Part shown: piece by piece, positions 1 to 64,000 of the stretch
Layout of the letters: each line of letters begins with the position of its first letter
How positions within the stretch are numbered: the stretch's first letter is position 1
Assembly (NCBI RefSeq): GCF_002252565.1
Contig: NZ_NPML01000004.1
Location: 124,001-188,000 of the forward strand
Length of the DNA: 64,000 bases
From: Petroclostridium xylanilyticum
Lineage (GTDB): Bacteria; Bacillota; Clostridia; SK-Y3
Direction of reading: 5' to 3'
Notes under the pieces: generated by a model
Told to the model about the DNA's origin: nothing
The model's database searches: none
Seen by the model: the letters and a program-made list of their open reading frames with translations, nothing else
Program-made: the position numbers and the translations under genes

Positions 1-777
1 TTTATCATACAGCAGCACAGGTAAAAACTGGCCATTTTTTATTTGATCAAAAATCTTACACATTTCACCAGCTACATACTTTATTTGATCCTCACTAAGT
101 TCACCAATATAATAATCGCTATTATGCAGCGCACGAAAACAAATTTCTCTTCCAATAAGCGGACTAATCCCGGTGAAATTGTTTACAATACATTTATCCA
201 CTTTTAAACCATCACTTTGTCTGCTTATAATATCAAATATTTCCTGTTCAGAACAATCCAGAGGATTTAATTTTTCTTGTGAAGGCGGCAGTACATAATC
301 AAGTCCGGGCATAACCTGCCTTACGCTGCTAATATTTATGCCAATATGTTTAATACTATCAATAATTTTTCCATTGGAATCAACCAATATAATATTGCTA
401 TGCCGGCCCATTATTTCGATAATTAGCTTTTTGGTAGTTAAATCACCCAATTCGTTGTAGGATTCTATCATTAAATAAATAATCCTCTCAAAATCAGGTT
501 GTGTCACTGCAATAATTCTGCCGCCCATTAAATGTTTCCTCAGTAGCATGCAGAACATGGGCGGTACATCAGGATTGGATTTATTTACTGTAGTAAAGTG
601 AATTCTCGGATTGTTTGAACTGGCACTCAACAATAGCCGTTCACTTTTTCCTTTGTTCCTGATTATAAAAATCAACTCATCACTTTCGGGTTGATAAATT
701 TTCTCTATTTTGCTATTTAAAATTCTATCGTTGAATTCATGAACCAAAGCGTTCACAACAATACCATCTAAAGGCAT
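1..777 (-). CDS. rqcH: Rqc2 homolog RqcH, N-terminal part (NFACT / fibronectin-binding-like protein)
   Basis: Partial gene running off the left edge; 259 N-terminal residues are present, beginning MPLDGIVVNALVHEF. This is the NFACT-N region found in RqcH/FbpA proteins. It includes the typical stretch 'LSASSNNPRIHFT' near residue 50 and 'EIMGRHSNIILVD' near residue 120. RqcH binds stalled 50S subunits and recruits tRNA-Ala to add C-terminal alanine tails to incomplete chains, marking them for degradation. The start is fixed by AGGAGTG just upstream on the minus strand. It is divergent from the DUF503 gene. The C-terminal half, with the coiled coil and NFACT-R domain, lies outside the window. 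Identification is firm at family level; the ribosome-quality-control role is known from Bacillus orthologs. Confidence 0.9.
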   Translation of the reverse strand, partial: MPLDGIVVNALVHEFNDRILNSKIEKIYQPESDELIFIIRNKGKSERLLLSASSNNPRIHFTTVNKSNPDVPPMFCMLLRKHLMGGRIIAVTQPDFERIIYLMIESYNELGDLTTKKLIIEIMGRHSNIILVDSNGKIIDSIKHIGINISSVRQVMPGLDYVLPPSQEKLNPLDCSEQEIFDIISRQSDGLKVDKCIVNNFTGISPLIGREICFRALHNSDYYIGELSEDQIKYVAGEMCKIFDQIKNGQFLPVLLYDK

Positions 778-881
778 AATATCACTCCTGTTTTATACTT
801 TTACCCCATATATTATAGCATTATATACAAAATACAGACAAATGTACAGGATATTAATTTTATGTGGTTTTTCATATTATC

Positions 882-909
882 TTGACAATTACAGTATTAT
901 TGATAAAAT
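882..909 (+). promoter_or_regulatory. Sigma-A-like promoter for the DUF503 gene
   Basis: TTGACA at 882-887, a 16-bp spacer and TAAAAT at 904-909. It lies 33 bp before the chosen start in the divergent rqcH/DUF503 gap. The match to the housekeeping consensus is good; no transcript data are available. Confidence 0.55.
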
Positions 910-941
910 GTAAACGTAGAAATAATAGAAGGATGTATATT

Positions 942-1223
942 ATGATTATTGGCAGCTGTAGTGTGGATTTATCTTTGGAAGGTGTATTTTCTTTAAAAGA
1001 AAAACGGCAAATTGTCAAAAGTATTATAAATAGAATACAGTCTCGTTTTAATGTATCTATTGCAGAAATAGATGCCCAGGATAAATGGCAGTATTCTGTC
1101 CTGGGATTTTGTTGTGTTTCAAATGATACAGCCCATGCAAACAGTATTATTTCAAAAGTCATCAATTTCATTGAAAATGATGGAAGAGTAGTTGTAATTG
1201 ATTATTCTGTAGAAATTATTTAA
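942..1223 (+). CDS. DUF503 family protein (YlxP-like)
   Basis: A 93-residue protein, MIIGSCSVDLSLEG..., with the family's 'SLKEKRQIVKSI' segment near residue 17 and 'SNDTAHANSII' near residue 60. DUF503 proteins are small alpha/beta proteins; Bacillus YlxP sits in the nusA-infB-rbfA operon and is suspected to act in ribosome or RNA metabolism, but its function is not established. Here it stands alone between rqcH and yicC. The open frame extends upstream to 864, but the family begins at this Met, and AGAAGG sits about 9 bp before it; an ATG three codons earlier (933) is the alternative. Confident family call, unknown role. Confidence 0.82.
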   Translation: MIIGSCSVDLSLEGVFSLKEKRQIVKSIINRIQSRFNVSIAEIDAQDKWQYSVLGFCCVSNDTAHANSIISKVINFIENDGRVVVIDYSVEII

Positions 1224-1447
1224 TATAATAAAATTATATAAATCTCTTTTAGCTTTTATCGTATTATGATTGCAATGTTATTGTGGAGAAAAATGTATTA
1301 TAAGTATTTTATTTTTTTTAATTTGTGTTATAATACATTCAGAATTACATTTTTTTATTCTGGATGGTATATGTAAAATATGTGAAAGGATTTGTTTTAT
1401 TGGCTGTATAGCAGAGTTTTTGAATAATAATTAAGGTGGTACATATA

Positions 1448-2326
1448 ATGATCAGGAGTATGACGGGATATGGAAGAAGTGAATTGCAGGAGAAAAACAA
1501 GGATATTGTAGTAGAAATAAAATCCGTTAATCATAGATATGCCGATTTTTCTATTCATGTTTCCAGATATTATGGTTTCTTAGAGGACCGGGTACGGGAA
1601 TACCTGCAAAATTATATTTCAAGAGGTAAAGTTGATGTATACTTTTCTATAGATTCCTATGAAGATGATGATAAAATAGTTTTTCTTAATGAAGGACTTG
1701 CAGCAAGTTATATAAAAGCTCTTTATCAGTTAAGAGACACTTTCTGTTTACAGGATGACATTACCGTTTCCAGTGTTGCCCGATATAATGAGATTTTTAA
1801 AGTTGAAAGAAAAGAAGAAGATCAGGAAGAGTTATGGGGACTTATTAAGAAAGCTCTTGACGTTGCTATAGAGGATTTTCTAGCTATGAGAGCAAGGGAA
1901 GGCATGCGGCTGGCAGAAGACCTTGTTGAAAGAGGAAAATACATAACGACCGTCCTTGATGAGATTGAATTAAGATCTCCCCAGGTAGTAAACGAATACA
2001 GGGAAAGAATAGAGCTGCGGGTTAAGGAACTTCTTAAAAATGTTCCCATTGATGAAAATAGAATTTTAACGGAGGTTGCGATTTTCGCAGATAAAATAAG
2101 CATCGCTGAGGAAATTGTCCGGTTAAAAAGTCACTTGGCTGAATTGAGAGAAATATTAAACAGTGACCAACCTGTAGGTAGAAAATTAGATTTTTTGGTT
2201 CAGGAAATGAATAGAGAGATTAATACAATTGGTTCTAAAGCAAATGATTTATATATCTCAAAACGTGTTGTAGAGGTGAAGGCAGAAATTGAGAAATTAA
2301 GAGAACAAATACAAAACATCGAGTGA
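1448..2326 (+). CDS. yicC: YicC/YloC family endoribonuclease
   Basis: A 292-residue protein beginning MIRSMTGYGRSE, the signature N-terminus of the YicC family, and ending in the DUF1732 region ('DFLVQEMNREINTIGSKAND', residues about 250-270). YicC and Bacillus YloC are endoribonucleases that help turn over RNA, including small RNAs. The GTG at 1436 is in frame, but the family N-terminus and the AAGGTGGT ribosome-binding sequence at 1433-1440 place the start at ATG 1448. It is followed, after a repeat-bearing 200-bp gap, by remA-gmk-rpoZ, the same order as in Bacillus yloC-remA-gmk-rpoZ. Length is normal for the family. Confidence 0.93.
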   Translation: MIRSMTGYGRSELQEKNKDIVVEIKSVNHRYADFSIHVSRYYGFLEDRVREYLQNYISRGKVDVYFSIDSYEDDDKIVFLNEGLAASYIKALYQLRDTFCLQDDITVSSVARYNEIFKVERKEEDQEELWGLIKKALDVAIEDFLAMRAREGMRLAEDLVERGKYITTVLDEIELRSPQVVNEYRERIELRVKELLKNVPIDENRILTEVAIFADKISIAEEIVRLKSHLAELREILNSDQPVGRKLDFLVQEMNREINTIGSKANDLYISKRVVEVKAEIEKLREQIQNIE

Positions 2327-2350
2327 GTGATATATATTTACTGATAATGA

Positions 2351-2468
2351 TTTTATATGGCAGATAAAGTCAATAAATTCACAGTTCACAGTAAAAGCTG
2401 TTAAATCGTTTATTACTGTGAACTGAGAGCTTTTAACTGTGAACTATTATGTTAAAAATCATATAAAA
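2351..2468. repeat. 118-bp palindromic repeat element with short terminal inverted repeats (copy 1)
   Basis: This fills the yicC-remA gap. The outer ends are TTTTATATG (2351-2359) and CATATAAAA (2460-2468). Inside are arms made of AGTTCACAGT-type heptads: 2378-2399 can pair with 2428-2445 (AGTTCACAGT...AAAAGCT against AGCTTTTAACTGTGAACT), and the inner 2413-2424 segment can also pair with the left arm. The 26 bp at 2351-2376 recur, reversed and with one mismatch, at 49888-49913 in another element of similar size. It encodes nothing visible. It looks like a small non-autonomous repeat, possibly also acting as a hairpin between the two genes. Confidence 0.6.
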
Positions 2469-2526
2469 AAGCAAACTCAAAGCTTGTACTTACAATTTTT
2501 AAAGTAAATAACGGGAGGAACATGTA

Positions 2527-2805
2527 ATGAAATTAATCAATATAGGTTTCGGCAATATTGTATCTGCTAATCGATTGGTTGCTATTGTCAGCCCCGAATC
2601 AGCTCCTATAAAAAGAATTATACAAGAGGCTAGGGATAGAGGTATGTTGATAGATGCAACTTATGGCAGGAGGACCAGGGCTGTAATTATTACAGATAGT
2701 GACCATATTATTTTATCAGCAGTACAGCCTGAAACTGTAGCCCACAGATTAACTGCTAAAGATTCTACTCCAGTGGAAGATGAGGGAATTGAGGATGAAG
2801 AGTAA
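2527..2805 (+). CDS. remA: Extracellular matrix regulator RemA-like (DUF370)
   Basis: A 92-residue protein, [20 protein letters not shown]..., matching the RemA/DUF370 family, including '[14 protein letters not shown]' (about residues 24-37) and '[16 protein letters not shown]' (about 43-58). In Bacillus subtilis RemA is an oligomeric DNA-binding protein that activates biofilm-matrix and osmoprotection genes. In clostridia the gene is usually found here, before gmk, and its targets are less known. ATG at 2527 follows GGGAGGAACATGTA. The acidic tail 'EDEGIEDEE' is typical of variable C-termini. The last 11 bases overlap gmk, so translation is probably coupled. Confidence 0.9.
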
Positions 2806-3403
2806 AGGACTTCTTTTGGTAGTATCCGGCCCTTCCGGTGCTGGTAAAGGCACCATATGCAAAGCCCTGATAGAGAAAAATCCTAATGTTGTTTTATCTG
2901 TATCAGCCACTACCCGTGCGCCAAGAAATGGTGAAATTGAGGGCGTCAGTTATTATTTCAAAAGTGAGCAGCAATTTAAAGAAATGATTGCTAATGATGA
3001 ATTGCTGGAATGGGCTGCTTTTTGCAGCAATTATTATGGTACACCAAAAAAATATGTAGAAAAGATGCTTCAAGAAGGTAAAGACGTAATTCTTGAGATA
3101 GATGTACAAGGTGCATTAAAAGTAAGAAGTAAATACCCGGAAGGTATATATATATTTATCCTGCCTCCGTCGATGGAAGAATTGAAAAGCAGGATTACAA
3201 ACAGAGGAACTGAAAGCCAGGAAGTTATCAATGAAAGGTTAAATACGGCCAGGTTGGAATTTACGCATATTAATAAATATAATTATATTATCATTAATGA
3301 CCGGTTGGAGGATGCAGTAAAAGATCTGGAAGCAATCATAATTGCTGAAAAATGTAGAATTGAACGAAGCCAAGAAATTATTAAAGAGGTGTGTAATATA
3401 TGA
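2795..3403 (+). CDS. gmk: Guanylate kinase
   Basis: A 202-residue enzyme that phosphorylates GMP to GDP with ATP in the cytoplasm. The P-loop GPSGAGKG lies near residues 12-19. GMP-binding residues follow in '[19 protein letters not shown]', and the lid 'SRITNRGTE' is near residue 130. ATG 2795 is chosen over the upstream in-frame ATG at 2780, because GAGGG (2781-2785) is well placed for 2795 and the shorter form has the usual family N-terminus. The start lies inside the end of remA, and the stop overlaps the rpoZ start by 4 bases, so remA-gmk-rpoZ form a tightly coupled operon. Confidence 0.96.
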
Positions 3404-3606
3404 TATATCCATCAATAAATTCATTAATGGAAAAGGTAGACAGTCGATATACCCTGGTTGTTGCAACTGCGAAAAGGGCCAGGATGATTGCACAGGGAGC
3501 GCCAAAGCTAGTTAAGTCTAATTCTGATAAACCTGTTACAATTGCAGTTAATGAAATTGCAGAAAATAAGATAACCTATCACAGGACAAAAGATACGATG
3601 AAATAG
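3400..3606 (+). CDS. rpoZ: DNA-directed RNA polymerase omega subunit
   Basis: A 68-residue protein, [20 protein letters not shown]..., with the conserved 'RYTLVVATAKRARMIAQGA' helix (residues 16-34) and 'PVTIAVNEIAENKITY' near residues 45-60. Omega wraps the beta-prime C-terminus and promotes polymerase assembly. It overlaps gmk by ATGA, with AAAGAGGTG as ribosome-binding site. It is short compared with E. coli omega (91 aa) but normal for Firmicutes. Confidence 0.93.
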   Translation: MIYPSINSLMEKVDSRYTLVVATAKRARMIAQGAPKLVKSNSDKPVTIAVNEIAENKITYHRTKDTMK

Positions 3607-3655
3607 TTGTAGAGAATAGTGATATTTTAATGTGGGTGTTAAGCGGAGGGTTAAT

Positions 3656-4861
3656 GTGTTAAAGGGAAAAGTAATTGTTATAGGTGTTTGTGGAGGAATT
3701 GCTGCTTACAAGTCTGCAGATTTAGTAAGCAGGTTAAAAAAATTAAATGCCGAGGTTCATGTTATAATGACGCGCTCAGCGTGTGAATTTGTAAATCCAT
3801 TAACTTTTCAGTCTTTATCTCAAAATTATGTAATTAGCGATATGTTTCAAGAGCCTCGTTCGTGGGAGATTGAGCATATTTCCCTTGCACAAAAAGCTGA
3901 TTTGTTTGTTATTGCCCCGGCTACGGCAAATATTATTGGAAAAGTGGCTAATGGCATTGCCGATGATATGCTATCCACTACAATTATGGCAACAAAAAGT
4001 CCTGTAGTATTTGCGCCGGCAATGAATTGCAATATGTATGAAAATGTTATTGTTCAACAAAATATTGAACGTCTGAAAGCTCTTAACTATATATTTGTTG
4101 AACCTCAAATTGGTCGTCTGGCATGTGGCGATATAGGAAAGGGCAAGCTTGCCGAGGCAGATGACATTGTTGAAATGATTGTACAAACGGTAGGCTATCA
4201 AAAGGACCTAAAAAATATGAAGTTGCTTGTAACTGCAGGTCCTACCAGAGAACCTATAGACCCTGTAAGATTTATAACCAATTACTCTTCAGGAAAAATG
4301 GGATATGCAATAGCGAGGGCAGCAAAATACCGGGGAGCAGACGTAATCCTGGTTACCGGACCTACTGCTTTAAAACCTATTGAAGGAATACAGATGGTAA
4401 AAGTGAATACAGCTTTGGAAATGTACGATGCTGTAATGCAGCATTATGAAAGTACGTCTGTTATTATTAAAGCTGCTGCCGTCAGCGATTATCGTCCATT
4501 ACAAGTTAGTCAAAATAAAATAAAAAAAGAGCATAGCGATTTAGAGATAAAAGTTACAAAAAACCCTGATATCCTCGCGGACTTGGGCAAGAAGGTCAAG
4601 AATCAGGTCCTTATTGGTTTTTCGATGGAAACTCAGCACCTTGAAGAGTATGCAAGAGAAAAGTTGATCAGGAAGAACCTTGACCTTATTGTAGCGAATG
4701 ACTTATCTGAACCAGGTGCGGGATTTGCTGTAGACACAAATATAGTGAAAATGATAGATAGAAACGGAAATGTTGAAAATATCTCTATTATGACAAAAGA
4801 CCAGTTAGCTCATATAATACTGGATAAAGCATTAGCAATATATCATCAAAAACTGTGCTAA
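3656..4861 (+). CDS. coaBC: Bifunctional phosphopantothenoylcysteine decarboxylase / phosphopantothenate-cysteine ligase
   Basis: A 401-residue two-domain enzyme making 4'-phosphopantetheine for CoA. The CoaC half (about 1-180) shows the flavin fold 'GVCGGIAAYKSADLV', 'PAMNCNMY', and the substrate-clamp Cys in 'RLACGDIGKGKLAE' near residue 155. The CoaB half (about 185-401) shows 'VTAGPTREPIDPVRF', 'NYSSGKMGYAIA' and 'KAAAVSDYRP'. The frame is open from 3632, but GGAGGG at 3645-3650 sits 5 bp before GTG 3656, giving the family N-terminus MLKGKVIVIGV. It lies between rpoZ and priA as in Bacillus. Confidence 0.95.
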   Translation: MLKGKVIVIGVCGGIAAYKSADLVSRLKKLNAEVHVIMTRSACEFVNPLTFQSLSQNYVISDMFQEPRSWEIEHISLAQKADLFVIAPATANIIGKVANGIADDMLSTTIMATKSPVVFAPAMNCNMYENVIVQQNIERLKALNYIFVEPQIGRLACGDIGKGKLAEADDIVEMIVQTVGYQKDLKNMKLLVTAGPTREPIDPVRFITNYSSGKMGYAIARAAKYRGADVILVTGPTALKPIEGIQMVKVNTALEMYDAVMQHYESTSVIIKAAAVSDYRPLQVSQNKIKKEHSDLEIKVTKNPDILADLGKKVKNQVLIGFSMETQHLEEYAREKLIRKNLDLIVANDLSEPGAGFAVDTNIVKMIDRNGNVENISIMTKDQLAHIILDKALAIYHQKLC

Positions 4862-4878
4862 AATTTCGCTTATACAAG

Positions 4879-4908
4879 AGCTCACCCTGAGAGGGTGGGC
4901 TATTTTTG
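4879..4908 (+). terminator. Hairpin with T-run between coaBC and priA
   Basis: AGCTCACCCT (4879-4888) pairs with AGGGTGGGCT (4892-4901) across a 3-base loop, followed by ATTTTTG. The T-run is short, so this may be a partial terminator or attenuator that reduces rather than ends read-through into priA. Confidence 0.6.
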
Positions 4909-4924
4909 AAATGGGGTGAAACCA

Positions 4925-7411
4925 GTGGTTGAAAATAATATTGCAGAAGTTATAGTAAACAATCCATCTAGAAATGTAGACAGGATATTTCACTATCTAA
5001 TTCCCCAGGAAAAACTAACTAAGGTCAAAATAGGAATGAGGGTGCTGGTTCCCTTTGGCAATGGAAATAAAAAAACCGAAGCATTTATAATCAATCGGGT
5101 TAATCACAGTGATATGTCCAACCTTAAAGAAATATGTGATATTATAGATGAGATACCGTTATTTGATGAAAAAATGTTATGCCTTATTAATTGGATGCGT
5201 GAAAGATATTTATGTACATATTATGAAGCAATAAAAGCAGTTTCGCCTCCTGGAATCGGGTTAAAGCATCAAGAATGGATTAAAATTAATAGGGAAATAG
5301 ATAATGATACCATTGAAAAAAAAGTTAAAAATTCATCTTTACAGAAAAAGATAGTGAAAGTACTCCGGGAAAACGACGGGTGTTTAGAATATTCTCAAGT
5401 GGCTTTCCTGCTTGGAAGTTCTAATATCAGGTCTTCTATAAGTTCGTTGCAAAAGAAAAAAATTATTATTATATCAAATGAATACCGTTCTTTGGTTAAA
5501 AATAAAACAATACGGCTTGCCTGTTTAGCTATTTCCCGTGAAGAAGCAATAGACCATTTAGAAATGATGAGGGTAAAAGCGCCATCACAGGCAAGAATCT
5601 TGGAAATATTAATGGAAAATGAATTTGTAGCGTTAAGTGATCTTGTAATGTTTTCACAGGGTTCCTATAGTGCCATCAATTCATTATATAAAAAAGGACT
5701 TATCCATTATAAGGATCACGTAATCATGCGTAACCCTTTTGCTGATAAACAATTTGAAAGGACCGGTGCATATAGACCTACCCTGGAACAAGAAAATGTG
5801 ATAAAATTAACTACAGAACACATTAGAAACTCTATACCTGCTACAATTTTATTAAGAGGAGTAACTGGCAGTGGGAAGACAGAAGTTTTTCTCCAGATTA
5901 TTGATCAGGTTATTTCCATGGGGAAGCAAGCAATAGTGTTAGTTCCTGAAATCTCTTTAACTCCTCAAATGGTAGAACGCTTTATGAGCAGGTTTGGAGA
6001 TAGAGTTGCTGTATTTCACAGCGGCCTTTCTCTTGGGGAAAGATATGACCAGTGGAAACGGATAAAAAATTTGGAGGTAGATGTGGTGGTTGGGGCCAGA
6101 TCGGCAATTTTTGCACCCTTCCAAAACCTTGGTATTATTATTTTGGATGAAGAGCACGAAAACTCCTATAAATCTGAGCTGCCCCCACGATACCATGCTA
6201 GGGAAGTTGCACAACAAAGAAGTGTTAATGAAAAGGCAGTGATACTTTTAAGTTCTGCAACTCCTTCCATTGAAAGCTACTATAAAGCTGAACGTGGTGA
6301 ATATATACTCACACAAATGTTAAAGCGTTATAATAATGCACCGCTGCCTAAAGCCAAAATCGTTGATATGCGGGAAGAACTTGTGAGAGGCAATAAATCA
6401 ATTTTTAGTACCATGTTAAAGGAAGAAATAGAATATAATATAAGGAACAGGCAGCAGACAATATTATTTCTCAATAGAAGAGGTTTTTCTACTTTTGTAT
6501 CTTGTAGAAATTGTGGATATGTTTTGAATTGCCCCCACTGTAATATATCTTTAACTTATCATATAAATAATAACAGGCTTACATGCCATTATTGTGGTTA
6601 TAAAATTAAAAATGTAAGTATTTGCCCAAAGTGTCATAGCAGTTACATTAGACATTTTGGTATAGGAACTCAAAAGGTAGAACAGGAAATTCAGCATTTA
6701 TTTCCTGATGCTTCAGTATTAAGAATGGATATAGATACTACTGGTAGTAAATTTTCCCATGAGAGAATATTGAGCACTTTTAAGGATCAAAATATAGATA
6801 TTCTCATAGGGACGCAAATGGTATCAAAGGGCTTGGATTTTCCTAATGTTACATTGGTGGGAATTTTAGCTGCTGATATGTCGTTAAACATCGATGATTT
6901 TCGTTCTTCCGAAAGAACATTTCAGTTAATTACCCAAGTATGCGGGAGAGCCGGGAGAGGGGATATTGAGGGAAGAGCAGTTATCCAGACCTACCAACCG
7001 GATGATTTTACTATACAAGTAGCAAAGAATCATGATTATCTGGCATTTTATAAAAATGAAATACAAATACGAAAGCAGCTGAATTATCCGCCGTTTTGCC
7101 AGATTATTTCAATATTGATAAGTGGAACAGATGAACAAGCGGTAGTCCGGAAGATTAATGAATTGATACTGGATTTAAAGAAACAAATTAAAGAAAGCGG
7201 TTATAGCAAGGTTTGTAGTGAGATTTTGGGTCCCACGCCTGCACCTATATCCAGGCTTAAAAATAAATTCAGGTGGAGGGCATTGCTAAAATGTGTAGAC
7301 AACTTGGAAATTAGAAAACTTTTAAATAATTTACTATATGAATTTTATAACAATAAAAAGAATGCAGGGGTTAATCTTACAATTGACATAAACCCGGTAA
7401 ATATGTTTTAG
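4925..7411 (+). CDS. priA: Primosomal replication restart helicase PriA
   Basis: An 828-residue 3'-5' helicase that rebuilds replication forks. It has an N-terminal DNA-binding region, then a superfamily-2 core with Walker A 'GVTGSGKTEVF' near residue 310, the DEEH box near 408 and 'SSATPSIESY' near 445. A zinc-binding insertion carries CxxC pairs ('CRNCGY', 'CPHC', 'CHYCGY', 'CPKCH') at about residues 526-575, and motifs V/VI include 'IGTQMVSKGLDFP' and 'QVCGRAGRG'. GTG 4925 is preferred to GTG 4916 because GGGGTG (4913-4918) is correctly spaced only for the former. All eight cysteines of the zinc region are present, and length is typical of Firmicute PriA. Confidence 0.95.
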   Translation: MVENNIAEVIVNNPSRNVDRIFHYLIPQEKLTKVKIGMRVLVPFGNGNKKTEAFIINRVNHSDMSNLKEICDIIDEIPLFDEKMLCLINWMRERYLCTYYEAIKAVSPPGIGLKHQEWIKINREIDNDTIEKKVKNSSLQKKIVKVLRENDGCLEYSQVAFLLGSSNIRSSISSLQKKKIIIISNEYRSLVKNKTIRLACLAISREEAIDHLEMMRVKAPSQARILEILMENEFVALSDLVMFSQGSYSAINSLYKKGLIHYKDHVIMRNPFADKQFERTGAYRPTLEQENVIKLTTEHIRNSIPATILLRGVTGSGKTEVFLQIIDQVISMGKQAIVLVPEISLTPQMVERFMSRFGDRVAVFHSGLSLGERYDQWKRIKNLEVDVVVGARSAIFAPFQNLGIIILDEEHENSYKSELPPRYHAREVAQQRSVNEKAVILLSSATPSIESYYKAERGEYILTQMLKRYNNAPLPKAKIVDMREELVRGNKSIFSTMLKEEIEYNIRNRQQTILFLNRRGFSTFVSCRNCGYVLNCPHCNISLTYHINNNRLTCHYCGYKIKNVSICPKCHSSYIRHFGIGTQKVEQEIQHLFPDASVLRMDIDTTGSKFSHERILSTFKDQNIDILIGTQMVSKGLDFPNVTLVGILAADMSLNIDDFRSSERTFQLITQVCGRAGRGDIEGRAVIQTYQPDDFTIQVAKNHDYLAFYKNEIQIRKQLNYPPFCQIISILISGTDEQAVVRKINELILDLKKQIKESGYSKVCSEILGPTPAPISRLKNKFRWRALLKCVDNLEIRKLLNNLLYEFYNNKKNAGVNLTIDINPVNMF

Positions 7412-7423
7412 GAGGTATAAAGA

Positions 7424-7885
7424 ATGGCAAATAGAATCATTAGAAGAGTGGGCGATGATGTTTTACGTAAGGTAGCGCGTCCCGTTGACACTATAAATAA
7501 AAGTATTATTACCCTCTTGGATGATATGGCAGAAACAATGAGAAGTGCAAATGGAGTGGGCCTGGCTGCACCACAGGTTGGAATATTAAAGAGGATTGTC
7601 GTAATAGATGTTGGAAGCGGGCTCATTGAACTGGTAAATCCGGAAATAATTCATGCAGAAGGCAAACAAATAGAAGTAGAAGGGTGCTTAAGCGTACCGG
7701 GTAAGTGGGGTGAAGTTGAAAGACCGGCAAAAGTTGTTGTTAAGGCATTAAATCGAAATGGAGAAGAAATTCAGATAGAAGGCGAAGGATTGCTTGCAAG
7801 AGCTCTTTGCCATGAAATTGACCACTTGGATGGAGAATTATTTATAGATAAAGTTATAAGATTTGTCGAGCCGGACGAAAAGTAA
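7424..7885 (+). CDS. def: Peptide deformylase
   Basis: A 153-residue metalloenzyme that removes the N-formyl group from nascent proteins. All three motifs are intact: [10 protein letters not shown] (about 44-53), EGCLSVPG (about 85-92, Cys ligand) and HEIDHLDG (about 130-137, two His ligands and the catalytic Glu). Start ATG 7424 follows GGAGGTATAAAGA. It is 12 bp downstream of priA and 20 bp upstream of fmt, the usual def-fmt pairing of formyl removal and formyl addition. Confidence 0.97.
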
Positions 7886-7905
7886 GATGTGGATGAGGTG
7901 ATAGA

Positions 7906-8841
7906 ATGAAAATTTTATTTATGGGTACCCCCGAATTTGCCGTCCCCTGTCTTGATATGCTAGTAAATGAGGGGTATAACGTTATAGGTGCTGTTACACA
8001 ACCTGACAAGCCAAAAGGAAGAGGGCATAAATTAAGTCAGCCTCCGGTGAAAGAATATGCTGTTTCAAAAGGAATTCCTGTTTTTCAACCCTCAAACCTT
8101 AAAAATGGAAGCTTTAAAGATGATTTGGAAAATCTTAATCCTGATTTGATTGTAGTAGTAGCTTACGGCAAGATCCTGCCCAAATATATTTTGGATTACC
8201 CTAAATATGGCTGCATTAACGTGCATGCATCTCTGCTTCCTAAATATAGAGGCGCAGGACCTATACAATGGTGCATTATAAATGGTGAAAAAGAGACTGG
8301 TATAACGACAATGTATATGGATGAAGGTATGGATACCGGAGATATGATCTTAAAGAAAAAGATTTCAATAGGGGAAGATGAGACGGCGGGTGAGTTGCAT
8401 GACAGGCTGTCGGTATTAGGGGCAGAGGTACTAAAAGAAACAGTTGGTCTGTTAGAAAAAGGTCCGATACCAAGGGAACCTCAGCCGCATCATGAGGCTA
8501 CTTACGCACCAATGCTGGATAAATCCATATCACGAATAAATTGGTCTAAACCTGCAATTGAAATAAAAAATCTGGTCCGGGGAGTAAATCCATGGCCTGT
8601 TGCTTATACCTACTATAAAGATCAATGCATGAAAGTATGGTCTGTAGATATTGAGGAATGCTGCACGGATGAAGTGCCAGGAACTATTTTAAAATATATA
8701 AATAATAAAGGTTTAGCCGTAAAAGCAGGGGATAAATACTGTATTATCATTAAAGAAGTACAGTTTGAGGGCGGAAAAAGAATGGGAATCGACGAATACC
8801 TAAGAGGACATTCTATTATTTATGGAGAATGTTTAAGTTGA
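7906..8841 (+). CDS. fmt: Methionyl-tRNA formyltransferase
   Basis: A 311-residue enzyme that formylates initiator Met-tRNA with 10-formyl-THF. The N-terminal formyltransferase domain carries 'HASLLPKYRGAGPIQW' near residue 107 (catalytic His and the SLLP motif), and 'AVTQPDKPKGRG' near residue 30. The C-terminal OB-like domain contains 'VRGVNPWPVAYT' near residue 226. Length is normal. GAGGTGATAGA precedes the ATG. It is part of the priA-def-fmt-DUF116 run. Confidence 0.96.
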   Translation: MKILFMGTPEFAVPCLDMLVNEGYNVIGAVTQPDKPKGRGHKLSQPPVKEYAVSKGIPVFQPSNLKNGSFKDDLENLNPDLIVVVAYGKILPKYILDYPKYGCINVHASLLPKYRGAGPIQWCIINGEKETGITTMYMDEGMDTGDMILKKKISIGEDETAGELHDRLSVLGAEVLKETVGLLEKGPIPREPQPHHEATYAPMLDKSISRINWSKPAIEIKNLVRGVNPWPVAYTYYKDQCMKVWSVDIEECCTDEVPGTILKYINNKGLAVKAGDKYCIIIKEVQFEGGKRMGIDEYLRGHSIIYGECLS

Positions 8842-8844
8842 TTT

Positions 8845-9612
8845 ATGGACTTCAAAAGAGAAAGACTACAAGTATTTTTTAAAATTTCACAAGTTTTCAT
8901 TGCCTTGGCTTTTGCGGCATTATTTATAGCGCTGATGGTATATTTATATGTGGATGAGGTAACCTATAATTTAATAATGCTAATTTTAGTAGTTTTAGTA
9001 TTCATCATTATTCTTTTTTCAGCCCTGCTTATATATATTATTGCAACTGCTTATAGGGCGGGAAGAATTAATAAAACATTTGCATTATTTATTAATAAAT
9101 TTATTAAAATTGTTATGTCCATTGCAATAGATTTAGTTAGTATATTAAGAATAGACAAAAATATTATGCGAAGCTTTTTTGTAGATATCAATAATATTAT
9201 TGTTAATTCAGCAAATCCTAAATCTGAAAATGACAAAATATTGTTACTGGTGCCTCACTGTCTGCAATGGGCCAAATGTGGTTACAAAGTTACAAACGAC
9301 CCATCTAATTGCAAAAGGTGCGGCAAATGTGATATTACCAGAATTTTAGATATTGCTGAACGATATAATATAAAGATTTGTATAGCCTCAGGTGGAACAA
9401 TGGCACGAAAAGCAATCCAGGAAAACAGAACGAAATTAATTATTTCTGTTGCCTGCAGCCGGGATTTAATTCATGGGATACTGGATATAGATAATATTCC
9501 TGTGATTGCCATTGAAAATACCACCCCTGAAGGTCCTTGTATTAATACAAAAGTAGAGGTTGATAAGATAGAAGATGCAATAAGGCAAGTTCTTGTTAAG
9601 AACCAGTTCTAG
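8845..9612 (+). CDS. DUF116 family membrane-anchored cysteine-rich protein
   Basis: A 255-residue protein of the DUF116 family, function unknown. The first 70 residues hold two long hydrophobic segments (about 15-35 and 43-70) that should be membrane helices. The soluble part carries cysteines likely to bind metal or an Fe-S cluster: 'PHCLQWAKCGYKV' (about 136), 'NCKRCGKCDI' (about 154), 'VACSRDL' and 'EGPCINTKV'. It starts 3 bp after fmt. DUF116 genes commonly sit beside fmt or def in clostridia, which suggests but does not prove a link to formyl or one-carbon chemistry. Confident family assignment. Confidence 0.82.
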   Translation: MDFKRERLQVFFKISQVFIALAFAALFIALMVYLYVDEVTYNLIMLILVVLVFIIILFSALLIYIIATAYRAGRINKTFALFINKFIKIVMSIAIDLVSILRIDKNIMRSFFVDINNIIVNSANPKSENDKILLLVPHCLQWAKCGYKVTNDPSNCKRCGKCDITRILDIAERYNIKICIASGGTMARKAIQENRTKLIISVACSRDLIHGILDIDNIPVIAIENTTPEGPCINTKVEVDKIEDAIRQVLVKNQF

Positions 9613-9670
9613 TTTTTTAATATTTTCTGTAGCCTGTAAATATCTTTTTATCAAAAAGGAGTGTGTAAAT

Positions 9671-10372
9671 ATGCCATATTTGTTGGGAATTGATCCGTAT
9701 TATATTATGCTAGTAATGCCCGCTGTGTTATTTGCTCTTTATGCGCAGAGCAGGGTTCAAGGTACATTCAATCAATATTTAAATGTTAGAAATATCAGAG
9801 GCTATACTGGGGCTCAAATTGCAAGAGAAATTCTCGACAGCCAGGGTTTATATGACGTACAGGTAGAAATGATAGGTGGGCATTTAACTGACCATTATGA
9901 TCCGAGAACAAAAGTAGTCCGGCTTTCTCAATCAGTGTATTCCAGTACTTCAGTAGCTGCAGTTGGCGTTGCAGCCCATGAAACCGGGCATGCCATTCAA
10001 CACCGGGTATCCTATGCCCCGCTGGTCTTTAGAAACAGCCTGGTACCTATTGCGAATATAGGCTCACATGCTGCAATCCCGTTAGCTATTTTAGGATTGA
10101 TTGCAGGATTAGAACCGTTAGTTAACTTTGGAATCATTTTATTTACTGCTGTTGTAGCATTTCAGGTTGTTACTCTTCCAGTAGAATTTAATGCAAGTGG
10201 TAGAGCACTTGAAATCTTGGAAACAAGAGGTTTCCTTTCAAGGGATGAGCTGCAGCCTACTAAAAAAGTTTTGAATGCAGCTGCACTTACCTATGTAGCA
10301 GCTGCAGCCGTAGGTATTGCAAATTTGTTAAGATTAGTACTTATTGCAGGAATGGGAAGAAGACGGAGATAA
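9671..10372 (+). CDS. Neutral zinc metallopeptidase (YugP family), membrane protein
   Basis: A 233-residue membrane protein with the zinc motif HETGH at about residues 103-107 ('AAHETGHAIQH') and flanking hydrophobic segments at about 10-25, 120-170 and 205-225. It matches the YugP-type family (Zn_peptidase_2), membrane-embedded zincin-like proteases without well-known substrates. AAAGGAGTGTG directly before ATG 9671 fixes the start; the frame is open further upstream but overlaps DUF116. It is placed between fmt-DUF116 and rsmB, as in many clostridia. The internal TM arrangement is estimated by eye. Confidence 0.86.
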   Translation: MPYLLGIDPYYIMLVMPAVLFALYAQSRVQGTFNQYLNVRNIRGYTGAQIAREILDSQGLYDVQVEMIGGHLTDHYDPRTKVVRLSQSVYSSTSVAAVGVAAHETGHAIQHRVSYAPLVFRNSLVPIANIGSHAAIPLAILGLIAGLEPLVNFGIILFTAVVAFQVVTLPVEFNASGRALEILETRGFLSRDELQPTKKVLNAAALTYVAAAAVGIANLLRLVLIAGMGRRRR

Positions 10373-10374
10373 AA

Positions 10375-11730
10375 ATGGCCAAAGAGATTTCACCAAGAGA
10401 GACAGCACTTAAAATATTGTATGAAATAGAGAACAATGATGCTTATGCAAATATAGCATTAAAAAAGTACCTGAAACACACCGATTATAAAGTGGTGGAT
10501 AGAGGTTTAATTACAGAACTGGTTTATGGTATAATAAAATTTAAGCTGACAATTGATTATATTATTGGACAATTTTCAGCAATCAAGCTTAACAAGATTT
10601 CACCTTGGATTTTAAATATATTAAGAATAGGAATTTATCAAATTGTTTATCTTGATAAGGTTCCTGATTCTGCAGCTTGTAATGAAAGTGTCAAGCTGTC
10701 AAAAAAATATGGGCATTATGCTTCAACAAAGTTTGTAAATGCAGTTTTGCGCAATGTATCAAGAAATAAAAATAATATCAGGTTTCCTGATAAAAACCAA
10801 AACCCTATAGAATATTTAAAAATCTTTTATTCTTACCCGCAGTGGATGGTACAAAATTGGGTAGATAGATATGGCTTTGAATTTGCTGAGAGTTTGTGTA
10901 TAGCAAATAATGAAATTGCTGACTTATGTGTAAGGGTGAATACGCTAAAAACTACACCGGAAGAATTAATAGAAATTTTGGGAAGTGAAAATGTAAAAGC
11001 GATCAGAGGGAAATACTGCAGTGAAGCACTTATCTTAAAGGAAGTCGGCAGCATAGATAGCTTAAAAGCGTTTAAAGAGGGATTATTTCAAGTACAAGAT
11101 GAAAGCTCAATGCTGGTGTCAAAGGCATTAGACCCTCAACCGGGCGAATTTGTTATTGATGTGTGTTGTGCTCCTGGGGGGAAAACTACTCACATAGCAC
11201 AGTTGATGCAAAATAGAGGTAAAATATTGGGATGGGATATACATCCACATAAAATAGAATTGGTCCAAAAAGCAGCTAAACGGCTGGGAATAGGAATTAT
11301 TAATGCAGTGAGCCATGACGCTGCTATTGAGGTGTATGATTTACATGGACAGGCAGATAGGGTATTAGTAGATGCTCCCTGCTCAGGACTGGGGATTATC
11401 CGGCGAAAGCCAGATATCAAATGGAATAAGGTACAAAATGATGTGGGAGATATCGTAAATTTGCAGAAAAAAATATTACAGGTATCATCGAAGTATGTGA
11501 AGCCCGGAGGTTACCTTGTATATAGTACCTGTACTATCCAGGAGGAAGAAAATATAGGAGTTATAGAGGATTTTATAAAAAAAAATCCACACTTTATCCT
11601 TGAAAGTATTGAACCATATTTCCCTGAACAACTAAAAAAAGATACGGTAAAACAGGGCTATATACAGCTATTTCCCAATGTAGATAAAACAGATGGTTTT
11701 TTTATATGCAAACTAAAACGGCAGTATTGA
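10375..11730 (+). CDS. rsmB: 16S rRNA m5C967 methyltransferase RsmB
   Basis: A 451-residue protein with an N-terminal NusB-like domain (about 1-130, '[13 protein letters not shown]') and a C-terminal Rossmann methyltransferase. The SAM-binding motif '[10 protein letters not shown]' is near residue 262, '[15 protein letters not shown]' near 333 holds one catalytic Cys region, and 'YSTCTI' near 384 the second. It methylates C967 of 16S rRNA. The ATG is 3 bp after the peptidase stop; GGAGAT lies within the previous gene's end, implying coupling. Length and motifs are typical. Confidence 0.95.
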
Positions 11731-11744
11731 AGGGAGAAGCTATC

Positions 11745-12779
11745 TTGTCGGATAAAATTAACTTAAAAGATCTGAGCTATGAAGAGTTGGAAGAATTTTT
11801 TGTAAATATCGGCCAGCAAAAATATAGGGCAAAACAGGTTTTTCAGTGGCTGCACAATGGAGTGACAAATTTTGATGAGATGACAAACCTATCAAAAGAT
11901 TTAAGAGCCATGCTGGCCGAAAGAAGCTTTATCAGTACAGTTTCTATCGTAGACAAGCGAACATCCAGGCTGGATGGAACTATTAAATATTTGCTTGGTT
12001 TAAATGATGGAAATTTAATAGAAAGTGTCATTATGAGGTACAAGCATGGTATTACTATTTGTATCTCAACGCAGGTAGGATGCAGAATGGGCTGCAACTT
12101 TTGTGCATCAACAATAGGCGGACTGGTTAGACACCTTACTCCAGGTGAGATTTTAGACCAGGTAATATTTATACAAAAAGACATAGGAGAGAGAATTTCC
12201 AATATTGTTTTGATGGGTATTGGTGAACCGCTGGATAACTATGACAATGTCATAAAATTTTTAAAAAATGTAAATCATCCTGCGGGAATTAATATAGGAT
12301 ACAGGCATATTTCTCTGTCAACTTGCGGACTGGTCCCCGCTATATTGAAGTTATCAAAAGAAAATATGCCTATCACCCTTTCAGTTTCCCTTCATGCACC
12401 CAATGATGAAATCCGGAATAAAATTATGCCTGTTAACAGGAGTTATTCTATTGATAAAGTGTTGGATGCGTGTAGAATTTATGCTGAAACTACAAAAAGA
12501 AGAATAACTTTTGAATATGCAATGATTTCGGGAATTAATGACAGCGTAGACAATGCTAGAGAATTAAGTTCTAAAATTAAAGATTTACTATGTCATGTAA
12601 ACTTAATACCAATAAATAAAGTTGAAGAGAAGGAATACTCTAAAAGTTCCAGTAAGCAAATTAATTTATTCAAAAGCATCTTAGAGAAAAATGGTATTTC
12701 AACAACTGTGAGACGTGAACTTGGTGGTGATATTAATGCTTCATGCGGCCAACTCAGGAGAGGTCATTCAAAAAAATAG
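11745..12779 (+). CDS. rlmN: Dual-specificity RNA methyltransferase RlmN
   Basis: A 344-residue radical-SAM enzyme that methylates A2503 of 23S rRNA and A37 of some tRNAs. The CxxxCxxC cluster motif is in '[11 protein letters not shown]' near residue 112, '[11 protein letters not shown]' near 160 is conserved, and the C-terminal methyl-carrying Cys lies in 'INASCGQLR' near 330. The start is TTG 11745, with AGGGAG at 11731-11736; the frame extends upstream into rsmB but lacks a suitable start signal. The 3' end overlaps the upstream reading frame of prpC. Confidence 0.93.
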
Positions 12780-12798
12780 TTTTCAAGGGGAGAAAAGC

Positions 12799-13536
12799 GT
12801 GAAAATTGGGGCATTTACCGATAAAGGGAAGACAAGAGAAATTAATGAAGATAACTTTTTTGTATCCGAGTTTGAGGATGGATCGGGAATTAGATTTTGC
12901 ATTATTGCCGATGGTATGGGTGGCCATAATGCCGGTGAGATAGCAAGTAAAATTGCAATTGATGAGATTCAAACGTATATAAAGGAGTCTTATCACGAAG
13001 GCATGACTGACCAGCAAATCATTCAAATGATGCAAGACAGTATGAAAAAGGCGAATACAGTTATCTATAATAAGTCCCTTGAAAATGAAATGTATGCGGG
13101 TATGGGAACAACTGCCATTCTCTGTTTTATTCAAAACCATTATTTATGTGTTGCTCATGTTGGAGACAGTAGAGCATATTTAATACGTGGAAATGATATG
13201 TATCAAATTACTACTGACCATTCTATGGTTGAAGAACTAGTGAATAGTGGAAGTATTACTAGAGAAGAAGCGGCAAATCATCCGCAAAAGAATGTTATAA
13301 CCCGGGCACTGGGTGGAGATAAAGATACTCAAGTTGATATTTATATTCAGGAGTATATGAGTAATGATATTGTGCTGATTTGCACTGATGGATTGACAAA
13401 TATGTTGACTAATTCAGAAATTCTCGCAGTAATTAATAGTCACAACAACCTTCAATTGGCAGTAGAAGAACTTATTTCTATTGCAAATGATAAGGGAGGA
13501 TTAGATAATATTACTGTTGTAGCTATAAGTCTATAG
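12799..13536 (+). CDS. prpC: PP2C-type serine/threonine phosphatase (Stp/PrpC)
   Basis: A 245-residue metal-dependent phosphatase. Motifs: 'REINEDNFF' near residue 14, 'ADGMGGHNAGEIAS' near 37 (metal-binding Asp), 'GMGTT' near 95, 'HVGDSRAYLI' near 113, 'TDGLTN' near 197 and 'DNITVV' at the end. It is the partner of kinase PrkC immediately downstream and removes its phosphates. GTG 12799 is chosen because GGGGAG (12787-12792) is 6 bp away and it gives the family N-terminus MKIGAFTDKGKTREINED. Cytoplasmic. Confidence 0.94.
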   Translation: MKIGAFTDKGKTREINEDNFFVSEFEDGSGIRFCIIADGMGGHNAGEIASKIAIDEIQTYIKESYHEGMTDQQIIQMMQDSMKKANTVIYNKSLENEMYAGMGTTAILCFIQNHYLCVAHVGDSRAYLIRGNDMYQITTDHSMVEELVNSGSITREEAANHPQKNVITRALGGDKDTQVDIYIQEYMSNDIVLICTDGLTNMLTNSEILAVINSHNNLQLAVEELISIANDKGGLDNITVVAISL

Positions 13537-13574
13537 GAGACATATGAGACCATAATGATGTTCTTCTATTAAGC

Positions 13575-13650
13575 AAATAACTTGCGTAAAAATTGTGGAC
13601 AGAAGTTCTTTACCTCGAAATTCTGCAGGTGTAACGATGCGCCTTTGTTC
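13575..13650 (+). other. Leader block shared with the recG upstream region (short copy)
   Basis: Two segments match the region upstream of recG. Block a is 13575-13608 (AAATAACTTGCGTAAAAATT...), matching 20710-20742; block b is 13627-13650 (AGGTGTAACGATGCGCCTTT...), matching 20840-20863 with 5 differences in 24. Between the blocks this copy has 18 bases, whereas the recG copy has 97. It lies in the 145-bp prpC-prkC gap, just before the prkC ribosome-binding site. It could be a repeat remnant or part of a structured leader; no known RNA family is recognised. Confidence 0.5.
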
Positions 13651-13681
13651 AAGATTTTGTTTTAAAAAAAGAGGTGTAAAA

Positions 13682-15577
13682 ATGATTGGAAATGTCTTAG
13701 GGAATAGATATGAGATTTTAGAAAAAATAGGCGGAGGGGGAATGGCATTAGTCTATAAAGCACGTTGCCGGCTTCTTAACCGTTTTGTTGCTGTAAAAGT
13801 TCTACGGCATGAACTCATAGAAGACCAGGAGTTTATAAGTCGGTTTAACATTGAATCTCAGGCGGCGGCAAGTTTATCTCACCCCAATATTGTCTCAGTA
13901 TATGATGTTGGACAGCAGGAGGACATACATTATATAGTAATGGAATATATTGATGGGATTACCTTAAAAGAGTTAATTACCAGTAAGGGTGCATTAGCCT
14001 GGAAGGATGCTTTAAATTTTTCTGTACAAATTTGTTCTGCATTAGAGCATGCACATAAAAAACATATTGTACACAGGGATATTAAACCTCATAACATTAT
14101 GATTACAAAAGATGGAATGGTAAAGGTGACTGATTTTGGAATTGCCCGGGCAGCCACATCTACAACTTTGACGCTGGGTGGAAATACAATAGGATCTGTT
14201 CATTATTTTTCACCTGAACAGGCCCGGGGAAGCTATACAGATGAAAAATCAGATATTTATTCTTTGGGAATTGTAATGTATGAACTGCTTACCGGAAGAG
14301 TGCCTTTTGATGGTGAAAGCCCCGTTGCAGTAGCTATTAAACATATTCAGGAACAGCCTATATCACCCAGGAATATTAATAAAAGTATTCCCATTGCTTT
14401 GCAGTCAATTGTACTAAAAGCTATAAGCAAAGAACAAAGCAGCAGGTATCCTTCGGCAACATCAATGCTAAAGGACTTATATAAAGCATTTGATGAACCG
14501 GATAATGATTTTGTTGAAGGGGGAAATATTGATGATTCTCCAACACAAAAGGTACCGATTATAAATATTAATGGAAGTGACAATATGACACAAAAGAAAA
14601 AGAAAGTAAAAAAAGAAGATAGGGTAGCTGTAATTGCAGCAATTATTACTTCAGCAATCATTATCGGGGGTATTTCTTTTGTTGGGTATAATTTATTATT
14701 TAATGGACAATTGGCTATTAATAAAAATATCGAACAGAAGGTACCTAATCTGATAGGAAAGGATTTAAATACTGTAAAAAGTTTCTATAATGACCCTGAA
14801 AAATTTAATATCGTTGAAGTACAGCAGGAATATAGTGACGAAGTTGAAAAGGGAAAAATTATTTCCCAGAAGCCGGGCCCGGATGAAGTGGTAAAGCTGC
14901 CTGAAACCATTGAGGTGGTAGTAAGCCGGGGTCCTAGGACAATTACGGTTCCTAATCTGACAAATACAGAATATAGGCAGGCAGAAATAAATTTAGAACG
15001 AATTGGGCTGGGCTATAAAGTAATTTATGAGTTTCATGAAACAATTCCGGAAGGAATAGTAATACGTCATGTGCCGGAAGAGGGGGCTGAAGCAAAAACG
15101 GATGATATTGTCCAATTGTATGTAAGTAAGGGTAGAGAAATAAAAATGGTTAAAGTCTCTAATTTGGTAGGTAAAACGGAGGATGAGGCCAAAAGAATTA
15201 TTGGACAACTTGGACTGGTATTAGGAAAAGTAACAAGAGAGCCAAGTGATAAACCAAAAGACACTGTAATAGCGCAGAGTATCCCGGCTGAAAGTGAAGT
15301 GGAAGAAAAAACAGTAATTGATTTGGTAATCAGTGATGGAAAGCCAACGGATGAAAAAGAACGGTATATCAATATTAATCTTCCACAGGACAAGGATACG
15401 GTAAAGGTTAAGATTGTTGCTAACAACAGTGAAGGATCAAAAACCGTATATGAAAAAATGCATAGTAAAAGTGATAGTCCTATTACTGTTAGGCTGGTAG
15501 GCAAAGGTACAATATCTATTCAGGTATATTTTGACGACGTATTAAAAGCAGAGGATACAATAAATTTTGGCGGGTGA
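13682..15577 (+). CDS. prkC: Membrane serine/threonine kinase PrkC with PASTA repeats
   Basis: A 631-residue kinase. The catalytic domain (about 10-270) has the glycine loop 'EKIGGGGMALVYKA', Lys in 'VAVKVLRH', 'HRDIKPHNIM' near 134, 'DFGIARA' near 152 and 'SPEQARG'. A basic linker precedes one membrane helix ('AVIAAIITSAIIIGGISFVG', about 316-336). Outside the cell are three PASTA units, starting near 'KVPNLIGKDL', 'TVPNLTNTEY' and 'KVSNLVGKTE', plus a C-terminal beta-rich tail. PrkC senses muropeptides and controls cell-wall growth and spore germination in Bacillus. ATG 13682 follows AGAGGTGTAAAA; the open frame extends 29 codons further upstream into the shared leader but lacks start signals. 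Confidence 0.95.
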   Translation: MIGNVLGNRYEILEKIGGGGMALVYKARCRLLNRFVAVKVLRHELIEDQEFISRFNIESQAAASLSHPNIVSVYDVGQQEDIHYIVMEYIDGITLKELITSKGALAWKDALNFSVQICSALEHAHKKHIVHRDIKPHNIMITKDGMVKVTDFGIARAATSTTLTLGGNTIGSVHYFSPEQARGSYTDEKSDIYSLGIVMYELLTGRVPFDGESPVAVAIKHIQEQPISPRNINKSIPIALQSIVLKAISKEQSSRYPSATSMLKDLYKAFDEPDNDFVEGGNIDDSPTQKVPIININGSDNMTQKKKKVKKEDRVAVIAAIITSAIIIGGISFVGYNLLFNGQLAINKNIEQKVPNLIGKDLNTVKSFYNDPEKFNIVEVQQEYSDEVEKGKIISQKPGPDEVVKLPETIEVVVSRGPRTITVPNLTNTEYRQAEINLERIGLGYKVIYEFHETIPEGIVIRHVPEEGAEAKTDDIVQLYVSKGREIKMVKVSNLVGKTEDEAKRIIGQLGLVLGKVTREPSDKPKDTVIAQSIPAESEVEEKTVIDLVISDGKPTDEKERYININLPQDKDTVKVKIVANNSEGSKTVYEKMHSKSDSPITVRLVGKGTISIQVYFDDVLKAEDTINFGG

Positions 15578-15586
15578 TGTTTCATA

Positions 15587-16471
15587 ATGCCTAGAGGCAT
15601 AATATTAAAAGGAATTGGCGGTTTTTATTATGTAAAAACAGAAAAGGGTATTGTGGAGTGCAAGGCGAGGGGGAAATTTAGAAAAGATGATGTTATCCCA
15701 ATGGTAGGGGATTATGTGGAAGTGCAGTTGTCACAGCATGATGAAGCAAAAGGAAGTATAGAAAATATATTTCCAAGAACGAATACTTTGATTCGTCCCC
15801 CGGTTGCCAATGTAGAGCAGCTTGTAATAGTCGTTGCAGTCTGTTGTCCTGATCCTAACCTGTTATTGTTGGACAAATTTATCATTGCTGCCGAGTCAAA
15901 GAAGCTTGATATCGTTATATGTTTAAATAAAATTGACCTTGATAAAAATGATGCATATATCGATATATATAATGCTTACCTTAATGCGGGATATAAAGTT
16001 ATATGCACGAGTACTCATACTTGCCAGGGTATTGATGAGCTGCGGGGAATATTAAAAGGAAAAGTTACAGTTTTTGCAGGCGCATCAGGGGTTGGAAAAT
16101 CCAGCTTGCTGAATGCTGTTGATTCAAGGTTCAAGCTGCAAACAGGAGAGATGAGCAAAAAGATTGAACGTGGTAAGCATACTACTAGGCATGTAGAATT
16201 ATTGGAACTGGAAGATGGGAGTTATGTTGTAGATACTCCCGGATTTAGTTCCTTTGATTTGTTGGATATAAAAGCAAAAGAACTTGATTGCCTGTTTAAA
16301 GAATTTAGGGAATATGTTTCTTTATGTAAATTTAGAGGATGTTCTCATACCTCTGAACCTGGGTGTGCAATCATAGAAGCTGTAAATCAAAAAAAAATAT
16401 GCGGGTCCAGATACCAAAATTATTTGCAATTTTATAACCAGCTAAAAAATGTAAAGGAGTGGAAGAAATGA
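15587..16471 (+). CDS. rsgA: Ribosome small-subunit-dependent GTPase RsgA
   Basis: A 294-residue circularly permuted GTPase that checks late 30S maturation. Order: OB domain (about 1-70), then G4 'LNKIDL' near 114, G1 'GASGVGKSSLLN' near 165, G3 'DTPGFSSF' near 209, and the C-terminal zinc site 'CKFRGCSHTSEPGC' near 246-259 with CxxxxC-H-C ligands. ATG 15587 is 9 bp after prkC. The prpC-prkC-rsgA-rpe-thiN order is that of Bacillus. The last four bases overlap the rpe start. Confidence 0.95.
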   Translation: MPRGIILKGIGGFYYVKTEKGIVECKARGKFRKDDVIPMVGDYVEVQLSQHDEAKGSIENIFPRTNTLIRPPVANVEQLVIVVAVCCPDPNLLLLDKFIIAAESKKLDIVICLNKIDLDKNDAYIDIYNAYLNAGYKVICTSTHTCQGIDELRGILKGKVTVFAGASGVGKSSLLNAVDSRFKLQTGEMSKKIERGKHTTRHVELLELEDGSYVVDTPGFSSFDLLDIKAKELDCLFKEFREYVSLCKFRGCSHTSEPGCAIIEAVNQKKICGSRYQNYLQFYNQLKNVKEWKK

Positions 16472-17127
16472 TTAAAATTGCTCCATCAATATTATCTGCA
16501 GATTTTTCAAGACTTGCAGAACAGATAAAACTAGTAGAAGAGGGAGGCGCAGATTTACTTCATATTGATGTCATGGATGGACACTTTGTACCAAATATCA
16601 CCATCGGTCCTCCGGTAGTCGAGTGGATAAGAAAATACAGTCAGCTGGAATTTGATGTCCATCTGATGATTGAGAATCCAGAAAAATATATTGAAAGTTT
16701 TGTGAAGGCAGGAGCGGATCTCATTTCTGTTCATGCTGAAGCTACAAAGCATCTCCACAGGTGTATACAAATGATCAAAAAATTGGGGATTAAAGCTTGC
16801 GCAGCTCTAAACCCGGCAACACCTATAGATATCATAGATTACGTTCTCGATGACATAGATATGGTGTTATTAATGACTGTAAACCCAGGCTTTGGCGGTC
16901 AGATGTATATTCCTGCCATGAGCAATAAAATAGCATCATTAAGAAAAAAAATTAATGATTATGGCAGGAATATCGATATACAGATTGATGGTGGTGCTAC
17001 TTTAAAAAATATATATGAAATTACCAAAGCCGGTGCAAATGTTATTGTGGCTGGTTCAGCTATTTATAATTCTGGAGATGCAGCTGCTACTATCGCACAA
17101 ATGAAAGCTTTGGCCTGGAAGGAATAG
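16468..17127 (+). CDS. rpe: Ribulose-phosphate 3-epimerase
   Basis: A 219-residue TIM-barrel enzyme interconverting ribulose-5-P and xylulose-5-P. Conserved elements: 'IAPSILSADFSRL' at the N-terminus, 'HIDVMDGHFVPNITIGP' (His/Asp metal ligands, about 32-48), 'DVHLMIE' (about 66), 'MTVNPGFGGQ' (about 138) and 'QIDGGATLKNI' (about 172). ATG 16468 overlaps the rsgA stop (ATGA) and has GGAGTGG upstream; the Met three codons earlier is too close to that site. Confidence 0.96.
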   Translation: MIKIAPSILSADFSRLAEQIKLVEEGGADLLHIDVMDGHFVPNITIGPPVVEWIRKYSQLEFDVHLMIENPEKYIESFVKAGADLISVHAEATKHLHRCIQMIKKLGIKACAALNPATPIDIIDYVLDDIDMVLLMTVNPGFGGQMYIPAMSNKIASLRKKINDYGRNIDIQIDGGATLKNIYEITKAGANVIVAGSAIYNSGDAAATIAQMKALAWKE

Positions 17128-17142
17128 GAGTATAAGGGAAGT

Positions 17143-17778
17143 ATGAGAGCCTGGGTTATTTCAAATGGCAATATCGTTGATTATGATTTTTTTAGAAACA
17201 TGATTTCTGAAACGGATTTAATTATTTGTGCAGATGGTGGTGCAAAACATGCCCAAAAAATAGGGGTAACCCCTGACGTAATCATAGGCGATCTTGATTC
17301 TATAGAGCAGCATTGTTATCATGACATGATTGCTAAAAATATACAAATTATAAATTATTCTACCGATAAGGATGAGACCGATACTCAACTGGCGGTTGAA
17401 TACGCAATTCAAAGAGGATGTGAAGAAATTATTCTTATAGGAAGCCTGGGCAGTAGATTTGATCACTCTTTTGCTAATGTATCCCTATTAAAATTGGTGC
17501 TGGATAAAGGAATTAAAGGAAGAATAATCAATGAAAATAATGAGATATATCTTATTAATGATTATATTCAGTTAAGAGGTAAAGTAGGCGAAAAATTATC
17601 TCTGCTTCCGTTAACTCCAAACGTATCCGGAATTACTACAAAAGGGCTTCAATATGGATTAAATAATGCACAAATGAAATTTGGCATTCCTAACGGTATA
17701 AGTAATGTGTTTATCAAACCTGAAGCAGAAATTACTATAAAAGAAGGACTTCTTTTAGTCATAAAAGCAAGGGATTGA
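17143..17778 (+). CDS. thiN: Thiamine pyrophosphokinase
   Basis: A 211-residue enzyme transferring pyrophosphate from ATP to thiamine. Family signatures: 'DLIICADGGAKHAQKIGV' (about 24-41), 'PDVIIGDLDSIE' (about 44-55), 'STDKDETDTQLAVEYA' (about 73-88), 'GSLGSRFDHSFAN' (about 101-113) and the thiamin-binding C-terminal part with 'SLLPLTP'. ATG 17143 follows AAGGGAAGT. It is the last gene of the rsgA-rpe-thiN run, before the spoVM locus. Confidence 0.94.
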   Translation: MRAWVISNGNIVDYDFFRNMISETDLIICADGGAKHAQKIGVTPDVIIGDLDSIEQHCYHDMIAKNIQIINYSTDKDETDTQLAVEYAIQRGCEEIILIGSLGSRFDHSFANVSLLKLVLDKGIKGRIINENNEIYLINDYIQLRGKVGEKLSLLPLTPNVSGITTKGLQYGLNNAQMKFGIPNGISNVFIKPEAEITIKEGLLLVIKARD

Positions 17779-17811
17779 AAGAGTCAACTTTATTTTTAAA
17801 AGCAATCACCA

Positions 17812-17866
17812 AAAAAGGCTCACTGAATATACTGATAATAGAACAGGTATAGGAGGTGAGCTTTTT
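17812..17866 (+). terminator. Hairpin ending in T-run that includes the ribosome-binding site of the next small gene
   Basis: AAAAAGGCTCAC (17812-17823) can pair with GTGAGCTTTTT (17856-17866) with one bulged G. The AGGAGG site for the 49-codon gene (17851-17856) abuts the right arm, so the fold could both end thiN transcripts and hide the site. Transcripts starting within the loop would lack the left arm. The pairing is visible; the regulatory meaning is inferred. Confidence 0.5.
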
Positions 17867-17869
17867 ATT

Positions 17870-18019
17870 ATGTCCGGTAAACGCAGAACTCTTGGACTTA
17901 CTCTGGGAGTGTTAGGGGTTGGTATTTTGCTTGCTTCTGTTATACCTTTAGGAGTACTGGTTGCATTAGAAGGCGTAATTTTAGTTGCGATAGGGTTTCT
18001 ATTTTTAAAAAATGGATGA
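17870..18019 (+). CDS. Small hydrophobic membrane protein, 49 aa, upstream of spoVM
   Basis: MSGKRRTLGLTLGVLGVGIL... A 49-residue protein with a basic N-terminus (residues 2-6) and two hydrophobic stretches separated by a Pro (about 8-27 and 28-46), ending LKNG. A strong AGGAGGTGAG site precedes ATG 17870. I do not recognise a named family. Its place directly before spoVM suggests a possible sporulation link, inferred only from position. The strong ribosome-binding site and codon structure support that it is real. Confidence 0.68.
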   Translation: MSGKRRTLGLTLGVLGVGILLASVIPLGVLVALEGVILVAIGFLFLKNG

Positions 18020-18045
18020 GATAAATAAAAAAGTGAGGTGTTAAT

Positions 18046-18117
18046 ATGAAAATTGTCGTGCTAAAAATGCCTAAGTTTATAGGGAAGATACTTAAGGCAG
18101 TGTTTAGAATTGACTAA
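18046..18117 (+). CDS. spoVM: Stage V sporulation protein SpoVM, 23 aa
   Basis: MKIVVLKMPKFIGKILKAVF... is a 23-residue amphipathic peptide resembling Bacillus SpoVM (26 aa; shared K-x-P-K-F-hydrophobic-x-x-I/V pattern). SpoVM inserts into the positively curved outer forespore membrane and recruits SpoIVA (also present, at 38.5 kb) to start coat assembly. Pro9 and the Lys/Phe face important for curvature sensing are present. GTGAGGTG precedes ATG 18046. The thiN-spoVM-rpmB order matches Bacillus, which strongly supports the call despite the tiny size. Confidence 0.88.
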   Translation: MKIVVLKMPKFIGKILKAVFRID

Positions 18118-18152
18118 AGGTACATACAGACCAGTAAAGAAGAAAAAATCAT

Positions 18153-18193
18153 AAAAAAGGTTCAAAAATATTAAAAATTCTTGAACCTTTTTT
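18153..18193. terminator. Bidirectional terminator between spoVM and rpmB
   Basis: AAAAAAGGTTCAA (left) pairs with TTGAACCTTTTTT (right) around a loop of about 14 bases. A-run on one side and T-run on the other serve convergent spoVM and rpmB transcripts. Confidence 0.8.
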
Positions 18194-18196
18194 ATG

Positions 18197-18385
18197 TTAT
18201 ATTGCTCTTGTTACCTTATTTGAACGCAAACAACGAGTACAAGCGTAAATAGTTTTTGGAGTACCATTTACAATAGCTCTAACTCTTCTAACATTAGCTT
18301 TCCAAGTTCTATTTGTTCTTCTATGGGAATGGCTTACTTTTATTCCAAAAGACAAACCTTTTCCGCAAACATCACATTGTGCCAT
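18197..18385 (-). CDS. rpmB: 50S ribosomal protein L28
   Basis: A 62-residue protein, MAQCDVCGKGLSFGIKVSHS..., with the L28 signature and zinc-ribbon cysteines CDVCGKG (4, 7) and CTRCLRS (about 49, 52), i.e. the C+ zinc-binding form. AAGGAGGTGTATATAG precedes the start on the minus strand. It is transcribed opposite to the neighbours, divergent from asp23, an arrangement shared with Bacillus rpmB-yloU-yloV. Confidence 0.96.
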   Translation of the reverse strand: MAQCDVCGKGLSFGIKVSHSHRRTNRTWKANVRRVRAIVNGTPKTIYACTRCLRSNKVTRAI

Positions 18386-18560
18386 CTATATACACCTCCT
18401 TACAAGATATGAAGCGAACTCCGTCACTAGTAAAACAATATTTATTTTAACAAAGGAAGACTCATTTTGCAAGGGTTTTTTTAATCAAAAATGGTGGCAA
18501 TAATAATAATAATATATTAAAATAGTTAATATGATTAATAAATTTAATGGAGGTAAAAGT

Positions 18561-18917
18561 ATGGTGGGAAGATTAGACACTGACAATGGAAGTATTATAA
18601 TACCCACAGAAGTTATAGCCAATATTGCAGGGATGACCGCTACCCAATGCTATGGCGTTGTAGGAATGGCATCACGTAATACCGCAGACGGGCTGGTAAG
18701 TCTTTTAAAGAAAGAGGCATTAAATAAAGGGGTCAAGGTAGTTATAGATGGGGAATACCTAGTAGTTGATTTACATATTATTGTTGAATATGGTGTGAAC
18801 ATTTCAGCCATCTGCGAAAACATCGTCAATAATGTCAGGTATTCGGTTGAGTCTATTACTGGATTCAAAGTAAAAAGAATCAATGTATATGTTGAAAGTA
18901 TAAGAGTCGAACAATAG
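18561..18917 (+). CDS. Asp23/Gls24 family envelope stress protein (YloU-like)
   Basis: A 118-residue protein, MVGRLDTDNGSIIIPTEVIA..., containing the Asp23 pattern 'GVVGMASRN' (about 33) and 'VDLHIIVEYGVNISAICENI' (about 71-90). Asp23/YloU proteins associate with the cell envelope and are linked to wall stress; exact function is open. ATG 18561 with GGAGGTAAAAGT is chosen over an upstream in-frame ATG at 18531. It is paired with fakA downstream, as yloU-yloV in Bacillus. Confidence 0.9.
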   Translation: MVGRLDTDNGSIIIPTEVIANIAGMTATQCYGVVGMASRNTADGLVSLLKKEALNKGVKVVIDGEYLVVDLHIIVEYGVNISAICENIVNNVRYSVESITGFKVKRINVYVESIRVEQ

Positions 18918-18932
18918 TGAGGAGGACTTGGT

Positions 18933-20558
18933 TTGGTATTAAAACAAATAGATGGCAGAATGCTAAAAAGAATGGTCCTATCTGCAGCAAACAATCTGGA
19001 GAATAATAAAAAAGTAGTCGATGCATTAAATGTTTTTCCGGTGCCTGACGGGGATACGGGGACCAACATGTCCCTTACCCTCCTTACAGCAGCAAAAGAA
19101 GTAAAATTAGCAGATGATAGTTCAGTTTCTATAATTGCAGACACATTGGCAGCTGCTTCACTAAGAGGAGCCAGGGGAAATTCGGGCGTTATTTTATCAC
19201 AACTTTTCAGGGGCTTTGCAAAAGAATTAAAAGGGCATAATTGCGTAAATGCTAAAGTTTTTGCTGAAGCACTAAAAACAGGAGTAGATACAGCATATAA
19301 AGCGGTAATGAAGCCTACGGAAGGTACTATTTTAACTGTTGCCCGTGAAGGAGCAAAAGCAGCTGTTTTAGCAAGTAAGACTGCTGATAATATCGTTGAA
19401 GTTTTTAAGTCAGCAATAGAAAATGCAAAAACAACTCTCGATAAAACTCCTGAAATGCTCCCGGTTTTAAAGCAAGCAGGAGTTGTGGATGCAGGAGGCA
19501 AAGGGCTTATCTATATTTTAGAAGGTGCTTTACAGGTTATCGAGACAGATAGAGAAGTAGAGTTGGACAAACAGGAAAATCCGGAACAAATACAAGCGGG
19601 TCAAAAGGTAGCTGCAAAAGTTGATGGGGATATTCAATTTACATATTGCACTGAATTTTTAATCAACAAAAAGGATTTTACAGTGGACATCAATCATTTC
19701 AAAAGAATTATTGAAGGTCAGGGCGATAGCACGCTGGTGATTGATGATGATGACATCATAAAGGTGCATATACATACCAACAATCCCGGACTTGTCATAC
19801 AAGAAGCCTTAAAAATTGGCGATTTGACAAACATTAAAATTGATAATATGAAAGAGCAGCATAAGCATACTATTTTACAGGAAAATCAAATAATTCAAAA
19901 GAAGGAATATGGATTTATTACTGTTGCCATGGGTGAAGGAATTATAAATATATTTAAAGATTTAGGAATTGATGAGGTTATTGAAGGCGGGCAGACAATG
20001 AATCCAAGTACTGATGATATTTTAAAAGCTATTGATAATATACATGCTGATAATATTTTCGTACTTCCTAACAATAAAAATATTATTCTTGCTGCCCAGC
20101 AGGCAAAAACTTTAACCGATAAAAATATTATTGTTATTCCATCTAAAAGTGTTCCACAAGGTATTGCTGCGATGTTAGCATTTGATTTCCAGGCAGGGGT
20201 GGAAGAAAACTTCAGAAGTATGACTGAAGCACTGGCAAAGGTAAAAACAGGACAAGTAACTTATGCAGTAAGAAGTTCTGCTTTTGACGATAAGAATATT
20301 ACAGAAGGTGACATCCTGGGAATCAGAGACGGGCAGATTCAAATCGTCGGTAAAGATATAAAAACAGTTTGTCATCAACTGCTTGATGCATTAGTTGATG
20401 AAGAAAGTTCAGTTATATCTGTTTTCTATGGACGTGATACTGATGAGCAGGAAGCCCAGGAGCTTTCTGAATATATGGGAAACCGTTTTGCAGATTGTGA
20501 TGTAGAGGTATACAATGGTGGACAGCCACTGTACTATTATATATTTTCTGTTGAATGA
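18933..20558 (+). CDS. fakA: Fatty acid kinase FakA (DAK1/DegV-like, YloV)
   Basis: A 541-residue protein. The N-terminal DhaL/Dak2 domain (about 1-200) has the nucleotide-Mg motif 'PVPDGDTGTNMSLTL' (about 36-50) and 'LRGARGNSGVILSQL' (about 78-92). The rest is the middle and C-terminal FakA region, with 'NPGLVIQEALKIG' and 'QTMNPSTDDIL'. FakA with a FakB (DegV) partner phosphorylates exogenous fatty acids for the PlsX/PlsY route; plsX and plsY occur elsewhere in this window. TTG 18933 is supported by GGAGG at 18921-18925, and no ATG/GTG fits better. Confidence 0.92.
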   Translation: MVLKQIDGRMLKRMVLSAANNLENNKKVVDALNVFPVPDGDTGTNMSLTLLTAAKEVKLADDSSVSIIADTLAAASLRGARGNSGVILSQLFRGFAKELKGHNCVNAKVFAEALKTGVDTAYKAVMKPTEGTILTVAREGAKAAVLASKTADNIVEVFKSAIENAKTTLDKTPEMLPVLKQAGVVDAGGKGLIYILEGALQVIETDREVELDKQENPEQIQAGQKVAAKVDGDIQFTYCTEFLINKKDFTVDINHFKRIIEGQGDSTLVIDDDDIIKVHIHTNNPGLVIQEALKIGDLTNIKIDNMKEQHKHTILQENQIIQKKEYGFITVAMGEGIINIFKDLGIDEVIEGGQTMNPSTDDILKAIDNIHADNIFVLPNNKNIILAAQQAKTLTDKNIIVIPSKSVPQGIAAMLAFDFQAGVEENFRSMTEALAKVKTGQVTYAVRSSAFDDKNITEGDILGIRDGQIQIVGKDIKTVCHQLLDALVDEESSVISVFYGRDTDEQEAQELSEYMGNRFADCDVEVYNGGQPLYYYIFSVE

Positions 20559-20566
20559 ATAATATC

Positions 20567-20589
20567 GAGGGGGCACCCTCTATTTTTTT
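20567..20589 (+). terminator. Rho-independent terminator after fakA
   Basis: GAGGG-GGCA-CCCTC (20567-20580) followed by TATTTTTTT. Compact GC-rich stem directly after the fakA stop at 20558. Confidence 0.8.
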
Positions 20590-20606
20590 AATTTTGGAAT
20601 TATTAT

Positions 20607-20705
20607 ATCGATAACCAATATTAAAGTTAAAAATAAATTAATGTAGTTATCGATGAAATTAACCAACTTTAAAATCTCAATATTCAGTTTTAAAGTTGGT
20701 TAATT
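20607..20705. repeat. Compound inverted repeats upstream of recG
   Basis: A perfect 18-bp stem, 20657-20674 (AATTAACCAACTTTAAAA) against 20688-20705, with a 13-base loop. Just before it, ATCGATAAC (20607-20615) pairs with GTTATCGAT (20646-20654). No T-run follows in either direction, so it is not an ordinary terminator. Function unknown. Confidence 0.65.
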
Positions 20706-20709
20706 ATAA

Positions 20710-20900
20710 AAATAACTTTCGCAAAAACTGCGACAAAAGTGCACAATTGTTGAACCCGCATTGTGAAGAGGCATTAGAACTTCTTGGCGCAGTGCGACTT
20801 GGGGACGGCAAGACGTGGAATATATGATAGTATTCAGCCAGATGAAACAATGCACCTTTGTACGCATGGATGCCGGTATAAGCTCACGGTAAAGCACAGT
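20710..20900 (+). other. Long leader-like region upstream of recG sharing two blocks with the prkC leader
   Basis: It holds blocks a (20710-20742) and b (20840-20863) also found before prkC. Several helices can be drawn: ACTTT-CGC with GCG-ACA-AAAGT (20715-20740), CGCATTG (20758-20764) with CAGTGCG (20791-20797), GAATA with TATTC (about 20818-20835), and CGGCA with TGCCG (about 20808 and 20871). The local GC content exceeds that of the flanks. No known riboswitch consensus was recognised. In block a, four of the early differences between copies fall at third codon positions of one frame (NNFRKNC/NNLRKNC), so a decayed coding repeat is an alternative. Confidence 0.45.
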
Positions 20901-20915
20901 ATTGGAAGAGATGAG

Positions 20916-22991
20916 GTGGTTGAAATATCTGATTTAACAAAAGATATAAGTTGTATCAAGGGAGTAGGAGAAAAAAGAGCCCGGTTATTCAATAAAATTG
21001 GAATATATACAGTGGAGGATATGTTATATTATTTTCCAAGAGATTATGAGGACCGTTCTAAAATCAAAAAAATAATAGAAGTATTAGATGGGGAAATGGT
21101 ATGCGTTAGAGGGACTGTATTTTCCCACATGGCAGAACAAAAAGTTAGAAAAGGCCTTAGCATTTACAAACTTATACTTAAGGATGATACTGGCACGATC
21201 ACTGCAACATGGTACAACCAGAAATATCTTTCCAATACTTTTTCTGTAGGAGAGACATATATATTCTATGGTAAAATAAGTGCTAAGTACCGCAAAAAAG
21301 AAATCATAAATCCTATATTTGAAAATTCTGATAGAATTGGAAAATATACTCAAAAGATTATTCCCATCTACCCTTTAACTTCTTCTCTTACTCAAAAAGT
21401 TATACAAAGTATCATGGAAAATTGTTTTGCTTTTGTTGGAAGTAACTTAAAAGAATATTTACCTCATGCAATAAGAAAGAAATATAACCTTTCAGAAATA
21501 AATTACGCATTAAAAAACATTCATTTCCCTGACACGCATGAAGGTTTTTTGAAAGCCAGAAGAAGATTGGTCTTTGAAGAATTGTTTTTTTTGCAGTTGG
21601 GCCTTTTAAGTATAAGGACTACCAGTGAAGCGTTGGAAGGAATAAAATTTGGACCTGTTAAAGAACTGGAGGGATTTATAAGTAAACTGCCTTTCCAACT
21701 AACTGAAGCGCAGACACGGGTAATTAGTGAGATTGAAAAGGATTTGGAACGTGGCAAACCAATGAGCAGACTGATACAGGGCGATGTTGGTTCTGGTAAG
21801 ACAATAGTTGCTGCACTTTCAATGTATATTTGTGTAAAAAACGGTTATCAAGCTGCACTAATGGTCCCTACAGAGATACTTGCAGAACAGCATTTTCAAA
21901 GCTTCAGAAATCTATTTCAAAATGAGGAAATGAATATTTGTATATTAACGGGCAGTATCCCTAAAAAACAAAAAATTAAACTTATAGATGACATTAAAGA
22001 AGGTAGAGTGAACATAATAATAGGGACACATGCTCTCATACAAGAAGAAATAGAATTCTTTAATTTAGGATTGGTTGTAACTGATGAACAGCACCGTTTT
22101 GGGGTAAAGCAGAGGGCTACACTGGCATCTAAAGGTAAAAATCCTCATATTTTAGTTATGACTGCAACTCCTATCCCACGGACCTTGGCTCTGATTCTCT
22201 ATGGAGATTTAGATATCTCCATTATTGATCAACTTCCTCCAGGAAGAAAAAAAGTTAATACCTATGTTGTCGATGAGAGTAAGAGGGAAAGGGTATATTC
22301 TTTTATAAAAAAACAGGTTGCTGAAGGAAGACAGGTATATATTGTCTGTCCATTAGTTGAAGAATCAGAAGCTTTTGAGATGCAATCGGCTGTCGAACTT
22401 GTCCGGCGATTAAAAGAAGATGTATTTCCAAATCTGAGTGTGGGTTTAATGCATGGGAAACTTAAACCAAACGAAAAAGAAGAGATTATGCGAAGATTTG
22501 TAGAAGGAAGCATTAATATTTTGGTATCAACCACAGTAATAGAAGTGGGGGTAAATGTCCCTAATGCAACTGTAATGGTAATTGAAAATGCGGAAAGGTT
22601 TGGGCTTTCTCAATTACATCAGTTGCGGGGCAGAATAGGAAGAGGACAGCATCAATCCTATTGTATCTTATTTAATACCAGTAATTCTAAAGTTGCCCGT
22701 GAAAGAATGAAAATAATGCAGGAAACTAATGACGGATTTAAAATTTCAGAAAAAGATCTGGAACTAAGAGGGCCTGGTGAATTCTTCGGGACGCGGCAGC
22801 ATGGCCTTCCTGATTTAAAAATAGCAAACCTTTTTTCTGACATTCATTTATTAAAACTAGCCCAGGAAGCAGCTATAAATTTAATTAAACAAGATTCAAA
22901 ATTTGAAAAAGAAGAGCATAAGACTCTCAAGGAGAAGTTAATTCATCTGTTTAAGGAAAAAATAGATGTAGCAATTATTTTCAAAATTTAA
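20916..22991 (+). CDS. recG: ATP-dependent DNA helicase RecG
   Basis: A 691-residue branch-migration helicase for stalled forks and recombination intermediates. It has a helix-hairpin-like N-terminus ('CIKGVGEKRARLFNKIGI'), the OB wedge domain (about 50-150), Walker A 'GDVGSGKT' near 289, DEQH near 389, 'TATPIPRTLAL' near 412, and motif VI 'QLRGRIGRGQHQSY' near 568. The open frame extends upstream to 20784 but only through the leader element. GTG 20916 gives the usual length and N-terminus, with GGAAGAG upstream. The ribosome-binding site is mediocre, so expression may be low or leader-dependent. Confidence 0.93.
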   Translation: MVEISDLTKDISCIKGVGEKRARLFNKIGIYTVEDMLYYFPRDYEDRSKIKKIIEVLDGEMVCVRGTVFSHMAEQKVRKGLSIYKLILKDDTGTITATWYNQKYLSNTFSVGETYIFYGKISAKYRKKEIINPIFENSDRIGKYTQKIIPIYPLTSSLTQKVIQSIMENCFAFVGSNLKEYLPHAIRKKYNLSEINYALKNIHFPDTHEGFLKARRRLVFEELFFLQLGLLSIRTTSEALEGIKFGPVKELEGFISKLPFQLTEAQTRVISEIEKDLERGKPMSRLIQGDVGSGKTIVAALSMYICVKNGYQAALMVPTEILAEQHFQSFRNLFQNEEMNICILTGSIPKKQKIKLIDDIKEGRVNIIIGTHALIQEEIEFFNLGLVVTDEQHRFGVKQRATLASKGKNPHILVMTATPIPRTLALILYGDLDISIIDQLPPGRKKVNTYVVDESKRERVYSFIKKQVAEGRQVYIVCPLVEESEAFEMQSAVELVRRLKEDVFPNLSVGLMHGKLKPNEKEEIMRRFVEGSINILVSTTVIEVGVNVPNATVMVIENAERFGLSQLHQLRGRIGRGQHQSYCILFNTSNSKVARERMKIMQETNDGFKISEKDLELRGPGEFFGTRQHGLPDLKIANLFSDIHLLKLAQEAAINLIKQDSKFEKEEHKTLKEKLIHLFKEKIDVAIIFKI

Positions 22992-23094
22992 CGCACTGTT
23001 GCCAGACATTACCTCCATAACAATATATTACTTGTTTAATATTTTGTAAACTACATATATTAATAATAAACCAAACAACAGGAGGTGAAAAAGG

Positions 23095-23298
23095 ATGGCT
23101 AACAGAAATAATAGAAAGTTAGTTCCTGAAGCTAGAGCAGCATTGGATAAGTTCAAATATGAAGTAGCTAGTGAAATTGGTGTTAACTTAAAACAAGGCT
23201 ACAATGGAGACTTAACAGCTAAACAGGCTGGTTCTGTTGGTGGATATATGGTTAAAAAGATGATCCAGCAGGTTGAACAGGGTATGGCAGGTAAATAA
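23095..23298 (+). CDS. Alpha/beta-type small acid-soluble spore protein
   Basis: A 67-residue SASP, MANRNNRKLVPEARAALDKF..., with the family core 'KYEVASEIGV' (about 20-29, the GPR protease site region), 'GYNGDLTAKQAGSVGGYMVK' (about 35-54) and the end 'VEQGMAGK'. Such proteins coat spore DNA and protect it from UV and heat, then supply amino acids at germination. AGGAGGTGAAAAAGG precedes the ATG. A closely similar second copy lies at 48566-48766 (minus). Expression should be forespore-specific (sigma-G), but I could not identify a convincing sigma-G promoter by eye. Confidence 0.95.
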   Translation: MANRNNRKLVPEARAALDKFKYEVASEIGVNLKQGYNGDLTAKQAGSVGGYMVKKMIQQVEQGMAGK

Positions 23299-23314
23299 TT
23301 AATTATAATAAAAT

Positions 23315-23344
23315 AAAAGGAATAGCCTTCGGGCTATTCCTTTT
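23315..23344. terminator. Bidirectional terminator between the SASP and iron-sulfur protein genes
   Basis: AAAAGGAATAGCC - TTCG - GGCTATTCCTTTT: a perfect 13-bp stem with a stable TTCG tetraloop, serving two convergent genes. Confidence 0.88.
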
Positions 23345-23347
23345 ACC

Positions 23348-24073
23348 TTATGAAAGATGTTCTTTTTCACCGTCTATGCTTATTTTAACCTTATTTAATT
23401 TGATGTTTTTTCCGGAAGCTTTGATAGCATTTTCTAAAGTCATAACCATTCCAAAGCAACATGGAACTTCCATAAATGCAATAGTAATACTAGATAAGTT
23501 ATTATTTTTTATTATTTGTGTCAATTTTTCGGTATACAGATTTAAATTATCCAGCTTAGGACAACCTACAACTACTTTTTTGCCTTTTAGTAAATCGTTG
23601 TGGTAATTAGCATATGCAAAAGGAACACAGTCAGCAGTTACCAGCAAGTCAGCGTTATTCAAGTAAGGTGCATTGGCAGGCACAAGCATGAGCTGCACAG
23701 GCCACTGTCTGAGCTGAGATTTTAGGCTAATTGCCGTATTTTCTGCCGCATCGTCCTTACTATCTTCAAACACTCTAATTCTGCTTCCCGGGCAACCACC
23801 AAAACCATGATGGTGATGCGTGCTTTGCTTTAAATTTTCTTCATGAAGTGCATGGACAGCATTTTCATCAAAAGCATCAGCCTCACGTTCAATAATAGTA
23901 ATTGCATCTTGCGGACAGTGACCAAGACAAGCTCCTAAACCATCACACAGGTTATCGGAAATTAGCTTGGCTTTACCATCTATGATTTTTATTGCTCCTT
24001 CAGCACAGTTAGGAACACATAATCCGCAACCATTACATTTATTTTCATCAATGTGTACAATTTGTCTTATCAT
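23348..24073 (-). CDS. Two-cluster 4Fe-4S ferredoxin-domain protein with His-rich linker
   Basis: A 241-residue protein. The N-terminal ferredoxin domain has two clusters: CNGCGLCVPNC (about 13-23) and 'CDGLGACLGHC' (about 43-53, a longer first spacing). A linker 'STHHHHGFGGCPG' (about 84-96) could bind metal. The C-terminal part carries further cysteines ('TADCVPFAYANYH', 'VVGCPKLDN', 'MEVPCCFGM'), suggesting another metal or redox site. I recognise this as a clostridial 4Fe-4S binding protein of unknown role. It is divergent from a Crp/Fnr regulator across a 148-bp gap with a small palindrome, so it is probably that regulator's target. The start is preceded by AGGAGG on the minus strand. 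Confidence 0.8.
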   Translation of the reverse strand: MIRQIVHIDENKCNGCGLCVPNCAEGAIKIIDGKAKLISDNLCDGLGACLGHCPQDAITIIEREADAFDENAVHALHEENLKQSTHHHHGFGGCPGSRIRVFEDSKDDAAENTAISLKSQLRQWPVQLMLVPANAPYLNNADLLVTADCVPFAYANYHNDLLKGKKVVVGCPKLDNLNLYTEKLTQIIKNNNLSSITIAFMEVPCCFGMVMTLENAIKASGKNIKLNKVKISIDGEKEHLS

Positions 24074-24136
24074 TTTTAAACCTCCTATAATCTGTTCTTT
24101 TTATAGAAATTATACTATAATAATAGTGATAGTGCT

Positions 24137-24150
24137 GTGACTTCAGTTAC
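24137..24150. promoter_or_regulatory. Palindrome, candidate Crp/Fnr-family operator
   Basis: GTGACT-TC-AGTTAC is a near-perfect inverted repeat (one mismatch), resembling half-sites bound by Crp/Fnr-type regulators (TGTGA...). It lies in the gap between the divergent iron-sulfur protein gene and the regulator gene. Inferred from sequence and position only. Confidence 0.45.
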
Positions 24151-24221
24151 GAAATATATAGTTTGCAATCTTTTTTTAGGGTACTTAATGCTTTATATTT
24201 TAAGAAAGGACTTAGCGAAAA

Positions 24222-24872
24222 ATGAAGAAGGATACAAAAGGACTGCTTTCTGTTTTGGATAGTGCGAATTATGAATTCTTGCAACAGAATATGAAAGTTT
24301 ATGAATACCAAAAAGGACAGGTTATTTTTTCCCCATGTGATACATGTCAACATCTTAGTATAATATTAAAGGGGCAGGTCAGATTAAGCAAGTATACTCT
24401 GCAGGGGAAAGAGCAAATTATTTCTTTTCTTGGCCCGGATGAAATTTTTGGTGAAGCCTTGATTTTTAATGAAGCACAATATCCGGTATTTGTTATTGCT
24501 GAAATGAATTCATCCATCGGTATGATAGACAAAAATACTATCTTAGAAATAACTTTAAGAAATAAAGATTTTACAAGAGTATTTTTTGAAGAACTGAGTA
24601 AAAAGATAATTTTACTTAATAATAAAGTTGAACTGTTATCTTATAGTAATATTAAACAGAGAATAGCCTTTTATCTATTGAAAATAGCAAAAGAAAACGG
24701 CAGTAATTTAATAGAGTTGCCTTTCTCAAAACAAAAAATAGCAAATTTATTAAGCACCTCAAGAGAAGTAATTTCCAGGAATTTTAGTGAACTGGAAGAT
24801 GAGGGTTATATTAGAATGGAAGGTAAGAAAGTTAGAATAAATATTGAGGAGATTAGTTCTTTACTTGAATAA
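24222..24872 (+). CDS. Crp/Fnr family transcriptional regulator
   Basis: A 216-residue regulator. The cyclic-nucleotide-binding-like beta-roll spans about 20-135 ('QVIFSPCDTCQHLSIILKG', 'GPDEIFGEALIF'), followed by the dimer helix and a C-terminal winged HTH with 'FSKQKIANLLSTSREVISR' (about 168-186) and 'EDEGYIRMEGKKVRI'. The CxxC in 'SPCDTC' (about 39-42) could sense redox or metal, but there is no N-terminal Fnr-type four-Cys set. It is divergent from the 4Fe-4S protein. The effector cannot be read from sequence. The ATG follows AGGACTTAGCGAAAA, a moderate ribosome-binding site. Confidence 0.88.
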   Translation: MKKDTKGLLSVLDSANYEFLQQNMKVYEYQKGQVIFSPCDTCQHLSIILKGQVRLSKYTLQGKEQIISFLGPDEIFGEALIFNEAQYPVFVIAEMNSSIGMIDKNTILEITLRNKDFTRVFFEELSKKIILLNNKVELLSYSNIKQRIAFYLLKIAKENGSNLIELPFSKQKIANLLSTSREVISRNFSELEDEGYIRMEGKKVRINIEEISSLLE

Positions 24873-24976
24873 AATATTTAAAAGGAAGAATATTATGTCT
24901 AAAAGTGTTGACTTTTGTATAAGTTGATATAAAATAGAAATATGGAAAAAAATATGAATTTTTTGGAGGAGTTAAA

Positions 24977-25531
24977 TTGAGAGTTATTTCCGGCTCTGCC
25001 AAAGGTCATAAATTAAAGAGCCTGAAAGGAATGGCTACACGCCCAACAGCTGATAGGATAAAGGAATCCTTATTTAATATAATTGCAGCTTATTTGCCTG
25101 ATGCTTACGTTTTAGATTTGTTTGCAGGTACTGGAAGTCTTGGAATAGAGTCATTAAGTAGAGGTGCAGAATTTGTTGTATTTGTTGACAAAAATCCAAT
25201 GGCAGTAAGAATCATCTCTGAAAACCTATTGCACACCAAGCTTAACGAAAAGGCAAAAGTATATAATTGTGATTGGTCGGAATATATAAGCAGGTTTTCT
25301 AATGCAGAAAGAAAGTATGATATCATTTTTATGGATCCACCCTACAGTAAAGGATTTATTATTCCTGTTTTACAAAAAATCTGGCAGAAACAGTTGTTAA
25401 GTATAGAGGGTATGATTATAGTTGAGCGAGAAAAAGGAGACGTTATTCCTGAACTGATAGAAGGTCTTAAGATAGTACGCGAGCAGCATTACGGCAGAAC
25501 AGTTATTACATTTATTCAATATCATAAATAA
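24977..25531 (+). CDS. rsmD: 16S rRNA m2G966 methyltransferase RsmD
   Basis: A 184-residue SAM methyltransferase: '[16 protein letters not shown]' N-terminus, '[15 protein letters not shown]' (about 22-36), SAM motif '[20 protein letters not shown]' (about 44-63) and catalytic DPPY near 119. It methylates G966 of 16S rRNA. TTG 24977 is used, with TTGGAGGAG upstream. The rsmD-coaD pair is conserved in Firmicutes. Confidence 0.94.
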
Positions 25532-25553
25532 TTATAGTCAGGGTGAGAGAAAT

Positions 25554-26042
25554 ATGAAAATAGCAGTATATCCAGGAAGTTTTGATCCGGTAACAAATGG
25601 ACATTTAGATATTATCGAAAGAAGTTCCAAGGTATTTGATAAAGTAATCGTAACCATTATGAAAAATAGCAGCAAGTCGCCCATGTTTTCTGTTGAAGAA
25701 AGACTGGAATTCCTGAGAAAAGTTACAAAGAATCTAGATAATGTTGAGGTAGATTGTGGTTCAGGATTGTTGGTTAATTATATGAAACAGAAGCATGCCC
25801 GGATAATTATAAAAGGGCTTAGAGCTGTTTCTGATTTTGAGTATGAGTTTCAAATGGCCCTAATGAATAGTAAACTAAACCCGGAGATAGAGACACTTTT
25901 CATGACGACCAGCAGCAAATATTCCTATTTAAGCTCTAGTGTTGTGAAGGAAGTTGCAATATTAGGAGGATGTTTAAAAGAACTGGTTCCTGATGAAATA
26001 ATTTTTGATATCGTAAACAAGATTAGAAAAACCAGGGGGTAA
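25554..26042 (+). CDS. coaD: Phosphopantetheine adenylyltransferase
   Basis: A 162-residue nucleotidyltransferase making dephospho-CoA. Signatures: '[19 protein letters not shown]' (T/HxGH motif, about 5-23), '[13 protein letters not shown]' (about 86-98) and '[13 protein letters not shown]' (about 122-134, equivalent of ISSTxxR). It completes the pathway begun by coaBC at 3.7 kb. The ATG follows GGGTGAGAGAAAT. Length is normal. Confidence 0.96.
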
Positions 26043-26048
26043 CATACT

Positions 26049-26489
26049 ATGGAGGTTTTGGCGTTAATAGATGCTTTAGAAGACATTGTAGAAAAAGGAG
26101 TACCTATACCTTTATCAGGAAAAAGCGTTGTAGATAAACAAGAAATTTTAGAATTGATACAGGAGATCCGGCTTAAGCTTCCCGATGATTTGAAACAAGC
26201 AAAATGGGTAAAGGAAGAAAGGCAGCGGATATTATTGGAAGCTCAAAAGGAAGCCAATAATATCATAAAAGAAGCTGAGAGTAAAATTATTTCACTAATT
26301 GATGAACATGAACTTACAAAAAAGGCTTATGAACAGGCGAGTGAAATTATAGCCAACGCTCAAAAAAATGCTAGAGAAATCCGTTTAGGAACAAAAGAAT
26401 ATGCAGATAATATTTTAGCAAATCTAGAAAGAATTATTCAAGAAACTCTTGATGTTTTGCATGAAAACAGACAAGAATTAAAAAAGTGA
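26049..26489 (+). CDS. Coiled-coil protein of unknown function, 146 aa, downstream of coaD
   Basis: A 146-residue, charged, mostly helical protein, with a long heptad-like region at about 55-146 ('KEERQRILLEAQKEANNI', 'AEIIANAQKNAREI'-like runs rich in A, E, K). It resembles the stalk parts of F/V-type ATPases and DivIVA-like proteins, and is often annotated simply as 'ATPase' in clostridia. No nucleotide-binding motif is present, so that label is not supported here. It sits between coaD and convergent ylbJ. AGGGGGTAACATACT precedes the ATG. Confidence 0.72.
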   Translation: MEVLALIDALEDIVEKGVPIPLSGKSVVDKQEILELIQEIRLKLPDDLKQAKWVKEERQRILLEAQKEANNIIKEAESKIISLIDEHELTKKAYEQASEIIANAQKNAREIRLGTKEYADNILANLERIIQETLDVLHENRQELKK

Positions 26490-26512
26490 TTAAATAGTTT
26501 AATCACTTTTTT
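26480..26512. terminator. Bidirectional terminator between the coiled-coil gene and ylbJ
   Basis: AAAAAAGTGATTAA - ATAG - TTTAATCACTTTTTT. It overlaps the ends of both convergent genes by a few bases. Confidence 0.82.
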
Positions 26513-27806
26513 AATTTTTCTTAAAAATAGTAGTTGCAACCATCACTATACAGATTACTATTAGGAATAGTAGAATATTACCAAAGTATATCAGAGATGA
26601 GAAAAAGCTATTTATAATATTTAAATTTATTAAGTTTTCAGAAGGGACATTCAATGTTGCTGAAACGGTTGTGATTAATGGTGTAAAAGTAAGCAGTAAA
26701 AAGGTATAGATAGCTGAAAAAATTCCCTGGAGTCCTTTGCCTAGCAGATAGGGCAAGACACTGATATCCGATTTGCCAACAATGCCAAACACCTGGCAAT
26801 GTACTGATAGGCCGGCCCAGCCCAGGATAAGACTGGTAACCATTAACCTTTGTATTAAAGGAATAGTGCTATGTGTACTGGCAATTTTAATCCCTGTTGT
26901 AATCTCAAAAAACCCGCTAATGATTGAAGGTAATAACTCTTGTGCAATGCCAAGAGGAACTAGAAAAATACTCAAAAGTTCAGCAAAGAAGGCGATCACT
27001 TTTAAATAATCTAAAAGATTAATCAAAACTGAAAAGAAAACAATAAATCCGCCTATTGTTAATAAAAGGTTTACAGCATTTTTAATAGTATCTCCAAATA
27101 GCTCACCAAAGTTCCTGCCATCTTTTTCTCTAAACTTTTTTATTTGTTTTAGAATTTCTGTAAGAGACTGTTTTGAAGATTGTTTCACTTGGTAACTTTC
27201 TTCACGGGTTTTATTAGGTTTATAAAATCTAAAACACAATCCTACTGTTAAAGAAGCTATAAAATGAGAAATGAATAGAATTATTCCTACAGATGGCTGG
27301 TTAAACATACCGACAGCTACTGCACCAAGTATAAATAAAGGGCCGGAATTATTACAAAATGTCAAAAGACGTTCACCTTCTGCTTTTGTACACAGACCTT
27401 TTTGTCGTAGGTCAACCGTTATTTTTGCTCCTACAGGGTAACCGCTGATGATTCCCATAGCAAAGGCGAAAGAGCCGCTGCCGGGCACATTAAAAATAGG
27501 CCTCATGACAGGTTCAAAAAAAAACTTTAATATATGGACCAAACCTAAGTTTGTAAGCAGCTCTGTACCTACAAAGAAAGGAAATAAAGAGGGAAATACA
27601 ACATTTATGCATAGGTTTATTCCTTTAAGGGCAGCATCGAAGCTTTGCTTAGGGTTAAAAACGATGGTTAATATAAATAACAGTACACATGTACTTATAA
27701 GTATTGATGACATATATATACTGATAAAGAATAAATTTCTAATGACCCATCTAAACACGTAATATATTAAATAAATTACAGCAACCATAATAAGCAAATT
27801 AGCCAT
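26511..27806 (-). CDS. ylbJ: Sporulation integral membrane protein YlbJ
   Basis: A 431-residue polytopic membrane protein with nucleoside-recognition/gate-type segments. It has about 8-10 hydrophobic stretches, the conserved 'VVFPSLFPFFVGTELL' (about 70-85), 'GIISGYPVGAKITVDL' (about 118-133) and 'FCNNSGPLFILGAVAVG' (about 149-165), and a C-terminal half with 'LGWAGLSVHCQVFGIV'. YlbJ is needed for spore cortex formation in Bacillus. Minus strand; GGAAAAATG start region. It neighbours tmcAL, as ylbJ-ylbM in Bacillus. Confidence 0.92.
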   Translation of the reverse strand: MANLLIMVAVIYLIYYVFRWVIRNLFFISIYMSSILISTCVLLFILTIVFNPKQSFDAALKGINLCINVVFPSLFPFFVGTELLTNLGLVHILKFFFEPVMRPIFNVPGSGSFAFAMGIISGYPVGAKITVDLRQKGLCTKAEGERLLTFCNNSGPLFILGAVAVGMFNQPSVGIILFISHFIASLTVGLCFRFYKPNKTREESYQVKQSSKQSLTEILKQIKKFREKDGRNFGELFGDTIKNAVNLLLTIGGFIVFFSVLINLLDYLKVIAFFAELLSIFLVPLGIAQELLPSIISGFFEITTGIKIASTHSTIPLIQRLMVTSLILGWAGLSVHCQVFGIVGKSDISVLPYLLGKGLQGIFSAIYTFLLLTFTPLITTVSATLNVPSENLINLNIINSFFSSLIYFGNILLFLIVICIVMVATTIFKKN

Positions 27807-27889
27807 TTTTCCAAAACCCTTTCTCTAGCAAATTTTATATTAACTGCCTATTGTATATATATTTATAGTTGCTGCTTAATATAACTTAT

Positions 27890-29137
27890 CTAAATAATTA
27901 CCGGTGAGGTCAACAAATCCAATCTGCCTTTCCGCTCATTCTTTGCAGGATAGTGCAGGCTATATAAATCGGTAGCCAAAAAATCAAGCTCAATCATTTG
28001 TTTTAATAATGGATTGCATGACTGTTTATAAGATGATGGTTTAATGATAATTGGCAATGAAGCTTTTTTCTTTATTGCTTTTAATAATTCCTTACCTCTT
28101 GAATTCATTCCTAATACACGTATATACTGCGGTCCTCCGTATTTTTGGAATGTATTCAGCATATCCTGTGTAATTCCTAAAAGAATATTAAGCATGATTC
28201 TTTGTAATCTTGTACGGGTATATCTTTTCGTCTTAACAGCAGATATAACCTCTTCATACGTACCGAATTTGTACGCTGCACTTTGAATCCTGTTTTCCAG
28301 CCCTTCATTTACATCCGGGAAAAGTGCCAGCTGTAGATGATCCTGCTTTCGTAGTAATGATAGAATCGCTGTTTCAAATTGCTGTGTGAAAATGGGGGCT
28401 TTTCCAGCATTAATTTCTTTATTAAGGATGTCAAAAGAGGATAACGGCATATAAGGTTTGATTTCCATTATATTTGATTGATGCAGTATCAGGTTTCTGA
28501 TTGCTGTAGCACTAGCAATTTCATCTTTAAATTCTAACGAGTGATAACCGGTTTTATAGCGTTTTATGGTAACTGGTCTAATATTGCTGTTCAGTTTATA
28601 TAATGCCTTGATATATTCAATGGCCAGAATATTATTGGGAGAAGACATAATCTCTTCTATATGTTGTGCGGAATATTTTCCCTTCATATAGTCGATTATG
28701 GCTTTCTCTCGCGCCTTTACAAAACTATCGCCCTGGTCCAGAAACTGCTTAAATTTCAGTGAAACCTCAACCGGTTCATCGAATAAAATTCCAGCGATAT
28801 TTTTTAAATCATCAATTTTTCCCCATTCACTTCCGAAACACAAATCTGTAACAATATTTAAACTATCGAGAATTTTAACAGCACCAAAAGCAAAATATTC
28901 TGCCGATTGCAATACATAAGTTACAGGAAGCTCAATTACCAGGTCCACACCGTTCATCAGCGCCATCTTTGTCTTTGCCCACTTATTCAATAAGGCAGGC
29001 TCACCCCTTTGGATAAAGTTACCGCTCATTACACACACAACGTAATCTGCAGCTGTTATATTTTTAGATGTCTCTAAATGATATTTATGACCGTTATGGA
29101 ATGGATTATATTCTGTTATCAATCCTAGTACTCTCAT
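27890..29137 (-). CDS. tmcAL: tRNA(Met) cytidine acetate ligase TmcAL (YlbM)
   Basis: A 415-residue nucleotidyltransferase-like protein. The N-terminal 'LITEYNPFHNGHKYHLE' (about 6-22) holds the HxGH-type motif; 'VCVMSGNFIQRGEPALLNKW' (about 34-53) and 'GVDLVIELP' follow. TmcAL uses ATP and acetate, via acetyl-AMP, to make N4-acetylcytidine at the wobble position of elongator tRNA-Met. The start is preceded by GTAGGTAGGTGCA. It is divergent from pta-ackA, which interconvert acetate and acetyl-CoA, a metabolically suggestive neighbour. Confidence 0.92.
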   Translation of the reverse strand: MRVLGLITEYNPFHNGHKYHLETSKNITAADYVVCVMSGNFIQRGEPALLNKWAKTKMALMNGVDLVIELPVTYVLQSAEYFAFGAVKILDSLNIVTDLCFGSEWGKIDDLKNIAGILFDEPVEVSLKFKQFLDQGDSFVKAREKAIIDYMKGKYSAQHIEEIMSSPNNILAIEYIKALYKLNSNIRPVTIKRYKTGYHSLEFKDEIASATAIRNLILHQSNIMEIKPYMPLSSFDILNKEINAGKAPIFTQQFETAILSLLRKQDHLQLALFPDVNEGLENRIQSAAYKFGTYEEVISAVKTKRYTRTRLQRIMLNILLGITQDMLNTFQKYGGPQYIRVLGMNSRGKELLKAIKKKASLPIIIKPSSYKQSCNPLLKQMIELDFLATDLYSLHYPAKNERKGRLDLLTSPVII

Positions 29138-29287
29138 TGCACCTACCTACTAACTATATATAATTTAGTATCATAACTTCTAAGTTTACTTATATATCAT
29201 AACATTTGATAAAATTTGACACAATATAATAATAATAATATTCTTGGTTAATTATTAAATTTTTACTATGAAATTATCTTTAGGATA

Positions 29288-29316
29288 TTGTATACAAAAA
29301 TCAAATCATATATAAT
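29288..29316 (+). promoter_or_regulatory. Probable sigma-A promoter for pta-ackA
   Basis: TTGTAT (29288-29293), a 17-bp spacer, TATAAT (29311-29316). It lies in the 299-bp AT-rich gap between divergent tmcAL and pta. A second, weaker candidate is TTGACA at 29216 with TATTCT at 29239. Confidence 0.5.
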
Positions 29317-29436
29317 AAGATATGGATTTGCTCATTATTTTAAAAACTACAAAAACTACAAGAAAAATTTATTTTGTAATTTTAAAATAGTGGACAAATT
29401 GGCGTACTAATTAATATACTAGGAGGAGTATTTAAA

Positions 29437-30432
29437 ATGAGTAATTTTATGGAAAAAATCAAAGAACAGGCCAAGTCCGACAAAAAGAAAATTGTTTTGG
29501 CTGAAGGAACAGAACCTAGAACTGTCAAAGCCGCTGCAATGATATTAGAGCAGGGCATAGCGGACATTGTTTTACTAGGGGATGAAAGTGAAATTAAGAA
29601 AGTTGCTGGGGATCTGGATATTTCAAAAGCTGAGATTATTAATCCTGAAATGTCAGATAAATTTGAAGAGTTTGTCAACAAGCTTTATGAAATGAGAAAA
29701 AGCAAAGGTCTTACCTTAGACCAGGCTAAAGAATTAATGAAAAACCCTCTTTATTTTGGCGTCATGATGGTAAAAAATGATATAGCAGATGGTATGGTTG
29801 CTGGAGCAATCAACTCTACAGCAAATGTGTTAAGACCGTCACTTCAAATTCTAAAAACTGCCCCGGGAACTAAGCTAGTCTCAAGTTTCTTTGTAATGGT
29901 GGTCCCTAACTGTGAATATGGCGAAAATGGAATATTTATATACTCTGATTGTGGTTTAAATGAAAATCCGGATGCTGAAGCTTTATCAGAAATAGCGATA
30001 GCTTCCGCTAAATCTTTTAAATCATTGGTTGGTGCAGAACCAAGAGTAGCTATGCTGTCATACTCTACATACGGTAGTGCGAAAAGCGAGTTGGTTGACA
30101 AGGTACAACTGGCTACCAAATTGGCAAAAGAAAAGAGGCCTGACCTGGCATTGGATGGAGAACTCCAGGCTGATGCAGCTATTATTCCTGCTGTTGGTAA
30201 ATCAAAGGCTCCAGGCAGTAAAATTGCAGGTACAGCAAACGTATTAATATTCCCTGACTTAAATGCTGGAAATATTGCTTATAAATTAACTGAAAGATTG
30301 GCAAAAGCTGAAGCTTATGGTCCAATTACACAGGGTATTGCAAAACCTGTCAATGATTTGTCAAGAGGCTGCAGTGCAGAAGATATTGTAGGCGTTGTAG
30401 CGATTACCTGCGTACAGGCACAAAATAAGTAA
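29437..30432 (+). CDS. pta: Phosphate acetyltransferase
   Basis: A 331-residue class I phosphotransacetylase converting acetyl-CoA plus phosphate to acetyl-phosphate. Signatures include '[17 protein letters not shown]' (about 21-37), '[18 protein letters not shown]' (about 117-134), '[15 protein letters not shown]' (about 212-226) and '[17 protein letters not shown]' (about 273-289). The ATG follows CTAGGAGGAGTATTTAAA. With ackA 14 bp downstream it forms the ATP-yielding acetate branch of fermentation. Confidence 0.97.
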
Positions 30433-30446
30433 AGGAGATGACTTCA

Positions 30447-31649
30447 ATGAAAATACTAGTGATTAATGCGGGGAGTTCATCCCTGAAATATCAATTATTT
30501 GATATGGATAAAGAAGAAGTCCTGGCAAAAGGCTTGTGTGAGAGAATAGGTATAGAAGGTTCCCAATTAAAGCACCAACCCAAAGACCAGGATACTGTAA
30601 TAATATCAAATCCTATGAAAAATCATGCTGATGCAATAAGAATGGTAATAGATGCACTGGTGGATCCAGCTTATGGTGTAATAAAAGATATGAGCGAAAT
30701 TACAGCTGTTGGACATAGGGTCGTTCACGGAGGAGAGGCATTTAGCGGTTCGGTAATTATTGACGCCCAGGTAATGAAGGTACTTAATGCATGTATAGAT
30801 TTAGCCCCTTTACACAACCCGCCTAATATTATCGGTATCGAAGCATGTAAGGAAGCTATGCCTGGTGTGCCGATGGTAGGTGTATTTGATACTGCATTCC
30901 ATCAGACTATGCCTCCGGAAGCTTATTTATATGCCATCCCCTACGAGCTATATGAAAAGCATAAAATCAGAAAATACGGTTTCCATGGAACTTCCCATAA
31001 ATATGTTGCTGAAAGGGCAGCAAAGCTGTTGAAAAAGCCGATTGAACAATTGAAGATTATCACATGTCATTTAGGAAATGGTTCCAGCATTACTGCGGTA
31101 AAAAATGGCAAATCAGTAGATACCAGTATGGGATTTACTCCTCTTGCTGGGGTAGCAATGGGGACAAGATCCGGAATGATTGACCCTGCTATCGTCACAT
31201 TCCTAATGGAAAAAGAAAATCTTTCAATAAAAGAAGTTAATGACCTTTTAAATAAAAAATCCGGTGTACTGGGTATATCAGGTGTCAGCAGTGATTTCAG
31301 AGATATTCATGCTGCTGCCGATGAAGGGAATAAGAGGGCAAGACTAGCTTTAGATATATTTGCTTACAGTGTGAAAAAATATATTGGGACTTATGCGGCA
31401 ATTATGGGCGGGGTAGATGCAATCGTATTTACCGCCGGTATTGGAGAAAACAATGCAAAAATGAGGACTGGTATCTTAAGTGGCTTAGAATTTATGGGTA
31501 TAAAAATCGATGAAGAAAAGAATGCTATAAGAGGAAAAGAGATTGACATCAGCACACCGGATGCAAGCGTGAGAACTCTGGTTATTCCAACTAACGAAGA
31601 ACTGATGATTGCGTTGGATACTAAAAAACTTGTTGAAAACATGAAATGA
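30447..31649 (+). CDS. ackA: Acetate kinase
   Basis: A 400-residue ASKHA-fold kinase making ATP and acetate from acetyl-phosphate. Motifs: '[18 protein letters not shown]' at the N-terminus, '[15 protein letters not shown]' (about 86-100, substrate Arg), '[17 protein letters not shown]' (about 144-160), '[14 protein letters not shown]' (about 203-216) and '[13 protein letters not shown]' (about 325-337). ATG 30447 with AAAGGAG is preferred to the in-frame start three codons earlier. It is terminated by a strong hairpin. Confidence 0.97.
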
Positions 31650-31655
31650 TTGAAC

Positions 31656-31686
31656 AAAAAAGCATCTGAAAACAGATGCTTTTTTT
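31656..31686 (+). terminator. Rho-independent terminator after ackA
   Basis: AAAAAAGCATCTG - AAAA - CAGATGCTTTTTT; a clean stem with A- and T-runs. Confidence 0.9.
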
Positions 31687-31708
31687 AGCCCATGAAAATT
31701 CTTTTATA

Positions 31709-31737
31709 TTGACAAATGTTGTATAACTTAGTATAAT
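31709..31737 (+). promoter_or_regulatory. Consensus sigma-A promoter for DUF177-rpmF
   Basis: TTGACA (31709-31714), exactly 17 bp, TATAAT (31732-31737): a perfect consensus, fitting a ribosomal protein operon. Confidence 0.85.
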
Positions 31738-31765
31738 ATCATTTGTTGACTGCAGAGGTGGTTCC

Positions 31766-32278
31766 ATGGTAATAGATTTGTCTAATGCCTTGAAATTTGA
31801 AGGTTCAAAAGTTGATTTTGATTCTCTTATGGAAGTTGAAAAAATCGAGTTTATGGGTGATCAGTATAAATTTTTACAGCCTGTAAGAGTTGCTGGGAGC
31901 GTAATTAAAGTAGGAGATACTCTGCAATTGAATGCTCAGGTTTCTGGCAGTATAAATGTCAATTGTTACAGATGTATGAAAGCGATACAGAAAGATTTCT
32001 GTTTCAGTATGGATGAAGTTTTAATTAATGATGATCTTTCTGATGTAAAAGATGAAGAAGCAATTCATTTTAAAGGCAGCCAGATAGATATAAAAGAAAT
32101 TGTTATTAATAATATTTTACTAAATATATCTATGAAGCATTTGTGCTCTCAGGAGTGTAAAGGTTTATGCCCTCAATGTGGAACTGACCTGAATATAAAA
32201 GAGTGTGAATGTCGAAATGAAGATATTGACCCGAGGTTTGAAGTGCTAAAAAAATTACTTAACAATAATGAAAAGTAA
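31766..32278 (+). CDS. DUF177 (YceD-like) 23S rRNA accumulation protein
   Basis: A 170-residue protein of the DUF177/YceD family, with CYRCMKAI near residue 71 and a C-terminal zinc-like set 'CSQECKGLCPQCGTDLN' (about 129-145) followed by 'KECEC'. E. coli YceD is needed for normal 23S rRNA levels, and the gene almost always precedes rpmF, as here. The ATG follows GAGGTGGTTCC. Family call firm; mechanism unknown. Confidence 0.92.
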   Translation: MVIDLSNALKFEGSKVDFDSLMEVEKIEFMGDQYKFLQPVRVAGSVIKVGDTLQLNAQVSGSINVNCYRCMKAIQKDFCFSMDEVLINDDLSDVKDEEAIHFKGSQIDIKEIVINNILLNISMKHLCSQECKGLCPQCGTDLNIKECECRNEDIDPRFEVLKKLLNNNEK

Positions 32279-32313
32279 TTGCCTCATAAACATTAATTAA
32301 GGAGGTGTTAATA

Positions 32314-32493
32314 ATGGCAGTACCTAAGAGAAAAACATCTAAAGCAAGAAGAGATAAGAGAAGAGCAAACTGGAAGTTAGCCATCCCAGGTATGGTGAAA
32401 TGCCCGCAATGTCATGAATTTAAGCTTCCCCATAGAGTTTGCGAAGCTTGTGGATATTATAAAAATAAGGAAGTTGTAAAAGTTGAAGCGTAA
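32314..32493 (+). CDS. rpmF: 50S ribosomal protein L32
   Basis: A 59-residue protein, [20 protein letters not shown]..., with zinc ligands CPQC (about 30-33) and CEAC (about 43-46), the C+ form. GGAGGTGTTAATA precedes ATG 32314; an upstream in-frame Met is unlikely. Co-transcribed with DUF177. Confidence 0.97.
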
Positions 32494-32501
32494 TGATGTA
32501 T

Positions 32502-32539
32502 AAAAACAGAGGAGGAATGCACCTTCTCTGTTTTTATTA
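32502..32539 (+). terminator. Terminator after rpmF
   Basis: AAAAACAGAG pairs with CTCTGTTTTT across a 14-base loop, followed by more T-rich sequence. Confidence 0.8.
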
Positions 32540-32575
32540 TTACAAATTTATTAGCCTATGGTCATGCGTACTAGT

Positions 32576-32616
32576 ATAAAGTATATGACTGTTAATAGTT
32601 GTATACTTTATTTTTT
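32576..32616. terminator. Second terminator-like inverted repeat in the rpmF-YIEGIA gap
   Basis: ATAAAGTATA (32576-32585) and TATACTTTAT (32602-32611) form a perfect 10-bp arm pair with a 16-base loop, followed by TTTTT. AT-only stem, so weak as a terminator; it may back up the rpmF terminator. Confidence 0.5.
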
Positions 32617-32657
32617 ATGGGAAAATATATAAAAAAGAAAGTAGTGGGGAATTTTTT

Positions 32658-32692
32658 GAATTGAGAATTGACAATTGATAATTACGAATTAG
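32658..32692. repeat. Five degenerate 7-bp tandem repeats (RAATTGA type)
   Basis: Units GAATTGA, GAATTGA, CAATTGA, TAATTAC, GAATTAG in perfect 7-bp register just before the YIEGIA gene. It resembles the CAATTAA-type arrays at 43571-43591 and 46899-46919 flanking the 23S gene. Confidence 0.65.
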
Positions 32693-32713
32693 AGTGAATA
32701 GGACGGTGAAATT

Positions 32714-33613
32714 TTGGAGAAATTTATTTATTATTTTATTATCAGTTTAATAGTAGGCACGCTGGGCAGGGTTTATCTGCTTAGGGTGGACTACCGGCAA
32801 TATCCGAGCTATCCAAGAGGAGTTATAATGCACTTAACTTTTGGTGCAATTGGTGCTGCGTTAGGTTCTATAGCAATACCTGCACTACTTGCAAAAGACT
32901 ATGCAGCTGTAACTTTTCTTGCCCTTGCTGCTGAACAATTTCGGAATATTAGAACAATGGAAAGAGAAAACCTTACCAATATAGAGGAATTTGAACTAAT
33001 ACCAAGAGGAAAATCTTATATCGAAGAGATAGCAAAAATATTTGAAGCGCGGAATTATATTGTTATTATAGCTTCTCTTGCAACATCGACAGTTTTACAT
33101 ATATTTGGCCAACCATACCTGGCTGTTTTAGCAGGAATAATCGTTTTAACCAGCTTGAAATATTTTATGAAAGGACAAAGGATAGAAGAAATTGCTAAAG
33201 TAAGAATAGGTAAGTTGTGGTTTAAGGGGACACTACTTTGTGTAGATGATGTTGTTATTATGAATGTAGGATTAAAGGAGTCAAGGGAAAGAATCGCAAG
33301 AACCGGAATTGCTGTCGTATTAGAACCGATTGATGAAAACGCCAGCATAACTCTTTCTAACATAGGGCAAAGGCAGGCTATTATTCATGATGCGGTAGCC
33401 CAGGTTGGGATTATAAAAGATCTGGATGAACCTGACTTCACTCCCCTTGCAAGAAGAAATGTTTATAATGGCAACTTAATGATAGTTTTTTATCCTAGTA
33501 TTCAAAATGAAGAAGCTTTATTAAGGGCAGTAAAATATGCTCCTGTCCTGGAAAGTACCCGGAGAAGACCTACAGAGTCAGGAGCAGCCTACGGTAAAAA
33601 GGAGAGGTTATGA
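32714..33613 (+). CDS. YIEGIA family membrane protein
   Basis: A 299-residue protein with hydrophobic segments near 3-20, 38-75 and 113-150, and the family-naming motif region 'KSYIEEIAKIFEARNYI' (about 97-113; here YIEEIA). The C-terminal 150 residues look soluble. YIEGIA proteins are found in spore-forming clostridia and thought to be sporulation-related; the role is unknown. TTG 32714 follows GGACGGTGAAAT. It is followed directly by its small partner gene. Confidence 0.82.
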   Translation: MEKFIYYFIISLIVGTLGRVYLLRVDYRQYPSYPRGVIMHLTFGAIGAALGSIAIPALLAKDYAAVTFLALAAEQFRNIRTMERENLTNIEEFELIPRGKSYIEEIAKIFEARNYIVIIASLATSTVLHIFGQPYLAVLAGIIVLTSLKYFMKGQRIEEIAKVRIGKLWFKGTLLCVDDVVIMNVGLKESRERIARTGIAVVLEPIDENASITLSNIGQRQAIIHDAVAQVGIIKDLDEPDFTPLARRNVYNGNLMIVFYPSIQNEEALLRAVKYAPVLESTRRRPTESGAAYGKKERL

Positions 33614-33807
33614 TGAGTACAGAAATTAAGAATATTATTACTGCTATCGTTACTCATGACAGAGAAAAAGTTCAAAGCGGTTTTGCACCAATTTTCTATT
33701 CCACCAGTGAAACCGAAAGTGAAAAGTTGGCATTATATTTAGCCAAAATTACCCAGGGAATGGTCCATAACCTTGAAAATGGAGTATATCTTATCGTTAA
33801 GCATTAA
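33613..33807 (+). CDS. Small partner protein of YIEGIA ('capping complex' subunit)
   Basis: A 64-residue soluble protein, MSTEIKNIITAIVTHDREKV..., rich in helix-forming residues. It lies immediately after the YIEGIA gene with a one-base overlap, and matches what is annotated in other clostridia as the capping complex subunit for YIEGIA. Two adjacent ATGs exist (33610, 33613); the second is better spaced from GGAGAGG. The name comes from family annotation; the biological role is not established. Confidence 0.72.
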   Translation: MSTEIKNIITAIVTHDREKVQSGFAPIFYSTSETESEKLALYLAKITQGMVHNLENGVYLIVKH

Positions 33808-33899
33808 TGGGTATATTTAATTTTGCTCTTGACTTATGTATAGTTTTAAGTAATACTATTAATGTAAAAATTGTAGATAATATCAGGGAGCTGTAAGAG

Positions 33900-35246
33900 T
33901 TGAGAAAAAAAACAGATGCCAAAGTCAAGAAAGTATATAAAGGAAGTATAGCTGATGAAGCCGGAATTGTACCTGGAGATATAATAAACAAAATTAATGG
34001 CGAAGAGATTCATGATATATTAGAGTATAAATTTCTCACAAGTGATGAAGAGTTGGAATTAGAAGTCATAAAAAACAGTGGAGATGTGGAAATAATTTCT
34101 ATATATAATGAAGAATACGAAGATCTGGGTATTGTATTTGAAAATCCTTTAATTGATAAAGCAAAATTTTGTTCTAATAAATGCATTTTTTGTTTTATTG
34201 ATCAGCTACCCCAAAACATGCGAAAAACTTTATATTTTAAGGATGATGATTCAAGGCTGTCTTTTTTACAGGGTAACTATGTTACTCTTACTAATATGTG
34301 TGACAGGGATATCAGTAGAATAATCAAGTTCCGGTTGAGTCCAATCAATATATCGGTTCATACAACTAATCCTGAACTAAGAATTAAGATGCTGGGTAAT
34401 CATAAAGCTGGACAGATAATGGAGCAAATAAGGCTATTGGCTCAGGCACACATTACCATGAACTGCCAGATTGTTTTATGTAGAGGTATTAATGATGGTA
34501 ATGAGTTAGATAGAACTTTGAATGACATTACATCCTTATATCCTCATGTAAATAGTGTTTCAGTAGTTCCGGTTGGATTGACAGTTTATAGAGACAGGTT
34601 GTATGAGCTTGTTCCCTATAATAAAGAATCGTCGTTGGAGGTTATCCTGCAAGTAGAGGCGTGGCAAAAAAAAATGCTTAGAAAGTATGGCTCCAGAATA
34701 GTTTTTTTAGCTGATGAATTCTATATTATGGCATCCAGGCCCATTCCCTCTTATAAGTATTATGAGGGTTTTCCACAAATAGAAAATGGTGTTGGACTTA
34801 TTGCCTCAATGCAGGAAGAATTTAATCAGGGAATTAAAAAGCTTAAAAAACAAATCATACTTGATAATAGATGTATAAGTATAGCCACCGGTGTTTCAGC
34901 AAAATCATTTATAGATTCCCTGGTCAATAAGTTGCAGTCAAAAATCTCCGGACTGGAAGTGAAAGTCCATGCAATAAAAAATATGTTTTTTGGAGAGAAT
35001 GTAACTGTTGCAGGCCTGGTTACCGGAAAAGATATTATAAACCAATTAAAGGGAAAAGAGCTGGGAAGTGAACTGCTTATCCCGGCAACTATGCTGAGAA
35101 GTGACAGGGATATTTTTTTAGATGATACAAGTATTGAAGATGTAGAACAAGCATTAAAAGTAAAAGTTGTTACCGTAGAAAATAATGGATTTGATTTTAT
35201 TGCTAAGGTAATAGGTACTAATAATATTGACAATTTGGAGGAATAA
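33900..35246 (+). CDS. DUF512 radical-SAM-like protein with N-terminal PDZ domain
   Basis: A 448-residue protein. Residues about 5-70 form a PDZ-like domain ('[20 protein letters not shown]'). The cysteine motif '[14 protein letters not shown]' (about 87-100) is a CxxxCxxC radical-SAM signature, followed by '[16 protein letters not shown]' and '[11 protein letters not shown]'. The DUF512 domain occupies the C-terminal third. Function unknown; the gene is conserved beside der (engA) in clostridia, hinting at ribosome or RNA modification. TTG 33900 follows AGGGAGCTGTAAGAG. The gene ends 2 bp before der. Confidence 0.86.
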
Positions 35247-35248
35247 CA

Positions 35249-36571
35249 ATGTCTAAACCTATTGTAGCTATTGTAGGAAGACCTAATGTAGGAAAATCTA
35301 CATTATTTAACAAAATTGTAGGGCAGAGGATATCGATCGTTGAAGATACCCCAGGGGTTACGAGAGATAGAATTTATGCTGAAGCTGAATGGTTGGGCAG
35401 ACATTTTACCCTCATTGATACAGGCGGAATTGAACCAGAAAGTAAAGATGAAATATTGGCGCAGATGCGTAAACAGGCAGAAATTGCAATAGAAACATCT
35501 CATGTAATTATTTTTTTGGTTGATGTAAAAGATGGAATGACAGCATCTGATAAAGATGTGGCCAGTATACTGCAGAAATCGGGTAAGCCTATTGTTCTAG
35601 CCTGCAATAAGGTTGACAATATAGGCCAGCCGCCCCTCGAATTATACGAATTCTATAATTTGGGATTAGGAGATCCTATTGCAATTTCATCTGTTCATGG
35701 TTTAGGCATCGGAGATCTTCTTGATGAAGTATCCAAACATTTTCCGGATGCTGATCAAGATGGGTATGCGGACGATGTGATAAAAGTAGCAGTTATAGGA
35801 AAGCCTAATGCTGGAAAATCATCCTTGGTAAATAAGGTTCTGGGAGAAGAAAGAGTAATTGTCAGTGATGTTCCGGGGACTACCAGGGATGCAATTGACA
35901 CATATTTTGAAAAAGACGGACAAAATTATGTGTTTATCGATACTGCCGGAATGAGAAAAAAAGGTAAAATCTTTGAAAACATCGAAAGATATAGCGTTAT
36001 ACGTTCTCTTGCTGCAGTTGAAAGGTCCGATGTATGCCTGATTATGATTGACGCTTCCGAAGGTGTAACAGAACAAGATACAAAGATTGCGGGTTTTGCA
36101 CATGAACAGGGTAAGGCATCAATTATTGTAATAAATAAATGGGATCTTATTGAAAAAGATGACAAAACCATGAATCTTTTTAGACAAGATGTAATGGATA
36201 AACTAAGTTTTATGACCTATGCGCCCATAGCATTTATTTCGGCTAAAACCGGTCAAAGGGTTGAAAAATTATTTGAATTAATAAAATATGTATCGAATCA
36301 ACATGCAATGAGAATTTCCACAGGAATGCTGAACGATATCATAAATGAAGCAGTAGCAAAAACACAGCCGCCTTCTGATAAAGGCAAAAGATTAAAAATA
36401 TTATATGTAACACAAGCATCAGTAAAACCCCCTACATTTGTTATTTTTGTAAATGATAAAGAATTAATGCATTTTTCCTATGAAAGGTATATAGAAAACC
36501 AAATTCGTGGTGCTTTCGGTTTAGAGGGAACACCAGTAAGATTTATTATAAGGGAAAGGTCAAAGGAGTGA
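35249..36571 (+). CDS. der: Ribosome biogenesis GTPase Der (EngA)
   Basis: A 440-residue protein with two tandem GTPase domains and a C-terminal KH-like domain. First G domain: '[14 protein letters not shown]' (about 8-21), 'DTGGIEP' (about 57), 'NKVD' (about 119). Second: '[14 protein letters not shown]' (about 186-199), 'DTAGMRKK' (about 231), 'NKWD' (about 296). It acts in 50S assembly. GGAGGAATAACA precedes the ATG. The der-plsY-gpsA-spoIVA order matches Bacillus and many clostridia. Confidence 0.97.
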
Positions 36572-36575
36572 GGAA

Positions 36576-37172
36576 ATGAAAATTTTGTTGGCAGTGTTAA
36601 TTTCTTATTTGTTGGGAAGCATTAATAGTTCAATATTGGTGGGCAGGTTATGGGCTAACATCGATATAAGAAAATATGGGAGTGGGAATGCCGGTGCTAC
36701 CAATACTCTCAGAACGCTCGGCAAATCAGCAGCTGCTGTTGTGTTAATTGGAGATGTCTTAAAAGGCATTATAGGAGTTATTATTGGCAGATACCTTGCA
36801 GGAGAAATGGGAGCATTAACTGCCGGAATAGCATGCGTTTTGGGACATAACTTTCCTATATACTTTGGATTTAAAGGTGGAAAGGGGATTCTTACTTCTG
36901 CAGGAGTTATTTTTATGATTAACTGGAAAATAGGTCTTGTTCTAGCTGTTCTTGTACTGCTTATCATAGCAATAACGAGATATGTGTCGCTAGGTTCCAT
37001 TATCGGTGCATCTTTATATCCTGTTGTAGTGCTATTGTTTGATAGAAGGGGAATAGAATATATCATTTTTGCTGTTTGGATTGCTGTATTAGCCGTATAC
37101 AGGCATAAAACGAATATTAAGAGGCTGCTGGATGGGACCGAATCGAAGCTGGGTAGTAAAGTAAAAGTGTAA
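36576..37172 (+). CDS. plsY: Acyl-phosphate:glycerol-3-phosphate acyltransferase PlsY
   Basis: A 198-residue integral membrane acyltransferase. It carries 'YLLGSINSSILVGRLW' at the N-terminus, 'DIRKYGSGNAGATNTLRTLG' (about 30-49), 'FPIYFGFKGGKGILTSAGV' (about 94-112) and several TM helices. It acylates glycerol-3-P (made by GpsA, next gene) with acyl-phosphate from PlsX (62.2 kb), the first membrane phospholipid step. AAAGGAGTGAGGAA precedes the ATG. Confidence 0.96.
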   Translation: MKILLAVLISYLLGSINSSILVGRLWANIDIRKYGSGNAGATNTLRTLGKSAAAVVLIGDVLKGIIGVIIGRYLAGEMGALTAGIACVLGHNFPIYFGFKGGKGILTSAGVIFMINWKIGLVLAVLVLLIIAITRYVSLGSIIGASLYPVVVLLFDRRGIEYIIFAVWIAVLAVYRHKTNIKRLLDGTESKLGSKVKV

Positions 37173-37210
37173 GTATCGATATTATTTATAAGAATGAGGG
37201 AGATAAAATT

Positions 37211-38236
37211 ATGAGTATAAGTGTTGGGGTAGTAGGCTCAGGGAGTTGGGGAACTGCTTTAGCTGTAATGTTAAGTAAAAAAGGATACAATGTAAATTTG
37301 TGGTCATGGTTGGAAGATGAGTCAAAACGATTAGCAGAGACCAGGGAAAATATAGAACTTCTTCCGGGAATTATTATTCCTAGTAATGTGACGTGTACAT
37401 GGGACCTGGAAAAATGTATAAGTAATGTCGATATTGTTGTAACGGCTGTTCCCTCTCATGCAGTGAGGTCGACTGCAAGAAAACTTAAAGACCTTGTCCA
37501 AAAAGATCAGGTTATTGTAAATGTATCTAAAGGCCTGGAAGAGAGTACCTTAATGAGGCTTTCAGAAGTAATCTCTGAAGAAATTCCACATGCAAAAATT
37601 GCGGTAATGTCTGGGCCAAGCCATGCTGAAGAAGTTGCAAGGGATATACCTACCACTAATGTAGTAGCATCAAAAGAACGAGAAATTGCTGAATTAGTAC
37701 AAGACGTATTTATGAATCCAAAATTTCGCGTCTATACGAACCCGGATATTATTGGAGTAGAGTTAGGAGGTTCATTAAAGAATGTCATTGCATTAGCTGC
37801 TGGAATTTGTGATGGCTTGGCTTTTGGAGATAATACCAAAGCAGCATTGATGACCAGGGGCATAGCAGAAATTGCCCGGTTAGGGGTAACAATGGGTGCA
37901 AAACTGGAAACTTTTGCAGGTTTGTCGGGAATCGGAGATCTAATTGTTACATGTACCAGTATGCACAGTAGGAACCGTAGAGCCGGAATACTCATTGGCA
38001 AAGGAAAGTCATTAGAAGAGGCACTTCAAGAAGTGCACATGGTAGTAGAAGGAGTTAATACCACCCGGGCTGCCTATCGGTTAGCTCAAAAACATAACGT
38101 CGAGATGCCTATTGTTAATGAAGCTTATCACGTGTTATTTGAACAAAAGAACCCTAAAGTTGCTGTAGTGGATTTGATGATGAGAAGCAAAACCCATGAA
38201 ATGGAAGAAGTAGTGATTGAAAAATATAACTGGTAA
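37211..38236 (+). CDS. gpsA: NAD(P)H-dependent glycerol-3-phosphate dehydrogenase
   Basis: A 341-residue enzyme reducing DHAP to glycerol-3-phosphate. It has the dinucleotide motif 'VVGSGSWGTALAVMLSKKG' (about 7-25), 'AVPSHAVRS' (about 79), 'VNVSKGLEE' (about 100), 'MSGPSHAEEVA' (about 133), 'ELGGSLKNVIALAAGI' with the catalytic Lys (about 183-198), and 'SGIGDLIVTCTS' (about 240). It supplies PlsY just upstream. GGGAGATAAAATT precedes the ATG. Confidence 0.97.
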   Translation: MSISVGVVGSGSWGTALAVMLSKKGYNVNLWSWLEDESKRLAETRENIELLPGIIIPSNVTCTWDLEKCISNVDIVVTAVPSHAVRSTARKLKDLVQKDQVIVNVSKGLEESTLMRLSEVISEEIPHAKIAVMSGPSHAEEVARDIPTTNVVASKEREIAELVQDVFMNPKFRVYTNPDIIGVELGGSLKNVIALAAGICDGLAFGDNTKAALMTRGIAEIARLGVTMGAKLETFAGLSGIGDLIVTCTSMHSRNRRAGILIGKGKSLEEALQEVHMVVEGVNTTRAAYRLAQKHNVEMPIVNEAYHVLFEQKNPKVAVVDLMMRSKTHEMEEVVIEKYNW

Positions 38237-38239
38237 GTT

Positions 38240-38279
38240 AAAAAAAGTAAAAGCTGGAAATATGGCTTTTACTTTTTTT
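38240..38279 (+). terminator. Terminator after gpsA
   Basis: AAAAAAAGTAAAAGC pairs with GCTTTTACTTTTTTT over a short loop, ending the der-plsY-gpsA transcript. Confidence 0.85.
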
Positions 38280-38497
38280 ATTAATATGAATTTACAAAGT
38301 ATAATTTCCTACATATCAATAAAGTTAACTTTACAATCTTTTTCAAAGATATTGTTATATTATTTTTTTCATTTAGTAATAAAGATAGATAACCAGCAAT
38401 ATATATATATTGATAAACATGTACTAGTACAGTATTATATGTAAATAAATTGTCCACTACCAAAATTCTTGATATTGCTAGAAAAGGGGGCATTAAA

Positions 38498-39976
38498 ATG
38501 GAAAACTACAATATATATCAGGATATAGCCGAAAGGACGGAAGGAGACATATATATAGGTGTAGTTGGGCCTGTACGTACCGGGAAATCCACCTTCATCA
38601 AAAAATTTATGGACCTTTTGGTTATTCCTAATATTGAAAACAGTTATAGAAAAGAAAGAACCAGGGATGAACTGCCTCAAAGTGCAGCAGGAAAAACAAT
38701 CATGACTACTGAGCCCAAGTTTGTGCCAAATGAAGCAGTTGAGATCGCTTTAGGAGATAATGCAACATTAAAAGTAAGATTAATAGATTGTGTAGGTTAT
38801 ATAGTAAACGGTGCGTTAGGTCATATAGAAAACAATGCGCCCAGAATGGTAAGTACCCCCTGGTTTGAACAGGAAATACCTTTTTATCAGGCAGCTGAGA
38901 TTGGTACAAGAAAAGTAATAACCGAACATTCCACAATAGGTCTTGTAATCACTACTGATGGAAGCATAACAGATATACCAAGAGAAGACTATGTCGATGC
39001 GGAGGCTAGGGTTGTAAGGGAACTGAAAGAAATTAACAAGCCCTTTATCATGCTTCTCAATTCTACCAAACCTTATGACCAAGAAGTTCAAAAACTTAGA
39101 GAAGACCTGGAAAACAAGTATGCTATCCCTGTGATGGCGGTGAACTGCGCACAACTGCAGATAGATGATATTAATACCATCATGGAAAAAGTACTGTTTG
39201 AATTCCCGTTAAAAGAGATAGGTATTAATATGCCAAAGTGGGTAGATGCATTAGAAAATGGGCATTGGCTAAGGGTAAGTATGATTAACGCGATCAAAGA
39301 ATCTCTTAAAAATGTTTCCAAGATTAGAGAAGTCAAAATTGCAACTTCATCCCTCAATGGATATGATTTTATTGAAAAAGTATACTTTGATAAAATTGAT
39401 TTAGGTCAAGGAAAAGTATTAATTGACATTGCTACCCCTGAAAACTTATTCTATAAAGTTTTAGGTGAAACCTCCGGATTTGACATTGATGGTGAAGATA
39501 AACTTATAACTCTCATGAAGGAACTATCTAATATCAAAAAGCAATACGACAAAATAGCTTTTGCTTTACACGAAGTTAAACAAAAAGGCTATGGAATTGT
39601 TTCACCTACTATTGATGAACTTACTCTTGAAGAACCGGAAATTGTAAAGCAAGGTAACAAGTTTGGTGTAAGATTAAGAGCTAGCGCACCTTCCATTCAT
39701 ATGATTAGAGCAGATATTGAAACAGAAGTATCCCCGATTGTCGGAACTGAAAAACAAAGTGAAGAACTGGTACATTATTTATTAAAAGAATTTGAGGTAG
39801 ACCCAAGGAAAATTTGGGAATCAAATATTTTTGGAAAGTCCCTGCATGAGTTAGTCAACGAGGGCCTTCATAATAAGCTATATAGAATGCCTGAAGATGC
39901 TCAAATCAAATTGCAGGAAACGCTCCAAAAAATCATTAATGAAGGTAGTGGAGGTTTAATCTGTATAATACTATAA
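38498..39976 (+). CDS. spoIVA: Stage IV sporulation protein A (coat morphogenetic ATPase)
   Basis: A 492-residue protein, the same length as Bacillus SpoIVA. The Walker A 'GPVRTGKSTF' is near residue 24, in a TRAFAC-like domain that hydrolyses ATP to polymerise. The middle and C-terminal regions end 'GSGGLICIIL', containing the segment that contacts SpoVM (18.0 kb). SpoIVA forms the basement layer of the spore coat on the forespore. ATG 38498 with AAAAGGGGG is preferred over the upstream in-frame Met at 38450. Transcription should be by sigma-E; the 218-bp AT-rich gap before it holds no promoter I can assign. Confidence 0.97.
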   Translation: MENYNIYQDIAERTEGDIYIGVVGPVRTGKSTFIKKFMDLLVIPNIENSYRKERTRDELPQSAAGKTIMTTEPKFVPNEAVEIALGDNATLKVRLIDCVGYIVNGALGHIENNAPRMVSTPWFEQEIPFYQAAEIGTRKVITEHSTIGLVITTDGSITDIPREDYVDAEARVVRELKEINKPFIMLLNSTKPYDQEVQKLREDLENKYAIPVMAVNCAQLQIDDINTIMEKVLFEFPLKEIGINMPKWVDALENGHWLRVSMINAIKESLKNVSKIREVKIATSSLNGYDFIEKVYFDKIDLGQGKVLIDIATPENLFYKVLGETSGFDIDGEDKLITLMKELSNIKKQYDKIAFALHEVKQKGYGIVSPTIDELTLEEPEIVKQGNKFGVRLRASAPSIHMIRADIETEVSPIVGTEKQSEELVHYLLKEFEVDPRKIWESNIFGKSLHELVNEGLHNKLYRMPEDAQIKLQETLQKIINEGSGGLICIIL

Positions 39977-40023
39977 AAGTGCAAGGTATTAGGTGCAATA
40001 GGACTGATAATTGCACTTTTTTT
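39975..40023 (+). terminator. Terminator after spoIVA
   Basis: AAAAGTGCAA (39975-39984) pairs with TTGCACTTTT (40011-40020), followed by more T residues; 26-base loop. Confidence 0.72.
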
Positions 40024-40048
40024 CTTTTTAAAATTTAAAAATTATTGA

Positions 40049-40077
40049 TTGACAAAATCAAAAGACTGTGTTAATAT
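40049..40077 (+). promoter_or_regulatory. Promoter for tRNA-Pro
   Basis: TTGACA (40049-40054), 17 bp, TAATAT (40072-40077), about 64 bp before the tRNA. Confidence 0.5.
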
Positions 40078-40140
40078 AATTTGGCAGGAACAAGTAATGT
40101 ATATTTTATGTACTCTTTTATTAGTTTAATATTTGATTAT

Positions 40141-40217
40141 CTGGGTGTGGCGCAGTTTGGTAGCGTGCTTGAATGGGGTTCAAGAGGCCGGGAGTTCAAG
40201 TCTCCCCACTCAGACCA
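40141..40217 (+). tRNA. tRNA-Pro (anticodon GGG), CCA encoded
   Basis: A full cloverleaf can be drawn. Acceptor CTGGGTG with CACTCAG (one G-U), D arm GCGC/GCGT, anticodon stem CTTGA/TCAAG with loop ATGGGGT (anticodon GGG), T stem GGGAG/CTCCC with loop TTCAAGT, discriminator A and encoded CCA. Length 77 nt. It reads CCC and CCU. It stands alone, with its own promoter and terminator, between spoIVA and cotJA. Confidence 0.95.
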
Positions 40218-40249
40218 AAATACACTGGTTTACCAGTGTATTTTTTTTT
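40218..40249 (+). terminator. Terminator after tRNA-Pro
   Basis: AAATACACTGG - TTTA - CCAGTGTATTT followed by TTTTTT directly after the CCA end. Confidence 0.9.
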
Positions 40250-40372
40250 ACCCAAAATAAACCTATGAATTCTTGGTGTAAAAACTTAAGCAATTAATAA
40301 CATTTTATATACCCTTTGAATAATATGATATTGATTAAAACTAATAATCAATAAATTAGGGAGGTAGTAAAT

Positions 40373-40594
40373 ATGCAAAAACCTTGCACTGACTATGGTT
40401 ATCCTGTCATGGGAGTATATATGCCACCGGTTCCGGTTATGCCAATTTGTCCTATGTTGGCAAGAGCATATGTGCCTTATCAGGTATACCATGCATCTTA
40501 TGATTTGAAAGAAGCGCTAGATAAAGGTACTCTATACCCAGAGCTTGATCAACCTTACGAAGAAAAACATAGAGGATATATAAGGGAGGTATAG
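40373..40594 (+). CDS. cotJA: Spore coat associated protein CotJA
   Basis: A 73-residue protein rich in Pro, Tyr and Met ('PVMGVYMPPVPVMPICPMLA'), with the CotJA-type centre 'ARAYVPYQVYHASYDLKEAL' (about 30-49). In Bacillus CotJA, CotJB and CotJC form an inner coat complex. AGGGAGGTAGTAAAT precedes the ATG. It is the first gene of a compact cotJABC operon (2-bp and 13-bp gaps). Confidence 0.9.
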   Translation: MQKPCTDYGYPVMGVYMPPVPVMPICPMLARAYVPYQVYHASYDLKEALDKGTLYPELDQPYEEKHRGYIREV

Positions 40595-40596
40595 TT

Positions 40597-40854
40597 ATGG
40601 AAATGAATTGTGAACAACTGGAGTTGTTGAAAGAAATTATGAAAGTAGAATTTGCTAATGTTGAAACAGCCCTTTATTTAGATACTCATCCTCAAGATGC
40701 TAAAGCACTAGCTGATCATAACAAATATGCTTACCGATTAGAAATGTTAAAAAAACAGTATGAGCAAAAATATGGGCCATTAACCCACTATGGGATGAGT
40801 GCATATCCATGGAAATACATCGAAAGCCCATGGCCTTGGGAAATAAATTATTAA
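40597..40854 (+). CDS. cotJB: Spore coat protein CotJB
   Basis: An 85-residue protein. The helical CotJB domain includes 'VEFANVETALYLDTHPQDAK' (about 18-37), and the tail 'GPLTHYGMSAYPWKYIESPW' (about 61-80) has the family's aromatic/Pro-rich ending 'PWPWE'. It starts 2 bp after cotJA with AAGGGAGGT upstream. Required for coat incorporation of CotJC in Bacillus. Confidence 0.93.
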   Translation: MEMNCEQLELLKEIMKVEFANVETALYLDTHPQDAKALADHNKYAYRLEMLKKQYEQKYGPLTHYGMSAYPWKYIESPWPWEINY

Positions 40855-40867
40855 GGAGGACTTGTCA

Positions 40868-41440
40868 ATGTGGATATATGAGAAAAAGCTTGAATACCCA
40901 GCCAATGTTAGTTGTCCGGATCCCAGGATGGCAAAATTAATTATAGAGCAGTATGGGGGACCGGATGGGGAACTTGCAGCATCTCTCAGGTATTTAACCC
41001 AGAGATATACAATGCCTATTGAACAGGCGAAAGGATTACTGACCGATATTGGCACAGAGGAACTAGCGCATTTGGAAATTATAGCAACTTTAGTTTATAA
41101 GTTGATGGATGGTGCTACACCTGATCAATTGAAGCAAGCAGGATTGGCAGATTATTATGCAAATCATGATAAGGCGTTATTCTATGTAGATGCAGTCGGG
41201 AATCCATGGACGGCTACATATATTCAGTCGAAAGGTGACCCAATTGCCGATTTGCATGAAGATATGGCAGCAGAACAAAAAGCAAGAGCGACTTACGAAA
41301 ATCTGCTTAATTTAACCGATGATCCATGTGTAAAAGATACATTGAGATTCTTAAGAGAAAGAGAAGTTGTTCATTTCCAGAGATTTGGCGAAGCGTTAAG
41401 ACTAGTTCAAGAGTGGAAGGATAGTAAGAAAATATTCTAA
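40868..41440 (+). CDS. cotJC: CotJC, manganese-catalase-like spore coat protein
   Basis: A 190-residue ferritin-like four-helix protein of the Mn-catalase family. Di-metal ligands are visible in 'DGELAASLRYL' (Glu, about 36), 'GTEELAHLEII' (Glu-x-x-His, about 66-71), 'AEQKARATYENL' (Glu, about 139) and 'REREVVHFQRF' (Glu-x-x-His, about 171). It may protect spores from peroxide. ATG 40868 is chosen over TTG 40862 because AAGGAGG ends only 2 bp before the latter. Confidence 0.94.
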   Translation: MWIYEKKLEYPANVSCPDPRMAKLIIEQYGGPDGELAASLRYLTQRYTMPIEQAKGLLTDIGTEELAHLEIIATLVYKLMDGATPDQLKQAGLADYYANHDKALFYVDAVGNPWTATYIQSKGDPIADLHEDMAAEQKARATYENLLNLTDDPCVKDTLRFLREREVVHFQRFGEALRLVQEWKDSKKIF

Positions 41441-41449
41441 TAAAATAAT

Positions 41450-41490
41450 AAAAAATACCTGCACAGATACAACTATGCAGGTATTTTTTA
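41450..41490 (+). terminator. Terminator after cotJC
   Basis: AAAAAATACCTGCA (left) and TGCAGGTATTTTTT (right) with a 12-base loop. Confidence 0.9.
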
Positions 41491-41576
41491 TTTAACCATT
41501 TTAGAAAAATCATTGTAATATCCAAACGGTAAATATAACCTGCTATGTTAGTTAAATTAATGCGTTCTGCTAATTC

Positions 41577-41620
41577 ATCCATACGAAAAGAATACTGTGG
41601 AAAGGCTTAGAGCCTGTTAA
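41577..41620 (+). repeat. Partial copy of the AGGCTTAGAGCCT repeat
   Basis: GAAAAGAATACTGTGG followed by AAAGGCTTAGAGCCTGTTAA; this matches 50107-50145 closely, and the reverse strand of 55497-55545. The short hairpin AGGCT-TAG-AGCCT is the shared centre. It lies about 25 bp before the first rRNA promoter. Confidence 0.6.
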
Positions 41621-41644
41621 TCCAGTTTTTTTATTCAAAAGGTG

Positions 41645-41673
41645 TTGACAGATTAAAAAGATTATGTTAGTAT
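41645..41673 (+). promoter_or_regulatory. rRNA operon promoter P1
   Basis: TTGACA (41645-41650), 17 bp, TAGTAT (41668-41673). Confidence 0.7.
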
Positions 41674-41723
41674 AGCATTTGTCGCTTCGGTAAGAAGTGA
41701 TAAAAAATATCAGAAAAAAGTTG

Positions 41724-41752
41724 TTGACAAACAAACTTTGATTTGGTATAAT
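41724..41752 (+). promoter_or_regulatory. rRNA operon promoter P2
   Basis: TTGACA (41724-41729), exactly 17 bp, TATAAT (41747-41752): perfect consensus, 79 bp downstream of P1. Tandem promoters are typical of rrn operons. Confidence 0.9.
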
Positions 41753-41782
41753 GAGTTTCGCCGCTTGAGAGAGCGGTAAAGG

Positions 41783-41812
41783 AATTGGTCTTTGAAAAGT
41801 AAACAGCGTAAG
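41783..41812 (+). other. Left arm of the pre-16S processing stalk
   Basis: AATTGGTCTTTG...AAACAGCGTAAG pairs with 43649-43678 downstream of 16S rRNA; 27 of 30 positions complement. This is the long helix cut by RNase III during 16S release. Confidence 0.85.
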
Positions 41813-41830
41813 AGGTTCTCGTTGATTATA

Positions 41831-41858
41831 GTTCACAGTTCACGGTTCGCAGTTCACA
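41831..41858 (+). repeat. Four GTTCACA-type heptads in the 16S leader
   Basis: GTTCACA, GTTCACG, GTTCGCA, GTTCACA in exact 7-bp register. Complementary to the five units at 42001-42035, so the 16S leader can fold into a second long stem inside the processing stalk. Confidence 0.75.
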
Positions 41859-42000
41859 GAAGTGAGCGGTGAGAGTGAAAGTGTGAACAAAAAATGAGTA
41901 AACCTAGCGTACTTAATAAAGTAAGTCAGTAATAGTTTATGAGCTAAATTGAACGATTAATATATAACGGGGAACAGATTGGGTTGACAGAAGAGGTTCA

Positions 42001-42035
42001 GTGAACAGTGAACCGTGACCTGTGAACCGTGAACA
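42001..42035 (+). repeat. Five GTGAACM-type heptads abutting the 16S 5' end
   Basis: GTGAACA, GTGAACC, GTGACCT, GTGAACC, GTGAACA in register; complements the array at 41831-41858. It directly precedes the mature 16S sequence. Confidence 0.75.
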
Positions 42036-43560
<1,525 letters not shown>

Positions 43561-43570
43561 AGAGAAGTTC

Positions 43571-43591
43571 CAATTAATAATTAATAATTAT
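43571..43591 (+). repeat. CAATTAA-type heptads after 16S
   Basis: CAATTAA, TAATTAA, TAATTAT in register in the 16S-23S spacer; a similar set follows 23S at 46899-46919. Confidence 0.55.
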
Positions 43592-43648
43592 TAAAGTAAG
43601 GAACGAATCCTATGGTCGATACATTACGATAAGTAATGTCTGAGAACG

Positions 43649-43678
43649 CTTACGCTGTTTAATTTTGAAAGACCAATT
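43649..43678 (+). other. Right arm of the pre-16S processing stalk
   Basis: CTTACGCTGTTT...AAAGACCAATT, the complement of 41783-41812. Confidence 0.85.
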
Positions 43679-43681
43679 CAT

Positions 43682-43829
43682 TAGTGGACAGTGAATAGTG
43701 GGGAGTGGGGAGAAAACCATTACCCATGAAAGCATGAAGCTAATAAAAGGTTTTTCAATAGTAGTGTAGAAGTGCAGAGTAGCAGAAGGGGAAACTCCCC
43801 ACTAATCACTCCACACTCCTCACTGACAA
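43682..43829 (+). repeat. Inverted pair of heptad arrays in the 16S-23S spacer
   Basis: TAGTGGA, CAGTGAA, TAGTGGG, GAGTGGG (43682-43709) opposes CTCCCCA, CTAATCA, CTCCACA, CTCCTCA, CTGACAA (43795-43829). The two arrays can pair imperfectly. The spacer contains no tRNA gene. Confidence 0.65.
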
Positions 43830-43830
43830 T

Positions 43831-43865
43831 GTACCTTGAAAACTAAACAATGTAAAGACATGAGG
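43831..43865 (+). other. Left arm of the pre-23S processing stalk
   Basis: GTACCTTGAAAACTAAACAA...GACATGAGG pairs with 46973-47007 after 23S rRNA. Confidence 0.85.
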
Positions 43866-44010
43866 AAAAGATCATAGGGTAACTGCAGTGGAGAACACTG
43901 TATTACACTGTAATTTCAAAGGAAAACTTTACTCATATAATTCTAAAAACAGGAGAACACCAGAATGTTCAAAAAGTGAAGGATAAGGAAGTAAGGACTG
44001 GAGGAGGGAA

Positions 44011-44045
44011 CTCCCCACTATCCACTTCCCACTCCACACTAAAAC
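44011..44045 (+). repeat. CTCCCCA-type heptads abutting the 23S 5' end
   Basis: CTCCCCA, CTATCCA, CTTCCCA, CTCCACA, CTAAAAC in exact register, ending 5 bp before mature 23S. Confidence 0.7.
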
Positions 44046-44049
44046 AAAT

Positions 44050-46894
<2,845 letters not shown>

Positions 46895-46898
46895 AAAG

Positions 46899-46919
46899 CA
46901 ATTAACAATGAATAATTAT
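46899..46919 (+). repeat. CAATTAA-type heptads after 23S
   Basis: CAATTAA, CAATGAA, TAATTAT in register, same type and orientation as 43571-43591. Confidence 0.5.
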
Positions 46920-46972
46920 TAAGGACGAGGTTAATTGCGGGAAAGAATATATGAAGAAGGTTTTTGCAAAAA

Positions 46973-47007
46973 CCTCATGTCAAAGCATTGTTTAATTTTG
47001 AAGGTAC
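46973..47007 (+). other. Right arm of the pre-23S processing stalk
   Basis: CCTCATGTC...CATTGTTTAATTTTGAAGGTAC, complementing 43831-43865. Confidence 0.85.
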
Positions 47008-47015
47008 ATGAAACA

Positions 47016-47139
47016 GTTCACAGTTCATGGTTCACAGTTCACAGTAGAAAGGTGAATGGGGAACATGCTGGTGAACAAGAAAGAGTACCTGAGGCAATTA
47101 AAAGAGCAGGTTAAGAATTCAAACCGTGACCTGTGAACG
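47016..47139 (+). repeat. Inverted pair of GTTCACA heptads in the 23S-5S spacer
   Basis: GTTCACA, GTTCATG, GTTCACA, GTTCACA (47016-47043) opposes GTGACCT, GTGAACG (47126-47139). This is the third inverted heptad pair within this operon. Confidence 0.65.
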
Positions 47140-47161
47140 AAAAATCAACACAGTTGAATTA

Positions 47162-47277
47162 TCCGGTGACAATGACATGGAGGACACACCCGTTCCCATT
47201 CCGAACACGGTAGTTAAGCTCCATCGTGCCGATGATACTTGGAGGGGGACCTCCCGGGAAAGTAGGTCGTTGCCGGA
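47162..47277 (+). rRNA. rrf: 5S ribosomal RNA
   Basis: 116 nt; the terminal helix TCCGGTGAC pairs with GTCGTTGCCGGA. Conserved CCGAACACGG and GTTAAGCTCC segments are present. Confidence 0.95.
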
Positions 47278-47284
47278 ACTGATC

Positions 47285-47318
47285 AAAAAGACATATCCAA
47301 TTGGGTATGTCTTTTTTT
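47285..47318 (+). terminator. rRNA operon terminator
   Basis: AAAAAGACATATCC - AA - TTGGGTATGTCTTTTTTT directly after 5S. Confidence 0.92.
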
Positions 47319-47555
47319 GGTTTTTATTTATGATGCGACTTGCCCCAATGTAACATATTAAGTGTATTATATATAGATATATTTACGTATTAGATATGTC
47401 TATCTTTGCAGAAAAATTTAATAATTATGTAATAATATTTAATAATTTTGTAATATATTAAGTAAACCTGAGCAATAATGACTTAATGCATTATAATAGC
47501 AGCTAATTTAAATATATAAAATTAGACCTATACAAAATATTATGGTAAACTAAAA

Positions 47556-47673
47556 TTGCTGAATCTTTATTAATAAATAAAGAACGGGGGAACAAACATA
47601 TTGGGGTGAAGCCAATTATTAGGCAGGGTGTTGTCTCCTTTTACCTAACCCGTCAACTAACCTCGTAAGCAAA
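47556..47673 (+). ncRNA. c-di-AMP riboswitch (ydaO-yuaA class)
   Basis: This leader shows the class hallmarks in order: TTGCTGAATC near the 5' end, a variable hairpin CTTTATT/AATAAAG, ACGGGGGAACAAAC, TTGGGGTGAA, a second variable stem, then AACCCGTCAACTAACCTCG and TAAGC. The 5' TTGCT pairs with AGCAA at 47668-47672 to close P1. ydaO riboswitches bind c-di-AMP and turn off cell-wall hydrolase, osmolyte or potassium genes. Here it ends about 20 bp before the start of a secreted peptidoglycan-binding protein. No separate T-run terminator is evident, so control may act on translation. Confidence 0.9.
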
Positions 47674-47694
47674 CAAAAGGAAAGGATGTTATTT

Positions 47695-48516
47695 ATGAAT
47701 ATTAAAAAAGCAGTAATTTTAGGAACTGTAGGTTTAATGATTTCAGTCGGAAGTATTACATATGCTGCTCCAGTATCTGCACAAACAGTTACGAATAATG
47801 CAGTAATCATGAAAGTAGGGTCAAGTGGGAAAGCAGTAACGGATCTACAGCTTAAATTGAAACAACTGGGATATTTTAATGTTGATGTGACGGGATATTA
47901 TGGTTCTATAACTAAAGCTTCGGTTATAAGATTTCAAAGAGATAACGGTTTAATAGTTGATGGGATTGCAGGGCCCCAGACTATGTCAGCACTTAATAGA
48001 AAGGTTTCAAATAAAAATGAAGTTTCCCGAAGTAAAGTATCTTCACAAACTCTTTTAGTACCATGGTTTTCAGAGGCAGAAAATATTTTTCCAAGAGGTG
48101 CAGTTGCAACTGTAACAGATGTTGACACAGGTTTAAGTTTTAAAGTTAAAAGGGTTGCTGGATACAATCATGCAGATGTTGAGACACTTACCCAAAAAGA
48201 TACAGAAATCTTAAAGAAGATATATGGCGGTAATTGGAGTTGGGAAAGAAGGGCAATTATTGTAAATGTAAATGGAAGAGAGATGGCCGCTTCAATAGCA
48301 GCGATGCCACATGCCGGAAGAGATGATCAGCCTTTTGGTAAAATAGTGGATAATAGAAGCGGAGGGTATGGCAGAGGGGCAAATTTAGATGGTGTTAAAA
48401 ATAATAATATGTCAGGGGTTGTAGATATACACTTCTATAAAAGCAAAACTCATGGAACCGACCGGGTTGATGAACGGCACCAGCAAATGGTTTTAAAGGC
48501 TGCACAAAGTAAATAA
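47695..48516 (+). CDS. Secreted peptidoglycan-binding protein under c-di-AMP control
   Basis: A 273-residue protein. A signal peptide, MNIKKAVILGTVGLMISVGS..., ends near 'AAPVSAQ' (residues about 23-29). It is followed by a PG_binding_1 domain (about 38-100) with 'LQLKLKQLGYFNVDVTGYYG' and 'VDGIAGPQTMSAL'. The C-terminal domain (about 115-273) contains 'GAVATVTDVDTGLSFKVKR', 'GGYGRGANLDG' and 'DIHFYKSKTHGTDR'. This C-terminal part is common in clostridial exported proteins but its activity is unknown to me. ATG 47695 with AAAGGAAAGG upstream is chosen over 47686. A wall target fits the upstream riboswitch. Confidence 0.88.
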   Translation: MNIKKAVILGTVGLMISVGSITYAAPVSAQTVTNNAVIMKVGSSGKAVTDLQLKLKQLGYFNVDVTGYYGSITKASVIRFQRDNGLIVDGIAGPQTMSALNRKVSNKNEVSRSKVSSQTLLVPWFSEAENIFPRGAVATVTDVDTGLSFKVKRVAGYNHADVETLTQKDTEILKKIYGGNWSWERRAIIVNVNGREMAASIAAMPHAGRDDQPFGKIVDNRSGGYGRGANLDGVKNNNMSGVVDIHFYKSKTHGTDRVDERHQQMVLKAAQSK

Positions 48517-48548
48517 AAGTAGTCGTAATTTATTTACGACTACTTTTA
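48515..48548. terminator. Bidirectional terminator between the wall protein and SASP genes
   Basis: AAAAGTAGTCGTAA - ATTTA - TTTACGACTACTTTT serves two convergent genes. Confidence 0.88.
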
Positions 48549-48565
48549 TTAATATTACATCATTA

Positions 48566-48766
48566 TTATTTGCCAGCCATGCCCTGTTCAACTTGTTGAA
48601 TCATTTTCTTAACCATCTGTCCGCCAACAGAACCAGCCTGTCTGGCTGTTAAGTCACCGTTATAACCCTGCTTCAAGCTAACGCCAACTTCACTGGCAGC
48701 TTCCATTTTAAATCTGTCTAATGCTGCTCTAGCTTCAGGAACTAATTTTTTATTAGTATTAGGCAT
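48566..48766 (-). CDS. Alpha/beta-type small acid-soluble spore protein (second copy)
   Basis: A 66-residue SASP, MPNTNKKLVPEARAALDRFK..., nearly the same as the product at 23095-23298 from 'KLVPEARAALD' onward, with 'KMEAASEVGV' at the GPR cleavage region and the end 'QQVEQGMAGK'. GGAGGTGATATCG on the minus strand places the start at 48766, five codons inside the longer open frame. Confidence 0.94.
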   Translation of the reverse strand: MPNTNKKLVPEARAALDRFKMEAASEVGVSLKQGYNGDLTARQAGSVGGQMVKKMIQQVEQGMAGK

Positions 48767-48853
48767 CGATATCACCTCCATTAATATAGTTTCCTATAAA
48801 AAGAAACTTTATTAATGTATATTATGGTAATTTAGTAATATTTATGTACATAT

Positions 48854-49741
48854 CTATTTACCCCAGTTAAAAAATCCACTCAAAAGACTTTGTTTTTTTC
48901 CAGTATTGATGATTTCTTTACTTTGTCTTTGTTCACTTATCTCTTCTTTTTTCTTTTCTTCGGATATTAAATGTTTTTGTTCACGGGCCATATCCTTAAT
49001 TTTATTTTTTGCCGTTCGGTTACAAAGCACCCTACTATACCATAATAAAGCGTTGGAATTATCATCTAATCTTCTGTACAATTCCCCTATAAGATAAGTT
49101 AGACTAGCTTCATCCATTCCCGCTATAGGGAAACGTTCTTTTTCAAAAGCATCTATAAATCCCTGGAGCGCCTGGTAAAGGAATTTTTTTTCATTTTCTA
49201 AATCTTTTTTCAATCTGTTTAACCAGCCAAGCTTAAGGCATATAAGTGCTCTTTCACTGGTTTTTGCATTTTTGACAATCGCATTAAGCAGCACAAGTTT
49301 ATAGCGCTCAATAGCAACATCTACGTCATATACGGGACCATAATTTTTTGGCTTCCATTTGGAACATATTTTTTCACGTATCGCTTTAATTTGCTGGACA
49401 GAAACACTATGAAATTGAGAGGAAATAGCAGCATAGCCACATTGTATACATACCCATGCATCATAAAGCATTGGGTTTGGACCCTTATAATAAACCATAA
49501 AATCGCTATCCCGGGATAGTATCCTTACGCTTGATGATCTAACTGCACGTACAGAAATGTTTGAACCACAAACGGGACATTGTATTTTGCGGTCAAACAG
49601 ATAATCTTCTTCATTCTTGTCCATGGCCTTCTTTTGTTCGGTCTTTTCATCTTCTTTTTTATATATTGAAATATCATCCAGGTTATCAAATCCGAGACTT
49701 TTTAGTCCTTCAAATAATTCACTGTCAAAATTTGTCCCCAC
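48854..49741 (-). CDS. DUF2225 family protein
   Basis: A 295-residue protein with two CxxC pairs in the N-terminal part: CPVCGS (about 55-60) and CIQCGY (about 98-103), a probable zinc site. A helical TPR-like region follows (about 135-245), with 'ALICLKLGWLNRLKKDLENE' and 'YLIGELYRRLDDNSNALLWY'. The tail is charged. It matches DUF2225 (PF09986-type) proteins of Firmicutes, function unknown. GTG start at 49741 with GGGGGACAAAAA upstream. Confidence 0.83.
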   Translation of the reverse strand: MGTNFDSELFEGLKSLGFDNLDDISIYKKEDEKTEQKKAMDKNEEDYLFDRKIQCPVCGSNISVRAVRSSSVRILSRDSDFMVYYKGPNPMLYDAWVCIQCGYAAISSQFHSVSVQQIKAIREKICSKWKPKNYGPVYDVDVAIERYKLVLLNAIVKNAKTSERALICLKLGWLNRLKKDLENEKKFLYQALQGFIDAFEKERFPIAGMDEASLTYLIGELYRRLDDNSNALLWYSRVLCNRTAKNKIKDMAREQKHLISEEKKKEEISEQRQSKEIINTGKKQSLLSGFFNWGK

Positions 49742-49786
49742 TTTTTGTCCCCCTTTATCAAAATATATATAAGTATTACTAAGTAC

Positions 49787-49912
49787 TTTACATTGTCTAT
49801 TTTAGTTCAGAGTTCACAGTTCACGGTTCACAGGATTTTCTTGGCTAATTTCTGTGAACTGAGAACTGTGAACCGTGAACTGTGACCTTATTGACTTTAT
49901 CTGCCATGTAAA
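49787..49912. repeat. 126-bp palindromic repeat element with short inverted ends (copy 2)
   Basis: Ends TTTACAT (49787-49793) and ATGTAAA (49906-49912). Inside are GTTCAGA, GTTCACA, GTTCACG, GTTCACA (49805-49832) and the opposing GTGAACT, GAGAACT, GTGAACC, GTGAACT, GTGACCT (49854-49888). The right end TTATTGACTTTATCTGCCAT (49888-49907 and onward to 49913) matches, reversed, the end of the element at 2351-2376 with one mismatch in 26. Confidence 0.62.
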
Positions 49913-50079
49913 AACATTATTTTACATTGGTTATCGATATATCGTCTGCAATTTTTCGAGCACAACATAGTAATATTATATCAGAACAACTGGTAGGACT
50001 AAAGTCTTACTTACTATTTTTTGATATTTTCAATTACTTTATATGTACAAAATATGATAACTTTACACTTTCAAAACTG

Positions 50080-50186
50080 GGTGCATTTAATTTAGTTGAT
50101 GAATATTATGGAAAGAATGTTGCGAAAAGGCTTAGAGCCTGTTAACGCAACGGAGGAAAAGCCGCATCACCTAAAAAATATACACC
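50080..50186. repeat. 107-bp palindromic repeat (AGGCTTAGAGCCT family), fullest copy
   Basis: The outer arms 50080-50102 and 50164-50186 are imperfectly complementary (GGTGCATTTAATTTAGTTGATG against the complement of CATCACCTAAAAAATATACACC). Inner arms GTTGCG/CGCAAC flank the central hairpin AGGCT-TAG-AGCCT. Partial copies occur at 41577-41620 and, reversed, at 55497-55560. The forward frame reads LVDEYYGKNVAKRLRAC then stop; the other copies preserve KN...RLRA, but no start or ribosome-binding site supports a gene. Confidence 0.6.
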
Positions 50187-50302
50187 TTCGAAACTTTATT
50201 TGGTTTGCAAAATTTATGTAATTAATATACAATAATAAAATGGAAAATTTAAACGTGTTTAGGGTAATAATATTATTATGATTTTCAATGAGGTGGTAGC
50301 TT

Positions 50303-51466
50303 ATGCAAAAAGAAATTTATCTAGATAACAGTGCAACAACTAAACCTTACATAGAAGTGGTAGATGCAATGGTAGAGACGCTAACGGATAATTACGGGAA
50401 TCCATCTTCGTTGCATATAAAGGGTATTAATGCAGAAAGGGCAATCAAGAAGTCCAGGGAAATCATTGCCAGAGCTTTAGACGTAAAGAGCAGTGAGCTT
50501 TTTTTTACTTCCGGCGGCACAGAATCCAATAATATAGCAATTAGAGGGATAGCTGCAGCAAATAAGAAGAGAGGCAACCATCTTATTACATCTGTCATAG
50601 AACATCCTTCAGTATTAAATACTTTTAAATATCTTGAAGAAGAAGGTTTCAGAGTATCGTATATACAAGTAGATAAAAACGGAATAATAGATTTAGGACA
50701 GTTGGAAAAAGCCATATGTAACGATACCATCCTGGTAAGTATAATGCATGTAAATAATGAAGTTGGAACTATCCAGCCTATTAAAGAAGTTAGGGACATA
50801 TTGGATTTAAAACAATCAAAAGCTATATTCCATGTTGATGCAATACAATCTTTTGGAAAGATTTCATTTACACCAAAACAATTTGGAATCGACTTATTAT
50901 CTGTTAGTGCACATAAGATTCATGGACCAAAAGGCGTGGGGGCACTATTTATAAAAAAAGGCGTATTAATAAAACCTATTGTCTATGGAGGAAATCAGGA
51001 ACTTAATATGCGTTCAGGAACTGAAAACGTCCCTGGAATTATAGGATTTGGAAAGTCAGTTGAACTAACTTTTCAAAATCTAAATAATGCAATCTCAACC
51101 ATGAATGAGCTCAAAGAAACTTTGAAGAAAAAGATAATAGAAAAAATAGATAAAATAATTATAAATGGACAAGTTGCCGGTAAAAATGCACCTCATATAT
51201 TAAATGTTTCTTTTCCGGGAATTAGAGCAGAGGTTCTTCTTCATGCATTGGAAGATAAGGGGATATTTGTTTCTACCGGGTCAGCCTGTTCTTCAAACAA
51301 ACCTTCTCCCAGTCACGTTTTAACTGCAATGGGTGTTGAACGTGAATGTATTGAAGGGGCAATAAGATTCAGTGTATCTGCATTTAATACTTTAGAAGAT
51401 ATAGAATATTGTGTAGAACAGTTAAGTACCATCATTCAACAGTTGAGAAAATATACACGGAGGTAA
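50303..51466 (+). CDS. Cysteine desulfurase (NifS/IscS family)
   Basis: A 387-residue PLP enzyme transferring cysteine sulfur to an acceptor. The N-terminus is 'IYLDNSATTKPYIEV'; 'FTSGGTESNNIAIRG' is near 68, the PLP Lys lies in 'VSAHKIHGPKGVG' near 203, and the persulfide Cys in 'STGSACSSNKPS' near 327. GAGGTGGTAGCTT precedes the ATG. It is 4 bp upstream of thiI, so its likely job is sulfur supply for tRNA 4-thiouridine, as for Bacillus NifZ-ThiI. It need not be the general Fe-S desulfurase. Confidence 0.94.
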   Translation: MQKEIYLDNSATTKPYIEVVDAMVETLTDNYGNPSSLHIKGINAERAIKKSREIIARALDVKSSELFFTSGGTESNNIAIRGIAAANKKRGNHLITSVIEHPSVLNTFKYLEEEGFRVSYIQVDKNGIIDLGQLEKAICNDTILVSIMHVNNEVGTIQPIKEVRDILDLKQSKAIFHVDAIQSFGKISFTPKQFGIDLLSVSAHKIHGPKGVGALFIKKGVLIKPIVYGGNQELNMRSGTENVPGIIGFGKSVELTFQNLNNAISTMNELKETLKKKIIEKIDKIIINGQVAGKNAPHILNVSFPGIRAEVLLHALEDKGIFVSTGSACSSNKPSPSHVLTAMGVERECIEGAIRFSVSAFNTLEDIEYCVEQLSTIIQQLRKYTRR

Positions 51467-51470
51467 AAAA

Positions 51471-52649
51471 ATGAACGAATTGGTATTAGTGAAATATGGA
51501 GAAATAATATTAAAGGGTTTAAATAGACCGCTATTTGAAGATAAACTTGTTAGAAATATTAAAGCAGTTTTACATGATCTTGGAAAGATTAAAATTACCC
51601 GGGCACAGGCTACTATTTATATTGAACCAGTTACTGATAATATTGAAATTTCAAAAATAATAGAGAGACTAAAAAAGGTTTTTGGAATTGTCTCTATAAG
51701 TCGTGTGGCAAAAGTAGAAAAAAACATAGATTCAATCAAGAAAAAAGCTGCTGAATACTTGCTGCCTGTATTAGCCAACCATAAGACTTTTAAAGTGGAA
51801 ACGAAGCGGGCGGACAAACGGTTTCCTTTAAAATCTCCCGAAATCAGCAGGGAAGTAGGTGGATATATTTTAAGCCAGGTTACCCATCTAAAGGTGGATG
51901 TTAATAATCCTGACATAGTTGTGAATGTTGAGGTTAGGGATACCTCAGCATATGTATATACTGAGAAAATTTCCGGAGTAGGTGGTATGCCAATCGGTAC
52001 TAACGGAAAAGCGACATTGCTCTTGTCCGGTGGTATTGACAGTCCAGTTGCAGGATGGATGATTGCCAAAAGAGGTGTTGAAATTGAAGCGGTCCATTTC
52101 TTCAGCTATCCCTATACCAGTGAGCGGGCTAAGGATAAGGTGATTGAACTCACGAAAATATTAGCTTCTTACTGTGGAAAGATCAAATTGCATATAGTAC
52201 CTTTTACTGATATACAATTGAAAATCCATGAAAAGTGCCCTGATGAACAACTTACTCTAATAATGAGAAGATTTATGATGAAAATAGCTGAAAAAATTGC
52301 TTTAAAAAATAATTCTAATGCACTCATTACGGGAGAAAGCCTGGGACAGGTTGCCAGTCAAACCATACAAAGCCTTGGAGTAACAAATGCCGCAGTAGAC
52401 TTACCGGTATTCCGTCCTTTGATTGGGATGGATAAGGACGAAATTGTCGCCATAGCAAGAAAAATCGAAACCTTTGAAATATCCATCTTACCCTATGAAG
52501 ATTGCTGTACAGTTTTTGTTCCTAAACATCCAAAAACAAAACCTCAATTGAGTAAGCTGCTGGAATCGGAATCTCACCTTGATGTAGAAGGAATGGTCGA
52601 TACGGCTGTAAATGAAACAGAAGTGTTGGAAATAGTTATTGAAAGGTAG
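51471..52649 (+). CDS. thiI: tRNA 4-thiouridine synthase ThiI (short form)
   Basis: A 392-residue protein. The N-terminal ferredoxin-like and THUMP domains (about 1-165) are followed by a PP-loop ATP pyrophosphatase: 'LLSGGIDSPVAGWMIAKRG' near 184, 'ITGESLGQVASQT' near 284, 'PVFRPLIGMDKDEIV' near 310. The C-terminal rhodanese domain of E. coli ThiI is absent, as in Bacillus, where the dedicated desulfurase next door compensates. CGGAGGTAAAAAA precedes the ATG. Confidence 0.95.
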   Translation: MNELVLVKYGEIILKGLNRPLFEDKLVRNIKAVLHDLGKIKITRAQATIYIEPVTDNIEISKIIERLKKVFGIVSISRVAKVEKNIDSIKKKAAEYLLPVLANHKTFKVETKRADKRFPLKSPEISREVGGYILSQVTHLKVDVNNPDIVVNVEVRDTSAYVYTEKISGVGGMPIGTNGKATLLLSGGIDSPVAGWMIAKRGVEIEAVHFFSYPYTSERAKDKVIELTKILASYCGKIKLHIVPFTDIQLKIHEKCPDEQLTLIMRRFMMKIAEKIALKNNSNALITGESLGQVASQTIQSLGVTNAAVDLPVFRPLIGMDKDEIVAIARKIETFEISILPYEDCCTVFVPKHPKTKPQLSKLLESESHLDVEGMVDTAVNETEVLEIVIER

Positions 52650-52757
52650 AGGAATAGTTCATAGTAAGCTGTAAACTTTAAACGGATTATCATACTTTCC
52701 AGATTTATTTCCGTACAATCTTATAGAATATTTCAAAATCGCACTGGAGGCGTAAAA

Positions 52758-52958
52758 ATGGAAAAGAAATTATATCTTTCTAATACCGATAAAAAATGGG
52801 CAGGAGTATGTGGTGGAATTGGCGAATATTTTGGGGTAGATTCGACCCTTATTAGGTTACTATGGGTAGTAGCTACTATTTTTTCTGTGGGTTTAGGCGG
52901 ACTTATCGCCTATCTGGTTGCCTGGGCTATCATACCGCCTAAGCCTGACGGGATTTAG
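52758..52958 (+). CDS. PspC domain protein
   Basis: A 66-residue protein, [20 protein letters not shown]..., with the PspC hallmark '[20 protein letters not shown]' (about 17-36) and one hydrophobic membrane segment (about 33-60, ending 'AWAIIPPKP'). In proteobacteria PspC is part of the phage-shock membrane stress response; in Firmicutes such stand-alone proteins are little studied. CTGGAGGCGTAAAA precedes the ATG. Confidence 0.9.
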
Positions 52959-53007
52959 TATAAAAATAGCTTCTCTGAGCAATCAAGCATATTTTCATCA
53001 TTATTTG

Positions 53008-53025
53008 TGCCGGGTGCGCCCGGCA
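53008..53025. other. GC-rich perfect hairpin downstream of pspC
   Basis: TGCCGGG - TGCG - CCCGGCA. A 7-bp all-but-terminal-GC stem in very AT-rich surroundings; no T-run follows. It could be a transcript-end structure. Confidence 0.55.
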
Positions 53026-53045
53026 TGGGCGTTAGTATGAAAATC

Positions 53046-53117
53046 GTTCATGGTTCGCAGTTCTTGGTTAATGGGCATAAAAATATTCATTTTACTATGA
53101 ACTACGAACCATGAACT
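53046..53117. repeat. Inverted heptad arrays between pspC and ldh
   Basis: GTTCATG, GTTCGCA, GTTCTTG, GTTAATG (53046-53073) faces ATGAACT, ACGAACC, ATGAACT (53097-53117), followed by TTTTT. The arms pair well, so this probably serves as a terminator between the convergent pspC and ldh genes. A short related run (GTTCATA, GTAAGCT, GTAAACT) lies at 52657-52677. Confidence 0.65.
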
Positions 53118-53130
53118 TTTTATTCATATC

Positions 53131-54081
53131 TTAATCAATCGGTATTTGTTTTATAACATCTTTTAATGCTGATGCAGATTTTCTTAATAACTGTACTTCT
53201 TCATCAGCTAAAGGCACTTCTAAAATTCTATCAATACCTTTTTCATTAACAATTGTAGGCAAACTTAAACATACATCATTAATACCATACTGTCCGGTCA
53301 TTAGACTGGATACGGTTAAGATTGAACGTTCATCCCTTAATATACATTCTACAATTCTTCTTACCGCCAGGGCAACAGCATAATAGGTTGCGCCTTTCTT
53401 TTCAATGATTTTGTATGCGGCATTTTTTACATTTTCATAGGTTTCCTGTTTAGAATATCCTTCACATTTTGCGCAATAATTGCAGAATTCTTCCATAGTC
53501 ATTCCGGCAATATTTGTCAGACTCCAGGCTGCAACTTCTGTATCCCCATGTTCACCTAGTATATATGCATGAATATTTCTTGCATCAACTCCTGTATGCT
53601 GGCTAAGCAAAAATTTAAATCTTGATGTATCCAGAACTGTCCCAGAGCCAATTACTTTTTTTGGTGAAAGTCCGGAAATCCTTAAAGTTACATATGTAAG
53701 AATGTCTATGGGATTGGTTACAATTAGCAATATAGAATCCTCACAATACTTTATGATTTCAGGAACAATTGATTTGAAAATTTCAGTATTCTTTTTTACT
53801 AAATCGATCCGGGTTTCCCCAGGCTTTTGATTAGCTCCGGCAGTGATAATTACAATATCGGAGCCGTGGCAATCTTTAAAATCTCCAGCCGTAATCTGTA
53901 CCGGGCGCACAAAAGGCATACCATGATTCATATCCATGACATCACCTTCGGCCTTGTCTTTGTTAATATCTACAATGACAATTTCCGATACCAGTCCGCT
54001 AAGCATCAATGTATACGCTGTTGTAGATCCTACAAATCCAGCACCAACTACTGATATTTTACCTGTAATCTTGTGAAGCAT
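53131..54081 (-). CDS. ldh: L-lactate dehydrogenase
   Basis: A 316-residue NAD-dependent enzyme. NAD site '[20 protein letters not shown]' (about 11-30); the substrate loop '[14 protein letters not shown]' (about 81-94) has Gln at the position that selects lactate over malate, plus catalytic Arg; 'TNPIDILTY' near 122, active-site His in '[12 protein letters not shown]' near 176. AGGAGGTTATCAT precedes the ATG on the minus strand. It regenerates NAD by reducing pyruvate, complementing acetate formation by Pta-AckA. Confidence 0.94.
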
Positions 54082-54245
54082 ATGATAACCTCCTCGATAT
54101 AATATAAAAACAGTTTTTCTTTATAAAAGTATACCCAGTACAATAAAGAATTAACAAAAATAGCATGATAAATTTAATAAATTGTGCTAAAATTATACAG
54201 TAGTACTCTTTATATTAGTCAAAAATATTGAAGGAGGCTGGTTTT

Positions 54246-55490
54246 ATGAACGCGGAAATCATTGCTGTAGGAACTGAATTACTCTTGGGTCAAATATTAA
54301 ATACTAATGCACAATTTTTATCCGTTGAGCTTTCAAATCTGGGAATTGATGTATATTTTCAAACGGTAGTAGGAGATAATCAGAAACGTTTGGAAGAAAC
54401 ACTGCAAACCGCACTAAAAAGGGCGGATATTGTTATTCTAACAGGCGGCCTTGGCCCTACCAAAGATGATTTAACAAAGGAAACAATTGCTCAGGTGCTA
54501 AATCTTCAGTTAAAACTTCATCAGGAAAGCTTGGATAAAATAAAAGAATTTTTTGCCAAAATGCACCGGGTGATGGCTTCCAATAATGAAAAGCAGGCTT
54601 TTCTGCCTGAGGGAAGTATAATACTGCCTAATAATAATGGAACAGCACCAGGATGTATCATCGAAAAAGACAATAACATCGTAATTATGCTTCCAGGACC
54701 ACCTAAAGAAATGCAGCCCATGTTTAAGGAATACGTATACCCTTACTTACTCAAAAAATCACCATATACGATATATTCAAAGGTATTAAGAATATTTGGC
54801 ATTGGAGAATCTTCTTTAGAGGAAAAATTGATTGATATTTTTGAAAATCAAAGTAATCCTACTATAGCTCCCTATGCAAAACAGGGTGAAGTAACTTTGA
54901 GAATCACTGCTAAATGTGAAAGCGAAGAGGTTGCAAAAGGTCTTATCGCGCCTGTTGAAGAACAAATAAGAAACCGGCTTGGGATAATGGTTTATGGGAT
55001 AGAAGAAGAAAGTTTAGAAGAGGTAACTTGTAAACTTCTTATGGAGAAAAATTTAACCCTTGCAACTGCCGAATCGTGTACAGGAGGATTACTTGCTGAA
55101 AAAATTACAAGTACACCAGGTATATCCAAATGTTTTCATACAGGTGTAGTAACGTACAGTAATGAATCGAAAGTAAATCTATTAGGAGTATCACAGGATA
55201 CTTTACAACAGTACGGAGCAGTTAGCTGCCAAACTGCGCTGGAAATGGCTAAAGGTATAAGGGAACGATCTAAAGCAGATATAGGAATTTCCATTACCGG
55301 TATTGCCGGTCCTGGGGGCGGAACCCCGCAAAAACCGGTAGGGCTTGTATATGTTGGAATGGCTACTCAACAAAAGTGCTGGTATAATGAACTGAGGCTT
55401 GTTGGGAATAGAGAAAGAATCAGAAACATAACCGTTATGAATGCTTTAGATATGTTAAGAAAATACCTTCTCACCGGTGAAACAAAGTAA
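54246..55490 (+). CDS. cinA: CinA competence/damage-inducible protein (NMN amidohydrolase family)
   Basis: A 414-residue protein. The N-terminal MoCF-biosynthesis (COG1058) domain has 'AEIIAVGTELLLGQILNTNA' and 'ILTGGLGPTKDDLTKE' (about 67-82). The C-terminal CinA deamidase domain has 'TAESCTGGLLAEKITSTPG' (about 275-293) and 'GITGIAGPGGGTPQKPVG' (about 350-366). Roles reported for relatives are NMN recycling and ADP-ribose hydrolysis; in several Firmicutes it is co-transcribed with recA. ATG 54246 with AAGGAGG is chosen over the upstream TTG at 54228. Confidence 0.93.
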   Translation: MNAEIIAVGTELLLGQILNTNAQFLSVELSNLGIDVYFQTVVGDNQKRLEETLQTALKRADIVILTGGLGPTKDDLTKETIAQVLNLQLKLHQESLDKIKEFFAKMHRVMASNNEKQAFLPEGSIILPNNNGTAPGCIIEKDNNIVIMLPGPPKEMQPMFKEYVYPYLLKKSPYTIYSKVLRIFGIGESSLEEKLIDIFENQSNPTIAPYAKQGEVTLRITAKCESEEVAKGLIAPVEEQIRNRLGIMVYGIEEESLEEVTCKLLMEKNLTLATAESCTGGLLAEKITSTPGISKCFHTGVVTYSNESKVNLLGVSQDTLQQYGAVSCQTALEMAKGIRERSKADIGISITGIAGPGGGTPQKPVGLVYVGMATQQKCWYNELRLVGNRERIRNITVMNALDMLRKYLLTGETK

Positions 55491-55496
55491 GAATTT

Positions 55497-55560
55497 AAGG
55501 CTCTAAGCCTTTTCATAACGTTCTTTTCACAACATTCATCAACTAAAAAATATATACCCA
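55497..55560 (-). repeat. Partial reversed copy of the AGGCTTAGAGCCT repeat
   Basis: The reverse strand reads GGGTATATATTTTTTAGTTG, then ATGAATGTTGTGAAAAG..., then AAGGCTTAGAGCCTT. It matches the left half of the 50080-50186 element, including TTTAGTTGATGAAT. It begins 7 bp after the cinA stop and ends just before the recA promoter. Confidence 0.6.
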
Positions 55561-55576
55561 TATTTTACAAAATTAG

Positions 55577-55623
55577 TTGACCTTTACGTGTAAATAGGAT
55601 ATAATGAATAAGAACATTTGTTC
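55577..55623 (+). promoter_or_regulatory. recA promoter with LexA (SOS) box
   Basis: TTGACC (55577-55582), 17 bp, TATAAT (55600-55605), then GAACATTTGTTC (55612-55623), a perfect match to the Gram-positive LexA pattern GAAC-N4-GTTC. The box covers the expected transcription start, so LexA would block recA until DNA damage. Confidence 0.85.
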
Positions 55624-55655
55624 TTGTGATATTAATTAATGATAAAGGCGGGAAA

Positions 55656-56693
55656 ATGATGATAGAAAAGAAAAAAGCACTAGAAATGGCTCTTAGTCAA
55701 ATTGAAAAGCAATTTGGTAAAGGAGCAATCATGAAATTGGGAGAAACCACTCATCTGAATATTGAAGCTATATCTACCGGAGCCCTCAGCCTTGACATTG
55801 CTCTTGGCGTTGGCGGAGTTCCCAGGGGAAGGATTGTAGAAGTCTTTGGCCCCGAATCCTCAGGTAAAACTACTGTCGCTTTACATGTTATAGCTGAAGC
55901 ACAAAAAGCCGGAGGGGAAGCAGCTTTTATAGATGCTGAACATGCCCTTGACCCTGTTTATGCTCAAAAGTTAGGTGTTGACATAGAAAATCTTATTGTA
56001 GCACAACCGGATACCGGAGAACAAGCGTTAGAAATTGCTGAAGCTCTTGTAAGAAGCGGTGCTATTGATGTTATTGTCATTGACTCTGTAGCTGCGTTGG
56101 TTCCAAAAGCTGAAATTGATGGGGAAATGGGAGATGCTCATGTAGGTCTGCAGGCAAGACTTATGTCTCAAGCGCTTAGAAAGCTTGCAGGAGTTATTAG
56201 CAAGTCAAAGACAACAGCTATTTTTATTAACCAATTAAGAGAAAAAGTTGGGGTAATGTTTGGTAATCCTGAGACTACTCCCGGTGGTAGGGCTCTTAAG
56301 TTCTATGCTTCTGTCCGCCTGGATGTTAGAAAGGTGGAAACCTTGAAACAAGGAAATGATATGATAGGAAACAGGACAAAAGTAAAAGTCGTAAAAAATA
56401 AAGTTGCTCCTCCCTTTAAAGAAGCAGAATTTGATATTATATATGGGCAGGGAATTTCCAGAGAAGGAAATATTCTGGATACTGGAGTAAATATTGATAT
56501 CATTAATAAAAGTGGAGCTTGGTTTTCTTATGGTGATATCAGATTGGGGCAAGGAAGAGAAAATGCAAAGCAGTATTTAAAAGAAAACCCGGAAATAGCG
56601 CAAGAAATTGAAAATAAAATTCGTGAGAATTTCAACCTGGCATTTTTAAAAAGTCTGCCATCTCCCGATAATATTATTGAAGAAGCTGAATAA
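55656..56693 (+). CDS. recA: Recombinase RecA
   Basis: A 345-residue strand-exchange protein and LexA co-protease. Walker A '[13 protein letters not shown]' near 66, 'IDAEHALDP' near 93, Walker B '[15 protein letters not shown]' near 140, '[20 protein letters not shown]' (loop L2 region) near 194, and the C-terminal acidic tail. Two adjacent ATGs exist (55656, 55659); AAAGG at 55644-55648 allows either. SOS-controlled by the box upstream. Intact. Confidence 0.98.
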
Positions 56694-56703
56694 CACATGT
56701 ATA

Positions 56704-56745
56704 ATAATGATAGCCTCTCTATAACGTAGGGAGGCTATCATTATT
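56704..56745. terminator. Long inverted repeat after recA, probable terminator
   Basis: AATAATGATAGCCTC pairs with GAGGCTATCATTATT, a 15-bp stem with a loop of about 12 bases. The right arm ends in TTATT rather than a pure T-run. Confidence 0.72.
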
Positions 56746-56827
56746 AAAGAAAATATTTAATCTTATGATGCTCTGGAGGTTGACAACAGTTAATAAAAAG
56801 TTATAAAAAGTCATAAATTAATGTTGA

Positions 56828-56856
56828 CATTTATAATTTAGTATAGTCTAATACAA
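56828..56856 (+). promoter_or_regulatory. Promoter for tnpA
   Basis: TTGACA, 17 bp, TCTAAT about 15 bp upstream of the tnpA ribosome-binding site, inside the left end of the element. Confidence 0.55.
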
Positions 56857-56871
56857 TTAGAGGTGGTTAAT

Positions 56872-57489
56872 GTGAAGTATTATACTATACATGAGTTTTC
56901 TAAATTAGTTGGAAAAACTCCTCAAACATTAAGAAACTGGGACAAAAAAGGATTACTTATTCCACATCATACAGGTGCTAATGGATATAGATATTATTCG
57001 CATGACCAATTAAAACAAGTATTAAATATTAAAGAAGATAAAAAATCAAAAGTTATTATAGGATATTGCCGAGTATCTTCGTATAAACAAAAAGACGATT
57101 TACAACGACAAGTTGAAAACATGAAATTATATTTAGACAAACAAAATAAAAATTATGAAATAATTGAAGATATAGGCAGTGGGATTAATTATACTAAAAA
57201 AGGATTAAGAACATTATTAAGAAAAATAGTCAACAATGAAGTTGAAAAAGTCGTTGTTCTTTATAAAGATAGATTGTTAAGATTTGGTTTTGAATTGGTG
57301 GAATATATATCTAATCTGTATGGATGTGAAATTGAAGTAATAGATAGTACAGAAAAAACTGAACAACAAGAACTTGTTGAAGATTTAGTGCAAATAATAA
57401 CTGTATTTTCTTGTAAACTTCAAGGTAAAAGAGCAAACAAAGCACGTAAAATGATTGAGGAGTTGACCGAAGATGATAAAGACAATTAG
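56872..57489 (+). CDS. tnpA: IS607 serine recombinase TnpA
   Basis: A 205-residue protein. An N-terminal MerR-like HTH (about 1-45: 'YYTIHEFSKLVGKTPQTLRN', 'NGYRYYS') precedes a resolvase-type catalytic domain. Catalytic Ser lies in 'IIGYCRVSSYKQKDDLQRQV' (about 62-81); 'DIGSGINYTKKGLRTLLRKI' and 'VVLYKDRLLRFGFELVEYI' carry the conserved Arg/Asp residues. This order (HTH first) is typical of IS607 enzymes. GTG 56872 follows AGAGGTGGTTAAT; GTG 56863 lies inside that site. It overlaps tnpB by 17 bases. It appears intact. Confidence 0.92.
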   Translation: MKYYTIHEFSKLVGKTPQTLRNWDKKGLLIPHHTGANGYRYYSHDQLKQVLNIKEDKKSKVIIGYCRVSSYKQKDDLQRQVENMKLYLDKQNKNYEIIEDIGSGINYTKKGLRTLLRKIVNNEVEKVVVLYKDRLLRFGFELVEYISNLYGCEIEVIDSTEKTEQQELVEDLVQIITVFSCKLQGKRANKARKMIEELTEDDKDN

Positions 57490-58687
57490 AGTACAATTAT
57501 TACCTAACAATAAACAAAAGACTTTATTAAAGAAATGTGCAGATGTAGCACGATGGGCTTATAATTGGGCTTTATCTAAGCAATTAGAAAATTTTAAAAA
57601 CGGTGGCAAGTTTATAAACGATGAAGAGTTAAGAAAGGAACTAACACAACTAAAGAAAAATCCTGAATATAATTGGTTAAATGAAGTTTCAGCACAAATA
57701 CCAAAACAAGCAATAAAGGATTTATGCATAGCTTATAAAAACTTTTTCAGAATAGAAAATAAACATTATTCTGAAAAAACTAAGAAAAAAGCATTAAGAC
57801 AAGGTAGACAATTGACAGTTTATGATTTAGAAGGACATCCAAAATTTAAAAGCAAAAAAGATGTACAACAAGGGTTTTATCACAGAGAAGATTTAGGACA
57901 TTTAAAATTTAAAGGTGATAAAGTAAAACTTGAAAAGATAGGATGGATTAAACTATCTGAAAATAGAATCGAATTACAAACAGCGGAAAAATTTTATAAT
58001 CCAAGAATAAAATTTGATGGTTTTAATTGGTTTATAACCGTAAGTATTGATTATAAACCTACCAACAACCAAAAGTATTCAGATGGAATAGGCATTGACT
58101 TAGGAGTTAAAGATTTAGCAGTAATTAATGATGGTAGAAAAATACCTAATATTAATAAGAGTCAAGAAATAAGAAGATTAAATAAAAAATTAAAAAGACT
58201 CCAACGTAAATTATCAAGAAAATATGAAAAACAAAAAGAAGGAGGTGTAAACCGTTATAAGAAAACTAAAAACATTATTAAGTTGGAGTGCCTTATTCGT
58301 AAAGTCCATAAAAAAATAAAAGACATTCGTACAAATTATTTACATCAAGAAACTGCTAAACTGGTGAAAGCCAAGCCAGAGTTTGTGTGTATGGAAAATT
58401 TAAATATTAAAGGTATGGTTAAAAACCATAAATTAGCAAAATCCGTACAAGAACAAATGTTTAGCGAGTTTCGTAGAATAATGGAATATAAATGTAAATG
58501 GAATCATATTAGGTTTATAGTAGCAGACAGGTATTATCCATCAAGCAAGACATGTAGTGAATGTGGATATATTTTAGATAAGATGTCTTTATCAACAAGA
58601 AAATGGGTGTGTCCTGAATGTGGAATAATGCATGACAGAGATATAAATGCAGCTATAAATCTAATGAAATATGGAAAATCAGCATAA
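57473..58687 (+). CDS. tnpB: RNA-guided nuclease TnpB (OrfB)
   Basis: A 404-residue protein, a normal TnpB length. The N-terminal OrfB HTH/wedge region is 'ARWAYNWALSKQLENF'. The RuvC-like catalytic residues are complete: Asp in 'GIGIDLGVKDLAVINDG' (about 204-220), Glu in 'FVCMENLNIKGMV' (about 304-316) and Asp in 'MHDRDINAAINL' (about 386-397). The zinc finger 'CSECGY...CPECG' lies between the last two (about 362-384). TnpB cuts DNA guided by an omega-RNA made from the element's right end, favouring IS retention. Looks active. Confidence 0.93.
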   Translation: MIKTIRVQLLPNNKQKTLLKKCADVARWAYNWALSKQLENFKNGGKFINDEELRKELTQLKKNPEYNWLNEVSAQIPKQAIKDLCIAYKNFFRIENKHYSEKTKKKALRQGRQLTVYDLEGHPKFKSKKDVQQGFYHREDLGHLKFKGDKVKLEKIGWIKLSENRIELQTAEKFYNPRIKFDGFNWFITVSIDYKPTNNQKYSDGIGIDLGVKDLAVINDGRKIPNINKSQEIRRLNKKLKRLQRKLSRKYEKQKEGGVNRYKKTKNIIKLECLIRKVHKKIKDIRTNYLHQETAKLVKAKPEFVCMENLNIKGMVKNHKLAKSVQEQMFSEFRRIMEYKCKWNHIRFIVADRYYPSSKTCSECGYILDKMSLSTRKWVCPECGIMHDRDINAAINLMKYGKSA

Positions 58688-58875
58688 TTCACTTAACGAA
58701 TTATGTTGGTATGTACGGTGTCGTTACATCGGAATTTAAGCCTTTGGAGAGTCATACCAAACGCAAGTAGGATTCCGAAAGCGGACTCTATGAATAAGGA
58801 AAAGAACATAAAAGTTATAAATTTTATAACTTTTTATAAGTTTCTTATAACGGTTCAGGTAAATGATTATTACTT
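58640..58875 (+). ncRNA. Probable omega-RNA (TnpB guide RNA) region at the right end of IS607
   Basis: The tnpB 3' end and the 172-bp non-coding tail hold several helices. TTGGTATG (about 58705) pairs with CATACCAA (about 58754), CGGAAT (about 58731) with ATTCCG (about 58773), AGAGTC (about 58748) with GACTCT (about 58785), and TCCG-AAAG-CGGA forms a local hairpin; some are mutually exclusive or pseudoknotted. Known omega-RNAs end at the element boundary, with the guide copied from the flank; here that flank would be TAAATGATTATTACTTC, the recX start. Limits are approximate. Confidence 0.55.
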
Positions 58876-59495
58876 CAGCCGAGACACAAAAAAACAATTC
58901 AAATAGGATATCGGTGTATGTTGATGGAAAATATCATTTTAGTATTGATGAAGAGGATTGGTTTAGGTTAAACTTATATGTGGGAAAAGAAATCAGTGAA
59001 AAAGAAATAAAAGAGATAAATGAAACTCGCAGCTTTTCAAGGGCAAAAAAGATAGCAATTAAATTTAGTATATTTAAGAAACGTACTGAATTTGAAGTCA
59101 AAACCAAATTGAAACAGTCGGGATTTGATGGATCTACTATTGAAAAGGTAATACGTGAACTTAAGGTATTGCAATATATTGACGACACAACGTATACTGA
59201 AAAATATATTAAAGATGCACTAAATTTAAAAAAAATTGGTATTCATAGAATAAATGTTGAATTGCAAAGAAAGGGTGTTGATGAAGCCATCATCCAAAAC
59301 CAGTTATCTAAATTGGAAGTTAATGAAACACAGAGATTAAAACCTCTTTTGCAAAAAAAATTAACTTCTGTTAAAACAATAGATGAAAAGTCTTTAAACA
59401 AAATAAAAAATTATTTTATAGGAAAAGGATATGATTTAAATGTTATCAATCAAAGTATAAAAGACATACTTAGTGCAACTGAAGAAAAAATTTAG
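58863..59495 (+). CDS. recX: Regulatory protein RecX
   Basis: A 210-residue helical protein that inhibits or modulates RecA filaments. RecX three-helix repeats are recognisable: 'ETRSFSRAKKIAIKFSIFKK' (about 56-75), 'KRTEFEVKTKLKQSGFDGST', 'YIDDTTYTEKYIKDALNLKK' and 'KIGIHRINVELQRKGVDEAI'. The ATG is only 3 bp after the IS607 right edge and now lacks a good ribosome-binding site; only CAGG remains. It is separated by 2.1 kb from its usual partner recA, so expression may be reduced or now driven by the IS. Confidence 0.88.
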   Translation: MIITSAETQKNNSNRISVYVDGKYHFSIDEEDWFRLNLYVGKEISEKEIKEINETRSFSRAKKIAIKFSIFKKRTEFEVKTKLKQSGFDGSTIEKVIRELKVLQYIDDTTYTEKYIKDALNLKKIGIHRINVELQRKGVDEAIIQNQLSKLEVNETQRLKPLLQKKLTSVKTIDEKSLNKIKNYFIGKGYDLNVINQSIKDILSATEEKI

Positions 59496-59511
59496 GCAGA
59501 AAGAAGGGATG

Positions 59512-60858
59512 ATGTTGAAATATAAGATTGGTGTTGTATCTCTCGGTTGTGCAAAAAATCTTGTTGATACGGAAGTAATGCTGGGATTATTGTCTAAAGA
59601 AGGGTTTGGCATTACCAACGATCCTGCAGCAGCCGATATATTAATCGTTAATACCTGTGGTTTTATAGAGTCTGCTAAACAGGAATCAATTGAAAATATC
59701 TTAGAGTTGGCAAGATATAAAGAAGTCGGTTCCTGTAAGTTATTAATTGTCACTGGATGTCTGGCAGAACGCTATAAAGATGAAGTCGTCAAAGAAATTC
59801 CTGAAGTGGATGCTGTAGTAGGGACAGGCAACTATCACGAAATTGCAGAAGTAATAGGTGAGGCATTTAAGGGCAGCAAAGTATTAAAATATGGAAATCC
59901 AGACTATACGCCTGAAGAAGGGTTACCCCGGTTCCAAAGTACTCCTTCCTACACTGCATATTTAAAGATATCCGATGGGTGTGATAACCATTGCACATAT
60001 TGCATTATTCCAAAACTAAGAGGAAAGTATCGGAGTAGAACCATTGAAGATGTAGCAACTGAAGCCAGACAGCTTTCTGAGCAGGGGGTCAAAGAATTAA
60101 TTATTATTGCACAGGATACTACCCGCTATGGGATGGATATATATGGTGAGCACAAGCTTCATGAGCTGTTAAATGAACTGTGCAGAATTGAGAATATAAA
60201 ATGGCTCCGGTTGCATTACTGCTATCCGGAAGATATCACTGAAGAACTTATTGAGACAATTGCTGCACAGGAGAAGGTTTGCAATTACCTTGACATTCCT
60301 ATTCAACACAGCAGTAATTATATCTTAAAAAAAATGGGAAGAAGAGGTACACGGGAAAAGTTAATTGATTTGCTGAGCAGGATTAGGAGCAGGATTCCTG
60401 ATGTGGCAATAAGGACCTCTATTATCGTCGGTTTTCCCGGGGAATCAGAACAGCATTTTAAAGAACTTGAGGAATTTATTCAGGATATTAAATTCGATAG
60501 AATGGGAGTTTTTAAATATTCCCAGGAAGAAGATACACCGGCTGCCGAATTTGAAGGACAAGTCAGTGAAGAAGTCAAACAGCAAAGATATGAAAGGCTT
60601 ATGTACTTGCAAAGCAAAATTTCAAAAGAAATTAACCAAAACAAAATTAACAAACTCTATGAAGTACTGGTAGAGGGATATGATGGTAAAACCAATTGCT
60701 ATTATGGACGTACCTATGCCGATTCCATAGATATAGACGGTAAGGTATTTTTTAATAGTAAAACAACTTTAAAACCTGGTGATTTCGTGAAGGTTTTAGT
60801 AAAAAAAGCCGTTAATTATGACTTAATAGGGGAGATCTCAAATGAATCTTGCAAATAA
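59512..60858 (+). CDS. rimO: Ribosomal protein S12 methylthiotransferase RimO
   Basis: A 448-residue enzyme methylthiolating Asp of S12. The MTTase N-terminal domain has three cluster cysteines ('SLGCAKNLVDTEVML', 'VNTCGFIESAKQESIE', 'VTGCLAERYKDEV'). The radical-SAM core has CDNHCTYC near 158, then 'IAQDTTRYG' and 'IVGFPGESEQHFKELEEF', and ends in a TRAM domain. The start is uncertain: ATG 59509, ATG 59512 and TTG 59515 follow AGAAGGG closely; 59512 is a compromise. The stop overlaps pgsA by 17 bases. Confidence 0.94.
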   Translation: MLKYKIGVVSLGCAKNLVDTEVMLGLLSKEGFGITNDPAAADILIVNTCGFIESAKQESIENILELARYKEVGSCKLLIVTGCLAERYKDEVVKEIPEVDAVVGTGNYHEIAEVIGEAFKGSKVLKYGNPDYTPEEGLPRFQSTPSYTAYLKISDGCDNHCTYCIIPKLRGKYRSRTIEDVATEARQLSEQGVKELIIIAQDTTRYGMDIYGEHKLHELLNELCRIENIKWLRLHYCYPEDITEELIETIAAQEKVCNYLDIPIQHSSNYILKKMGRRGTREKLIDLLSRIRSRIPDVAIRTSIIVGFPGESEQHFKELEEFIQDIKFDRMGVFKYSQEEDTPAAEFEGQVSEEVKQQRYERLMYLQSKISKEINQNKINKLYEVLVEGYDGKTNCYYGRTYADSIDIDGKVFFNSKTTLKPGDFVKVLVKKAVNYDLIGEISNESCK

Positions 60859-61381
60859 AATAACGATGCTCAGGATATTTCTTGTTCCTATTTTTATGTT
60901 TTTTTTACTTACAAAGTTTCCTTACGGAGCTTATATTGCAGTAGGAATATTTATTATTGCTGCTGTTACCGATGGTCTGGATGGCTATGTTGCAAGAAAA
61001 TGGAAGCTGGTCACCAATTTTGGCAAATTTGTTGACCCTCTTGCAGATAAGCTGCTTGTAACAGCAGCACTTATCTCTTTAGTAGAGTTAAATAAATTGT
61101 CTTCCTGGGTGGCAATGATCATTATTACCCGGGAGTTTGTCGTGACGAGCTTACGAGTTGTCGCCGTTTCGGAAGGTATCATCATTGCAGCCAGCATGTG
61201 GGGAAAAATTAAAACCGTTACCCAGATTATTGCGATTGTTGCTATACTCATCGATAATTTTTCATTCAGGTTGTTCGGGTTTTCCTTTGGGCAAATTACG
61301 ATGCTTATTGCGGTGATATTTACTGTCTTTTCGGGTATAGATTATTTAGCTAAAAACTGGAAGGTTATTGATATAAATTAA
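60842..61381 (+). CDS. pgsA: CDP-diacylglycerol-glycerol-3-phosphate 3-phosphatidyltransferase
   Basis: A 179-residue integral membrane enzyme making phosphatidylglycerol-phosphate. The CDP-alcohol phosphotransferase motif is complete: 'DGLDGYVARKWKLVTNFGKF' then 'VDPLADKLL' (D-G-x2-A/Y-R-x8-G-x3-D-x3-D pattern, about 44-72). There are about five membrane helices. The ATG is inside the rimO end with GGGGAGATCTCAA upstream, so the genes are coupled. The rimO-pgsA order is common in Firmicutes. Confidence 0.96.
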   Translation: MNLANKITMLRIFLVPIFMFFLLTKFPYGAYIAVGIFIIAAVTDGLDGYVARKWKLVTNFGKFVDPLADKLLVTAALISLVELNKLSSWVAMIIITREFVVTSLRVVAVSEGIIIAASMWGKIKTVTQIIAIVAILIDNFSFRLFGFSFGQITMLIAVIFTVFSGIDYLAKNWKVIDIN

Positions 61382-61384
61382 GAA

Positions 61385-61465
61385 TAAGATTGAGATTAAG
61401 ACTAAGACTTAAGACATTTGTGGCGTTAAAAGCGCCACTATATTTATAATCTCAATCTAAATCTC
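61385..61465. repeat. Inverted 6-bp tandem repeats flanking a hairpin, after pgsA
   Basis: AAGATT, GAGATT, AAGACT, AAGACT units (61385-61414) face TAATCT, CAATCT, AAATCT (61447-61465). In the centre is TGGCG-TTAAAAG-CGCCA (61421-61437). The whole forms a long nested stem. It resembles the heptad arrays in concept but has a 6-bp period. Confidence 0.6.
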
Positions 61466-61497
61466 ATTTTGTATGTATATTTTATATAGTTTTTATT

Positions 61498-61533
61498 AAA
61501 AATACATCTTGTTGTAAAAAGATGTATTTTTTT
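61498..61533 (+). terminator. Terminator before fapR
   Basis: AAAAATACATCTT with AAGATGTATTTTTTT over a short loop; ends the rimO-pgsA transcript. Confidence 0.85.
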
Positions 61534-61554
61534 AATTTTAATTATTGATATTTT

Positions 61555-61605
61555 TAAAAATTTGTATTATACTGATTATGATTAATAATTATAACCAGGT
61601 AATAA
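61555..61605 (+). promoter_or_regulatory. fapR promoter and FapR operator
   Basis: TTGATA (61555-61560), 17 bp, TATACT (61578-61583), then the 17-bp near-palindrome TTATAACCAGGTAATAA (61589-61605). Its reverse strand, TTATTACCTGGTTATAA, matches 14 of 17 positions of the Bacillus FapR site TTAGTACCTRGTCYTAA as I recall it. The position just after the -10 predicts autorepression, relieved by malonyl-CoA. Confidence 0.8.
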
Positions 61606-61638
61606 TACTATATTATAAACCAATTTGAGGTGTGTTGG

Positions 61639-62214
61639 ATGGGGAGAATATCTTCTAAGAAGGAGAGGCAGAATCATTTACTGGAACAGTTGCAAGAAGA
61701 TCCTTTTTTAACTGATGAAGAGCTGGCGGAGATATTTAATGTTAGTGTACCTACGATACGCCTTGATAGATTGGAATTAGGAATACCTGAACTTAGAGAA
61801 AGAATTAAAAATGTGGCTGAAAACAGTTATAATAAGGTTAAATCAATACAGAGCAAAGAAATTGTAGGCGAACTGGTGGATATTAATCTTGGAAAAAGCG
61901 GAATATCCATATTTGAAACAGATGAGAGTATGGTGTTTGAAAAGACAAAAATTGTTCGTGGGCATTTTATATATTCGCTTGCAGAAACCTTGGCAATTGC
62001 AGTAATTGATGCACAAGTTGCATTAATAGGCGTAGCAAACATCAAATATAAAAGCCCGGTATACGCCGGAACCAAATTGATTGCGAAGGCGGAAGTAATT
62101 AGAATCCGTGAAAATAAATACATCGTTTGGGTAAAAATTAAAGAAAAACAAATTGAAGTGTTTAGGGGTAAATTTATTCTTGTTTCTCTGAATGGAGAAA
62201 TCAAGAGGAGGTAA
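61639..62214 (+). CDS. fapR: Fatty acid and phospholipid biosynthesis repressor FapR
   Basis: A 191-residue regulator. An N-terminal DeoR-like HTH (about 5-60: '[20 protein letters not shown]', '[17 protein letters not shown]') is followed by a hot-dog effector domain (about 90-185) with '[19 protein letters not shown]' and '[20 protein letters not shown]'. Malonyl-CoA binding to the hot-dog fold releases DNA in Bacillus. ATG 61639 with GAGGTG is chosen over the upstream Met at 61630. It is 4 bp from plsX, forming the classic fapR-plsX lipid operon. Confidence 0.95.
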
Positions 62215-62218
62215 ATGA

Positions 62219-63235
62219 ATGAGGATAGCCATTGATGCAATGGGTGGAGACCATGCACCTAAAGAAGTTATTAAAGGAAGTATACAAGCCGTAAAGGACT
62301 TTGATATTAACATCGTTTTGATTGGGAAGGAAAGTATTATCAAAGAGGAATTGCAAGCTTATAAATTTCCTGTTGAAAAGGTACATATAAAAAATGCTGA
62401 TGAAATTATTACGAATGAGGATACTCCCACAAAAGCCATAAAAAATAAAAAAGACTCCTCTTTGGTTGTAGGTTTAAAGATGTTAAAAACCGGGGAAGCA
62501 GATGCGTTTGTTTCTGCCGGTAACACAGGAGCATTGTTAACCGGGGCTCTGTTACTCGTTGGTAGAATAAAAGGAGTAGACAGACCAGCATTGACTCCCA
62601 TACTCCCTACTGATAATGGATGTGCGCTACTTGTCGACGCAGGAGCAAATACTAGTTGTAAGCCAGAAAATTTTTTGCAGTTTGGTATAATGGGATCCGC
62701 TTATATGAAAAAAGTTCTGGGAATTGATACACCTAGAGTAGGGTTGGTAAATGTAGGAACAGAGGAAGGAAAAGGAAACGACTTAACTAAAACTGCCTAT
62801 AATTTATTAAAAAATGCTCCTATAAACTTTCTAGGGAATATTGAAGCAAGAGAAATTCCCGGCGGTATTGCCGATGTTATCGTTTGTGACGGGTTTGTTG
62901 GAAATGTTATGTTAAAGTTAATGGAAGGTATGGGGCTGACATTCTATTCAAATATTAAGAAAATTTTTACCAAAAATATTTTGACTTACTTCTCTGCTTT
63001 GCTGGTAAAAAGCGGACTAAAAGAATTTAAGAAAAAAATGGATTACACTGAGTATGGAGGCGCACCATTGCTGGGAATCGACGGAGTCGTCATTAAAGCA
63101 CACGGAAGTTCAAATGCCAAAGCTTTTTACTCTGCAATTAGACAGACGAAAAAGTTTGTGGAGACAGGGGTTATTGATGAAATAAAGCAATATATTTGTG
63201 TGACGGGAGAGGATAACTTTGATTCAAATGAATAA
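62219..63235 (+). CDS. plsX: Phosphate acyltransferase PlsX
   Basis: A 338-residue enzyme converting acyl-ACP to acyl-phosphate. N-terminus 'MRIAIDAMGGDHAPKEVIKG', 'DTPTKAIKNKKDSSLVVGL' (about 68-86), 'SAGNTGALLTGALLLVGRIK' (about 99-118), 'VGLVNVGTEEGKGND' (about 175-189) and 'FVGNVMLKLMEG' (about 226-237). It feeds PlsY (36.6 kb), and can use acyl-phosphate from FakA (18.9 kb). GAGGAGGTAAATGA precedes the ATG. The 3' end overlaps fabH by 17 bases. Confidence 0.96.
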   Translation: MRIAIDAMGGDHAPKEVIKGSIQAVKDFDINIVLIGKESIIKEELQAYKFPVEKVHIKNADEIITNEDTPTKAIKNKKDSSLVVGLKMLKTGEADAFVSAGNTGALLTGALLLVGRIKGVDRPALTPILPTDNGCALLVDAGANTSCKPENFLQFGIMGSAYMKKVLGIDTPRVGLVNVGTEEGKGNDLTKTAYNLLKNAPINFLGNIEAREIPGGIADVIVCDGFVGNVMLKLMEGMGLTFYSNIKKIFTKNILTYFSALLVKSGLKEFKKKMDYTEYGGAPLLGIDGVVIKAHGSSNAKAFYSAIRQTKKFVETGVIDEIKQYICVTGEDNFDSNE

Positions 63236-64000
63236 AAATGCAGGGATCGTAGGACTGGGAGTTTGTGTTCCTGAAAAGATACTTACAAATTTTGATCTGG
63301 AAAAAATGGTCGATACGTCAGATGAGTGGATAAAAACCAGGACAGGAATTGAACAAAGGCACATAGCAGATGAAAATACATTCACTTCTGACCTGGCATC
63401 AAAGGCTGCGATAAATGCGCTGGAAGACGCCGGCATAAAACCTGAAGAGGTGGAGTTGATCATTGTAGCGACGATTACGCCTGATATGTTCAGCCCTTCA
63501 ACAGCATGTATTGTGCAGCATAAAATAGGTGCTGTTAATGCAGCAGCTTTTGATTTGAATGCCGCATGTTCCGGTTTTACCTATGGGCTTACTGTAGCAA
63601 GCCAGTTTATTACCAGCGGATATTATAAAAATGCACTGGTAATTGGTGCCGAGTGTCTATCAAAGATTACAGATTGGAAAGACAGAAATACATGTGTACT
63701 TTTTGGTGATGGTGCCGGTGCAGTAGTATTAAAGCCTGTAGATGAAGGACGGGGTATTTTGTCTACTCATCTTGGTGCTGACGGTTCCATAGGCAAACAT
63801 CTTACCGTTCCAAGTCTGGCCCTTGAACCTCAGGAATTGGAAAAAAGAGACCCTGAAAACCCCAGGACAATTTGGATGAATGGGTCGGAGGTATTCAAAT
63901 TTGCTGTAAAAATAATAGCCGATGCAACTTTAGCTGTTTTGGAAAAAATTAATTTGAATATTCATGATGTAGATGCAATTGTCCCGCATCAGGCAAATTT
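63219..64000 (+). CDS. fabH: 3-oxoacyl-ACP synthase III FabH (truncated by window end)
   Basis: The first 260 residues of the condensing enzyme that starts fatty acid synthesis from acetyl-CoA and malonyl-ACP. 'DEWIKTRTGIEQRHIADE' (about 35-52), catalytic Cys in 'NAACSGFTYGL' near 117, 'FGDGAGAVVLKP' near 162, and at the very edge 'PHQAN' with catalytic His. The Asn of the triad lies outside. TTG 63219 is preferred by GAGAGG spacing (6 bp); ATG 63228 is the alternative. Operon with fapR-plsX, so under FapR. Confidence 0.95.
   Translation, partial: MIQMNKNAGIVGLGVCVPEKILTNFDLEKMVDTSDEWIKTRTGIEQRHIADENTFTSDLASKAAINALEDAGIKPEEVELIIVATITPDMFSPSTACIVQHKIGAVNAAAFDLNAACSGFTYGLTVASQFITSGYYKNALVIGAECLSKITDWKDRNTCVLFGDGAGAVVLKPVDEGRGILSTHLGADGSIGKHLTVPSLALEPQELEKRDPENPRTIWMNGSEVFKFAVKIIADATLAVLEKINLNIHDVDAIVPHQAN

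Follow-up and report, generated by a model that had tools for sequence, protein, structure and literature searches.

Bacterial MITEs of 100-200 bp have been described previously, for example the QMITEs of Coxiella (PMC10969869). The repeat analyzed here resembles the Coxiella-type MITEs in its inverted ends, its target duplication, its lack of genes, its intergenic location, and its ability to fold. It differs from them in that the interior of its parent element is a conserved hairpin, the tip of which is found again on unrelated arms elsewhere among the lineages, and in that at least two different types of ends carry one core. Repeats such as bcr1, ERIC, BOX, and similar elements are likewise multi-copy, intergenic, and endowed with a long secondary structure (in part, PMC10969869), and the present family is set apart from them, by description rather than by sequence, through its invariant tip with free arms. 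The REP elements with RAYT transposases are also palindromic, multi-copy, and intergenic (PMC3733652). However, REPs are 20-40 bp in length, whereas the elements examined here are 97-200 bp, with a 9-bp duplication and IS-type ends, and thus lie outside the REP/RAYT size range. Insertion sequences of the ISKra4 family (NCBIfam NF033572) share with the repeat the GGGTGCAT ends and the 9-bp duplication, and those found in two genomes (G000 and G330) match the local MITEs; unlike these insertion sequences, the MITE encodes no transposase and contains a hairpin in its place. Among the open-access papers searched, nothing relevant was found on the tip, FERSEF, or ISKra4 MITEs, while a description may be held in the subscription literature.

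The repeat in the window and in its host genome

The 107-bp repeat of the window, i.e., the whole stretch of 64,000 nucleotides from Petroclostridium xylanilyticum that was analyzed, is almost certainly a MITE, a small non-coding mobile DNA (Table 1). The original prediction had placed it at 50080-50186, of which the right end was correct, while the true start at 50079 makes the element one base wider. It begins with GGGTGCATTTAATTTAGTTGATG and finishes with CATCACCTAAAAAATATACACC, and its inverted ends read GGGTGCAT.../...ATACACC(C), where the right end is without the last C. The surrounding 9-bp target duplication contains one mismatch (ttcAaaact/ttcGaaact). The complementary arms that had been predicted for this fullest copy, TTTAGTTGATG / CATCACCTAAA, were found to be present. 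No transposase or other conserved gene was identified in the 108-bp element, and its short reading frames are without regular starts.

Table 1. Coordinates of the repeat elements and associated features in the window.
Feature	Position	Strand	Remarks
Type-A MITE	50079..50186	+	108 bp; ends GGGTGCATTTAATTTAG / CTAAAAAATATACACC; deletion derivative of ~199-bp parent element
Left target-site duplication TTCAAAACT	50070..50078	.	8/9 identical to 50187-50195
Right target-site duplication TTCGAAACT	50187..50195	.	Adjoins right end of type-A element
Conserved core AAAGGCTTAGAGCCT	50126..50140	+	Itself palindromic; left-arm segment of parent hairpin
Left half of type-B element, ends TTAATGCGTTCTGCTAATTCA...	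41548..41625	+	Cut off past core; 83% match to full type-B L032
Type-A half, GGGTATATATTTTTTAGTTGATGAATG...AGGCTTAGAGCC	55498..55559	-	Cut off past core; between cinA and recA

The window contains exactly three occurrences of the core AAAGGCTTAGAGCCT, whose partner in the full-length copies is ACAGGCTCTTAGCCTT, at the three predicted sites (41601-41615 on the forward strand and 55498-55512 on the reverse strand, in addition to the site in Table 1). All remaining matches in the window, with up to three mismatches allowed, have three mismatches. The three copies had been regarded as one family, which holds for the shared core; however, two of them are halves, and the type-B copy has other ends, whereas the half at 55498-55559 has the same ends as the type-A element. 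In general, the type-B ends TTAACGCGTTGTGCTAGTTCA differ from those of type A, and the interior is the same. The neighboring genes were identified as predicted, comprising the cysteine desulfurase (NifS/IscS type), ThiI, RecA, and the rRNA operon, and the type-B half lies approximately 25 bp upstream of a TTGACA box of the latter (16S rRNA at 42036). That copies lie close to rrn, nifS-thiI, and recA is probably a coincidence. Elsewhere in the window, a c-di-AMP riboswitch (47547-47686) and a RAGATH-18 RNA (58741-58801) were both detected above the gathering score.

The host genome of the window (G000) comprises 3.86 Mb. A genome-wide search, of the kind that the original prediction had proposed, was run with GGCTTAGAGCCT and at most one mismatch; it returned 69 matches in comparison to two for the reversed control, far more than chance would give. 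When the element, its core, and its ends served as queries, 101 match clusters were obtained (reversed-pattern controls, 0 to 2), or about 100 copies or fragments of the repeat. The type-A end pattern alone had 94 matches, versus none in the control, and formed 33 convergent pairs, mostly 96-100 bp long. The outer 9-mers of these 33 pairs were identical at a rate of 0.717 versus 0.327 +- 0.029 when permuted, while the identity of the flanks was near chance at lengths of 4-8 and 10-13; a signal confined to k=9 indicates transposition with a 9-bp target duplication. The palindrome-type DNA that had been suggested as one possibility is supported, and the repeat is of a mobile kind; its transposon origin, the 9-bp duplications, and the hairpin tip spread through the phylum had been out of reach for the original prediction. 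Several copies are halves and have no duplication. Among the 84 elements whose surrounding genes could be classified, 64 are located between tandem genes.

Additional repeats were observed alongside this family. Elements of 39 bp, composed of two type-A ends without any core, are located in L092 (1185-1223), L102 (894-932), and L103 (1119-1157). A second repeat family consists of GTTCACAGTTCACGG heptads and occupies positions 2344-2454, 41825-41868, 47012-47047, 49800-49920, and 53041-53133 of the window. The repeat had been described as distinct from the GTTCACAG heptads, in agreement with a heptad element that sits inside the type-B copy L127 (C11:150263-150433). This heptad copy interrupts the type-B element with TATA on either side, suggesting that the heptad family is probably mobile too. 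Finally, the locus L091 (C18:1-9500 of the host genome) contains a unit of ~2.08 kb with an ORF of 304-308 amino acids in three tandem repeats, which are either real or an assembly error.

A candidate mobilizer and the parent hairpin

A search with the MITE ends identified an insertion sequence of 1636 bp in the host genome (L094, 1149-2784), which encodes a transposase of 453 amino acids. The transposase matched the NCBIfam ISKra4 model with an E-value of 4.8e-84 and 282.9 bits (cut-off 205), and the ISLre2 model scored below its own cut-off. Both ends of the insertion sequence carry GGGTGCAT, where one end matches the MITE over ~27 bp and the other matches GGGTGCAT; the shared end reads GGGTGCATTTAAT(C/T)TAGTTGATGAATA, and that of G330 is alike. 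Members of the ISKra4 family generate a duplication of 9 bp, and a second copy of the insertion sequence in the host genome (L097) is flanked by a perfect duplication of TTTTATACG. G330, which belongs to a different bacterial family, contains an ISKra4 insertion sequence with a AAAAACATC duplication (L376), as well as hairpin MITEs of 197-200 bp with GGGTGCAT ends and 9-bp duplications in which 7-9 bases match. In addition, the sequence just inside the end of the insertion sequence resembles the local MITEs of each genome (TTGATGAATA in G000 and TGTGAAGAA in G330).

Because the ends and the 9-bp duplications are shared, the ISKra4 transposase is the most likely mobilizer of the MITE, as judged from sequence comparison. 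Encoded elsewhere in the genome, it would recognize the GGGTGCAT ends and insert the MITE with a 9-bp duplication. That the window element is such an ISKra4-mobilized MITE, with GGGTGCAT ends and a 9-bp duplication and shortened from a hairpin parent of ~199 bp, is held with high confidence. An ISKra4 transposase above the cut-off was found in only two of the 391 sampled genomes of the class, namely G000 and G330, and no ISKra4 gene was found in the fragmented assemblies of the element-bearing G001, G004, and G005. A partner transposase of the type-B elements was looked for and not found, and TA-flanking of these elements was suggested by eye. Given their different ends around a common core and the missing partner, the type-B elements cannot be explained by ISKra4.

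Full copies form one long hairpin in G000, G001, G004, G005, and DTU092 (G391, whose records are identical to those of G099). The ~199-bp parent is composed of transposon ends around an almost perfect hairpin of ~165 nt, which is capped by the invariant 19-nt tip TGTTTGAGCGAAGCGAGTT. Among 18 full cores, changes on both sides were observed in 9 of 28 hairpin pairs, where shuffling gave 2.6 and slid controls gave 0-3, and base pairing holds in 97.8% of the cells. A covariance model of the hairpin matched 23 of 291 genomes of the class. Several long copies (L007, L008, L013, L029, and L030 in G000, L182 in G001, and L260 in G004) also carry, close to the tip stem, a REP-like hairpin of 35 nt, which is either GGGGACATTCCTCGACGAAGGAGAGGTGTGTCCCC or a near variant of it.

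The shorter forms appear to derive from this parent. In the window copy, GCCGCATCA of the left arm is joined directly to the right end, and CATCA is common to both sides, consistent with a deletion of the tip through CATCA microhomology. The same joint is carried by L002, and it is entered or crossed by the alignments of L003 and L004. A perfect 9-bp duplication at the L003 site indicates that the deleted form itself moved. Similarly, the 97-bp type probably originated from a deletion between the near-identical arms AGGCTTAGAGCCT and AGGCTCTTAGCCT (AGGCT..AGCCT), and the short forms would have been amplified after deletion.

A constant hairpin tip and its possible explanations

With at most one mismatch, the tip was found in 39 of the 391 genomes of the class, usually in several copies each, and, beyond the class, in additional families of the phylum. 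The complementarity of the arms around it scored 18.3, versus 3.3 +- 3.0 at random positions. In contrast, the likeness of the arms between lineages was about 0.41, no more than that of shuffled sequence, with higher values confined to the IS-linked group (0.45-0.68) and to a single further pair (0.54). The host genome itself includes a second hairpin family (L386-L390), which has the same tip on the arms GCAGGCGCAC/TGCGCCTGCC. The boundaries of the elements differ from lineage to lineage, and clustering of neighbors revealed no common gene adjoining the tip among cellular loci. Tip matches in viral contigs were mostly in one Acinetobacter-type prophage gene and in filamentous-phage loci (organisms assigned by eye), which are not hairpins, while five were hairpins. 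In L322 and ~38 similar viral contigs, the tip always lies at the same position of a prophage region that is, by eye, of Acinetobacter type, with no hairpin. For single pattern matches in unrelated organisms, the element was absent by eye.

The recurrence of the tip with unrelated arms in a wider family suggests that, upon folding of the strand as either RNA or single-stranded DNA, the tip is probably the part that some factor recognizes. A broader reading is put forward tentatively: the phylum would harbor long single-strand hairpins defined only by the invariant tip, with any complementary sequence as arms and in several unrelated transposon shells; the tip would serve as the binding site of some factor, and the family would be a new structured mobile module.

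Several alternatives were considered. The hairpin may be retained for the work of a transcript, in which case the repeat would be a functional structured RNA (a regulator or an sRNA) that is multi-copy by chance. This is rather unlikely, although the transposon ends leave the hairpin unexplained and the compensatory changes agree with an RNA. Isolated wobbles on the tip-bearing strand also favor G.T over A.C (121 to 62; 23 to 5 by genome) and the copies in G000 tend to share the direction of the tandem genes around them (43 to 21), but these counts overstate the case, as copies inside one genome are not independent; within that limit, the G.T excess and the co-directionality point to the folding of one strand. 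A role as RNA is at odds with the tipless short forms, including the window copy, which still transposed and multiplied, with the lack of a common neighbor among cellular loci, and with an Rfam search that matched no described RNA family. Less probable still is a single-stranded DNA hairpin that serves a recombinase of the HUH or another type (REP/IS200-like or attC-like), with the tip as its putative recognition site. Such a hairpin would fit a constant tip on changing arms, as well as the elements of G050, which had no visible duplication on inspection, and a further lead is the unusually high stability in DNA of GCGAAGC tips and of GGA/GGA internal loops. However, the 9-bp duplications of type A are clear and its ends are of the IS type, and no linked recombinase was found adjoining the tip.

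The remaining explanations concern the window copies more directly. A bidirectional transcription terminator was suggested by the hairpin AGGCT-CTA-AGCCT, after which the reverse strand reads TTTT, but it is very improbable, given that a scan of 49900-50400 gave no terminator call inside the element and that only six of the 84 classifiable elements lie between convergent genes. Remnants of a protein gene ending in RLRAC can be practically dismissed. All three window copies can indeed be read as K-N-x-x-x-R-L-R-A, as initially proposed, yet across 34 copies the RLRA frame is open for just 2-72 codons upstream, with a start codon in 15, and it mostly closes soon past RLRAC. The longer copies with an intact protein ending in RLRAC, which the original prediction had named as its refutation, did not occur among these 34, nor was any longer relative seen to encode a conserved protein in intact form. 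The changes in the hairpin were found to follow base pairing.

As a MITE, the repeat is ordinary, being a new member of a kind already known, although the papers searched seem to contain no description of an ISKra4-driven MITE that is accompanied by its partner in two bacterial families. The surprising part is a hairpin tip that stays constant while the arms are unrelated. This implies selection on how a single strand folds, as well as a shared recognizing factor, and the tip provides a simple sequence handle for finding that factor.

What the first reader, a model, noticed from the sequence alone, without database searches (positions are those of the whole stretch)
56771..58875. IS607 insertion splits the recX ribosome-binding site from its start codon
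Seen: GG is followed by T at both edges of the element (56778-56780 and 58858-58860). Deleting the stretch between gives CTCTGGAGGTAAATG, a consensus ribosome-binding sequence before the recX ATG at 58863. Known: IS607 recombinases insert at GG cores without duplications. Inference: the element landed exactly between the site and the start, so recX, a RecA modulator normally next to recA, is now poorly translated or IS-driven. Only CAGG precedes the ATG now.
Basis: partly seen in the sequence, partly recalled or inferred. Interest (0 to 1): 0.7.

Follow-up and report, generated by a model that had tools for sequence, protein, structure and literature searches.

The report
Transposon that lands in ribosome-binding sites
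A small bacterial jumping gene has inserted inside the ribosome-binding site of recX, and its relatives in other bacteria sit in the same spot of many different genes, some of them essential, so these genes appear to keep working after losing their normal translation signal.

Summary
Real: an apparently intact 2,074-bp IS607-family element (56780-58853; TnpA, TnpB, RAGATH-18 guide RNA) lies inside the Shine-Dalgarno (SD) sequence of recX. Four of five family relatives have GGAGG 8-9 nt before recX. The larger point: it is not a one-off. Other copies here precede starts of cysS, recD2, murD and others. In 11 genomes, 30 of 34 right ends lie just before a start codon (mode 7 nt; random positions 6-16%), including glmM, ftsY, murI and coaBC. 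Left flanks are GGAGG in 20 of 30 elements, matching the published AGGAG motif of RAGATH-18 TnpBs; my searches found no paper noting that this is the SD core. Insertion weakens predicted anti-SD pairing (mean -10.3 to -4.1 kcal/mol, 25 sites), yet cysS and glmM have one full-length copy each, so expression must survive somehow. 'Poorly translated recX' is plausible but untested; how such genes are translated is the open question.

The parts
55656..56693 (+). recA (upstream neighbour)
   Evidence: TIGR02012, 588 bits
56702..56746 (+). recA-recX spacer hairpin, 20-nt arms, 95% complementary; a similar hairpin sequence is visible in relative G001
56775..56779 (+). Shine-Dalgarno core GGAGG of recX, now separated from its start codon; also the inferred TnpB target-adjacent motif; its last GG (56778-56779) is the left crossover dinucleotide
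56780..58853 (+). IS607-family element, 2,074 bp, ends defined by comparison of own-genome copies
56785..56817 (+). left-end arm of subterminal AT-rich imperfect inverted repeat (partner 58823-58855)
   Evidence: I1
56863..57489 (+). tnpA, serine recombinase transposase with N-terminal MerR-type HTH
   Evidence: NF033518 218 bits; PF00239, PF00376
57473..58687 (+). tnpB, RNA-guided endonuclease
   Evidence: NF040570 295.8 bits; best PDB sequence match 8iaz_A, the ISFba1 TnpB entry
58741..58801 (+). RAGATH-18 RNA, core of the TnpB guide RNA (reRNA)
   Evidence: RF03064, 69.3 bits, gathering 44.9
58802..58853 (+). right end with conserved TTATAAG...AACGG terminus; GG 58852-58853 is the right crossover dinucleotide
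58854..58873 (+). predicted reRNA guide segment (about 20 nt of host DNA: spacer and first codons of recX)
   Evidence: inferred from the 20-nt guide in PMC11061315 (abstract)
58863..59495 (+). recX, start codon 9 nt after the right end

Best explanation
This is an IS607-family element whose lineage lands mainly in Shine-Dalgarno sequences. Steps: (1) TnpA recombines the excised element with a genomic GG, without duplication (known for IS607). (2) The reRNA made from the 3' part of the element carries as its guide the host sequence just after the right end, here the recX spacer and first codons. TnpB would cut a re-formed empty site, which carries the GGAGG motif, so that it is repaired from a copy holding the element, while the occupied site (AACGG in place of GGAGG) is immune (inferred from published TnpB behaviour). 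(3) Insertions are therefore kept at GGAGG; those inside reading frames are purged, and most of the remaining GGAGG sites in these genomes are ribosome-binding sites. (4) The result is an element lying between SD and start codon, in the same orientation as the gene. For recX the native SD is lost; expression is probably lowered but not abolished. Shown here: ends, inserted site, placement across genomes, loss of predicted SD pairing, one full-length copy each of cysS and glmM. Inferred: the role of TnpB in keeping the sites, and the surviving expression.
For: Ends from own-genome copies. GGAGG 8-9 nt before recX in 4 of 5 family relatives, none of which has a RAGATH-18 match. cysS, second target: GGAGG before the start in 4 of 6 relatives, GGAG in another. 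30 of 34 right ends in the 11 genomes that hold the pattern (of 12 searched) open an ORF of at least 60 aa 3-14 nt downstream, 15 of the 30 at 7 nt; 13 of 13 in Alkalithermobacter JW-YL-7. A wider, overlapping set gives 39 of 49 against 494 of 5,440 random positions. Left flanks: 20 of 30 main-type elements are exactly GGAGG. Base rate for genomic GGAGG sites is 26-35%. Targets named by NCBIfam above cut-off include cysS, glmM, ftsY, murI, nusB, murD, coaBC, smc, recD2 and ribE. One full-length cysS and glmM per genome. Published TAM AGGAG (18/22 strains) or GAGGG (4/22) for RAGATH-18 TnpBs (PMC11061315, passages).
Against: 4 of 34 right ends and 10 of 49 are not before a start codon, including own-genome copy L002, whose downstream frame is open across the junction. 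A related subfamily (right end ATGCAACGG, genomes G188 and G282) is 0 of 4 although 2 of its 4 left flanks are GGAGG. Copy L006 lacks GGAGG on the left (TAGGG then A). Of the four base-reading residues of ISFba1 TnpB (K80, K83, N121, N122), only the equivalent of K83 is kept in the window TnpB (the numbering offset of 3 is my inference), so the TAM is inferred from flanks, not residues. SD enrichment beyond GGAGG targeting plus purging of ORF insertions is modest: 58-71% of non-ORF GGAGG sites are SD-like, so 13 of 13 has p about 0.012. No expression data exist here.
Confidence: 0.75

Rival explanations
1. TnpA itself has evolved a GGAGG target preference, and TnpB plays no part in site choice.
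For: Left flanks are GGAGG in 20 of 30 main-type elements. Copies with a tnpA deletion (L004-L006) or internal tnpB deletions (JW-YL-7) still mostly sit at such sites, so a common enzyme probably moved them in trans.
Against: IS607 TnpA studied in E. coli prefers only (G)GG with no further sequence relation (PMC6188088, passages). RAGATH-18 TnpBs read AGGAG directly (PMC11061315). The short JW-YL-7 copies keep the guide RNA region although tnpB is damaged.
Confidence: 0.25
2. Single chance insertion: an IS607 element with no preference beyond GG happened to hit the recX SD.
For: IS607 is known to use GG; GG sites are abundant (40,298 on both strands of 464 kb).
Against: Only 11-20% of GG sites precede a start codon by this criterion, against 30 of 34 right ends.
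Confidence: 0.03
3. The right end supplies expression to the downstream gene (an outward promoter with a very short leader, or a leader that works without an SD), so that SD insertions are tolerated or even favoured.
For: 7 of 9 distinct JW-YL-7 right-end sequences carry TTGACA or TTGATA, 17 nt, TATAAG, 13 nt before the edge; single-base shuffles reach that score in 0.25% and 3.9% for the two tested. Genes generally held essential are hit.
Against: The window right end has no promoter better than chance (34% of shuffles reach it). Selenomonas right ends lack a good -35. No transcript data.
Confidence: 0.3
4. The element is an IStron: a group I intron removes it from the mRNA and restores SD and start codon.
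For: [quoted passage not shown]
Against: No Rfam group I intron in window 55400-59600 at E up to 1, nor at gathering threshold in 18 loci. Only 83 bp lie between the left end and tnpA.
Confidence: 0.03

Closest known systems
RAGATH-18-guided IS607 TnpB elements (ISFba1 and relatives, PMC11061315)
   Same: TnpA plus TnpB plus RAGATH-18 reRNA; purine-rich TAM AGGAG or GAGGG
   Different: A term search of its main text for Shine, ribosome, RBS, start codon and insertion site found none; I read its abstract, passages and section 5. The genomic placement at SDs is described here.
IS607 of Helicobacter pylori, IS1535, ISC1926 (PMC6188088)
   Same: Serine transposase, GG crossover, no target duplication
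   Different: For IS607, targets reported as (G)GG only; no SD preference in the passages read
Group B IStrons (BcISt1, SrISt1, CbISt, PMC4227781)
   Same: IS607-type ORFs, insertion after GG-ending sites, U after the junction, 3' end CGG
   Different: They carry a self-splicing group I intron; 118 of 202 (58%) of the paper's IStron sites with gene predictions are intragenic. No intron is found here.
ISXfa1 (PMC10711439)
   Same: IS607 TnpB whose reRNA reaches beyond the right end, with the fixed flanking nucleotide used as scaffold
   Different: TAM GGG

Membership tests
IS607 family | Serine recombinase TnpA with N-terminal MerR-like DNA-binding domain | tested here: met
   NF033518 218 bits over cut-off 110; PF00239 and PF00376
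IS607 family | GG at both junctions, no target-site duplication | tested here: met
   GG 56778-56779 and 58852-58853; the inferred empty site holds one GG there, and relatives show GGAGG before recX
IS607 family | Excision and integration by TnpA through a dsDNA circle | not testable with these tools
   needs PCR or an assay
RAGATH-18 TnpB (OMEGA) system | TnpB protein with the family's domains | tested here: met
   NF040570 295.8 bits over cut-off 100; PF07282, PF01385, PF12323 over cut-off
RAGATH-18 TnpB (OMEGA) system | RAGATH-18 RNA just downstream of tnpB, ending near the right end | tested here: met
   RF03064 at 58741-58801, 69.3 bits
RAGATH-18 TnpB (OMEGA) system | TAM AGGAG or GAGGG | tested here: inconclusive
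   Left flank TGGAGG here; GGAGG in 20 of 30 main-type elements; TAM not assayed, and 3 of 4 base-reading residues differ from ISFba1
Group B IStron | Group I intron between left end and ORFs | tested here: not met
   No match; 83 bp between left end and tnpA

The most novel reading that the evidence does not exclude
A transposon lineage exploits the Shine-Dalgarno core as a genome-wide landing pad. Its RNA-guided nuclease keeps it at gene starts, and its right end replaces the lost ribosome-binding site well enough, by an SD-independent leader or near-leaderless transcript, that even essential genes can be occupied. The insertion thus rewires translation of many unrelated genes without killing them.
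Probability: 0.35. Interest if true: 0.8.

Novelty: new variant of a known kind. Interest (0 to 1): 0.62.

Why it matters
A target motif reported as a cleavage and editing rule (AGGAG) is, in these genomes, often the ribosome-binding site. That links TnpB retention to where in the genome the transposon ends up, and gives dozens of natural experiments in which single genes, some held essential, lost their SD by one clean insertion. This makes testable how much translation survives without an SD in Firmicutes.

Tried and rejected
IStron splicing: rejected. A universal outward promoter in the right end: only JW-YL-7 copies look good, the window does not. A hairpin bridging an upstream AAGGAA to the start codon: nine single-sequence folds pair the region in different ways, with no consistent exposed SD; not pursued. 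SD specificity beyond GGAGG: tempered. TAM-residue conservation with ISFba1: mostly not met. Structure prediction was not run.

Counts and drops. One search kept only right ends with a RAGATH-like motif within 260 nt upstream, one row per 60-nt context (49 rows); its ten misses are L002, L057, L063, L065, L132, L141 and the four ATGCAACGG sites. JW-YL-7 copies L075 and L082 missed its pattern by one base and were counted only. One search used all 34 right ends; the 12th genome of that search (G399) had no match. The sets overlap. energies use only the 25 sites with a start codon and a left flank that the script recognised, and the script asked for GGGG or GAGG in that flank, so sites without it (such as L006) are left out and the empty-site mean is biased towards strong SDs; pairing was weaker after insertion at each of the 25. 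One search found left ends for 34 of 52 contexts, 30 of them main-type; L055 is counted there but in neither right-end count. In one search RAGATH-18 reached the gathering score in 16 of 18 loci; L061 and L068 had no such match. Contigs C6 (left end only) and C7:1-622 (right end only) probably hold one broken copy; this is my inference. Shuffles keep base composition only.

Literature: searched open-licence PMC papers only. In one search, 18 papers hold TnpB and Shine; 15 were listed and I opened one, PMC10711439, where the word is in a reference title. What I saw: PMC11061315 abstract, passages and section 5; PMC10711439 passages and section 25; PMC6188088, PMC4227781 and PMC8191799 passages; all others as search listing only. 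Essentiality of cysS, glmM, ftsY, murI, coaBC and murD is general knowledge, not tested here; copy number was checked only for cysS and glmM.

Full report
What is there. Between recA (ends 56693) and recX (starts 58863) lies an IS607-family element. tnpA (56863-57489) scores 218 bits against NF033518 (cut-off 110) and tnpB (57473-58687) 295.8 bits against NF040570. A RAGATH-18 RNA (RF03064, 69.3 bits) lies at 58741-58801. RAGATH-18 RNAs are the core of the guide RNA of a group of IS607 TnpBs (PMC11061315, abstract and passages).

Edges. The own genome holds several further copies. Their junctions show the shared left end starting at TTGACAACAG (56780), after GG 56778-56779, and the shared right end stopping at CTTATAACGG (58852-58853). 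The inferred empty site is CTCTGGAGG-TTCAGGTAA-ATG. Family relatives have GGAGG 8, 8, 8 and 9 nt before recX in G001, G002, G003 and G004; G005 has GGTGG; none of these five has a RAGATH-18 match.

Not a one-off. Seven main-type right ends are seen in the own genome; 6 of 7 are followed 7-9 nt later by a start codon of an ORF of at least 60 aa: recX, cysS, an SDR oxidoreductase, a YifB-type ATPase, recD2 (TTG start; its left flank lacks GGAGG) and an aminopeptidase-like protein (below the model cut-offs). The seventh (L002) has GGAGG on the left, but a frame is open across the junction, so it may lie in the first codons. A second, diverged subfamily adds two sites, one before murD. For cysS, relatives carry GGAGG before the start in 4 of 6 (G001, G002, G003, G006) and GGAG in G004.

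Across genomes. A right-end pattern that says nothing about the downstream base was searched in 12 genomes named through loci. It gave 34 right ends in 11 of them and none for the reversed control pattern. 30 of 34 open an ORF of at least 60 aa 3-14 nt downstream; spacing peaks at 7 nt (15 of 30); JW-YL-7 is 13 of 13, Selenomonas ruminantium ATCC 12561 is 7 of 10 and one genome is 0 of 1. A wider, overlapping set gives 39 of 49, random positions 494 of 5,440. In samples of three genomes the same criterion is met by 6-16% of random positions, 11-20% of GG, 26-35% of GGAGG and 39-44% of AGGAGG. Left flanks of 30 main-type elements are GGAGG in 20, GGGGG in 3, AGAGG in 3 and other G-rich words in 4. 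Genes hit include glmM, ftsY, murI, nusB, coaBC, rlmB, ribE and sucD in the set of 34, murD in the own genome, and smc in the wider set.

Why there. The published TAM of RAGATH-18 TnpBs, AGGAG in 18 of 22 strains and GAGGG in 4 of 22, resembles the SD core; the paper's main text holds none of the words Shine, ribosome or RBS. IS607 TnpA alone prefers only (G)GG. The simplest model is that TnpB retention filters insertions for GGAGG and selection removes those inside genes. Of GGAGG sites outside ORFs, 58-71% are SD-like, so this model nearly suffices; 13 of 13 in JW-YL-7 exceeds it only mildly (p about 0.012). Against it, three of four base-reading residues of ISFba1 are changed in this TnpB (numbering offset inferred), and a related subfamily is 0 of 4 before starts.

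Consequence. With flanks joined in a script, predicted pairing with the anti-SD is -10.3 kcal/mol on average for empty sites and -4.1 for occupied ones (25 sites chosen by a GAGG- or GGGG-like left flank; recX -10.0 and -4.7). Pairing weakens at each of the 25; Caloramator L058 keeps most of it. Yet cysS and glmM, taken as essential on general knowledge, have one full-length match each in their genomes. Their translation must therefore continue, through a weak leader, an outward promoter (good in 7 of 9 distinct JW-YL-7 right ends; no better than chance in the window), or excision in part of the cells. Splicing is unlikely: no group I intron was found.

Novelty. IS607, TnpB, RAGATH-18 and the AGGAG TAM are known. 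In nine searches of open-licence papers, mostly seen as listings, I found none that links this element type to ribosome-binding sites; subscription papers were not searched. I therefore file it as a new variant of a known kind: a member of the IS607/RAGATH-18 TnpB group with a genome-wide SD placement.

Noticed in passing
L004, L005, L006 (own genome C19, C11, C13): Three copies at different sites share an internal tnpA deletion; in L004 it is a 231-bp in-frame deletion removing the YCRVSS stretch with the presumed catalytic serine, so they were probably moved in trans.
   Followed up: partly
L075-L084, L086, L056, L149 (Alkalithermobacter JW-YL-7): Of 12 copies with both ends found, 9 are 1.1-1.3 kb and seem to have internal tnpB deletions, but they keep the guide RNA region and right end.
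   Followed up: partly
58241-58281: Inside tnpB a GGAGG is followed by an inverted copy of the right-end terminus (repeat I3); meaning unknown.
   Followed up: no
L174-L177 (genomes G282, G188): Subfamily with right end ATGCAACGG: 0 of 4 sites before a start codon; open flanking frames suggest insertion within genes, with no group I intron found.
   Followed up: partly
L003:306-521: A T-box leader lies about 1 kb upstream of the copy that splits cysS from its SD.
   Followed up: no
L021 (G003 recA-recX spacer): This relative's recA-recX spacer is much longer, as if it held a different insert of roughly 170 bp.
   Followed up: no
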